From: Rhodothermales bacterium
GTDB taxonomy: Bacteria; Bacteroidota; Rhodothermia; Rhodothermales; UBA10348
Length of the DNA: 44,662 bases
Direction of reading: 5' to 3'
NCBI GenBank assembly: GCA_024711125.1
Contig: JANJTM010000067.1
Coordinates: forward strand, 1 to 44,662
Shown here: positions 1-44,662 of the stretch, piece after piece
How the letters are laid out: the number at the start of each line of letters is the position of its first letter
Position numbering within the stretch: the stretch's first letter is position 1
Notes under the pieces: generated by a model
The model's input: the letters and a program-made list of their open reading frames with translations, nothing else
Databases searched by the model: none
Told to the model about the DNA's origin: nothing
Translations under genes and position numbers: made by a program

Positions 1-136
1 TGGACACGACTCCGACCGGGTGACGGCCTCGACTCACGGGTCGACGGGGAGCCGGACGGTCAGGGCGAGGGCACTGGGCCGCCGACGAAAACAGATCGGA
101 CGATGTATCTTCGATCGGATTCACCCCTCGCGAACC

Positions 137-1735
137 GTGTCTGATCCCTCACCGATCGACGCTGCCCGTTGGCTTGCCCTCGCGTCGGATCCGATCCATG
201 CCCGTGACGTCCGGGGCCGCGTCACGTTTGCCAATCCGGCGGCAGCCTCGCGCTTCGGATGGCCCGAGTGCAGCGTCGATACGCCGTACGACCCGGGCGA
301 CGGTCGCGATATCGCGTCGGCCATGGAAGCGTGCGAAGCCGTCGGGTTCTGGCGCGGAGACCTCGTCCGCGTGGACGCGCAGGGCAATCGCCTGGTCCTC
401 GAGAGTCACTGGAACCCGGTGCGCGCCGGAGACGGCCGCATCGAGCGCTATTTCGTGCTCGAGGCCGACATGACCGAGGTCCGGGCGACGCAGGGTGAAG
501 CGCTGCGCGCGCAGCGCATGGAGTCGATCGGAACGCTCGCCGGCGGCGTGGCGCACCAGATCAACAACGTGCTCGGGCCGATACTCATCGGCGCCGAGAT
601 GATCCGGCGGCGCGTGGACGATCCCTGGGTGCAGAAAAAGCTGGCGTCGATCGAGGAGGCGGCACGCGCCGGGGCCGATATCGTGAAGCAGGTACTCGAT
701 TTCGCCCGCGGCGTGGAGGGCGAGATGATCGTGCTTCAGGTTCGGCACGTGCTGAAGGAGGTCGCGAGTTTCGCCGAGCGCACGTTCTCGCGTTCCATCA
801 CCATCGAGACCGACCTGCCCACCACCCTGCCCCCCGTCGTCGGAGACGCCGCCCTGCTTCGCCAGGTCCTGCTGAACCTGCTGGTGAATGCCCGCGACGC
901 CATGCCCGACGGCGGACGCCTGCGCATCGCCGCATCCGAGGTGACCGTGTCCCCTGACGCCGCCCGTTCGCTGGGCACGGACGCACGGTCGGGGCGGTTC
1001 GTTCGCCTGGACGTCCAGGACTCCGGAACCGGCATTCCGCCCGAAGTGATGGCGCGCATGTTCGAGCCGTTCTTCTCCACGAAGACGCGGGGCCAGGGCA
1101 CGGGTCTCGGACTCTCGACCGTGATCACGATCGTTCGCGGCCACGGCGGTTTCCTGCACATCGATTCGGAGGTGGGCAGGGGAACGACCATGTCGATCTA
1201 CCTGCCGGTCCACGCGGCCGAGAACGAGCCCGCCGCGCCGACGCCTGACACCGGGGGGGCTTCCGAATCCCTCGGCCGGGGCATGACCGTCCTGATCGTG
1301 GACGACGAGCCCCTGATGCTCGAGATGAACTGCGACATGCTCGAGAGCTTCGGATTCAAGGTCTTCGGCGCAGCCAACGGACAGGAAGGGCTCGACGCAT
1401 TCCTGGCACGGCCCGCATTCTTCGACATCGTGGTGACCGACATCAACATGCCCGTGATGGACGGCGCGACCATGATCCGCCGAATGCGGGCGGTGCGCGA
1501 GGATCTGCCCGTGATCGCCGTTTCGGGACTCACCGAACACGTTCACCTGCTCGAAGGCAAGGGACTCGACGGTGTCGAAATCCTCGCCAAGCCGTACTCG
1601 TCGGCCGAACTGTTGGATGTCGTCTGCAATCTCCTGCCACGGGCCGCCCCCGGCTCGTCCTCGGCGCCGCTTTCGTCGGGCGACGTGCTCAGCGACACCG
1701 GCTTCGACGCGCTCTTCAAGGGGGACGACTGGTAG
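137..1735 (+). CDS. PAS-containing hybrid histidine kinase with C-terminal receiver domain
   Basis: Sensor kinase of the two-component type, probably soluble because no membrane segment is visible. Domain order: a PAS-like sensor, then a HisKA dimerisation helix with the H-box GGVAHQINNVLGP (His codon at 554). The HATPase_c domain shows an N-box (LLNLLVNARDAM), a DSGTGIP G1 box and a GQGTGLGLS G2 box. The C-terminal receiver domain has VTDINMPVMDG with its phospho-acceptor Asp codon at 1439. The same frame is open from GTG 20 and even to the window edge, but the first 39 residues there are Arg-rich and domain-free. I therefore prefer GTG 137, just before the PAS domain; this start is uncertain. 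First gene of a four-gene operon, 17 bases before the Ser/Thr kinase gene. The Asn-rich H-box is typical of PAS-HisKA-REC kinases. The signal sensed is unknown. Confidence 0.88.
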   Translation: MSDPSPIDAARWLALASDPIHARDVRGRVTFANPAAASRFGWPECSVDTPYDPGDGRDIASAMEACEAVGFWRGDLVRVDAQGNRLVLESHWNPVRAGDGRIERYFVLEADMTEVRATQGEALRAQRMESIGTLAGGVAHQINNVLGPILIGAEMIRRRVDDPWVQKKLASIEEAARAGADIVKQVLDFARGVEGEMIVLQVRHVLKEVASFAERTFSRSITIETDLPTTLPPVVGDAALLRQVLLNLLVNARDAMPDGGRLRIAASEVTVSPDAARSLGTDARSGRFVRLDVQDSGTGIPPEVMARMFEPFFSTKTRGQGTGLGLSTVITIVRGHGGFLHIDSEVGRGTTMSIYLPVHAAENEPAAPTPDTGGASESLGRGMTVLIVDDEPLMLEMNCDMLESFGFKVFGAANGQEGLDAFLARPAFFDIVVTDINMPVMDGATMIRRMRAVREDLPVIAVSGLTEHVHLLEGKGLDGVEILAKPYSSAELLDVVCNLLPRAAPGSSSAPLSSGDVLSDTGFDALFKGDDW

Positions 1736-1752
1736 CCGGGGAATGGACCGAC

Positions 1753-4164
1753 ATGGCGCAGGGCTCGACCGTTCCGCATGCACCCGGCGACGTCATCGGG
1801 GCTCGCTACGAGGTGATCAGGGTCCTCGGCCGGGGCGGATTCGGGGTCGTCTACCAGGTCCGCGCCCGGCATGACGGCCTGGAGTACGCGCTGAAGACCT
1901 TTCTCAGGGGCGGGGCCGACCCGAAGGCGGTCGCCCGGTTTCGCCAGGAAGCCCAGGTGTGGATCGCGCTGGGCCGCCATCCCAACCTCGTCCAGGCCCA
2001 TTTCGTGGACGAGATCGAGGGGCGCCTGTACGTGGGCATGGAACTGGTCCGGCCGGGTCCTTCGGGGCTCAATGCGTTGGACGGGTACTTCGAGAAGTCC
2101 CCGCCGGACCTGCGCCAGGCGCTCGTCTGGGCGATCCAGCTATGCCACGGCATGGAGTACGCACTGTCCCGCGGCATCCGCAGCCACCGCGACCTGAAGC
2201 CCGCCAACGTGATGATTTCGCCCGGCGGCGACGTGAAGATCAGCGATTTCGGCCTGGCGGCCCTTCCCGGCGACTCGGGTCAGTACGGGGTCGACGTGAC
2301 CGAGGCGGCCGCCCGGGGCGGTGGATTCCATGGGCAGACGGTGCGCGGCATGGGCTTCGGAACGCCCACCCACATGCCTCCCGAACAGTTCGAGGATGCC
2401 GGTTCGGCCGACGAGCGCACGGATATCTACGCCACCGGCGTGATCCTCTTCCAGGCCGCCACGGGCACGCTGCCGGTTTCGGTCCCGGCGCAGCGGGGCG
2501 ATTCGCTCGAAGCCCGGTTCCGCTTCTGGAAGGCCATGGAGGAGGCTCACCGCCGGTTCGAACTCCGACGCATCGACCATCCGCTGGAGCCCGTGCTGCG
2601 CCGGTGTCTCGTTGCCGACCCGAGCGGGCGCTACCCGACCTTCTCGGCCCTTCGCGGCGATCTGGAGGCCCTCCTGGCGCGCACCTCCGGAGACCGGGTG
2701 CCCGCGCCCGTGCCGATCAGGACGGGTACCATCGAGTACATCAACCGCGGCATCAGCCTCGAACGCATCGGTCGCCACGCCGATGCCCTCGCCGCTTTCG
2801 ACCTGGCGCTGGCCGAGGACTCCTCGTCGGCGGCCGCCTGGAACGGCCGCGGCATCTGCCTGTCACATCTCGGTCGCATGGAGGAGGCGCTCGACGCTTT
2901 CGCGCGCGTCGTCGAGCTCGAACCCGGCCACGGTCGGGCCCACGCCAATCGCGGCAACTGTCTCCAGGCGCTCGGAAGGGAATCCGAGGCGCTCGAAGCG
3001 TACGACCGGGCGCTCGAACTGGACGAGGGGGTGGCCTCGACGTGGTCCAACCGCGGCAACCTGCTCTTCCGCATGGGAGACCGGCGCGGAGCGGTGGAAA
3101 GCTACGACCGGGCGCTCGCGCTCGAGCCGTCCCGCAGGGGCACCCTGTCGAATCGTGGCCGCGTACTGGCCTCGGGGGGAGATTTCGCGCGCGCCCTGCT
3201 TTCGTTCGAGGAAGCGCTGCGCAGTGACGAACGGTTCCTCCCGGCCCTGCGGGGAAAGGCCGCCTGCAGCGTGCATCTCGGCAATTACCGCACGGCGCTC
3301 GCCCTCTATGAACGGCTCGAGGCCGAGGGACCGCCGGCGCCCGAAGACTGGTTGGCGCGCGGAATGGCCTGCCTTCGCCTCGAGCGGTACGTCGAGACGG
3401 CACGGGCACTCGGTCGTGCGCTCGAACTGACCGAATCGAGGCCCAGGGCCCTGCTGGGCATGGCCATCCTCCATTTTCGCATGCGGCGGTTCGGCGAAGC
3501 GCTCGTCGTCGCCCGGGAGGCGATCGAGCAGGGGGAGGATTCGAGAGCGGCCAGGCGGCTGCTCGCCCTGGTCCTGCATGCCGACGGCCGGTATGCCGAC
3601 GCGGTCGATCTCGGGCGCGGATTGCACGACGCCGACGAGGGCGATTCGGTGGTCGCGTGCAACCTGGTGTGCTCCCTGCTGCGACTCGGGGACGCGGAGG
3701 AGGCGGTTCGCATCGCCGACCGGGCGGCGTGGGCCCTGCCCGAAGGGGACCCGCGCGAGGATGCGGCCGCGCTCGGCTACGATCGCGCCTTCGCGCTGTC
3801 GCTCGTCGGACGCGTCGAGGAGGCCGAGGCCGGGCTGGAGCGGGTCGTGCGGCTCGATCCCCATTGGGACGATGCCTGGTTTTCTCTCGGCGGCCTCCGG
3901 TACGAACGGGGGCGAACCCGTGCCGCGTTGGAGGCCTGCGAGACGGCCGCGCGCCTCGAACGGGACCACGCGGCCTGGTGGAAGCGGAGCACCGCGTGGA
4001 CGCCCGAAATGCCCCGCCGCCTCCCGGACGGCCTGTTGCCGGTCGATGCCGCCGGCACCCTGCGCCGCCTCGAGGAGCGGTTCGATCCGTCGCGGGGCGA
4101 TCGGCTCCTGAGGCCGCCCTGTCTTCTCGAGCCCGGCTTCCTCCCGAACCTGTTCCTGGACTGA
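1753..4164 (+). CDS. Serine/threonine protein kinase with long TPR array
   Basis: An 803-residue Hanks-type kinase fused to tetratricopeptide repeats. The kinase domain (about 10-310) has the Gly loop GRGGFGVVY, the ATP-binding Lys48 (YALK), the catalytic loop HRDLKPANVM with Asp147, and DFG at 165-167. A GTPTHMPPEQF segment stands where the activation/P+1 loop is expected. From about residue 326 to 770 come roughly eleven TPR units, the first ones classical (repeated NRG...A..YDRALELD patterns), the later ones more diverged. No transmembrane helix is visible, so it should be cytoplasmic and probably uses the TPRs to hold partners or substrates. It sits 17 bases after the histidine kinase and 3 bases before the Clp ATPase gene, so co-translation is likely. 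The kinase fold is certain; the substrates are not known, although the neighbouring ATPase is an obvious candidate by inference. Confidence 0.92.
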   Translation: MAQGSTVPHAPGDVIGARYEVIRVLGRGGFGVVYQVRARHDGLEYALKTFLRGGADPKAVARFRQEAQVWIALGRHPNLVQAHFVDEIEGRLYVGMELVRPGPSGLNALDGYFEKSPPDLRQALVWAIQLCHGMEYALSRGIRSHRDLKPANVMISPGGDVKISDFGLAALPGDSGQYGVDVTEAAARGGGFHGQTVRGMGFGTPTHMPPEQFEDAGSADERTDIYATGVILFQAATGTLPVSVPAQRGDSLEARFRFWKAMEEAHRRFELRRIDHPLEPVLRRCLVADPSGRYPTFSALRGDLEALLARTSGDRVPAPVPIRTGTIEYINRGISLERIGRHADALAAFDLALAEDSSSAAAWNGRGICLSHLGRMEEALDAFARVVELEPGHGRAHANRGNCLQALGRESEALEAYDRALELDEGVASTWSNRGNLLFRMGDRRGAVESYDRALALEPSRRGTLSNRGRVLASGGDFARALLSFEEALRSDERFLPALRGKAACSVHLGNYRTALALYERLEAEGPPAPEDWLARGMACLRLERYVETARALGRALELTESRPRALLGMAILHFRMRRFGEALVVAREAIEQGEDSRAARRLLALVLHADGRYADAVDLGRGLHDADEGDSVVACNLVCSLLRLGDAEEAVRIADRAAWALPEGDPREDAAALGYDRAFALSLVGRVEEAEAGLERVVRLDPHWDDAWFSLGGLRYERGRTRAALEACETAARLERDHAAWWKRSTAWTPEMPRRLPDGLLPVDAAGTLRRLEERFDPSRGDRLLRPPCLLEPGFLPNLFLD

Positions 4165-4167
4165 ACC

Positions 4168-6531
4168 ATGGCCCAACTGACCGCCGCCGCCCGTCATGCC
4201 TGGAAACAGGCCGCCTCCGAGGCCGCTGGATCGGGATCGCCGGAAATCGAACCGGTGCACCTCCTCCTCGCCCTGTTATCCCTCGAGACGGCCCCTCCGG
4301 GCACGGGAGCCATGCTCGAGCAGGAACTGGTGGTCAAGCCCTTTCTCGACGCGCGTGTGGACCGGTCGGAGCTCAGGCTTGCGCTGAGGCGCTCCATGCC
4401 CCGTGCCGAACGCGTTTACGAAGGCGCCACGGTGCACCGATCCCCGGCGAGCCGCGCCATCTTCGGTCGGGCCGAGACGCTTTCCGACGGCGACCCGGTC
4501 TCGGCTCCGCACCTGCTGGCGGCATGTCTCGAACGACCCGACCGGGTATTGGAAAAGGCGCTTTCGCGCATTTCGACCTCGGCCGATCGCATCCGGGGCT
4601 GGATCCGCTACCCTTCCCATTTGACCGAATCCTCGGCCGGAACGGGGGCTGCCGAGAGCCAGGCGGGGCCGCTCGCACCATCGCGTCCGAGATCCCCCGA
4701 TCCGGCGAAACCCGCTCCGGGGACCGCCCGCGGGGCGCGTGCCCGCAAGGACTCGGACCAGGAACCGGAAGAGCGCGTGCTCGAACGCTTCGGGAAGGAC
4801 CTGACCCAGCTCGCCCGGGACGGGAAGATTGCCCCCATCATCGGCCGGCGCGCCGAGATCCTGCAGACCATCCAGGCGCTCGCGCGCAAGAAGAAGAACA
4901 ACCCCGTCCTCGTCGGCGATGCCGGTGTCGGAAAGACCGCCGTCGTGGAGGCCCTTGCGCTGCGCGCCGTCGAGGGCAAGGACCCGCAGGTCCTCGCCGG
5001 ACGGCGCATCGTCGAGCTGGACATGGGCTCCCTGCTGTCCGGAACCTCGCTCCGCGGTCAGTTCGAGGAGCGGATGCGCAGGCTGATCGACGAGGCATCG
5101 GCCGACGAGAACCTCATCCTCTTCATCGACGAGATCCATACGATCATGGGTGCCGGCGGTGGCGCCCAGGACGCGGCCCAGCTCCTAAAGCCCGCCCTGT
5201 CGCGCGGCGCGATAAAGCTCATCGGGGCGACCACGATCGACGAATACCGGCAGTACATCGAGAAGGACCCCGCGATGGACCGCCGATTCGAGAAGATCCT
5301 GATCGACGAGCCGTCGAGGGACGAAGCCGTCGAGATGCTCATGGGGCTTCGGGCCTCCCTGGCCTCCCACCACCGGGCCGAATACGGCGATGACTCCGTG
5401 GCCGCGGCCGTAGACCTGTCGATGCGTATCGACGTGGACCACCGGCTTCCCGACAAGGCGATCGACCTCCTGGACCGCGCCGGCGCGCGGTCTTCGGTGA
5501 CGGCGCTCAGCCTGGATCCGTTCGAACACCGGTCCGGGACAGGCACTCGCGCGCCGATCGGGGCGCTCGACGTCGCGCACGTCCTGGCCGAGAAGATGGG
5601 CATGCCGGTCGAGATCGTCGCCGGACACCTCGACCCGGCCGGAGCGCGGCGGCTGCTTGGCCTCGAGGATTTCCTGCGCGGGACCATCAAGGGCCAGGAT
5701 CGCGCGGTGGAGGCGCTGTCGGAGCGCATGATCCTGGCGCACGCGTCCGTGATGGAGCGACGCGGGCCGCTGGCCACCCTGCTGTTCCTCGGGCCCAGCG
5801 GGGTCGGAAAAACCGAGATGGCGAAGCAGCTCGCGCTCTTCCTCTTCGGTTCCGACAAGAACCTCGTACGCTTCGACATGTCGGAATTCAAGGAGGAGCA
5901 CTCGATATCCAAACTCATCGGCTCGCCACCGGGATACGTGGGCAGCGACCAGGACGGCCAGTTGACCGGCCAGATCCGGCGCAAACCATACGCCATCGTG
6001 CTGCTGGACGAGGTCGAAAAGGCCCATCCGCGCATTTATGACGTCTTCCTGCAGGTTTTTGATGAGGGACGCATCACCGACTCGAAGGGTCGCCTCGCCG
6101 ACGCGCGCAACTGCATCTTCCTGCTGACGACCAACGTGCGGCCCGAGGCCGACGCCCGGGACCGGGCGGCGATCGACGAGGCGCACAAGACCTGGTTCCG
6201 ACCCGAACTCATCAATCGTATCGACGAAATCGTGCCGTTCGATCCCCTGTCGCCGGAGAGCGTGGGCCTGATCCTCGACGGGCACCTCGCGAAGCTCGTG
6301 CGTCACCTGGCCGAGCGGCACGGGGTCGAACTCGAGGTGGATCCGGCCGCCCGGGACCTCCTGGCGCAGGCAGGGTACCACCCGGAGTACGGCGCGCGCG
6401 AACTGCGTCGTACGCTCGAACGCATGGTCCAGGTGCCCCTCAGCCGCCTGGTGCTGTCCGGAGACCTGGCACGGTTCGCCGGCTGGCGCCTCGAAGCGGG
6501 CGGCGAGGGCATTCGATTCGTGCACGCGTGA
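4168..6531 (+). CDS. Clp/Hsp100-family AAA+ ATPase, two nucleotide-binding domains, no M-domain
   Basis: A 787-residue protein unfoldase/disaggregase-type ATPase. A Clp N-terminal domain (about 1-145) is followed by a low-complexity Pro/Ala/Arg linker (about 152-200). The first AAA domain has Walker A GDAGVGKT with Lys256 and Walker B LFIDEIHT with Asp321/Glu322. The second has Walker A GPSGVGKT with Lys548, a SPPGYVG pore-loop motif, and Walker B LLDEVEK with Asp614/Glu615. The C-terminal D2-small domain ends with the usual YGARELRR signature. No coiled-coil M-domain as in ClpB lies between the two ATPase domains. I also see no IGF/IGL-type ClpP-docking loop in the short stretch after LLTTN. 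It is thus closer to ClpA in layout but may act without ClpP. Located 3 bases after the kinase-TPR gene and 7 bases before the receiver/ATPase gene. Confidence 0.9.
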
Positions 6532-6538
6532 GGAAGCC

Positions 6539-7627
6539 ATGAGCCGGATTCTCGTGATCGACGACGACCCCATCTACCGCGAGATGATCGTGGACGCCCT
6601 CCAGGCCGAGGGGTACGAAACGCTCCACGCCGAGAACGGCGAGGTCGGCATCGAGCGTGCCCGGGCCTACGTGCCCGACCTGGTGATCAGCGACGTGGTC
6701 ATGGAGAAGGCCGACGGGTACCAGGTCCTGGCTACGCTGCGGGCCGAGCCGGCTACGGCCGCGATCCCGTTCATCATGATCACCGGCTGGTCGAGCAAGG
6801 GCGGACAACGCCAGGGCATGGCGATGGGCGCCGACGATTACCTGGCCAAGCCTTTCAACGCGACGGAACTTCTCCAGTCGGTTTCGGCCCAACTGCGAAA
6901 GAAGGAACGCTCGATCGTGCGTGCCGCGACCCGCTCGACGGCGGCCGACTCGGCATTGACGACGATCCTGCCCGCCGAGATCTCCAAGCCGCTCCAGACG
7001 ATCCAGGGTTTCGCCGCCATCCTGCGACGGGACTCGACCTCGCTCGGCAAGGGCGAGATCGGCGAGATCGCCCGGCACATCCAGACTTCGGCGCTGCGCA
7101 TCCGCCGTTCGGTGGACAACTACATCGTGTTTGCCGAACTGGGAATGCTGGAGGAGGATGCCGATCGTGCGGCGGCGCTGCGCAGGGACCGGATCGACGG
7201 GCTGCAGTCCCTCATCGAGGTGCGCTCCCGGAATCTCGCGCGCGCCGTGGAGCGCGAGCCGGACCTGAAGTTCGATTGCCGTGACGGATCGGCGGCCATT
7301 TCCGAAACCTACTTCGGCCGCGTTCTCGACGAACTGGTGGACAACGCCCTGAAATTCTCTCCTCCCGGCAGCCCGGTCGAGATCACCGCCGCGTTCAAGG
7401 CCGACCGTTTCGGATTCGCGGTGCGCGACCACGGCCTGGGCATGACCCCCGAATCCGTAGCCTCGGTCGATGCCTTCGTGCAGTTCTCGCGCGCCGAGTA
7501 CGGCCAGGCAGGCATGGGCCTGGGACTCGCGATCGCCCGGCGCATCGTGAACCTGCACGGAGGGGTGCTGACCCTCAAGAGCCGGGTCGGCGAAGGCACC
7601 CGCGTTCTGGTCGAACTGCCGCGGTGA
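6539..7627 (+). CDS. Receiver domain fused to histidine-kinase-like ATPase lacking the H-box histidine
   Basis: A 362-residue signalling protein. The N-terminal receiver domain (about 1-120) has the acidic triad DDD at 8-10, phospho-acceptor Asp52 (VISDVV) and Lys in YLAKPFN. It is followed by a HisKA-like helix pair and a HATPase_c domain with N-box (ELVDNALKFS), DHGLGM and GMGLGLAIARR boxes. In the place of the usual HELRTPL phospho-acceptor motif it reads PAEISKPL, with Ala146 where His belongs. The ATP-binding half looks intact, so the protein may bind ATP and dimerise without autophosphorylating, or act as a phosphorylation-gated scaffold or Spo0B/anti-sigma-like kinase; this is inference. 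A GAGG stretch just before the ATG could serve as a ribosome-binding site. Last gene of the operon, convergent with the next gene. Confidence 0.88.
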   Translation: MSRILVIDDDPIYREMIVDALQAEGYETLHAENGEVGIERARAYVPDLVISDVVMEKADGYQVLATLRAEPATAAIPFIMITGWSSKGGQRQGMAMGADDYLAKPFNATELLQSVSAQLRKKERSIVRAATRSTAADSALTTILPAEISKPLQTIQGFAAILRRDSTSLGKGEIGEIARHIQTSALRIRRSVDNYIVFAELGMLEEDADRAAALRRDRIDGLQSLIEVRSRNLARAVEREPDLKFDCRDGSAAISETYFGRVLDELVDNALKFSPPGSPVEITAAFKADRFGFAVRDHGLGMTPESVASVDAFVQFSRAEYGQAGMGLGLAIARRIVNLHGGVLTLKSRVGEGTRVLVELPR

Positions 7628-7628
7628 A

Positions 7629-7651
7629 CCGGGCGCGGGGAATCAGCCCGG
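7629..7651. terminator. Candidate bidirectional hairpin between convergent genes
   Basis: Arms CCGGGC (7629-7634) and GCCCGG (7646-7651) with an 11-base loop lie exactly between the two convergent stop codons. There is no T-run on either side, so it is only a weak terminator candidate. Confidence 0.3.
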
Positions 7652-8578
7652 GTCCACGCTCCGGTACGCGTCGATCAGGGCCTGTTCGCCCTCCCGCCCG
7701 GGCTTCGAGTTGCCGTGCTCCATGCCGAGCACGCCCGTGAAGCCCTTCGCCTTGATATGGCGGAAGACGTTGAGGTAGTTGATCTCGCCGGTCGTGGGTT
7801 CGCGCCGGCCCGGGTTGTCGCCGATCTGGAAGTAGGCGATCTCGTCCCAGGCCGCGTCGATGTTCGGGATGAGGTTGCCCTCGGTGATCTGCTGGTGGTA
7901 CAGGTCGTCGAGGATCTTGACCGATGGGCTGTCGACGGCCTTGCAGATGGCGTAGGCCTGCGGAACCCCGCTCAGGAAGAGCCCCGGGTGGTCCCTGCGG
8001 TTCAGCGGCTCGAGCACGATCACGAGGCCGTGCGGCTCGAGAAGGTCGGCGGCGCGCTTTAGCGCGTCGACCACGTTCGCGGTCTGGTAGCCCATGTCCA
8101 GGCGCAGATCCACGTATCCGGGCACGACGGTCATCCACGTCGCGTTCACCCGGCGGGCGACGTCGACGCTCTCGGCGATTTCCTTCAGGAAGGCCTCGCG
8201 CGCGTCGGCCTTGCCGGTCGTCAGCGACGGCTCGCTCCAGTAGATCGTATGCGCCACGAAGACCCCCATGCGCAGCCCGCGGGCCGACATCGCCGCCGCC
8301 ATGCGCTCCTGCTCGGCGACCGGCCGCCCCTTCATGCCGTTGTCCTCGAACGCGGAAAAACCACGATCGGCCATGAAATGAAGCTGGTCCACCGGGTCGT
8401 TGCCGGCATGCTGAGCGAACATGCCGGTATGGGGCGCGAACCGCATGCTGAACGGCTCGTCGGAACGGACGAGACGCCCGGAGCCGACCGCCGGCCGGAC
8501 CGAGGCGAAACCGGCGATGCCGGACACGGCGGCCGCCGCGGCGACCGAGGAGCGCGAGAGGAAGGAGCGTCGGTTCAT
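7643..8578 (-). CDS. Tat-exported hydroxypyruvate-isomerase-like TIM-barrel protein
   Basis: A 311-residue sugar isomerase/epimerase of the AP-endonuclease-2 fold (Hyi branch). The start MNRRSFLSRSSVAAAAAVSG is a twin-arginine signal, so the enzyme should act in the periplasm. Metal-site style motifs of the family are seen in order: LEPLNRRDHPG, then KILDDLYHQQITEGN, then GMEHGNS near the end. Known relatives interconvert hydroxypyruvate and tartronate semialdehyde or act on keto-sugars; some PF01261 proteins cleave 3-keto-glycosides. The neighbouring Tat-exported Gfo/Idh oxidoreductase makes a sugar-oxidation role likely, by inference. It is the last gene of the minus-strand run, 27 bases after apbE. 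The exact substrate cannot be read from the sequence. Confidence 0.82.
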   Translation of the reverse strand: MNRRSFLSRSSVAAAAAVSGIAGFASVRPAVGSGRLVRSDEPFSMRFAPHTGMFAQHAGNDPVDQLHFMADRGFSAFEDNGMKGRPVAEQERMAAAMSARGLRMGVFVAHTIYWSEPSLTTGKADAREAFLKEIAESVDVARRVNATWMTVVPGYVDLRLDMGYQTANVVDALKRAADLLEPHGLVIVLEPLNRRDHPGLFLSGVPQAYAICKAVDSPSVKILDDLYHQQITEGNLIPNIDAAWDEIAYFQIGDNPGRREPTTGEINYLNVFRHIKAKGFTGVLGMEHGNSKPGREGEQALIDAYRSVDPG

Positions 8579-8605
8579 GGGGGTCCGGGAATGCTGCGCG
8601 GGAAT

Positions 8606-9655
8606 CTAGGGTTCGCGGAGGACTTGCGGCACGGGGGTCGCGCCGCATTCCGAAGGTTTCGCGTCGGCCCCGGCCCGCGGCGGCCAGCGGCCGACGACGA
8701 CGCGGCTCGCGCCCGACCGCGGGGCGGTCCCGGTCTCGTACTCCAGGAGACCGCCCAGCGCCTCCCTGCGGAGCAGCTCGGCGCCCTTTTCGGGCCCCGC
8801 CACGCTCGCGGCCGTGGCCAGGGCGTCCGCCTCGGCGCCGGTCGCGGCGTACACCGAGACCAGGCGGCTCCCCGCGATGCCCAGCCCCGTCGCGGGGTCG
8901 AGGATGTGCCCCTGCCGCCCCTCCGGGCCCTCGACGTTCCGCCGCGTGGACCCCGAGGTGGCCACCGAGCCCTCCCGCAGCCACACGCGGAAGCCCGACG
9001 GCATCTCGACCAGCCAGCCCGGACGGTCGGGAGGGGCCCCGGACGCCGACACGTCGCCCCCGGCGTCCACGAGAGCGGCCCGAACGCCGTGGCGCGCCAG
9101 GGTCGCGAGCGCCTCGTCGGCAGCCAGACCCTTTCCGATCGCCCCGAAATCGAGGCGCATGCCGTCCTCGAGGAACGTTACGCTGCGCCCGTCGCGGGAC
9201 CGGTCCACGAGGCGCCAGCCCGACCGCCGCATCGCCTGTGTCCGCTCGGCGTCCGGAACCGGGGTATTGCGGCGCATCGCGCGCCGCCACTCCCGGGTCA
9301 TCGCTCCCAGGGCGGCATCGAACGCGCCGTCCGTGCGGCGCCAGAGGCTTTCGGAGAGCGCCAGGGCGACGGCGAGGTCCTCGGACACGCGGGTCGCGCG
9401 TCCCGCGGGCACCCGCGCGAGACGGGAGACCTCGCTGTCCGGGTCGTAGTCCGACAGCACCCGCTCCAGCGCCTCGATGCGCGCCCACGCCGCGGCCATC
9501 GCGACGGCCCCCGTGGCCGAATCCGGCGCGCAGGCCACGATCCGGAACGGAGTGCCCATGGCGCCCCGCTCCTCGTCGAACCGCACCTGCCCCGAGACCG
9601 GTGCCGCCGCCGACAGGAGGGCAACCGCGCACGCGGCTAAAACGGCGCGACTCAG
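8606..9655 (-). CDS. apbE: FAD:protein FMN transferase (ApbE family), probable CTG start
   Basis: A protein of about 349 residues that transfers FMN from FAD onto Thr/Ser of target flavoproteins in the periplasm. Family motifs: GTPFRIVACA near the mature N-terminus, DFGAIGKGLAADEA, DAGGDVSASG, VATSGSTRRN (histidine usually follows in relatives) and ILDPATGLG. The first about 20 residues (AVLAACAVALLSAAAP) form a signal peptide. No ATG, GTG or TTG lies ahead of that signal peptide in frame. The only plausible start is CTG at 9655, which overlaps the TGA of the upstream gene as CTGA. The next in-frame ATG (9559) would remove the signal peptide and lie inside the conserved region. The ApbE target is not evident; no RnfG/NqrC-type gene is in the window. 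Confidence 0.85.
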   Translation of the reverse strand: MSRAVLAACAVALLSAAAPVSGQVRFDEERGAMGTPFRIVACAPDSATGAVAMAAAWARIEALERVLSDYDPDSEVSRLARVPAGRATRVSEDLAVALALSESLWRRTDGAFDAALGAMTREWRRAMRRNTPVPDAERTQAMRRSGWRLVDRSRDGRSVTFLEDGMRLDFGAIGKGLAADEALATLARHGVRAALVDAGGDVSASGAPPDRPGWLVEMPSGFRVWLREGSVATSGSTRRNVEGPEGRQGHILDPATGLGIAGSRLVSVYAATGAEADALATAASVAGPEKGAELLRREALGGLLEYETGTAPRSGASRVVVGRWPPRAGADAKPSECGATPVPQVLREP

Positions 9656-11001
9656 AGGACCTGCGTCTTGCCCGGAACGGCGATGGGATAGAACCCGTCG
9701 GGCCCCGGAAGCACCTGCGGCAGGGCATCCCATGCGAAACGTTCCGGCATCAGGCTGCGGTTCGAGGCAAGCGCGGCGTCCCATTCGATCATCTGCCCCG
9801 AGTAGACCGCCAGCCGGCCCAGGATGGCCGTCATCGTGGCGTTGGCGCCGTTGGTGGCGTCCTCGTACCGGTACTCGCCGTTCGCGATCGCGTCGAAGAG
9901 TTCGTCGTGCTCGACCTGGTACGGGTTCGGGTCGTTCCGGGAGTTGTGCTGGAAGAGCACCTGGCCACGCGCCGACAGGATGCGGCCGGGTTGCGGCGCC
10001 GACCCGCTCGTGCCGTGGAACCCTTCCGATACGCGGTTCCAGCAGCCCTCGATGTGGCGGCAGCTCGACATCATGCGGCTGCCGTCGGCGTACTCGTACT
10101 CGACCTGGAAATGATCGTAGATCTCGCCGTGGTCCTTTCCGGTGCGCACCTGCCGACCGCCCTTGCCCTGGGCGCGGACGGGCAGCGCCTGGTGCACCCA
10201 GTTGCCCACGTCGAGGTTGTGGATGTGCTGCTCGACGATGTGGTCTCCGCAGAGCCAGTTGAAGTAGTACCAGTTGCGCATCTGGTACTCCATCTCGGTC
10301 AGCGGGCGACCCGCTTCGGCCTCGAGCGCCGCGCGCTCCTTGACCCAGACGCCCGCGCTGTCCCAGTAGACGCGGCTCAGCACGATGTCGCCGATCATGC
10401 CCGCGTGCAGCCGCTCCACCCACTCGCGGTACTCGGCCTGGTAATGGCGCTGCAGGCCGACGACGACGTTGAGCCGCTTGGCCTTGGCCACCTCGGCCGC
10501 CGCGAGCACGCGGCGTACGCCCGGCGCGTCGACCGCCACCGGCTTCTCCATGAAGACGTGCTTGCCCGCCGCCACGGCCGCCTCGAAATGGTACGGACGG
10601 AATCCGGGCGGCGTGGCGATCAGCACCACGTCCACGAGCGGAATCAGCTTCTCGTAGGCGTCGAAGCCGACGAACTTGTGCTCCTCCGGCACCTGGACGC
10701 GCGGGTTCACGTACGCCGCGTCGAAATCCGTCGCGGCCGCGTCGGTCAGGTACCCGTAGCACTCGTCCAGCCGGTCGCGGAACGCGTCGGCCATCGCGAC
10801 GAGGCGCACGTTCTGGGCCGTGGACAGGGCCTGCGCGGCGGCGCCGGTCCCGCGCCCTCCGCACCCGATGAGACCGATACGGATGACGTCGTCGGTCGAG
10901 TAGTAGGCGCTCGCCTTCAGGGGGTCGGCCAGCGCGGCGATGCCGCCCACGACGGCGGCGGTCGAGCGGACGAAATCGCGGCGGGTGAGAACGGTGCCCA
11001 T
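9652..11001 (-). CDS. Tat-exported Gfo/Idh/MocA-family oxidoreductase
   Basis: A 449-residue NAD(P)-dependent dehydrogenase of the Gfo/Idh/MocA family. The N-terminus MGTVLTRRDFVRSTAAVVGG is a twin-arginine signal. The Rossmann motif is IGLIGCGGRGTG, and the family catalytic motif EKPVAV (usual EKP) follows near residue 165. The C-terminal alpha/beta domain includes YYFNWLCGDHIVEQHIHNLD, typical of the planctomycete/FCB subgroup of exported members. Such proteins use a tightly bound nicotinamide cofactor to oxidise or interconvert sugar hydroxyls. Its stop codon overlaps the apbE start by 3 bases (TGA inside CTGA), so the two are probably translationally coupled. Together with the isomerase-like gene downstream it suggests a periplasmic sugar-oxidation pathway; the substrate is unknown. 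Confidence 0.9.
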   Translation of the reverse strand: MGTVLTRRDFVRSTAAVVGGIAALADPLKASAYYSTDDVIRIGLIGCGGRGTGAAAQALSTAQNVRLVAMADAFRDRLDECYGYLTDAAATDFDAAYVNPRVQVPEEHKFVGFDAYEKLIPLVDVVLIATPPGFRPYHFEAAVAAGKHVFMEKPVAVDAPGVRRVLAAAEVAKAKRLNVVVGLQRHYQAEYREWVERLHAGMIGDIVLSRVYWDSAGVWVKERAALEAEAGRPLTEMEYQMRNWYYFNWLCGDHIVEQHIHNLDVGNWVHQALPVRAQGKGGRQVRTGKDHGEIYDHFQVEYEYADGSRMMSSCRHIEGCWNRVSEGFHGTSGSAPQPGRILSARGQVLFQHNSRNDPNPYQVEHDELFDAIANGEYRYEDATNGANATMTAILGRLAVYSGQMIEWDAALASNRSLMPERFAWDALPQVLPGPDGFYPIAVPGKTQVL

Positions 11002-11089
11002 GGTCGGCTTCGGTTACGTGCGGATCGGGAAATCGGCCTGCACGTTATGCATCACGACCGTGCCGAGCAAGCGGGAGAACCCCTGCGCG

Positions 11090-12094
11090 TCAGGACTCCC
11101 CGAGTACGATCGCGAAGAATTCCTCCGCCTCCTCCCGAGACGGCTGCCGCTCCGGGCGCACGAGCCGGAATCCGAGGAACTGCGAGTCGGTGTTCCACCA
11201 GAACGACTTCGGAATCTGGGGATCGCGCCGCTTCCAGTTCATGCTCGACTCGAGCCGTGCCGAGCACCGGAGCGCGTCCGGCGCGTCGTCGAACGCGCCG
11301 CCGCGTACCGTGCGCGGGTGCAGCGATTCGGGCATGATCCACGGGTCCTCCGTGCCCTCCTCGCGCACGCGGTCGAAATACGAGGCCGTGTACTGGTCCA
11401 GCGTCCACTCGGCCACGTTGCCGAGCATGTCGTGCAGCCCCCACGCGTTGGCACGCTTCGTTCCGACCGGGTGGAAGCGTTCGCCGCTGTTCTCGAGGTG
11501 CCAGGCAACCCGGTCGAGCTGCATCGCATTCGGAGGGGTGCCGTCCCCCCCGGCACGGCAGGCGAATTCCCATTCGGCCTCGGTCGGAAGGCGGAAGAAC
11601 TGCCCCGTCTTGTCCCACAGCCAGCGCGCGTACTGCAGCGCGGCCCACTGGGTCATGCCGGCCGCCGGATGCCCCTCGTTGCCGAGCCCGTGCGCGGGGT
11701 CCTCGTACGGGGGGCTGGGGCGCGGCGCGGCTTCGGCGCGGTAGGACCGTCCCGGGGCCGCCGTCGAATCGGCGTCCCGGTCCACGAAACGGAACGCCGC
11801 GTACTCGTCGTAGGTGACCTCGACCACTCCCATCCAGAAGGACGCGACCGTGACCTCGGTGCGGGGACCCTCATGGGGGCGCCGGCCTTCCTCCTCGTCG
11901 GGGCTTCCCATCTCGAAGGTACCGCCGGGCACGTAGGCCATGCCGAACGACAGTCCGGTTCCGGGGATCGCTATCGTCGTGCGGTCCCCGGCTTTCGGCG
12001 CCTGCCTTTCCTGGGGTGCGGCCTGGGCCGAAACCCGCAGCGCGCCGGCCGCGAGAAGCACGAAGGCAGTCAGGACGGCGGTCGGAAGACGCAT
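11090..12094 (-). CDS. SUMF1/formylglycine-generating-enzyme-fold protein lacking the catalytic cysteine pair
   Basis: A 334-residue protein with an N-terminal signal peptide (MRLPTAVLTAFVLLAAGALR). It carries a full FGE-sulfatase fold: GTFEMGSPDEEEGRRPHE, RLPTEAEWEFACRAGG, NAWGLHDMLGNVAEWT and FLGFRLVRP. In true formylglycine-generating enzymes the segment after GGS carries two cysteines about five residues apart. Here it reads GGAFDDAPDALRCSARLES, so that pair is missing and sulfatase activation is unlikely. The same fold also serves in EgtB-like, PvdO-like and carbohydrate-binding proteins. Start chosen at the ATG directly before the signal peptide; a long open frame continues upstream but is a shadow of the next gene. 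Likely periplasmic, co-transcribed with the Gfo/Idh gene 88 bases downstream. Confidence 0.85.
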   Translation of the reverse strand: MRLPTAVLTAFVLLAAGALRVSAQAAPQERQAPKAGDRTTIAIPGTGLSFGMAYVPGGTFEMGSPDEEEGRRPHEGPRTEVTVASFWMGVVEVTYDEYAAFRFVDRDADSTAAPGRSYRAEAAPRPSPPYEDPAHGLGNEGHPAAGMTQWAALQYARWLWDKTGQFFRLPTEAEWEFACRAGGDGTPPNAMQLDRVAWHLENSGERFHPVGTKRANAWGLHDMLGNVAEWTLDQYTASYFDRVREEGTEDPWIMPESLHPRTVRGGAFDDAPDALRCSARLESSMNWKRRDPQIPKSFWWNTDSQFLGFRLVRPERQPSREEAEEFFAIVLGES

Positions 12095-12120
12095 CGCGGA
12101 GAACACCGGGGGTCGTTGGA

Positions 12121-15100
12121 TCAGGGCCGCAGAAAATAGGTTTCGCCGAGCACGTCGTGCAGCTTCCCGATCATCTCGTCGGCATCGGCTTCCGAGATGA
12201 CCAGCGGGGGCTTGACCTTGATGACGTCGTGGTCGGGCCCGTCGGTGGAGAGCAGCACGCCCCGCTCCCGCATCCGGTTGACCAGGCGCGAGGCCTGGGC
12301 CGACGCCGGCTCGCGGGTTTCGCGGTCGAGCACGAGTTCGAATCCGGAGAAGAGCCCCATTCCCCGCACGTCGCCGACGAGCGGCGAAGCGTCCACCAGG
12401 GAGCGGAACCCGGCCATGAGCCGCGTGCCCACCGCGAGGGCGCGCTCCTGGAGTCCTTCGTCCCGGATCACGCGCAGCACCTCGAGCCCCACCGCGCATG
12501 ACGCCGCGTTCCCGCCGTACGTGTTGAAGTATTCCATGCCGTTCGCGAACGCGTCGGCGACGGCGCGTGTCGTGACGACCGCTCCGAGCGGAAACCCGTT
12601 GCCTATCGGCTTGCCCATCGTGACGATGTCGGGCACGGCCCCGAGCGCCTCGAAGGCCCAGAAATGCGTTCCGACCCGGCCGAACCCCGTCTGGACTTCG
12701 TCGGCGACGTAGAGCGCGCCTCCGGCCCGGGCGTGGGCAGCCGCGGCGGGAAGCCAGCCGGGAGGCGGTACGACCTGCCCCCCGCACGACAGGATCGCCT
12801 CGGTCACGAAGGCCGCGGCACCGTACCCCGCGTCGGCCAGGTCCATGGCGGCGTCCCTGACGTCGGCCGCATACCGTTCCCCGAGGTCGGGCGCCCCACC
12901 GCGCAGTTCGCCCCGGTACGGGTCGGGCATGCGCACGATGCGTACGTGGTCGGGCCGTCCGCGACCGCCCGGCCCGTCGAACTTGTACGGGCTGACGGCG
13001 ATCAGGCTCTCGAGGTGGCCGTGGTAGGCGCCGTCGACCGCCACGAATCCCGACCGCCCGGTGGCGGCCCGCGCCATCCGCAGCGCGAGATCGTTGGCCT
13101 CGGATCCGGAGTTGACGAAGAAGCAGACGTCGAGTCCGTCGGGCAGCGTCGCGGCCAGTTCGTCGGCGTACTCGAGGATCGTGCCGTGCAGGTAGCGGGT
13201 GTTCGTGTTCAGCACGGCCAGCTGCCGGCGGGCGGCGGCGACGACCCGGGGATGCCCGTGGCCCACGTGGGCGACGTTGTTGACGCCGTCGAGGTAGCGG
13301 CGGCCGTCGGCGTCGTAGAGCCACGCCCCCCTGCCGCGCACGATCTGCAGCGGTTGACGGTAGGAAACGCTGAGGTTGGGCCCCAGCCGTTCGCGGCGGC
13401 GTTCGAGCAGTTCCGCGTCGGGCCGACGGGCATAGGTCGAATCGACGCCCAGGCCGAGTACCAGGTCGGGGTCGGGACAGAGCGAAGCCCAGGCGGCGGC
13501 CTCGGAGGGCAGCGCGACGCCCGGAAAGTCCCCGTCCGACCGGTCCAGAGAGTCGGCGAGCACCTGGAAATGCAGGTGCGGTGGCCAGCCGCCGTTCTCG
13601 CGGTCCTCGCCGAGCGCGGCGAAGGCCACGCCGGCCGCGACGCGATCGCCGGGTTTCAGCGTGTGCAGCACCCCTTGCGCGAGGTGTCCGTACAGCGTGC
13701 GGAATTCGGGCCGATCGGCCTCGGCCTCGTGGCGCAGGACCACCGTCGGCCCGTAGTCCCGGGGAGCCGCGTTGTCGGCCACCGTCTCGACGACGGCGTC
13801 GAAAGGAGCCCGCACCGGGGTACCCGGCGGGGCGAACAGGTCGATTCCGAGGTGTACGGTCCGGCCCCGTTCGGGGCCTTCGGCGTCGGTGAGGAACCGG
13901 GGCGTGGAATACACGCCCCGGGGCTCGAGCCATCGCCCCACGCCGAGCGTCGCTCCCGACGCCGCGAGCGCCGCGTCGAACGCGTGCTGCCATGCCGCCG
14001 CGTCGGCCTCCGGATCGAGCTCGAACTGCGCCGAACCGACCGACAGGTCGAATACCATGGGGATCGCGCGATCGTACGGTGCGCCCAACACCGGGGCGGC
14101 GGAATGCCCGTTGCGCTCGAGCCAGGTCCGTACGCGGCGCGCCGGTTCCGGAGCGCCCATGCCGCACGCGGCCCGGATACGAGCGGCCGCGAAACGCGCA
14201 GGCACCGCGTCGAGCAGGCCGAGCAGTTCCCAGGCCGGGCGCTCGCTGACGACGAGGTAGGGATCGTCGGGCTCGGCCGCCGCGCGCACGGCCGACAGCG
14301 CGACGCTGACGGCCAGGCGCAACCCGACGAGCGGAACGAGGGCGTCTGCCTCGGTCTCCGAGAGCGGCGCCGCGTCGTGGAACCCGCGCGCGACCGCCGC
14401 GATACCGCCCAAGGGGTCCCGAAGGCCCATGACCGCATACGCCGCGGCGATGGCCGGATCGCCTGCGCGCCACGACCTTCCCATGTCCCCGAAATCCAGC
14501 AGCGCGAGGCGGGGCGACTCGCCGACCAGCCGGACGAGCACGTTGAAGTCGTTGGCGTCCCCGTGCACGGCCTGACGGGGCAGACCGGCGGTATCCAGGG
14601 CAAGGACCCGGTCCACCGCCCGGCGCAGCAGGTCCCGTCGCCCGGGCCCCTCCACGGCCGCCAGGTTCCGGTCGACGACCTCGGGACCGCAATGCAGCGT
14701 CCAGTGGAACGAGCGATCGAGCGACGGGTGGTCGAAATCCGCAAGGGCTGCAGAGACCTCGCCCATCCCCCGCCCAAGCGCTTCCAGAAGGGCCTCGTCG
14801 TGCGGCGCGTACCGGGCGAGCGGAATTCCCTCGAACCACGGCGCGAGTCCGATGCGCACCGGTCTCCCGTCCGCGTCGACGTCCTCGGCCAGTGCGTGAC
14901 CCGACCCGGTCCTGACCGCGGCCGGAAGATCGAACGTTCGGCAGCGCGCGGCCACCCGGTCCACGGCCTCCTGCCGCACGTCGAGCGGCACGTCCCCCTC
15001 GGCGTTCCGCGCGACCTTCAGCACGTACCGACGGCCGCCGGGCGTCACCAGGCGGAAGTTCCGATCGACGTCCCCCTCCACCTCGGTCGCCGCACCTTCG

Positions 15101-15177
15101 AGCCCCCAGTGCCGCCGTGCGAGATCGGAGGCATCGTCTGCCGTCACGCGGGGACGCTGGCGCGGCGCTGAACTCAC
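12121..15177 (-). CDS. Three-domain fusion: APH-type phosphotransferase, M23 peptidase-like, class-III aminotransferase
   Basis: A 1018-residue fusion. Residues about 1-360 form an aminoglycoside-phosphotransferase/choline-kinase fold with the catalytic loop VHGDANDFNVLV and LALLDFGDMG. Residues about 425-560 form a LytM/M23 domain with His442 and Asp446 (HLGID) and His534/His536 (PPHLHFQ), so the zinc ligands appear intact. Residues about 590-1018 are a class-III PLP aminotransferase of the AGXT2-like/phospho-lyase group: SGSEANDLALRMAR, VADEVQTGFGR and PLP-Lys856 in MGKPIGNG. No signal peptide is visible, so the peptidase-like domain would be cytoplasmic. AGXT2-like relatives are ethanolamine-phosphate or phosphohydroxylysine phospho-lyases, so a kinase plus lyase acting on the same amino-alcohol is a reasonable inference. 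It lies 16 bases after the TPR gene and 26 bases before the SUMF1-like gene. Confidence 0.9.
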   Translation of the reverse strand: MSSAPRQRPRVTADDASDLARRHWGLEGAATEVEGDVDRNFRLVTPGGRRYVLKVARNAEGDVPLDVRQEAVDRVAARCRTFDLPAAVRTGSGHALAEDVDADGRPVRIGLAPWFEGIPLARYAPHDEALLEALGRGMGEVSAALADFDHPSLDRSFHWTLHCGPEVVDRNLAAVEGPGRRDLLRRAVDRVLALDTAGLPRQAVHGDANDFNVLVRLVGESPRLALLDFGDMGRSWRAGDPAIAAAYAVMGLRDPLGGIAAVARGFHDAAPLSETEADALVPLVGLRLAVSVALSAVRAAAEPDDPYLVVSERPAWELLGLLDAVPARFAAARIRAACGMGAPEPARRVRTWLERNGHSAAPVLGAPYDRAIPMVFDLSVGSAQFELDPEADAAAWQHAFDAALAASGATLGVGRWLEPRGVYSTPRFLTDAEGPERGRTVHLGIDLFAPPGTPVRAPFDAVVETVADNAAPRDYGPTVVLRHEAEADRPEFRTLYGHLAQGVLHTLKPGDRVAAGVAFAALGEDRENGGWPPHLHFQVLADSLDRSDGDFPGVALPSEAAAWASLCPDPDLVLGLGVDSTYARRPDAELLERRRERLGPNLSVSYRQPLQIVRGRGAWLYDADGRRYLDGVNNVAHVGHGHPRVVAAARRQLAVLNTNTRYLHGTILEYADELAATLPDGLDVCFFVNSGSEANDLALRMARAATGRSGFVAVDGAYHGHLESLIAVSPYKFDGPGGRGRPDHVRIVRMPDPYRGELRGGAPDLGERYAADVRDAAMDLADAGYGAAAFVTEAILSCGGQVVPPPGWLPAAAAHARAGGALYVADEVQTGFGRVGTHFWAFEALGAVPDIVTMGKPIGNGFPLGAVVTTRAVADAFANGMEYFNTYGGNAASCAVGLEVLRVIRDEGLQERALAVGTRLMAGFRSLVDASPLVGDVRGMGLFSGFELVLDRETREPASAQASRLVNRMRERGVLLSTDGPDHDVIKVKPPLVISEADADEMIGKLHDVLGETYFLRP

Positions 15178-15193
15178 GGGGATTGCCGGGTGC

Positions 15194-15991
15194 TCAGCCC
15201 CGCCCCAGCAGGCGACGGGCTTCCTGCGCGTTCCGCACGTCGAGCGTCGAGATCGGGGGCATCGTGATCGCGTCCCCGAGGTAACGGCGCGCCTCGTCTT
15301 CCTTTCCGGCCTTCAGCAGCGTGCGACCCAGTTCGAAATGGGCGAGCGGAATGACGGGCTGCAGCGTGACGGCCTTTCGAAGCATCTGCTCCGACAACTC
15401 GTACGAGCCCCGCGGAATGCCGCCGAAAAGGGTATTGGCCACCGTGCGCTCCACCCAGTTGAGTTCGGCCACCTCGCGGTAAAAGATGCCGAGCACCGCG
15501 TAGCACGCCGAAAAGGAGGGGTCCACGCGGATCGACTGCAGGCAGTGTTCCTCCACGCCACGCCCGAGGCGCACCTTCTCCCGCCCGCCCTTGTAGAGCG
15601 AGATGTTTCCGTACCCGGCCGCGAGAAGGAACCAGCTCTCGGCACGGTTCGGAAAGCGCTCGGCCAGTTCCTCGGCGTAGTCCACCGCCCTCGAGAAGAC
15701 GGCTTCCCCTTCTTCGTCCTTTCCGGCCGCCCACAGGTCGAGGCCGTAGTCGTTGAGGGTGCGCGACAGGCGCGCAAGCAGGTCGAAGGAGTGCGGGGCG
15801 CCCGACATCGTGAGCGCCTCGTCGTACGCACGTACGGCCGCGGCGTTGTCCAGCCGCGCGTAGGCGGCGTCGCCACGCGCGATCGCGGCGTCGAACCGGG
15901 AACCCTGGGCGGCGGCCGAGCCGGGGCCGATCACGCCGGCGATCGCCAGCGCGAGGAAGACCGCGACCGATGGATGGAGGATGCGTCGCAC
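15194..15991 (-). CDS. Exported TPR-repeat protein
   Basis: About 265 residues. The likely start is GTG at 15991 (frame reads VRRILHPSVAVFLALAIAGV), giving a signal peptide that ends near AAAQG. No ATG stands at that place, and the frame stays open further upstream into a region without domain content. The mature part is helical with TPR-like units, such as ARGDAAYARLDNAAAVRAYD and FELGRTLLKAGKEDEARRYL. It resembles the exported tetratricopeptide proteins common in this phylum that have no assigned activity. It is the first gene of the minus-strand run and diverges from the large secreted protein gene across a 267-base intergenic region. Start uncertain. Confidence 0.75.
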   Translation of the reverse strand: MRRILHPSVAVFLALAIAGVIGPGSAAAQGSRFDAAIARGDAAYARLDNAAAVRAYDEALTMSGAPHSFDLLARLSRTLNDYGLDLWAAGKDEEGEAVFSRAVDYAEELAERFPNRAESWFLLAAGYGNISLYKGGREKVRLGRGVEEHCLQSIRVDPSFSACYAVLGIFYREVAELNWVERTVANTLFGGIPRGSYELSEQMLRKAVTLQPVIPLAHFELGRTLLKAGKEDEARRYLGDAITMPPISTLDVRNAQEARRLLGRG

Positions 15992-16258
15992 GGGAGCAGT
16001 GAGTGGAGGCAGAACTCCATATACGAAACGGGAGGGCGCAGGGTTCGGAATCGGCGGGTGGATTCGAGAGGGAGCCGCGGCCGGGCATGTCGGGGCCGTC
16101 TCATTTTGAGACTCGAATCCGGTCCCGCAGCCGCCCATCCGGCGGACGATCCCGCCGCGCGGACCGAATCGGGCGTGCCGGACGGCGCGCGGCACGGGAA
16201 TTGGCGAGGCTGGAAGCGCGCCGCGTCCTGCGGCCGCCCTTCAACCCTTCCGCCCCTG
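15992..16258. promoter_or_regulatory. Divergent intergenic region with inverted repeats
   Basis: This 267-base gap separates two divergent genes and must hold promoters for both. It contains a short perfect hairpin GTCTCA-TTT-TGAGAC at 16098-16112. It also contains an 8-base inverted repeat GATTCGAG (16061-16068) / CTCGAATC (16112-16119). No convincing -35/-10 or Bacteroidota-type -33/-7 boxes were recognised. Reading it as an operator region is inference. Confidence 0.35.
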
Positions 16259-19200
16259 ATGATCATGGAAACGCGCAATCGTCTGCACCGCCTCGTCCTG
16301 GCGACCCTCGTGGCCGTCTCGACCGCCCTGCCGGTGCTCGCATCGGGCCCCGATCCCTATTCCGGTCCCCGGCCGCGGCTTGACCTGCCGACCTCCTTCG
16401 GCGTGGGTCCGGTACTCGACCTTGCCTTCGGCTCGTCGTCCTCCGGCTGCGCCGAATGCGAAGGCGGAGTGGTCGAGCTGACCGTTCGGTACAACGGCGA
16501 AACCGCCGCGTCCATCGTCGTCAAGGACGACGTGAAGACATACTTCTCCGGTACCGTGCAACCCTTCGAGACCATCACGGTGAAGGGGACACGAAGCGAC
16601 GGCAAGTTCGAGAAGAACGACCTGCAGTTCCTCGTGGGCGGGACGCTGAACACGAAGATCCACGTTTCGTGCTCGCAGCCCATCAATCCGGGCCTCGTGT
16701 TCGGCGCGTTCACCGTGGTCGACGCGATCTCGCGTACGGGCGGACGGGTCTGCCCGACCACCAACTCGGGCTGCGCCGAGTGCGAGGGCGGCGTGACCGA
16801 ACTCACGCTCCGGTATGACGGCACGACCGCCGCCACGATCGTGGTCCGCGACGATCGCAAGACCTATTTCTCGGGCGTCGTGCAGCCCGGTGCCGACTTC
16901 ACGTTCAGCGGGACCCGCAGCGACGGCAAGTTCGAGAAGAACGACCTCGACGTGCTCGTCAACGGGCGGCAGAACACCCGCATCCACGTATCGTGCTCGC
17001 AACCCATCAACCCGGGCCTGACGTTCGGCGCCTTCACCGTCGTGGACGCCATTTCGCGCACCGGGGGACGGGTCTGCCCCGTCACCACGTCAAACTGTGC
17101 GCAGTGCAAGGGAGGCGTGACGAGCCTCACGTTGCGCTACGACGGCAGTCTTCCTGCGCTCGTCGTCGTCAAGGACAGCAACAAGACCTACTACTCGGGG
17201 TCCGTGCAGCCGGGAGCCGAGTTCACCTTCACCGGAACCCGCAGCGACGGCAAGTTCGAGAAGAACGACCTCGACGTGCTCGTGAACGGCGTACAGAACA
17301 CCGAAATCCACGTATCCTGCTCGCAACCGATCAACCCGGGCCTGTCGTTCGGGTCCTTCACCGTGACCGCGGCGGTCTCGAAGGACGGCGGCAACGTGTG
17401 CCCGCTGGAGACCAACGGCTGCTTCGAGTGCAAGGACGGGATACGGTCGATGACCTTCCGCTACGAGGGGACGACCGCGACCCGGATCACCTTCTCGGTC
17501 GGAACCACCAAGTACTTCGATCGCACCGTGCAGCCCGGTGAGACGTTCACCGTCGATAACGGCGGCGCGAAGTTCGCCAAGAACGACGTGACGGTAAAGA
17601 TCGGCTCGGCGACGCACACCGTGCACGTCTCGTGCTCCGACCCCGACGTGAAGCCCGGATACGTCGTGGGCGGCGTACTCGTGATGACCGCGGGTACCAG
17701 CGGCGACGGCCCGATGTGCGGCGCCCCGACGTGCGACATCGACCTCGAGCTGCAGAAGGAGTTCGTTCCGGAGGAGTCGAATCTCGGGCAGGGCCTGGTG
17801 ATGTACCGGCTTACCCTGACCAACACGGCCGAGGCCAAGACGCTCGCCACGCTCATCACGGTCAAGGACCTCGTACCCGGCGGGGGCACGGTGGAGTCGG
17901 CCGTGGCGGCCTGGGGTACGACCTTCAACAAGGCGACCGCGACCTGGAACGTACCGATCCTCGGCGTCGGAGAAACGGTGAGCGTGCTCATCGGCGTTCG
18001 CTACGCAGGCACCCTGCCTGCGCAGCCGAACTGCGCCGAAGTCCGGACGGCCGTAGGGGACGATGTCGACTCGACCCCGGGCAACTGGGCCGGATCGCCG
18101 ATCGAGGACGACGAAGCCTGCGCGCCGGTCGCAGAGCCTCCGAAGATCGACGTGTCGCTCCGGAAGAGCGTCTCCAATCCTTACCCGGCAAGGAATGACG
18201 TCGTGACCTTCACGCTCGTGGTACGGAACGAGGGTCCGGCCGACGCGACGAACGTGCGGGTCAAGGACTACATGCCGGACGGCGTCCTCTACGTGGACGG
18301 CTCCGCCTCGACCGAACCCGGAATCACGTTCGACAAGACCACCATGACCTGGCTCATCGCCAAGCTGGAGCCCGGAGACATGCCGGCCCTCACCTTCCAG
18401 GCCAAAGTCACGGTGATCGGCGAGCGCATCAACTGCGCCGAGGTTCGGACCCACGACCAGGAAGACATCGACTCGGTACCCGGCGTGGTCAGCGGGACGA
18501 CCCTGAACTGCGCGACGGCGCCGTCCGAGGACCTCGAGGACGACGAGACCTTCGTCAAGATCTGGATCAGCGAGGACCCGCAGGTCAACGACGCCATCTG
18601 CTACGTCGTGGCCGACAACGACTCGTCGGGCGGAGAGACCGAGGACTTCCTCTCCAAGCTCACGCCGGACGGCCAGGTCGAGATGCCGATCGGCAAGACG
18701 GGCACCGTGGCGGTCGAGGGCATCGCGTTCAACCCGTGGAACGGCGTGCTCTTCGCGGCCAACGGCCCATGCCTCGGAACGCTCGACCTGAACACCGCCC
18801 AGTACACCCAGATCGGTTGCGCCGGTTCGGGCATGGGATACGACCAGTACGGCAACTACACGGAACAGGCGTTCGACGACATGGACGGCCTGACCTTCGA
18901 TCCGCACACCGGCGAGCTGTACGCAAACCTGCGCAAGACCGAGTTCGGAATCGATGACATCATCATCAAGCTGAACCCGCTGACGGGCAAGGCGGTCAAG
19001 AACGCGTTCGGCCCCGGCATCGACTACATCTCGATCAAGGGCGTCGGCGACCTCACCGACCTCGACGACATCGCGATCGACCCCGTGGACGGCACGATGT
19101 ACGGGATCAACAACGACGAGTCGGAGAACGCCCGCCTGGTGAAGATCGACAAGATGACCGGCCAGATGAGCGACGTGAAGAAGCTGCCCGTCGACAACGT

Positions 19201-19978
19201 GGAGGGCCTCGGTTTCTTCGGAGACGGTACCCTCTACGGAACCGGCGCCGAGGGCTTCGAAAACATCCTCATCATCAACAAGCAGACGCTCGCCATCACG
19301 ATCGTCTCGTCGCTCGGCGCGCGCGGAAACTTCGACTACGAGTCGATCGACTGCCTCGTCACCAATCCGAGCAACACCCGCGTGACGCTGTTCGACGACG
19401 CCGACGGCAACGGCGTGCTCGGCGGCAGCGAAGTGGTACTGCAGGGCGTGGACGTCGAGGTGTACCGCGATTCCGACGGCGACGGGATGGTTTCGGACGA
19501 CGACCGCCTGCTCACGACGACGACCAGCGGTCCGGGAGGTCTCGTCGACTTCTCGACGCCGGCGAACGGAGCGTTCGTCTTCAAGGTCTCCGGCTCGCTC
19601 CTCGGGGAGTCGGAACTGGGCGTGAACTTCGAAGGGTTCGGAGAGCGGTTCCAGGGAACGCTGGCCGTCTCCGCAGCCGCTTCGACGTCCAACCAGGGCG
19701 CAGAGACCGTTCCGACCTCGTACCGCCTCGTGGGCAACTACCCGAATCCGTTCAACCCGGTCACCTCGATCACCTTCGAGGCTCCGGCCACGGGCCGCGT
19801 CCGGCTCTCGGTGTTCGACCTGCTCGGCCGCGAGGTCAGCCTGCTCGTCGACGGCGAGGTGCACGCGGGACGGCACACCGTGACCTTCGACGCCTCGAGC
19901 CTGCCCAGCGGCACTTACCTCTATCGCCTGCAGACGCAGGCCGGTGCCTGGACCCGGAGCCTGACCCTGCTCAAGTAG
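16259..19978 (+). CDS. Large secreted repeat protein with DUF11 domains and C-terminal T9SS-type sorting domain
   Basis: 1239 residues from ATG 16259 (ATG 16265 is an alternative). A signal peptide (about 1-30, LATLVAVSTALPVLASG) is followed by four Cys-rich repeats starting at residues 63, 171, 279 and 387. These are spaced exactly 108 residues apart and share CxxC...GG, GTRSDGKFEKND, HVSCSQPINPG and GGRVCP. They resemble the DUF7467 kind of repeat. Two DUF11-like beta-sandwich domains follow (about 490-622 and 628-765), then a propeller-like region (about 765-1035) with repeated LDDIAIDPVDGTMYGI-type strands. A segment with Asp-rich DADGNG and DSDGDG loops suggests calcium binding. The C-terminal 80 residues contain YPNPFNPVTSITFE (Tyr1161) and SGTYLYRLQT, the sorting signal of type IX-secreted proteins. 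It is probably exported to the cell surface as an adhesive or structural protein; its ligand is unknown. Confidence 0.9.
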   Translation: MIMETRNRLHRLVLATLVAVSTALPVLASGPDPYSGPRPRLDLPTSFGVGPVLDLAFGSSSSGCAECEGGVVELTVRYNGETAASIVVKDDVKTYFSGTVQPFETITVKGTRSDGKFEKNDLQFLVGGTLNTKIHVSCSQPINPGLVFGAFTVVDAISRTGGRVCPTTNSGCAECEGGVTELTLRYDGTTAATIVVRDDRKTYFSGVVQPGADFTFSGTRSDGKFEKNDLDVLVNGRQNTRIHVSCSQPINPGLTFGAFTVVDAISRTGGRVCPVTTSNCAQCKGGVTSLTLRYDGSLPALVVVKDSNKTYYSGSVQPGAEFTFTGTRSDGKFEKNDLDVLVNGVQNTEIHVSCSQPINPGLSFGSFTVTAAVSKDGGNVCPLETNGCFECKDGIRSMTFRYEGTTATRITFSVGTTKYFDRTVQPGETFTVDNGGAKFAKNDVTVKIGSATHTVHVSCSDPDVKPGYVVGGVLVMTAGTSGDGPMCGAPTCDIDLELQKEFVPEESNLGQGLVMYRLTLTNTAEAKTLATLITVKDLVPGGGTVESAVAAWGTTFNKATATWNVPILGVGETVSVLIGVRYAGTLPAQPNCAEVRTAVGDDVDSTPGNWAGSPIEDDEACAPVAEPPKIDVSLRKSVSNPYPARNDVVTFTLVVRNEGPADATNVRVKDYMPDGVLYVDGSASTEPGITFDKTTMTWLIAKLEPGDMPALTFQAKVTVIGERINCAEVRTHDQEDIDSVPGVVSGTTLNCATAPSEDLEDDETFVKIWISEDPQVNDAICYVVADNDSSGGETEDFLSKLTPDGQVEMPIGKTGTVAVEGIAFNPWNGVLFAANGPCLGTLDLNTAQYTQIGCAGSGMGYDQYGNYTEQAFDDMDGLTFDPHTGELYANLRKTEFGIDDIIIKLNPLTGKAVKNAFGPGIDYISIKGVGDLTDLDDIAIDPVDGTMYGINNDESENARLVKIDKMTGQMSDVKKLPVDNVEGLGFFGDGTLYGTGAEGFENILIINKQTLAITIVSSLGARGNFDYESIDCLVTNPSNTRVTLFDDADGNGVLGGSEVVLQGVDVEVYRDSDGDGMVSDDDRLLTTTTSGPGGLVDFSTPANGAFVFKVSGSLLGESELGVNFEGFGERFQGTLAVSAAASTSNQGAETVPTSYRLVGNYPNPFNPVTSITFEAPATGRVRLSVFDLLGREVSLLVDGEVHAGRHTVTFDASSLPSGTYLYRLQTQAGAWTRSLTLLK
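16445..17716 (+). repeat. Four tandem repeats of 324 bp within the secreted-protein gene
   Basis: Repeat units begin at 16445, 16769, 17093 and 17417, exactly 324 bases (108 codons) apart. Units 2 and 3 share about 50 identical bases around 16915 and 17239. Unit 4 is more diverged and somewhat shorter. Each unit encodes four cysteines: a CxxC pair, one in HVSCS and one in the closing VCP or similar. Confidence 0.85.
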
Positions 19979-20003
19979 CGGTCAGCCCCTCGCTTCGGCT
20001 CCC

Positions 20004-20041
20004 GGGACGCCCGGCGGACCTCACGGTTCGTCGGGCGTTCC
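20004..20041. terminator. Hairpin between convergent genes
   Basis: Arms GGGACGCCCG (20004-20013) and CGGGCGTTCC (20032-20041) pair over ten positions with one G-U wobble and an 18-base loop. It sits between the stop of the secreted-protein gene and the stop of the convergent thioesterase gene. The following bases are not a clean T-run. Confidence 0.4.
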
Positions 20042-20053
20042 CGTCTTGGGGGC

Positions 20054-20491
20054 TCAGCGCGGAATGACCGCCAGCGTGAGCCTCCCGGTACAGACCTCGC
20101 GCCCCCGGGCGTCCACGACGTCGAACCGCCATACCTGCATCGACCCACCGAGGCGGACGGGGCGTGCGGTACAGGTCACGAGGCCTTCGCGCACGGCCCT
20201 GAGGTGGCTCGCGTTGATCTCGACGCCGACACACGCCTTGCGCTCGGGATCGACCGTGCACCATGCCGCCGCGCTGGCAACCGACTCGCCGAGCGCGACC
20301 GTTGCCCCTCCGTGCAGGAGGCCTGCGGGCTGAACCGTCCGACCGTCGACCGGCATCGTGGCCACGAGAAAATCGGAACCGATCTCGGTGTACCGGATGC
20401 CCAACGCCCGCATCAGCGTGCCCTCCGAGAGCGCGTTGAGCCGCTCGAGCGTCATGGGAACGGCCCAGATCGGGGCGTCGTGTGCCGTCAT
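20054..20491 (-). CDS. Hotdog-fold thioesterase (PaaI/4HBT-like)
   Basis: 145 residues, the usual length of a single hotdog domain. The family signature LLHGGATVALGESVAS places the catalytic/CoA-contacting helix at about residues 58-73. Strands with VGVEINASHLRAVREG and ARPVRLGGSMQVW follow. Relatives hydrolyse acyl-CoA or aryl-CoA thioesters in the cytoplasm. The ATG at 20491 overlaps the TGA of the upstream acyl-CoA ligase gene as ATGA, showing translational coupling and fixing the start. A longer open frame upstream is a shadow of the ligase gene. In this cluster it would release free acid and CoA from unusable acyl-CoA intermediates, by inference. Confidence 0.87.
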   Translation of the reverse strand: MTAHDAPIWAVPMTLERLNALSEGTLMRALGIRYTEIGSDFLVATMPVDGRTVQPAGLLHGGATVALGESVASAAAWCTVDPERKACVGVEINASHLRAVREGLVTCTARPVRLGGSMQVWRFDVVDARGREVCTGRLTLAVIPR

Positions 20492-22305
20492 GCCGGTTCC
20501 CGGGGCTCGAAAAGAACGTCCGGTCCATCCGGAGCGTAGAGTCGCTCGATCAGCGCCGCGTGCCGCTCGGCGATCACCGAGCGCCTCAGCTTGAGGGTCG
20601 GCGTCAACTCCCCGGACTCGACGCTGAGCGAGCGGTCCAGGACCGCGACCTTCCTGACGTGCTCCACCTGCGAGAACTCCTGGTGGATCTCGGCCAGGTG
20701 CGCCCGGAGCGCCTCGACGAGCCCAGGCCACGCTTCCGGCCGGTCAGGGGCCGAGTCCGGCACGTGCAGTACCTGCCGCGCCACGCCCCGGCGCAGTGTC
20801 ACGAGCGCGGCCAGGTGTTTACGTCGGTCTCCCAGCACCACGGCCTCCTCGACGAGCGGCGATCGTTTCAGCGCCTCTTCCAGGTTCCGGGGAGCGATGT
20901 TCTTGCCGCCGGCCGTGATGAGGATGTCCTTCTTCCGCCCCGTGATGAACAGGTAGCCGTCGGCATCGAAGTGTCCAAGGTCGCCGGAGTGCAGCCAGCC
21001 CTCGCGCAGCACCGCCTCCGTTCCCTCGGGGTCCTTGAAGTAGCCAGCGAACACGTGGGGCCCGCGCACCAGGATCTCGCCGTCGTCGGCGATGCGCACC
21101 TCGCAGCCCCGGAAGGGGCGACCGACGCTGCCCCACCGGGTCTCGCCGGGGCGGTTGTTGGTCGTGGGCCCGCAATCCTCGGTCTGGCCGTACAGTTCGC
21201 GAACGGGCAGGTCGAGCGACGCGAGGTCGCGCAGCACGTCGGCCGACAACGGCGCGGCGCCCGACAGCAGCACGCGGGCCCTCGACAGCCCGACGGCCTT
21301 GCGGATGGGGCCGAAGAGCAGGCGCTTCGCCACCGAATAGCGCCACGCGAGGCGGCCCCGGGGCTCCTTCCCTTCGCAGCGCAGCGTATGGACCTCGAGT
21401 CCTGCGCGCCGGGCCCACGCGATGAACCGGGCGCGGGCGCCCCGCGCCAGCGACAGTCGGGCCAGGAGTCCGTCGTGCATCTTCTCCCAGACGCGCGGTA
21501 CCCCGAGGAAGAGGTCCGGCTGCACCTCCTTGAGGTACTCGACCATCCGGTCGATGGCGTCGGCGTAATACACGGCATACCCGAACGAGGCCGGTCCGAG
21601 CACCGTCAGTGCCCGCTCGGCCGCGTGGGCCATCGGCAGGTACGACAGGTGACGCGCCCCCAAGAACGAGTCCGGGAGCAGTTCGCGGCCGAGATCGCTG
21701 GCCGCCGCCATGTTTCCGTGCGTCAGCATGGAGCCCTTCGGCGGGCCCGTGGTGCCGGACGTGTAGATGAGCACCCCGAGGTCGTCCTCGCCGAGGGCCT
21801 CCATCCGGGTCTCCACCCGGGCCGGGTCCACCGTCAAGCCCCCCGCCAGGAAGGCGCTCCAGGTCAGGACGTCCGGGTCGGAGCATGCCCGCTCGGGCAT
21901 GGCCACCACGACCTCGAGAGCCGGCAGCTCGTGGCGGCGGCTGCGGATCTTCTCGGCGGCTTCGTCCCCGCCCACCAGCACCACGCGGGCCTCGGCGTGG
22001 CCCAGGATGTAGCCGGCCTGCCCGGCACTGCAGTTGGTGTAGATGCCGACCGGAACACAGCCGGCCGACATGGCCGCCAGGTCCATGATCGTCCACGACG
22101 GAGCGTTCGGCCCGATGATGCCGACCCGGTCGCCGGGCTCCAGGCCCAACCCCACCAGGGCGCGCGCCGCGGCCATCACCTCGCCGGTGAACGTTCGCCA
22201 ATCGGTCGTCACCCAGCCCGATTCGGCCCGTACGGCATACGCGGGCGCGTCGGGCTGCACCTTGGCCTGGTCGAAGAACCTTCGTGGTACCGGCTCGAAT
22301 GCCAT
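20488..22305 (-). CDS. Long-chain acyl-CoA synthetase / AMP-forming ligase (first of two)
   Basis: 605 residues of the ANL superfamily, COG1022-like. Motifs: P-loop LIYTSGTTGPPKGSMLTHGN, the A5 motif ELYGQTEDCGP, the A7 motif HSGDLGHFDADGYLFITGR, and A8/A10-type KKDILITAGGKNIAP. It activates a carboxylic acid to its AMP-ester and then to acyl-CoA. Start chosen at ATG 22305, 7 bases after the carboxylase stop; the open frame extends upstream without domain content. The gene overlaps the thioesterase by 4 bases. A second ligase of the same family lies at 26640-28493, so the two probably differ in chain length or substrate class. Exact substrate unknown. Confidence 0.9.
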   Translation of the reverse strand: MAFEPVPRRFFDQAKVQPDAPAYAVRAESGWVTTDWRTFTGEVMAAARALVGLGLEPGDRVGIIGPNAPSWTIMDLAAMSAGCVPVGIYTNCSAGQAGYILGHAEARVVLVGGDEAAEKIRSRRHELPALEVVVAMPERACSDPDVLTWSAFLAGGLTVDPARVETRMEALGEDDLGVLIYTSGTTGPPKGSMLTHGNMAAASDLGRELLPDSFLGARHLSYLPMAHAAERALTVLGPASFGYAVYYADAIDRMVEYLKEVQPDLFLGVPRVWEKMHDGLLARLSLARGARARFIAWARRAGLEVHTLRCEGKEPRGRLAWRYSVAKRLLFGPIRKAVGLSRARVLLSGAAPLSADVLRDLASLDLPVRELYGQTEDCGPTTNNRPGETRWGSVGRPFRGCEVRIADDGEILVRGPHVFAGYFKDPEGTEAVLREGWLHSGDLGHFDADGYLFITGRKKDILITAGGKNIAPRNLEEALKRSPLVEEAVVLGDRRKHLAALVTLRRGVARQVLHVPDSAPDRPEAWPGLVEALRAHLAEIHQEFSQVEHVRKVAVLDRSLSVESGELTPTLKLRRSVIAERHAALIERLYAPDGPDVLFEPREPA

Positions 22306-22312
22306 GGGGTCG

Positions 22313-23980
22313 TCAGGTCTGGAGTACGCCGGTGCGGAAGATCGGCATTTCCGGGTTGGAATCGGCCATCTCGATCCCGATGGCCAGCCAGCGCCGGGTA
22401 TCCGCGGGATCCACGACCTCGTCCACCCACAGGCGGGCGGCGGCGTGGTACGCCGACGTCGTCTCCTCGTAGTGTGCCAGGATCGATTCGAAAAGGGTCT
22501 TCTGCTCCTCGGCATCGGGCTCGCGCCCCTGCCGCTTCATCTTCGCGACCTGGATCTGCAGCAGCGTGCGCGCGGCCTGCTGCCCTCCCATGACCGCGAT
22601 GCGGGCCGTCGGCCATGCCAGCATGAGCCGCGGGTCGTAGGACCGGCCGCACATCGCGTAATTGCCGGCGCCGTACGAGTTGCCGACGACCACCGTGAAC
22701 TTGGGCACGACGCTGTTGGCCACCGCGTTCACCATCTTGGCGCCGTCCTTGATGATGCCGCCGTGTTCGGCCCGGGTTCCGACCATGAACCCGGTCACGT
22801 CCTGCAGGAAGAGGAGCGGAATCCGCTTCTGGTTGCAGACCATGATGAACCGTGCGGCCTTGTCGGCCGAGTCCGAATAGATGACCCCTCCGGCCTGCAT
22901 CTCGTCCACGTGCGACTTCTTGCCGCCCCGGGCGCGCACGGTGACGCGCTGGTTGGCCACGATGCCGACGGACCAGCCCTCGATGCGGGCATACCCGGTC
23001 AGCAGCGTGCGGCCGTATCCCTCCTTGTACTCGGTCCACGAGCCGGCATCGATGATGCGGGCGAGGATCTCGCGCATGTCATACGGAAGGTGCCCCTCGA
23101 CCGGCATCAGCGCATGCAGATCCCGAGGGTCGAACGCCGGCCCGGCCGGCGCTTCCCGGTGGAATCCCGCCGTCGGCCGCTCCCCGAAGCGGGACACGAG
23201 ATCGCGGATCGTCGCGATCGCCTCGGCGTCGTTCTCCACCTCGTAGTCGGTGACCCCCGAGATGCGCGAGTGGGTCTCGGCTCCGCCCAGCGTCTCCTGG
23301 TCGGCGTCCTCTCCGATCGCCGCCTTGACGAGGAAGGGCCCGGCGAGGAATACCGACCCGGTGCCGCGCACGATCAGCGCCTCGTCGCTCATGATCGGCA
23401 GGTAGGCGCCGCCCGCCACGCAGCTGCCCATGATCGCCGCGATCTGCGGGATGCCGCGCGCCGACAGGATCGCGTTGTTGCGGAAGATGCGTCCGAAGTG
23501 GTCCCGGTCCGGGAAGATCTCGTCCTGCATCGGCAGGAAGACCCCCGCCGAATCGACGAGGTACAGGATCGGAAGGCAGTTTTCGAGCGCGAATTCCTGG
23601 GCGCGCAGGTTCTTGCGCGCCGTGATCGGAAACCAGGCGCCCGCCTTGACCGTCGCGTCGTTGGCAACGATCACGCAGAGTCGGCCGCTGACCCTTCCGA
23701 TCCCCGCGACCGTGCCGCCCGCCGGACAGCCGCCCTGCTCCTCGTACATGCCGAACCCGGCGAAGAGCCCGAACTCGAGGAAGCCGTCGGGATCGTCCAC
23801 GAGGGCCGCCACGCGCTCGCGGGCCGTCATCTTGCCGCGCTCGTGCTCCCTGCGAATGCCGCTTTCGCCGCCCCCCAGCCGGATGACGGCGGCCCGGGCG
23901 GCGAATTCGTCCAGGACGGTGCGCGCCTTCTCCAGGCGGCGGCGGGCCGATTCGTCGAGTGGGGTACCGAGCAGGGTCAT
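22313..23980 (-). CDS. Acyl-CoA carboxylase carboxyltransferase (beta) subunit, MCC-like
   Basis: 555 residues, the length of 3-methylcrotonyl-/propionyl-CoA carboxylase beta subunits. Seen motifs: GGGESGIRREHERGKMTARE near the N-terminus, GAWFPITARKNLRAQEFALE, IMGSCVAGGAYLPIMSDEAL (oxyanion-hole glycines), GGAETHSRISGVTDYE, and a second crotonase half with FLQDVTGFMVG and NSYGAGNYAMCGR. The order and wording fit the methylcrotonyl/geranyl branch better than classical propionyl-CoA carboxylase, though substrate choice cannot be fixed from sequence alone. It transfers CO2 from biotin to acyl-CoA. No biotin carboxylase or biotin carrier gene is in the window, so the alpha subunit must be encoded elsewhere. 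Confidence 0.9.
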   Translation of the reverse strand: MTLLGTPLDESARRRLEKARTVLDEFAARAAVIRLGGGESGIRREHERGKMTARERVAALVDDPDGFLEFGLFAGFGMYEEQGGCPAGGTVAGIGRVSGRLCVIVANDATVKAGAWFPITARKNLRAQEFALENCLPILYLVDSAGVFLPMQDEIFPDRDHFGRIFRNNAILSARGIPQIAAIMGSCVAGGAYLPIMSDEALIVRGTGSVFLAGPFLVKAAIGEDADQETLGGAETHSRISGVTDYEVENDAEAIATIRDLVSRFGERPTAGFHREAPAGPAFDPRDLHALMPVEGHLPYDMREILARIIDAGSWTEYKEGYGRTLLTGYARIEGWSVGIVANQRVTVRARGGKKSHVDEMQAGGVIYSDSADKAARFIMVCNQKRIPLLFLQDVTGFMVGTRAEHGGIIKDGAKMVNAVANSVVPKFTVVVGNSYGAGNYAMCGRSYDPRLMLAWPTARIAVMGGQQAARTLLQIQVAKMKRQGREPDAEEQKTLFESILAHYEETTSAYHAAARLWVDEVVDPADTRRWLAIGIEMADSNPEMPIFRTGVLQT

Positions 23981-24060
23981 GGGCCGATGGGATGGACTTC
24001 AGGCGGGGCGGAAGCGTCCCCGGAACCTACCGAGCCGACAGGTCGGATGAAAGCCCCCGC

Positions 24061-26643
24061 TCAGGCGTTCCCGCGACGACGACGGCCTCCTTCGGGTATT
24101 TTCAGGCCCGGCTCACCGGCTGTCTTCGTTCTGCGACCCGCGGGTTTCGACCCCGGCGTCGGCGGCGGCTCCGGAGCCGGTTCCTGCGCGGCCTGCCGTC
24201 GCGCTTTCGGCTTCGGAACGGCGGTCGCGAAGAAGTCTGCCGGCGCGAACGCGGGGATACGGGTTGCTTCGTCGCGAGCTTCCTCTGCCCGCAGCACCCG
24301 TTCGACCTCCGCCCGGGTGAGTACGCCCGCGGCAAGCGCGCTCTCGAGCATCAGGGCCGGCGTCGTGCGCGGCACCCGGCCCACCCGGACCGCCTCCCGC
24401 AGCGCCGCGTGGACAGGCTCGGCCTCCTGGGCGAGAGCCAGCGCCTTTTCGAGGCGGGCCGCGGACCGGGATGCGATGTGCACGCCTCCGAGGAGGCGCT
24501 CCCGGTGGGGACCGGCCGTCCGAACGGCACCCGCAAGGCGGGACGCCACCGTCGGGGAGTAGCGCGGGGTGAGCCGGTTGACCCGCACCCAGGCCGCCAT
24601 GGGACCCCGCAGCAGCCATGTCCAGCCGGGCAGGACCAGCGTGTCGAAAAACTCCTCGAAGGCCGCCTGGGCGGTCGCCAGCGTCTCCCGGACCGACCAC
24701 TGGAGGAACGGAAGGTCCTCGGGACGCCGCCCGTCGGCGTCGAAGCGCCGCAGCACGACGGCGGTCATCACTCCAGCGGAGCAAAGGTCGGCAAGCAGGC
24801 GGACCAGCGTCTCGTTGCGACGCAGGCGCCCTCCCTGGCTGACCAGAGCCACGTCGAACCAGAACGCGGTCGATGCGGAGGCCCAGGCCAGGCGGCGCCA
24901 GTACCGTGCCGACGGTCCGTCCACCGGGCTGCCCGCGAGCGCCCCGCGCGTGAGGCCCAGCATCTTGGCACGAACCCCGTTACCGAGGACGTGACCGAGG
25001 TGATCGCGTACGAGGCGATCGAACGCACGCGTATCGCCCGCTTCCATCGCATCCATTTCGCGCGCAAGGAAGGGGTGACCCCGGAGCGCTGCCAGCCCCG
25101 CAACCACCTCGGCGCTCGCACGGATTCCCGAACCCGGCGCGGGCACCGAGAGCGCCGTCGCCTGCTGTGCAAACGCGAGCGCGTGATCCGGTCCGAGTGC
25201 GATCCCGGTAGGCCCGAGCACGGCGAACGCGTCGGCAAGCGCGCACCGCTCCGCATCGATCGCCCAACGGGAGACCACGGCGCCCAGCAGTCCCGATCGT
25301 ACGCCCGCCTCGAGTGCCCCGCACGTGAACCGGCGGGCCGCCTCCAGTGCGTAGGCTCGTCCCGCGATCCTCGCGAGCGGCTCGTCCGTCGCGTCGAATC
25401 GACCCGCCGGACTGCCGAACCCGGCGGCCGCCACGCCGTGGGCCGATGCGATACGGGCGATGTGCTTCACGCGCCCGGTAGCGATCGAAACGGCGGCGAG
25501 GCCCCACCCCCCGGCGATTCCGTCAGCCAGCATGCGCCACCCGGTTCCGACCCCCTGCATGCCGCCGAGTACCGACTCTTCGAGGTCCACCTGCACGTCT
25601 TCGCCCGTGCTGGTGCCGCTCGGAAAAGGAAGCCCGGCGACGTCGTGTCGCAACGCGGCCCGGACCCCGGGAAGGGAAACCGGGACCAGGGCGCAGGTTA
25701 TGCCCGGATCCGGTCCCTTGCCGAGCAGGTCCCTCGCATCCCTCAGGCGGAACACCACCACGAGCACGGTGGCGAGCGGGCCGAGTGCGACGAAACACTT
25801 GTCCCACGAGATCCTCAGTCCCAGCCCGCCGTCGTCCCGTCGGAAAACCTCGCCTCTCGCGGTGACCGCGCCCGGGTCGATCGCGGCGCCGCGATCCCCG
25901 AGTGCCAGGGCGGCAATCTCCCGGTGCCGAGCCATTTCCGGCAGCCAGCGTCGCTTCTGCGCGTCGGTCCCGAACCGCACCACCAGGTCGGCCGCCGAGA
26001 ACGTATTGGCGGCCGAAACGACACCGCCGAGGACGGGGTCGGCCGAAGCCGTCCGGACGAGGACGGCGCTCGTCGCCGACGCCGAAAAGCCGTGGCCGCC
26101 ATATTCGCGCGGAATCGCGAGGGCGAAAAGCCGGTGGCGGGCCAGAAGGCTCCAGGTGCCCGGCGGCAGATCACGCCGACGATGCGCGTCCCACGCGTCC
26201 ACGCTGTCGCAGACCTCCCGCACGGGCCCGTCCAGGAACGCACGCTCCTCCGAGGCGAGGCCCGGCATGTCGGCCCGGGCGAGCGCGACGAGATCGCGAC
26301 TGCCCGTCAGGACGTCGGCCTCGAGACCGATTCCGCCCGCCTCCACCGCTTCCCGCTCGGTGCGCGACAGCACGGGCAGCATTCCGCGGGAAACCAGGCT
26401 CCGAAGCAGCAGCCCGGAGAGGACCCGCCGGAGCGGAGGTACCCCGATGACGACCACCACGCCGGCGAGCGCGGCCCATGTCCACGGAGCGGTCCCCCAG
26501 GCAAAGAGCCCAAGGGCGGCCAGCAGGACCCACGCCGGGAATTCGGCACCCGCCCACGCCATCACCAACGCCACCAGGCCGAAGAGCAGCACGCCCTCCC
26601 ACGCCGGCACGCTCGACAGGACGCCGTGCAGCGACTCGATCAT
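24061..26643 (-). CDS. fadE: FadE-type acyl-CoA dehydrogenase with membrane anchor
   Basis: 860 residues, slightly longer than the 814 of E. coli FadE, which catalyses the first, FAD-linked step of fatty-acid beta-oxidation. The N-terminus (about 8-60) holds hydrophobic segments such as GVLLFGLVALVMAWAGAEFP that should anchor it to the inner membrane. Acyl-CoA dehydrogenase motifs follow: FALAIPREYGGHGFSASATS, then VLGPTGIALGPDHALAFAQQ, with the DUF1974-like C-terminal region. The last about 55 residues are an unusual Pro/Lys/Arg-rich tail. ATG 26643 overlaps the TGA of the upstream ligase gene (ATGA), so the two are coupled. The open frame ahead of it belongs to a shadow. The electron acceptor is not encoded nearby. 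Confidence 0.88.
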   Translation of the reverse strand: MIESLHGVLSSVPAWEGVLLFGLVALVMAWAGAEFPAWVLLAALGLFAWGTAPWTWAALAGVVVVIGVPPLRRVLSGLLLRSLVSRGMLPVLSRTEREAVEAGGIGLEADVLTGSRDLVALARADMPGLASEERAFLDGPVREVCDSVDAWDAHRRRDLPPGTWSLLARHRLFALAIPREYGGHGFSASATSAVLVRTASADPVLGGVVSAANTFSAADLVVRFGTDAQKRRWLPEMARHREIAALALGDRGAAIDPGAVTARGEVFRRDDGGLGLRISWDKCFVALGPLATVLVVVFRLRDARDLLGKGPDPGITCALVPVSLPGVRAALRHDVAGLPFPSGTSTGEDVQVDLEESVLGGMQGVGTGWRMLADGIAGGWGLAAVSIATGRVKHIARIASAHGVAAAGFGSPAGRFDATDEPLARIAGRAYALEAARRFTCGALEAGVRSGLLGAVVSRWAIDAERCALADAFAVLGPTGIALGPDHALAFAQQATALSVPAPGSGIRASAEVVAGLAALRGHPFLAREMDAMEAGDTRAFDRLVRDHLGHVLGNGVRAKMLGLTRGALAGSPVDGPSARYWRRLAWASASTAFWFDVALVSQGGRLRRNETLVRLLADLCSAGVMTAVVLRRFDADGRRPEDLPFLQWSVRETLATAQAAFEEFFDTLVLPGWTWLLRGPMAAWVRVNRLTPRYSPTVASRLAGAVRTAGPHRERLLGGVHIASRSAARLEKALALAQEAEPVHAALREAVRVGRVPRTTPALMLESALAAGVLTRAEVERVLRAEEARDEATRIPAFAPADFFATAVPKPKARRQAAQEPAPEPPPTPGSKPAGRRTKTAGEPGLKIPEGGRRRRGNA

Positions 26644-28493
26644 GCCGGGGCGACGGGTTCGATGAAGTCGTCGGAGTACATCGCGGCGATGAGCGATTCG
26701 TACCGGCTCTCCACGCGCCCCCGGCGAACCTTCAGCGTCGGCGTGAGCAGGCCGTTGTCGACCGAAACCGGCTCGGGGACGAGCAGGAAACGCTTCACCG
26801 CCACCCACGGGTCCACGCCGGCGTTCGCTTCCCCCATCACGCGCGCGTATTCCTGTCGCACGGCCTCGTTCCGGACGATATCGGCCACCGCCAGGTTCTC
26901 GCCGAGGCCGAGCGACCGGGCCATGCGGACGAGCGCCGCTTCGACCGGGAAGACCAGGGCCGCGGCGAACTGCCGACCGGCCCCCACGACGACCGCCTGC
27001 TCGACCAGCGGGTGCGCGGCCAGCCGGTTCTCGATGGGCTGCGGGGTGACGTACTTGCCGGTCGATAGCTTGAAGAGCGACTTCTTCCGGTCCGTGATAC
27101 GCAGGGATCCGTCCGCCGAAAGCTCGCCGATGTCGCCGGTGCGGAACCAGCCGTCATCGTCCAGTACCTGGCGGGTCTCCTCGGGCTCGAGATAGTAGCC
27201 CTGCATCACGTGGGGACCCCGCGTCAGGATCTCCCCGTCCTCCTCGATGCGCACCTCGACGTGGGGCAGCGGCGTGCCCACCCAGCCGGGCCGCGAGGCG
27301 CCCGGCCGGTTGACCGTGATGACCGGGCTGGTTTCGGTCAGCCCGTACCCCTCGAGCACCGGCAGGCCGGCGCGCAGCAGAACGGAGCCCAGCGAAGCGT
27401 CCAACGCGGCGCCGCCGCAGGGCATGAACCGGAGACGGCCTCCGAATGCCTGCCTCCATTTCGTCCAGACGAGCCGGTCGGCCAGTCGATCCAACGGGCC
27501 GGAGCGTTCGGTGCGCCGGGCCCGGCGGAGACCCCAACGGGCGATTGCACCCTTCGCCCCGGAGGCCGCCTCGGTCTTTGCGCAGATCCCGGCATAGACC
27601 TTCTCCAGCACGCGCGGTACCGTGGCGAACACGGTGGGACGGATCGTCCCGAGATCCTCCACGATCCGATCGGGTGTAGAGAAGCGAATCCGTGAGCCGT
27701 GCGCGATGGCCCCGTAGCAGAGCGTTCTCGCGAACACGTGGCTCATCGGGAGAAAGGACAGCACCACCTCCCCGTCCGGCCCGGAACGATACCCCGTCAG
27801 CGACTCGAAGGCCAGGAGCGCGTTGGACGCGAGGTTGGCGTGGCTCAGTACCACGCCCTTGGGCCGTCCGGTGGTTCCGCTCGTGTAGATGATCGTTGCG
27901 GGCTCGTCGGCAGACCGGGCCTTCACGAGCCGTGTCACGGCGTCGGCATCGGACGATTCGACCGCTCGACCGAGATCCTCCAGGTCCGCGGCGCTCAGTA
28001 CCCGGCGCCCGCCCGCACCCGCTTCGGGCGGCAGCACCCCGTCGAAACAGACGATGATTTCCGGCCCGCCGTCGACCTTCAGCGAGCCGGCCACCACGGC
28101 CCAGCGTTCGGCGTCGGAGACGTAGAGAACGCGCGCCGCGCAGTGGTCCAGCACATACCGGGTCACGTCCTCGGCCTGGGTCAGGTACAGCGGGACATCG
28201 GGAAATCCGGCCAGCAGACACGCGTGATCGGCCAGGCAGAACCGCGTGTCGCTGTCCAGGAAGAGCGCGACCCGGTCGCCGGCCCGGATACCGAGAGAGA
28301 GCAGCCCGAGAGCCTGCCGTGCCGCACGGGCGCGGAATTCTTCGAGCGAAAGCGTCTCCCAACCCGAGTCGTGCCGTCGACCGAACGCCTCGCGCGTTCC
28401 GTACGTACGCACCGCGTCGTCGAGCAGGTCGACGAGAGTGACGTCCAGCCTGGTCCTGGGCGCGGTGCCGGATCCGGATATCCGCGAGGACAT
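26640..28493 (-). CDS. Long-chain acyl-CoA synthetase (second of two)
   Basis: 617 residues of the AMP-forming ligase superfamily. Motifs: P-loop IIYTSGTTGRPKGVVLSHAN, LEGYGLTETSPVITVN, FRTGDIGELSADGSLRITDR, and KKSLFKLSTGKYVTP, typical of bacterial FadD15/Faa-like enzymes. It makes acyl-CoA from free fatty acid, ATP and CoA, probably at the membrane face. It is the first gene of the lipid cluster and overlaps fadE by 4 bases, so imported or recycled fatty acid can pass directly from activation to dehydrogenation. The region upstream (28494-28610) should hold the promoter; I cannot point to boxes. Confidence 0.9.
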   Translation of the reverse strand: MSSRISGSGTAPRTRLDVTLVDLLDDAVRTYGTREAFGRRHDSGWETLSLEEFRARAARQALGLLSLGIRAGDRVALFLDSDTRFCLADHACLLAGFPDVPLYLTQAEDVTRYVLDHCAARVLYVSDAERWAVVAGSLKVDGGPEIIVCFDGVLPPEAGAGGRRVLSAADLEDLGRAVESSDADAVTRLVKARSADEPATIIYTSGTTGRPKGVVLSHANLASNALLAFESLTGYRSGPDGEVVLSFLPMSHVFARTLCYGAIAHGSRIRFSTPDRIVEDLGTIRPTVFATVPRVLEKVYAGICAKTEAASGAKGAIARWGLRRARRTERSGPLDRLADRLVWTKWRQAFGGRLRFMPCGGAALDASLGSVLLRAGLPVLEGYGLTETSPVITVNRPGASRPGWVGTPLPHVEVRIEEDGEILTRGPHVMQGYYLEPEETRQVLDDDGWFRTGDIGELSADGSLRITDRKKSLFKLSTGKYVTPQPIENRLAAHPLVEQAVVVGAGRQFAAALVFPVEAALVRMARSLGLGENLAVADIVRNEAVRQEYARVMGEANAGVDPWVAVKRFLLVPEPVSVDNGLLTPTLKVRRGRVESRYESLIAAMYSDDFIEPVAPA

Positions 28494-28610
28494 GGCGTAG
28501 GGGCGTTGCGGCCGGAACGGCCCGTTGGCGGCGGAACAATTGACACCTCGCAGGGCCGCCCAAGGTTCCGAAGGGAATCCGCTGCCGGATCCGAAACCAC
28601 CGGAACGAAG

Positions 28611-28636
28611 AAAGCCCGCCGGGTGGGGCGGGCTTT
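28611..28636 (-). terminator. Intrinsic terminator after the DUF4097-like gene
   Basis: A perfect 10-base stem AAAGCCCGCC (28611-28620) / GGCGGGCTTT (28627-28636) with a 6-base loop. Read on the minus strand it lies 25 bases after the stop at 28662 and runs into CTTTCTTCG. It separates this gene from the lipid cluster downstream on the same strand. Confidence 0.8.
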
Positions 28637-28661
28637 CCGAAAATACCGACGGGATCGTGGG

Positions 28662-29561
28662 TCAGAGGCGACGCAGCGCGACGTTGCCTACGCCCGATCG
28701 CATGGTGAGCGCGGGGCCCCCGCCGTTGACTTCGCCTTCGAAGGTCTTGCTCATCCACTTGCCGGAGACCCGGAGGCCGAAATCGCAGGACGCGCTGCCG
28801 ACGCTCGCATGGGCGTCGACGTCGACCCCGACGTTCTCGGCGAGGAATACCGTTACGCTGCCGGCGCCCGACTCGAGCAAGGACCCGCCGCGCGGCTGCT
28901 CCGTGATCCGGGCGATGACGTTGCCTGCGCCCGTATTGGCGTGGACCTCGCCGGTCACGTAGCCCAGCGTCACGTTGCCCGCGCCCGAGTTGACCTCGAC
29001 CCGGCCGTCCACGCCCACGACGTCCACGTTGCCCGATCCGGACCGGATCTCCACGTCGCCGGTGATCTCGCCGAGCTCGATGTTGCCGGCGCCCGTCGTG
29101 CCGGAGACGTTGCCCCGCAGATCGGCCACCGAGACGTTGCCCGCGCCCGTCTTGAAGTCGACGTTGTAGTTCGTCGGAACGATCACCCGGACCTGGATGC
29201 GCAGACCGGCGCGGTGACCGCGGCGGAAGAACCCGTCACTGTCGCGATCGAATCTCGACTCGACCACGACGTCGTTGCCGTCCTGGTCGATGCGCCACTC
29301 GTGGCGCGAGAGCAGGCGCTTGGCTTCGTCCTCGTTTCGCTGTTCGGTCAGGCGATCGATCTCCACGCGGACCATGCCGTCGGTGGCGGTCTCGATCGTC
29401 ACGTTGCCGAAATCCACATCCACCATCAACGTGCCGCCGGGCCGAACGCTGAAGGAGCGCTTGACGGTGTCGCGCGCGGTGCCGATGGGCGACGCGAGGG
29501 CCGGGAGCGCCACGGCCAGCGCGAGAACGGACAGGGCGAGGATTCGGGTGCGGGTTTTCAT
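28662..29561 (-). CDS. Exported DUF4097-like beta-repeat protein
   Basis: 299 residues with a signal peptide (MKTRTRILALSVLALAVALP). The mature part starts with a VRPGGTLMVDVDFGNVTIET segment typical of DUF4097/putative-adhesin proteins. It continues as a series of short beta repeats with a recurring SGAGNV/TGAGNI motif (about residues 140-240), consistent with a right-handed beta-helix. No catalytic residues are recognisable. Proteins of this kind are often linked to envelope stress systems (LiaX-like in Gram-positives), but here there is no such neighbour, so the role is unknown. It diverges from the phosphodiester glycosidase gene over a 67-base gap. Confidence 0.8.
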   Translation of the reverse strand: MKTRTRILALSVLALAVALPALASPIGTARDTVKRSFSVRPGGTLMVDVDFGNVTIETATDGMVRVEIDRLTEQRNEDEAKRLLSRHEWRIDQDGNDVVVESRFDRDSDGFFRRGHRAGLRIQVRVIVPTNYNVDFKTGAGNVSVADLRGNVSGTTGAGNIELGEITGDVEIRSGSGNVDVVGVDGRVEVNSGAGNVTLGYVTGEVHANTGAGNVIARITEQPRGGSLLESGAGSVTVFLAENVGVDVDAHASVGSASCDFGLRVSGKWMSKTFEGEVNGGGPALTMRSGVGNVALRRL

Positions 29562-29628
29562 CGGCGTCGTCTCCTGGATTCATGGTCCTCTACGGAAGCC
29601 GGCAGGCGATGGTTGCATATCTTTTGCC

Positions 29629-30585
29629 ATGCCAAGAACGAAGTTCATCCTGGGGCTCCCGTTCCTGCTCCTCGCGGCGGGGCTCGCGTCCTGCGACCCC
29701 GGTTCGGAGGGCGGCGCCGTGCCCGTCCGGTGGGACCGGATTCCGGATGCGGAACGCGGCCTTCCTCCGTCGATCCGCGTCTGGAGTGGCGTGAACGCCG
29801 AGCTGCCGCTGCGGATCTACCTGGTCGAGGTCGACCTCGCCGATTCGACGCTCACCGTCACGTCCCAACCGGCCGCGGGAGCCGATCGGCGGGAGACCCC
29901 GGGAGACATAGCGCGCAGGACCGGGGCCTGTGTGCTGATCAACGGCGGGTATTACTGGCTCGATTCGAACGACAGGGGACGTCACATCGGCCTGCTGGCC
30001 CATGCGGATTCCGTCCTGGCAAGCCCGCTGGACCGGCTCTCCTGGCAGCGCGTCCGCTACCCGGTGGCCCGCGCTACGATCGGTGCGGCGCGGGGAGGAT
30101 CCCCCGAGATCGCGTGGGTGTCGCCCGGCGGCAGGGGCGTTCTTCGCTGGGATCGCCCCTTCGACAATCGGCTCGGCCGACCGGCCCTGCCCCCGGATAC
30201 CGCGGAGGCCGCGGTGTGGCCGGTGCGGTGGGCCGTGCAGGCGGGCCCCATGGTCGTCCGTGACGGCGAGGTCTCGATCCTCCGGGAGCAGGAGGGCTTC
30301 TTCGACGCCTACATCCCGCGGATCCACCCACGTTCGGCGGTCGGCCTTACCGCCGACCGCCGTCTGCTCCTGGTCGTGGTCGACGGGAGGCAGCCGCACA
30401 GCCGAGGGGTACACCTCGAGGAGCTGGGCGCCATCCTGGCCGATTTCGGTGCCGAGCACGCGATGAATCTCGACGGCGGCGGCTCTTCGGCGCTCATCGT
30501 GAACGGGCGCCTGCTGAATCTGCCCTCGGGCAGCGAAACCGAACGCGAAGTCGTTTCGTCCATCGCCGTGCACTGTCCCGGCTGA
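29629..30585 (+). CDS. Phosphodiester glycosidase (NAGPA-domain) lipoprotein
   Basis: 318 residues from ATG 29629. The N-terminus is a lipoprotein signal with lipobox LASC (Cys22), followed by Asp at +2. The NAGPA/phosphodiester glycosidase domain shows its conserved landmarks in order: CVLINGGYYW, WAVQAGPMVV, RSAVGLTADRRLLLVVVDGR and HAMNLDGGGSSALIVNG. Characterised relatives remove N-acetylglucosamine from phosphodiester-linked sugars; bacterial members act on extracellular or cell-wall glycans, though the exact substrate is open. The frame is open upstream, but that part is antisense to the DUF4097-like gene. Five bases separate it from pepT, so the two share a transcript. Confidence 0.88.
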   Translation: MPRTKFILGLPFLLLAAGLASCDPGSEGGAVPVRWDRIPDAERGLPPSIRVWSGVNAELPLRIYLVEVDLADSTLTVTSQPAAGADRRETPGDIARRTGACVLINGGYYWLDSNDRGRHIGLLAHADSVLASPLDRLSWQRVRYPVARATIGAARGGSPEIAWVSPGGRGVLRWDRPFDNRLGRPALPPDTAEAAVWPVRWAVQAGPMVVRDGEVSILREQEGFFDAYIPRIHPRSAVGLTADRRLLLVVVDGRQPHSRGVHLEELGAILADFGAEHAMNLDGGGSSALIVNGRLLNLPSGSETEREVVSSIAVHCPG

Positions 30586-30590
30586 CCGGC

Positions 30591-31910
30591 ATGCCTCCTT
30601 CCTCTTCCGTCTCCACCGACCCGGATCCGCGCCTCCCGGATGTCGCCCGCCGGTTCCTCCGGTACGTGCGCATCGACACGCAGAGCGACCCCTCGTCGCA
30701 ATCCGTGCCGACCACGCCGAAGCAGATGGACCTCTCGCGCCTGCTGGTCTCGGAGCTCCGCGACCTCGGAGTGGCCGACGTGGAGATGGACGATCACGGC
30801 ATCGTGTTCGCGACGCTCGAGGCGACCGCGGCGGCACCGGACGGAACGGCGCTTCCGGTCGTTGCGCTGCTCGCGCACGTGGACACGGCCCCGGACGCAC
30901 CGGGTACGGGGGTCGAACCGCTGGTCCACTTCGCCTGGGACGGCCTCCCCATCACGTTGCCCGGCGACCCGTCCGTCGTGCTCGATCCCGCGGTCCGGCC
31001 GGCGCTCAAGCATCATGTCGGAGAGGACGTCATCACCAGCGACGGACGAACCCTCCTCGGAAGCGACGACAAGGCCGGCGTGGCGGTACTCGTCCAGCTC
31101 GCGGCCGACCTCGTATCGGACCCGTCGCCTCGTCCACGAGTGCGTCTCTGTTTCACGGTGGACGAGGAGGTGGGGAGGGGAACGGACCACCTGGACCTGG
31201 ACCGGCTGGGTGCCGACGTAGCGTACACCGTGGACGGCTCGGACATCGACACGATCTCGTACGAGACGTTCCACGCGGCTTCGGCCCGCGTCTCGATCGA
31301 GGGCGTGGGAGTGCATCCGGGGTATGCGAAGGGGGTGATGGTGAACGCCCTGCGCATCGCTTCCCGCCTCGTGGCGTCGTTGCCCGAAGCCGAATCGCCC
31401 GAGCATACCGAGGGTGGCGAGGGATTCATCCATCCGCATACCCAGTCGGCCTCGGACGTGCACCACGCCGAGGTCCAGCTCATCCTGCGGGACTTCACCG
31501 CCGAAGGGCTCGAGCGGCGGAAATCCGTGGTTCGCACGATCGTGGAGGGTCTCCGGCTGTCCTATCCGGGGTCCCGGATCACCCTCGAGATGCAGGACCA
31601 GTACCGCAACATGCGCTCCTACATCGAGCGGCTCGACCCGCGCACGGTGTCGTTCGCCTACGACGCGGCACGCCGGATGGGAATCACGCTTCGAGCCGAA
31701 GCCGTCCGTGGCGGAACCGACGGAGCCAGGTTATCGGAGAAGGGGCTTCCGACCCCGAATCTCTTCAACGGCGGAATGGATTACCACTCGTGTTTCGAGT
31801 GGAATACGGTGCAGAACCTGGAGCGCACGCTCGATTACGTGAAGCACCTGCTGCGCACGTGGGCCGAGCGTGGGAATGAGCCCTCATCGCTCCATGATTT
31901 CGGCACCTGA
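30591..31910 (+). CDS. pepT: Peptidase T (tripeptide aminopeptidase)
   Basis: 439 residues of the M20B metallopeptidase family, slightly longer than the about 410 of enterobacterial PepT. It removes the N-terminal residue from tripeptides in the cytoplasm using two zinc ions. Motifs: LLAHVDTAPD with zinc ligand His96 and Asp98, LLGSDDKAGVAVL with the bridging Asp, CFTVDEEVGRGTDHLDLDRL with the catalytic Glu pair, VAYTVDGSDIDTISYETFHA, then RGGTDGARLSEKGLPTPN. The first about 12 residues are extra. No signal peptide. It follows the glycosidase gene by 5 bases and precedes a small membrane-protein gene by 20 bases. Confidence 0.93.
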   Translation: MPPSSSVSTDPDPRLPDVARRFLRYVRIDTQSDPSSQSVPTTPKQMDLSRLLVSELRDLGVADVEMDDHGIVFATLEATAAAPDGTALPVVALLAHVDTAPDAPGTGVEPLVHFAWDGLPITLPGDPSVVLDPAVRPALKHHVGEDVITSDGRTLLGSDDKAGVAVLVQLAADLVSDPSPRPRVRLCFTVDEEVGRGTDHLDLDRLGADVAYTVDGSDIDTISYETFHAASARVSIEGVGVHPGYAKGVMVNALRIASRLVASLPEAESPEHTEGGEGFIHPHTQSASDVHHAEVQLILRDFTAEGLERRKSVVRTIVEGLRLSYPGSRITLEMQDQYRNMRSYIERLDPRTVSFAYDAARRMGITLRAEAVRGGTDGARLSEKGLPTPNLFNGGMDYHSCFEWNTVQNLERTLDYVKHLLRTWAERGNEPSSLHDFGT

Positions 31911-31930
31911 ACCTCGATTCCTGGCGAACC

Positions 31931-32191
31931 ATGCTTGAGAAACCCCTCCGCAAACCCGTCTCGCGCCTCGTGGTGACGGCGCTGCTCCTGGTGGCCGTCG
32001 CGCTGGCCGTCTACGCCGCGTCCATGATACGCGGCCTGCGCGGCGACGCCGAATTGCGGGAACGGGTCGAGTCGTTCGAGCGCATGAAGAGCGAGGCGGG
32101 TCGTTCGCGCGTCGAGGGCCGGGCGGCGGGCGACACGACCGGGCTCCCGGCGGAACCGTCACCCATCGCCGCCCCCGACTCGTCCCGCTGA
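31931..32191 (+). CDS. Small single-pass membrane protein, unknown function
   Basis: 86 residues. Residues about 12-32 (LVVTALLLVAVALAVYAAS) form one transmembrane helix. This is followed by a charged, probably helical segment rich in Arg and Glu (about 35-60) and a short Pro/Ala/Ser-rich tail. No family is recognised. It starts 20 bases after pepT on the same strand and is convergent with the next small gene, 7 bases away. Base composition and codon choice match the neighbours, which supports it being a real gene. It may be a membrane-anchored accessory protein, but nothing in the sequence says which partner it has. Confidence 0.6.
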   Translation: MLEKPLRKPVSRLVVTALLLVAVALAVYAASMIRGLRGDAELRERVESFERMKSEAGRSRVEGRAAGDTTGLPAEPSPIAAPDSSR

Positions 32192-32196
32192 GTCGG
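32175..32196. terminator. Candidate hairpin at convergent stops
   Basis: Arms CCGACTC (32175-32181) and GAGTCGG (32190-32196) with an 8-base loop span the stop codon of the 86-residue gene and the gap to the convergent gene. There is no T-run, so it is a weak candidate. Confidence 0.3.
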
Positions 32197-32198
32197 CG

Positions 32199-32471
32199 TC
32201 AGCGACCCGGCGCCGACGGCCTCGGCAGGTCGGCCTGCGTGGCGACGATCCGGAAAAGGACGAGGAGGGCCGACGGAGGGATTACGGCCAGGAGGGACAG
32301 GATGGCCACACGCCGCCCGCGCGACATGGGGCGGACGACCGTGCCGGCCACGGCCACGAACCACGTCATCGCCGTCATCAGCATCAGGGCCCCGGCGGCC
32401 AGGGTTCCGACGAGACCGACCTGGAAGTAGATATCCTTGAGCATCGGAAGCGGGATCAGGGACCCGCGCAT
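32199..32471 (-). CDS. Small two-helix membrane protein, unknown function
   Basis: At most 90 residues from ATG 32471; the second ATG (MLKDIYFQVGL) at 32444 may be the true start. Two hydrophobic helices are visible: about residues 18-46 (TLAAGALMLMTAMTWFVAVA) and about 53-75 (VAILSLLAVIPPSALLVLF), joined by a short basic loop MSRGRRV that should face the cytoplasm. No family is recognised. It lies about 125 bases downstream of rpoC on the same strand but beyond a strong terminator, so it probably has its own promoter. Confidence 0.55.
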   Translation of the reverse strand: MRGSLIPLPMLKDIYFQVGLVGTLAAGALMLMTAMTWFVAVAGTVVRPMSRGRRVAILSLLAVIPPSALLVLFRIVATQADLPRPSAPGR

Positions 32472-32539
32472 GTACGGCGGGCGTGATGTTCCGATGCGCG
32501 AGGGCAGGCCGGGTTACGGGAAGCCCCCGTGAAATCGGA

Positions 32540-32572
32540 AAAGGGTCCCGGCGACCTGCGCCGGGACCCTTT
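32540..32572 (-). terminator. Intrinsic terminator after rpoC
   Basis: A perfect 14-base stem AAAGGGTCCCGGCG (32540-32553) / CGCCGGGACCCTTT (32559-32572) with a 5-base loop. On the minus strand it lies 24 bases past the rpoC stop and ends in TTTTCC. It closes the secE-to-rpoC transcript. Confidence 0.85.
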
Positions 32573-32595
32573 CCAGGGCAACCGATGGAGATCGG

Positions 32596-36882
<4,287 letters not shown>

Positions 36883-36935
36883 GTTCGTCAGGTTCAGAAG
36901 CGATGGATGTCGGTTGCCGATGGACGGGGTGACGC

Positions 36936-40763
<3,828 letters not shown>

Positions 40764-40945
40764 AGGCTAGGCTAGTCCCTGGTTTCCTGCGCGTTGACGC
40801 GTTCCCCGGCGGGGAATCGCGGATTCGCGTTCGATGCGGATCGCGGAGACAGGCGTGGCAGGAACGGCCCCATCTCGTTGCGATTCATTGACTTGCTGGA
40901 AACGGATCCGCTCCGTCGTCAGACGTGCGGCTTGAAGCGCGCAAA

Positions 40946-40970
40946 GCCGACCCCGGAAACCGGGGTCGGC
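40946..40970 (-). terminator. Attenuator-like hairpin between rplL and rpoB
   Basis: A perfect 11-base stem GCCGACCCCGG (40946-40956) / CCGGGGTCGGC (40960-40970) with a 3-base loop. On the minus strand it follows the rplL stop by about 40 bases and is followed only by TTTGCG. In E. coli a partial terminator in the same place lowers rpoBC transcription relative to rplJL; the same role here is inference. The rest of the gap (40764-40945) shows nothing recognisable. Confidence 0.6.
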
Positions 40971-41009
40971 CTTCACGCAGTCGGGTCCGGGTTGCCGGAG
41001 CACTCCGGA

Positions 41010-41393
41010 CTACTTGAGCTCGACTTCGGCGCCGGCCTCTTCGAGCTTCGCCTTGATGGCGGCAGCCTCGTCCTTGGAAGCGGCAGCCTTGACGACGCCC
41101 GGGGCACCGTCGACCAGGTCCTTCGCCTCCTTGAGGCCGAGACCCGTGATGGCACGGACTTCCTTGATGACGTTGATCTTGTTGGCGCCGGCGGCCTTCA
41201 GGATGACGTCGAATTCGGTCTGCTCCTCGACCTCGGCGGCAGCGGCGCCACCGGCGGCGGGACCCGCGGCGACGGCCACGGCGGCAGCGGCCGGCTTGAT
41301 GCCGTACTGCTCCTCGAGGACCTTGGCGAGCTCGGCGGCTTCCTTGATCGTCAGGTTGACGAGGGTCTCGGCGATCTTGTTGATGTCAGCCAT
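41010..41393 (-). CDS. rplL: 50S ribosomal protein bL12 (L7/L12)
   Basis: 127 residues. The N-terminal dimerisation helices ([20 protein letters not shown]) are followed by the Ala/Gly-rich flexible hinge (about 33-50). The C-terminal factor-binding domain has [20 protein letters not shown] and [20 protein letters not shown]. It forms the ribosomal stalk on bL10 and recruits translational GTPases such as EF-Tu. Follows rplJ by 94 bases and has a strong Shine-Dalgarno sequence, fitting its fourfold stoichiometry. Confidence 0.97.
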
Positions 41394-41402
41394 GGTATGG
41401 GG

Positions 41403-41409
41403 ACCTCCT
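41403..41409 (-). promoter_or_regulatory. Strong Shine-Dalgarno for rplL
   Basis: AGGAGGT on the minus strand, nine bases before the rplL ATG at 41393. It stands out because most genes in the window lack a clear ribosome-binding site. Confidence 0.75.
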
Positions 41410-41487
41410 GTGTCCTGCAGCTTTCTGCGTCCTCTCGGACTCGGCTGCGATTAAGGGTTGGGGGGTTATCGTTGCTGGGATGAAACG

Positions 41488-42018
41488 TCAGGCGTTCTCG
41501 CGCTCGGCGATCGTCTTGATCGCGCCGACCACGTTGCCGCCCTGGGCCTGCAGGGCGCCGACGACATTCGACATCGGCGACAGGAGCAGCCCGATGATCT
41601 CGCTCACGAGATCGGCCTTCGACTTGAGCTGCGTGAGGACCTCGAGGTCGTCGTCATGGTAGACGGCTCCTTCGACGTAGGCCCCCTTGAGCGAGGGCTT
41701 GTCAAGTCGCGACTCCTCGAGGTACTTCTTGAGGACCCGGGCGGGCTTCGAAGGCTCGTCGCTGAAGGCGACCGCCGTCGGGCCGTGCAGATGCTCGTAG
41801 ATTTCGTCGTAGCCGCCGATCGCGTCCATGGCGCGCTTCAGCAGCGTGTTCTTGACGACCTTGTAGTCGATTCCGGCCTCGCGGAAGGCCTTGCGCAGCT
41901 TTTCCACCTGCGCCACGGTGAGACCGGCGGCGTTGGTGAGGTAAATGGTGGGCGTCTGCTCGAGCTTACGGGTAAGCGCCTCGACCGCCGCCGCCTTCTG
42001 ATCCCTGTTCAGTGGCAT
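41488..42018 (-). CDS. rplJ: 50S ribosomal protein uL10
   Basis: 176 residues. N-terminal MPLNRDQKAAAVEALTRKLE and TIYLTNAAGLTVAQVEKLRK match the rRNA-binding domain. DYKVVKNTLLKRAMD and the segment GPTAVAFSDEPSKPARVLKK follow. The C-terminal helix that binds bL12 dimers ends the protein. It anchors the L12 stalk to 23S rRNA. An AGAGGT ribosome-binding site precedes the ATG. In E. coli L10-L12 represses its own leader; only 31 bases separate this gene from rplA here, so any such leader would overlap the end of rplA. Confidence 0.96.
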   Translation of the reverse strand: MPLNRDQKAAAVEALTRKLEQTPTIYLTNAAGLTVAQVEKLRKAFREAGIDYKVVKNTLLKRAMDAIGGYDEIYEHLHGPTAVAFSDEPSKPARVLKKYLEESRLDKPSLKGAYVEGAVYHDDDLEVLTQLKSKADLVSEIIGLLLSPMSNVVGALQAQGGNVVGAIKTIAERENA

Positions 42019-42049
42019 GTTCGTGACCTCTACGTCTTGGTTCGGGCGC

Positions 42050-42760
42050 CTAGCGCATCTGGCTCAGGATCTCGTTACGATCGACCGGGATGCCCGGGCC
42101 CATCGTCGTCGAGATGGTGATGGAGCGCACGTACGTGCCCTTGGCGGCCGACGGCCGGAGCCGCACGACCTCGCGAAGGAACGCCTCGGCGTTGGCGGCA
42201 AGCTGCTCCGCGGTGAAGGAGGCCTTGCCGATGGCCGTGTGCAGGTTTCCGAACTTGTCCACGCGGAAGTCGATCTTGCCCGCCTTGACCTCGCGTACGG
42301 CGTCGCCCACTTCCATGGTGACGGTGCCGCTCTTGGGGTTCGGCATGAGACCGCGGGGGCCGAGGACACGACCGAGGCGGCCGACCTTCGCCATCACGTC
42401 GGGCGTGGCGATCACGACGTCGAAGTCGGTCCAACCGTCCTTCTGGATCCGGTCGATGAGGTCGTCGAGCCCGACGTGATCGGCACCGGCCTGGCGGGCT
42501 TCCTCGTGCTTGCCGTCATTGGCCAGCACGAGCACCCGCACTTCCTTGCCGGTTCCGTGGGGCAGGGCGACGACGCCGCGCACCATCTGGTCGGCATGCC
42601 GGGGATCCACGCCGAGACGGACGTCGATGTCGACCGACTCGTCGAACTTCGCGGAGGCGGTCTGCTTCACCAGACCGACCGCGGTGGAGATCGCGAACGG
42701 GCCCTCCTGGGCGCCGACGATCTCGGAGAGGCGCTTGAAGCGCTTTCCTTTCCTGGACAT
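42050..42760 (-). CDS. rplA: 50S ribosomal protein uL1
   Basis: 236 residues from ATG 42760 ([18 protein letters not shown]). Conserved features are [40 protein letters not shown], and the L1 signature [19 protein letters not shown]. It binds 23S rRNA at the E-site stalk and, in other bacteria, represses the rplK-rplA mRNA. The frame is open upstream to 42979 but that extra part overlaps rplK and has no L1 sequence. Separated from rplK by 80 bases containing a hairpin. Confidence 0.97.
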
Positions 42761-42786
42761 GATCGTGTGATCTGTGCGGTTCAGAC

Positions 42787-42807
42787 GCCCGGGCCTTCGG
42801 TCCGGGC
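42787..42807 (-). promoter_or_regulatory. Hairpin between rplK and rplA
   Basis: Arms of nine bases (42787-42795 and 42799-42807, GCCCGGGCC with GGTCCGGGC) pair with one G-U wobble around a 3-base loop. There is no T-run. It could be an attenuator, a processing site or an L1-binding structure; the sequence alone does not decide. Confidence 0.35.
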
Positions 42808-42840
42808 TCCCGCCGTTTGCGCAAGACGCGACGCCGGGCC

Positions 42841-43281
42841 TCAGGCCTTGGCGGGCGCGCCCGTTACCTTGATGCCCATCGAGCGGGCGGTGCCGGCGAC
42901 CATCGAAGCGGCCTTCTCGACGTCGAACGCGTTGAGGTCGGCCATCTTCACCTGGGCGATCTCCCTGCACTGCTCCCACGTCACCGTGCCGGCCGTCTCG
43001 CGGAGCGGATCGGCCGCGCCCTTCTGGACCTTGGCCGCCTGCAGCAGCAGGACCGGCGCCGGCGGGCTCTTGACGATGAACGTGAAGGACTTGTCCGCGA
43101 ACACCGTGATGACCACGGGCAGGATGAGTCCCATGCGGTCCTGCGTCGCAGCGTTGAACTGCTTGCAGAACTCCATGATGTTGACGCCCTTCTGGCCGAG
43201 CGCGGGGCCGATCGGCGGGGCGGGGTTGGCCTGCCCGGCCTTGATCTGGAGCTTGATGTAGCCCTCTATCTTCTTCGCCAT
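42841..43281 (-). CDS. rplK: 50S ribosomal protein uL11
   Basis: 146 residues from ATG 43281. It starts [20 protein letters not shown] with the proline-rich [20 protein letters not shown] loop that binds 23S rRNA near the GTPase centre, the thiostrepton site. The C-terminal domain has [20 protein letters not shown] and ends with [10 protein letters not shown]. The open frame begins a few codons earlier at 43299, but the conserved start is MAKK. First ribosomal gene of the cluster, about 115 bases after nusG. Confidence 0.97.
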
Positions 43282-43299
43282 CGCGGATTCGCGGTGCAA

Positions 43300-43396
43300 A
43301 CGCCCCCGTCAGGAAGCTCCCGCCCTCGTTGTATTGAGTCGTACGGCTGCAGCGCCGTAGCCTAGATGAACCCCCCGAAAACCGGTTGGTTCCGGC
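43300..43396 (-). other. nusG-rplK intergenic segment with small hairpin
   Basis: Most of the 115-base gap between nusG and rplK. It holds a 6-base stem TACGGC (43342-43347) / GCCGTA (43354-43359) with a 6-base loop and no T-run. No promoter boxes are recognised. Leader control of rplK-rplA by uL1 is known in other bacteria and could involve this segment. Confidence 0.3.
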
Positions 43397-43957
43397 CTAT
43401 TCTTCGTGTTGTACCTGGAGGTAGTCCAGCTCGAGCGGGGTTCGCCGACCGAAGATCGAGACCATCACCTTGACCTTCATCTTGTCGGGGTATACCTCCT
43501 CGACGATGCCGTTGAAGTTGTTGAACGGCCCGTCCACGACCTTGACCGCCTCGCCGACGCGGAAAGGAATCTCGGGCTGCTCTCCCGCCTCCCGCACCTC
43601 GTCCATCTTGCCGAGGATCCGGTTCACCTCGTCGGGCCGCAGGGCGGTCGGCTCGTCCCCCGTCTTCAGGAAGTCGACGACCGACGGGATATCCTTGATG
43701 AGATGCGCCAGTTCCTTGTCCAGGAGCGCATGGATCAGGATGTACCCCGGGAAGAACGTCTTTTCCCGCGTCCGCTTCTTGCCGGCGCGCATCTCGAAGA
43801 CGGTCTCGGTCGGAATGACGATTCCATTCTCCGGATCGAGTCGATCGTGCAGACCGAGCCGGTTGATCTCACGCTCGAGGTACTGCTTCACTTTCTTCTC
43901 GTGGCCCGAGAAGGTGCGCAGGACGTACCACTTGCGGACGGCTTCGATTTTGGCCAT
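43397..43957 (-). CDS. nusG: Transcription termination/antitermination protein NusG
   Basis: 186 residues from ATG 43957. The NGN domain starts KWYVLRTFSGHEKKVKQYLE and includes KKRTREKTFFPGYILIHALL. The C-terminal KOW domain reads FRVGEAVKVVDGPFNNFNGI and continues through VEEVYPDKMKVKVMVSIFGR to the TPLELDYLQV end. It binds the RNA polymerase clamp and links it to Rho or the leading ribosome. The frame is open far upstream over secE and the tRNA, but those residues do not belong to NusG. 23 bases follow the secE stop. Confidence 0.97.
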   Translation of the reverse strand: MAKIEAVRKWYVLRTFSGHEKKVKQYLEREINRLGLHDRLDPENGIVIPTETVFEMRAGKKRTREKTFFPGYILIHALLDKELAHLIKDIPSVVDFLKTGDEPTALRPDEVNRILGKMDEVREAGEQPEIPFRVGEAVKVVDGPFNNFNGIVEEVYPDKMKVKVMVSIFGRRTPLELDYLQVQHEE

Positions 43958-43980
43958 GGTGTTGGGTCGGACGCGGACGA

Positions 43981-44163
43981 TCAGCCGTAAACGACTTCCA
44001 GCACGATGCTGATCAGGCGGTCGGCTCCGAAAATGAACAGGGAGATGATGACCGTCGCCACGAGGGTGATCGCCGTGTTGGCGATCAACTCCTGCTGCGT
44101 AGGCCAGCTCACCTTGCGCATCTCCTTGGCGACGTCTTCCAGGTAGGCCTTGATCTTGTCCAT
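43981..44163 (-). CDS. secE: Preprotein translocase subunit SecE
   Basis: 60 residues, the short single-helix form. The amphipathic segment YLEDVAKEMRKVSWPTQQEL carries the conserved VSWPT motif. It is followed by one transmembrane helix (TAITLVATVIISLFIFGADR). SecE clamps SecY in the inner-membrane translocon. An AAGGAA ribosome-binding site precedes the ATG. It lies between tRNA-Trp and nusG, the classical place. Confidence 0.96.
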   Translation of the reverse strand: MDKIKAYLEDVAKEMRKVSWPTQQELIANTAITLVATVIISLFIFGADRLISIVLEVVYG

Positions 44164-44216
44164 TGGGATTCCTTCTTCGCGGTGGCGCCGTCAGGCGCCG
44201 TGAGCGGTCCGTGCGG

Positions 44217-44289
<73 letters not shown>

Positions 44290-44310
44290 ATCGAAAACTT
44301 GCCGCTTCCG

Positions 44311-44343
44311 AAAAAGGCAACGGCGGCTTGCGCCGCCTGCCTT
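44311..44343 (-). terminator. Intrinsic terminator after tuf
   Basis: An inner stem GGCGGC (44322-44327) / GCCGCC (44332-44337) and an outer stem AAGGCA (44314-44319) / TGCCTT (44338-44343), with a 2-base bulge. On the minus strand it ends in TTTTT. It lies about 50 bases past the tuf stop and ahead of tRNA-Trp. Confidence 0.8.
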
Positions 44344-44352
44344 CACCCCATC

Positions 44353-44374
44353 CCGCTTCTGCAGGCAGAAGCGG
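44353..44374 (-). terminator. Second hairpin directly after tuf
   Basis: A perfect 10-base inverted repeat CCGCTTCTGC (44353-44362) / GCAGAAGCGG (44365-44374), 16 bases past the tuf stop. No T-run follows. It may stabilise the tuf mRNA end or assist the terminator beyond it. Confidence 0.45.
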
Positions 44375-44389
44375 TGGAAACGCAGGGGC

Positions 44390-44662
44390 TTACTTGATGA
44401 TCTTGGACACCACGCCGGCGCCGACGGTGCGGCCGCCTTCGCGGATCGCGAAACGCAGGCCTTCGTCCATCGCCACCGGGTTGATGAGCTGCACGGTCAT
44501 CTTGATGTTGTCGCCCGGCATCACCATCTCCGTGCCCTCCGGCAGCGTCACCGCACCGGTGAGGTCCGTGGTACGGAAGTAGAACTGCGGACGGTAGCCC
44601 TTGAAGAACGGGGTGTGGCGGCCGCCTTCGTCCTTCGACAGCACGTACACCTCGGCCTCGAA
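44390..44662 (-). CDS. tuf: Elongation factor Tu, C-terminal part (cut by window edge)
   Basis: Only the last 90 codons are present; the gene continues past the window end. The fragment reads [20 protein letters not shown], then [35 protein letters not shown] and the end [19 protein letters not shown]. This is domain III of EF-Tu, which delivers aminoacyl-tRNA to the ribosome. Its place ahead of tRNA-Trp and secE matches the common bacterial arrangement. Confidence 0.96.

Follow-up and report, generated by a model that had tools for sequence, protein, structure and literature searches.

Results

Organization of the locus

The window analyzed here, 44,662 nucleotides in length, is the complete contig JANJTM010000067.1 of a Rhodothermales bacterium. 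Four genes lie together near its 5' end, all on the + strand. Gene 1 (137–1735) encodes a soluble hybrid histidine kinase (HK) of 532 amino acids with the organization PAS-DHp-CA-REC; its start codon is the GTG at 137, with an alternative GTG further upstream at 20. Gene 2 (1753–4164) encodes a Hanks-type Ser/Thr kinase with a C-terminal TPR array (803 amino acids), and gene 3 (4168–6531) a double-ring Clp ATPase (787 amino acids) that belongs to a distinct clade. The product of gene 4 (6539–7627; 362 amino acids) is composed of a REC domain, a signalling helix/DHp-like hairpin and a CA domain. Genes were identified with a codon-usage caller, or by homology in the case of locus L107. The ORF coordinates confirm that the intergenic gaps are exactly 17, 3 and 7 bases, as read in the first-pass annotation, and Pfam analysis bears out the four domain architectures given there (PAS-HisKA(weak)-HATPase-REC; Pkinase-TPR; Clp_N(weak)-AAA-AAA_2-D2small; REC-HATPase). 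Assignment was further based on motif checks for genes 1 and 2, on intact Walker A/B pairs and clade support of 100/100 for gene 3, and on a structural model (pLDDT 83) with LvrB as the best fold match for gene 4.

Only 136 bases of the contig precede the HK start, so the upstream flank is out of view in this genome. On the 3' side, the next gene (7643–8578) is on the opposite strand. Elsewhere in the window, 12121–15147 encodes a 1008-residue protein in which an APH phosphotransferase is fused to a peptidase M23 domain and a class-III aminotransferase, and 16259–19978 a secreted protein of 1239 residues that has a Por secretion tail and repeats of the DUF7467 and DUF11 types.

The hybrid histidine kinase and the pseudo-histidine kinase

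Pfam recognizes PAS, a weak HisKA, HATPase_c and Response_reg in the HK, and its top NCBIfam matches are CckA-type models, below their cut-off. The DHp His, the CA boxes and the REC Asp expected of a hybrid histidine kinase are intact, and the H-box GxAHxxNN and the receiver Asp motif are intact in all six orthologues. Alignment and a pattern search also revealed a conserved, cassette-specific short linear motif in the C-terminal tail LSDTGFDALFKGDDW (1688–1732, + strand). This tail comprises the last 15 residues, is conserved in 6/6 cassette HKs as [LV][ST]D..F..L..G.DW, and contains five residues that are invariant in all six (D520, F523, L526, G529 and W532). The pattern is absent from the remaining ORFs of the loci retrieved, and matches to HK paralogues end short of the tail. 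All six have Ser or Thr at residue 519 (window 1691–1693), a candidate site for the Ser/Thr kinase of the cassette.

Gene 4 matches REC and HATPase in Pfam, with no HisKA match. Its model consists of the REC domain, a continuous helix (residues 108–163), a second helix (171–206) and the CA domain, which is the REC-helix-DHp-CA architecture of LvrB; among solved structures, LvrB is nearest to the model, followed by DivL. By alignment, the position of the phosphoacceptor His is occupied by Ala146 (6974–6976, + strand). The residue found there in the four cassette copies is A, A, A and S, so none has His, and the label of pseudo-kinase given in the first reading of the sequence is thus justified by replacement of the phosphoacceptor with Ala (Ser in one genome). 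All aligned gene-4 paralogues retain the acceptor His (LPHE, FPHE, SHD, VHD, RHE, AHD and SHE). The cassette copies keep the Glu next to the acceptor site as well as the N, G1 and G2 ATP-binding boxes, and they cluster together with moderate support (91/96). From these sequence features, the most fitting name for gene 4 is Rec-controlled pseudo-histidine kinase.

The closest paralogues of the HK and of gene 4 adjoin each other in three genomes (G002, G010 and G015), and this adjacency supports a partnership between the two that is older than the cassette. Comparison of the cassette proteins by region indicates strong conservation of the HK DHp (76%), Clp D1 (75%), gene-4 REC (69%), Clp D2 (63%) and the kinase domain (57%), with divergence in the PAS domain (35%), the Clp N-domain (35%), the TPR (33 and 24%) and the DHp-like hairpin of gene 4 (32%). 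The HK DHp and the gene-4 REC are the usual partner surfaces, and this likely phosphotransfer pair is strongly conserved. Divergence of the input and recognition modules is as expected if signals or clients vary among hosts.

A distinct clade of Clp ATPase

Gene 3 has a Clp_N domain, two AAA+ modules with Walker A/B and a D2-small domain, which identify its product as a double-ring Clp/Hsp100 protein, and both Walker A/B pairs are intact in the cassette Clps. These Clps are monophyletic (support 100/100) and sister (95/92) to Clps from another class of the phylum. Within the D1 pore loop, Leu295 of the sequence GTSLRG (5050–5052, + strand, from alignment) occupies a position where Clp ATPases have Tyr or Phe; the residue is L or V in 5/5 cassette Clps, all other Clps compared have Y or F there, and D2 of the cassette Clps keeps GYVG. 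The M-domain is replaced by a short D1–D2 linker (5488–5559, + strand) of 25–32 residues in the five complete copies, as delimited by the bounds of our script, compared to 72 in the ClpC and 133 in the ClpB of the same organism. The ClpP-docking [IL]GF loop is absent by alignment from the D2 stretch where ClpA and ClpC have it (6136–6195, + strand) in all five complete cassette Clps; the organism's own ClpC and the ClpAs of the phylum have one. Judged from its sequence, the cassette Clp is apparently ClpP-independent. Only the N-domain, with its eight helices, was used from a structural model of the protein, because full-length quality was modest (pLDDT 69). The closest folds are those of ClpC, ClpB and ClpA.

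Several established families were considered and rejected for gene 3. A ClpB disaggregase would have a long coiled-coil M-domain, and the TIGR03346 score is 650 bits against a cut-off of 1232. A ClpA/ClpC protease subunit is opposed by the missing [IL]GF loop (5/5). ClpV/TssH scores 580 bits against a cut-off of 885, with no PF05943 in the six carrier genomes. As to ClpA with ClpS, the ClpAs of the phylum have a ClpP loop and a small upstream gene, which by eye we take to be ClpS; the cassette Clp has neither. ClpI of Actinomycetota, an additional Clp class with one subclass that lacks the ClpP motif, has an M-domain of ClpC length (PMC10149685), and the cassette Clp has none.

The Ser/Thr kinase and its pairing with Clp

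In gene 2, Pfam places the Pkinase domain at residues 19–296 and the TPR from about residue 327. The ALK, HRDLKPAN, DFG and PPE motifs are intact in 6/6 orthologues, and these include the Lys, HRD and DFG of Hanks-type kinases. A reduced pairing of a Ser/Thr kinase with Clp is present in another class of the phylum, where the Clps of the sister clade adjoin an FHA-Ser/Thr kinase in 5/5 genomes. These clusters resemble the cassette in that the kinase gene lies immediately upstream of the Clp gene, but they differ from it in having FHA rather than TPR, in keeping the D1 pore Tyr, and in lacking both HK and gene 4. The loci with the FHA-kinase followed by the sister Clp are L156:7213–11643, L157 and L144–L148 (five genomes); a 125-residue protein of no assigned family lies between the two in four of the five, and in G245 the locus is adjoined by a PP2C phosphatase and a WD40-kinase. 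A small tree with weak resolution does not place the FHA kinases as sisters to the TPR kinases, and on this basis we rejected a common origin of the kinase-Clp pair in both classes. The pairing may therefore be old, with replacement of the kinase, or may have arisen twice.

Distribution and gene order

Orthologues of the Clp were sought in 27 genomes of the family and then in all 114 genomes of the order in the collection. They were found in six genomes from five genera, all within the one family (G000, G002, G007, G017, G018 and G026). The hybrid kinase and then the kinase-TPR gene lie 5' of every Clp copy. Gene 4 directly follows Clp in G000, G002, G017 and G018. The contig of G026 breaks within Clp, and a gene-4 remnant is found on a second contig, followed by the same metallophosphatase and glycosyltransferase pair as in G017. 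Gene 4 is absent beside Clp in G007, a genome that is 78% complete. Taking what we read as the most plausible starts, spacings across the carriers range from about -17 to +30 bases. The cassette Clps share 51–69% identity with that of the window; RpoB identity to the RpoB of the window's genome is 83–84% in the other carriers where RpoB was found. Since order and spacing are kept in six genomes of five genera, the cassette represents more than a chance adjacency, and the four genes very probably constitute one unit. Adjacency in this genome alone, which the first-pass annotation had named as grounds for abandoning its reading, is thereby excluded.

The four-gene set was not found in the remaining genomes among the 114 of the order, and scanning 394 genomes of the phylum with a profile yielded no further cassette. 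Among 80 outside Clp loci of the genome collection, none had a kinase operon except two, which were the G018 and G007 contigs themselves. Clps on plasmids of Caballeronia, Streptomyces and Tsukamurella had no adjoining Ser/Thr kinase. Conservation in distant phyla, put forward earlier as a sign of a functional module, was not borne out within the reach of these searches, the set being found in a single family (6 of 27 genomes) in the 394-genome phylum scan. We found nothing on this gene combination in an open-access subset of the literature.

Gain and loss of the cassette

Within three genera, the cassette is present in 1/4, 2/7 and 1/3 of the species sampled. Its neighbors in G002 are, on one side, a gene for a secreted Ig-like protein and, on the other, a gene that by eye we take to encode a photolyase. 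In three congeners of G002 (G010, G015 and G019) these flanking genes are adjacent, about 340–820 bases apart, and the empty sites have no detectable trace of the four genes. Comparison of the occupied site with the empty sites therefore indicates that the block was gained or lost whole; the cassette is acquired or deleted as one unit, and insertion and deletion are both compatible with the data. No integrase or repeat was identified at the cassette.

Flanks differ among the carriers, and no flanking gene holds a consistent position apart from two partial exceptions; nothing is conserved on the 5' side in the relatives, and no fifth gene travels with the cassette in the carrier loci. One exception is a giant upstream kinase common to both carriers of one genus. 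It is a Cache-HAMP-PAS hybrid kinase divergent from the cassette (L105:15484–19902 and L107:5419–11338), and the gene after it encodes a REC-HATPase protein of the gene-4 family. The other, located further out in G002 and G026, is a related REC-kinase with a beta-lactamase-like gene. A second REC-kinase in G002 (L106:4907–5983) has an intact FPHE His and lies two genes away from the cassette; it may be a later arrival too, because its two neighbors are adjacent in the congener G015.

Discussion

Individual features of the cassette are found in known systems. The CckA-DivL/CpdR-ClpXP system of Caulobacter resembles the cassette in having a hybrid HK of the CckA type and a His-less pseudo-kinase, DivL, which is among the best folds for gene 4, and in gating an AAA+ machine by a phosphorelay. 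However, its components are not encoded in one operon, the relay needs ChpT and CpdR, and its output is ClpXP proteolysis. In the Esp system of Myxococcus (EspA/EspC with PktA5/PktB8), hybrid HKs and Ser/Thr kinases control the turnover of a regulator. The EspA/EspC models match the cassette HK below cut-off, and the Esp gene set, unlike the cassette, is not known to include a dedicated Clp. McsB and ClpC are encoded together in the ctsR operon of Firmicutes. McsB is a protein kinase that marks substrates for the Clp ATPase (PMC8370763), but it is an arginine kinase unrelated to the Hanks-type kinases, of which the cassette kinase is one. The ClpC of that system has the M-domain and the ClpP loop, which the cassette Clp lacks, and the system includes no two-component proteins.

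LvrA-LvrB of Leptospira, like the cassette, combines a hybrid HK with a REC-helix-DHp-CA protein. LvrB is a Rec-controlled histidine kinase that has its phosphoacceptor, His161, and passes phosphate to LvrC (PMC13269768), whereas gene 4 has Ala or Ser at that site; Lvr as described includes neither a kinase-TPR protein nor a Clp (PMC13269768), and the cassette has both. RssB of the RssB-ClpXP system resembles gene 4 in being a REC protein whose output domain is catalytically degenerate, and it serves as a Clp adaptor (PMC7226468), but its output domain is PP2C-like, its client is sigma-S, and ClpX is a single-ring ATPase.

We considered what such a set of genes could do. The four could be co-transcribed with separate functions, the HK and gene 4 as an Lvr-like relay and the Ser/Thr kinase and Clp as a quality-control pair that merely have a promoter in common. 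HK/gene-4-like pairs do occur without Clp elsewhere in these genomes, as do kinase-Clp pairs without HK in the other class, but the order is nested (HK and gene 4 outside, kinase and Clp inside) in every full carrier, the set moves as one block, and gene 4 lacks the residue that an independent relay would need. We consider this explanation unlikely. An anti-phage or other conflict cassette, with the kinase and ATPase as sensor and effector, would fit the sporadic occurrence within genera, the occupied and empty sites, and matches of the kinase domain to the PADLOC models PD-T4-6 and MAD6. These matches, however, cover the generic kinase domain only, no defence gene or integrase was recognized in the neighborhoods read, and the cassette has no toxic effector domain, making such a role distinctly unlikely. 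Chance adjacency in a single genome, to which the abundance of Ser/Thr and histidine kinases in these genomes might have contributed, is refuted by the order kept in five genera with differing flanks.

The nature of the Clp bears on two other explanations. That it still docks ClpP, the kinases selecting targets for a regulated protease as in McsB-ClpCP, could be argued from its closest folds and from a longer loop with GF motifs that is retained in the sister Clps; with the docking loop present in 0/5 complete cassette Clps and retained in the same organism's ClpC and in the phylum's ClpAs, we regard this as quite improbable. A ClpV-like role, in taking apart a contractile (type VI) secretion apparatus, would account for the high TssH model score and the lack of a ClpP loop. 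It is counter-indicated, and very improbable, given that the score is far under the cut-off and that the sheath gene VipB/TssC (PF05943) occurs in 0/6 carriers by a search that included a positive control.

The reading we prefer, to which we give an even chance of being right, is that the phosphorelay and the Ser/Thr kinase together gate a dedicated, ClpP-independent Clp remodeller, encoded by a self-contained and laterally variable cassette. The cytosolic PAS hybrid kinase would sense an internal signal, autophosphorylate, and phosphorylate the REC domain of gene 4. This would change the state of the signalling helix and so release the CA domain, with the mechanism described for REC phosphorylation in LvrB serving as our template (PMC13269768). 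Lacking the acceptor His, gene 4 would not donate phosphate but would work by contact, in the role of a conformational gate or adaptor. The kinase-TPR protein may bind and phosphorylate clients or partners, with the Ser/Thr of the HK tail as one possible target, and pass clients to the Clp ring, which would unfold or dismantle them mainly by its D2 ring without feeding ClpP. As no fifth gene travels along, the client would be either a host protein or a member of the set itself. Counting against this scheme, gene 4 is missing beside the other three genes in G007, the kinases next to the sister Clps are not the nearest relatives of the cassette kinases, so that kinase-Clp pairing may have two origins, loss of the ClpP loop is known from sequence alone, and the TPR and the Clp N-domain are poorly conserved and so may not bind a conserved cassette partner.

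A bolder version, which we hold to be unlikely, is that the Clp client is the signalling complex itself. The HK tail would then serve as a handle, with the kinase-TPR protein phosphorylating or masking the Ser/Thr of the tail, and the REC-controlled pseudo-kinase would time disassembly. If true, the cassette would represent a new class of transferable system, a signalling machine that can be reset without proteolysis.

The first-pass annotation proposed a sensory system that controls protein remodelling. What stands of this is that the genes form one unit, on the evidence of order, near-contiguity and joint gain or loss, and that they include a dedicated, apparently ClpP-independent remodeller; the cassette is strongly supported as a functional module. 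The direction of signalling, the adaptor roles and the hand-over of clients are steps that we infer.

The cassette adds a Clp subfamily marked by three coordinated losses. It brings the two major phosphorylation systems of bacteria together with a dedicated, apparently protease-free unfoldase, and all of them travel as one small block. Control of AAA+ proteins by phosphorylation is known in separate cases (CpdR, RssB and McsB). The combination found here suggests a system, so far undescribed, that would place a dedicated unfoldase under the control of phosphate signals, and the cassette offers a compact model for how such signals gate an unfolding machine.
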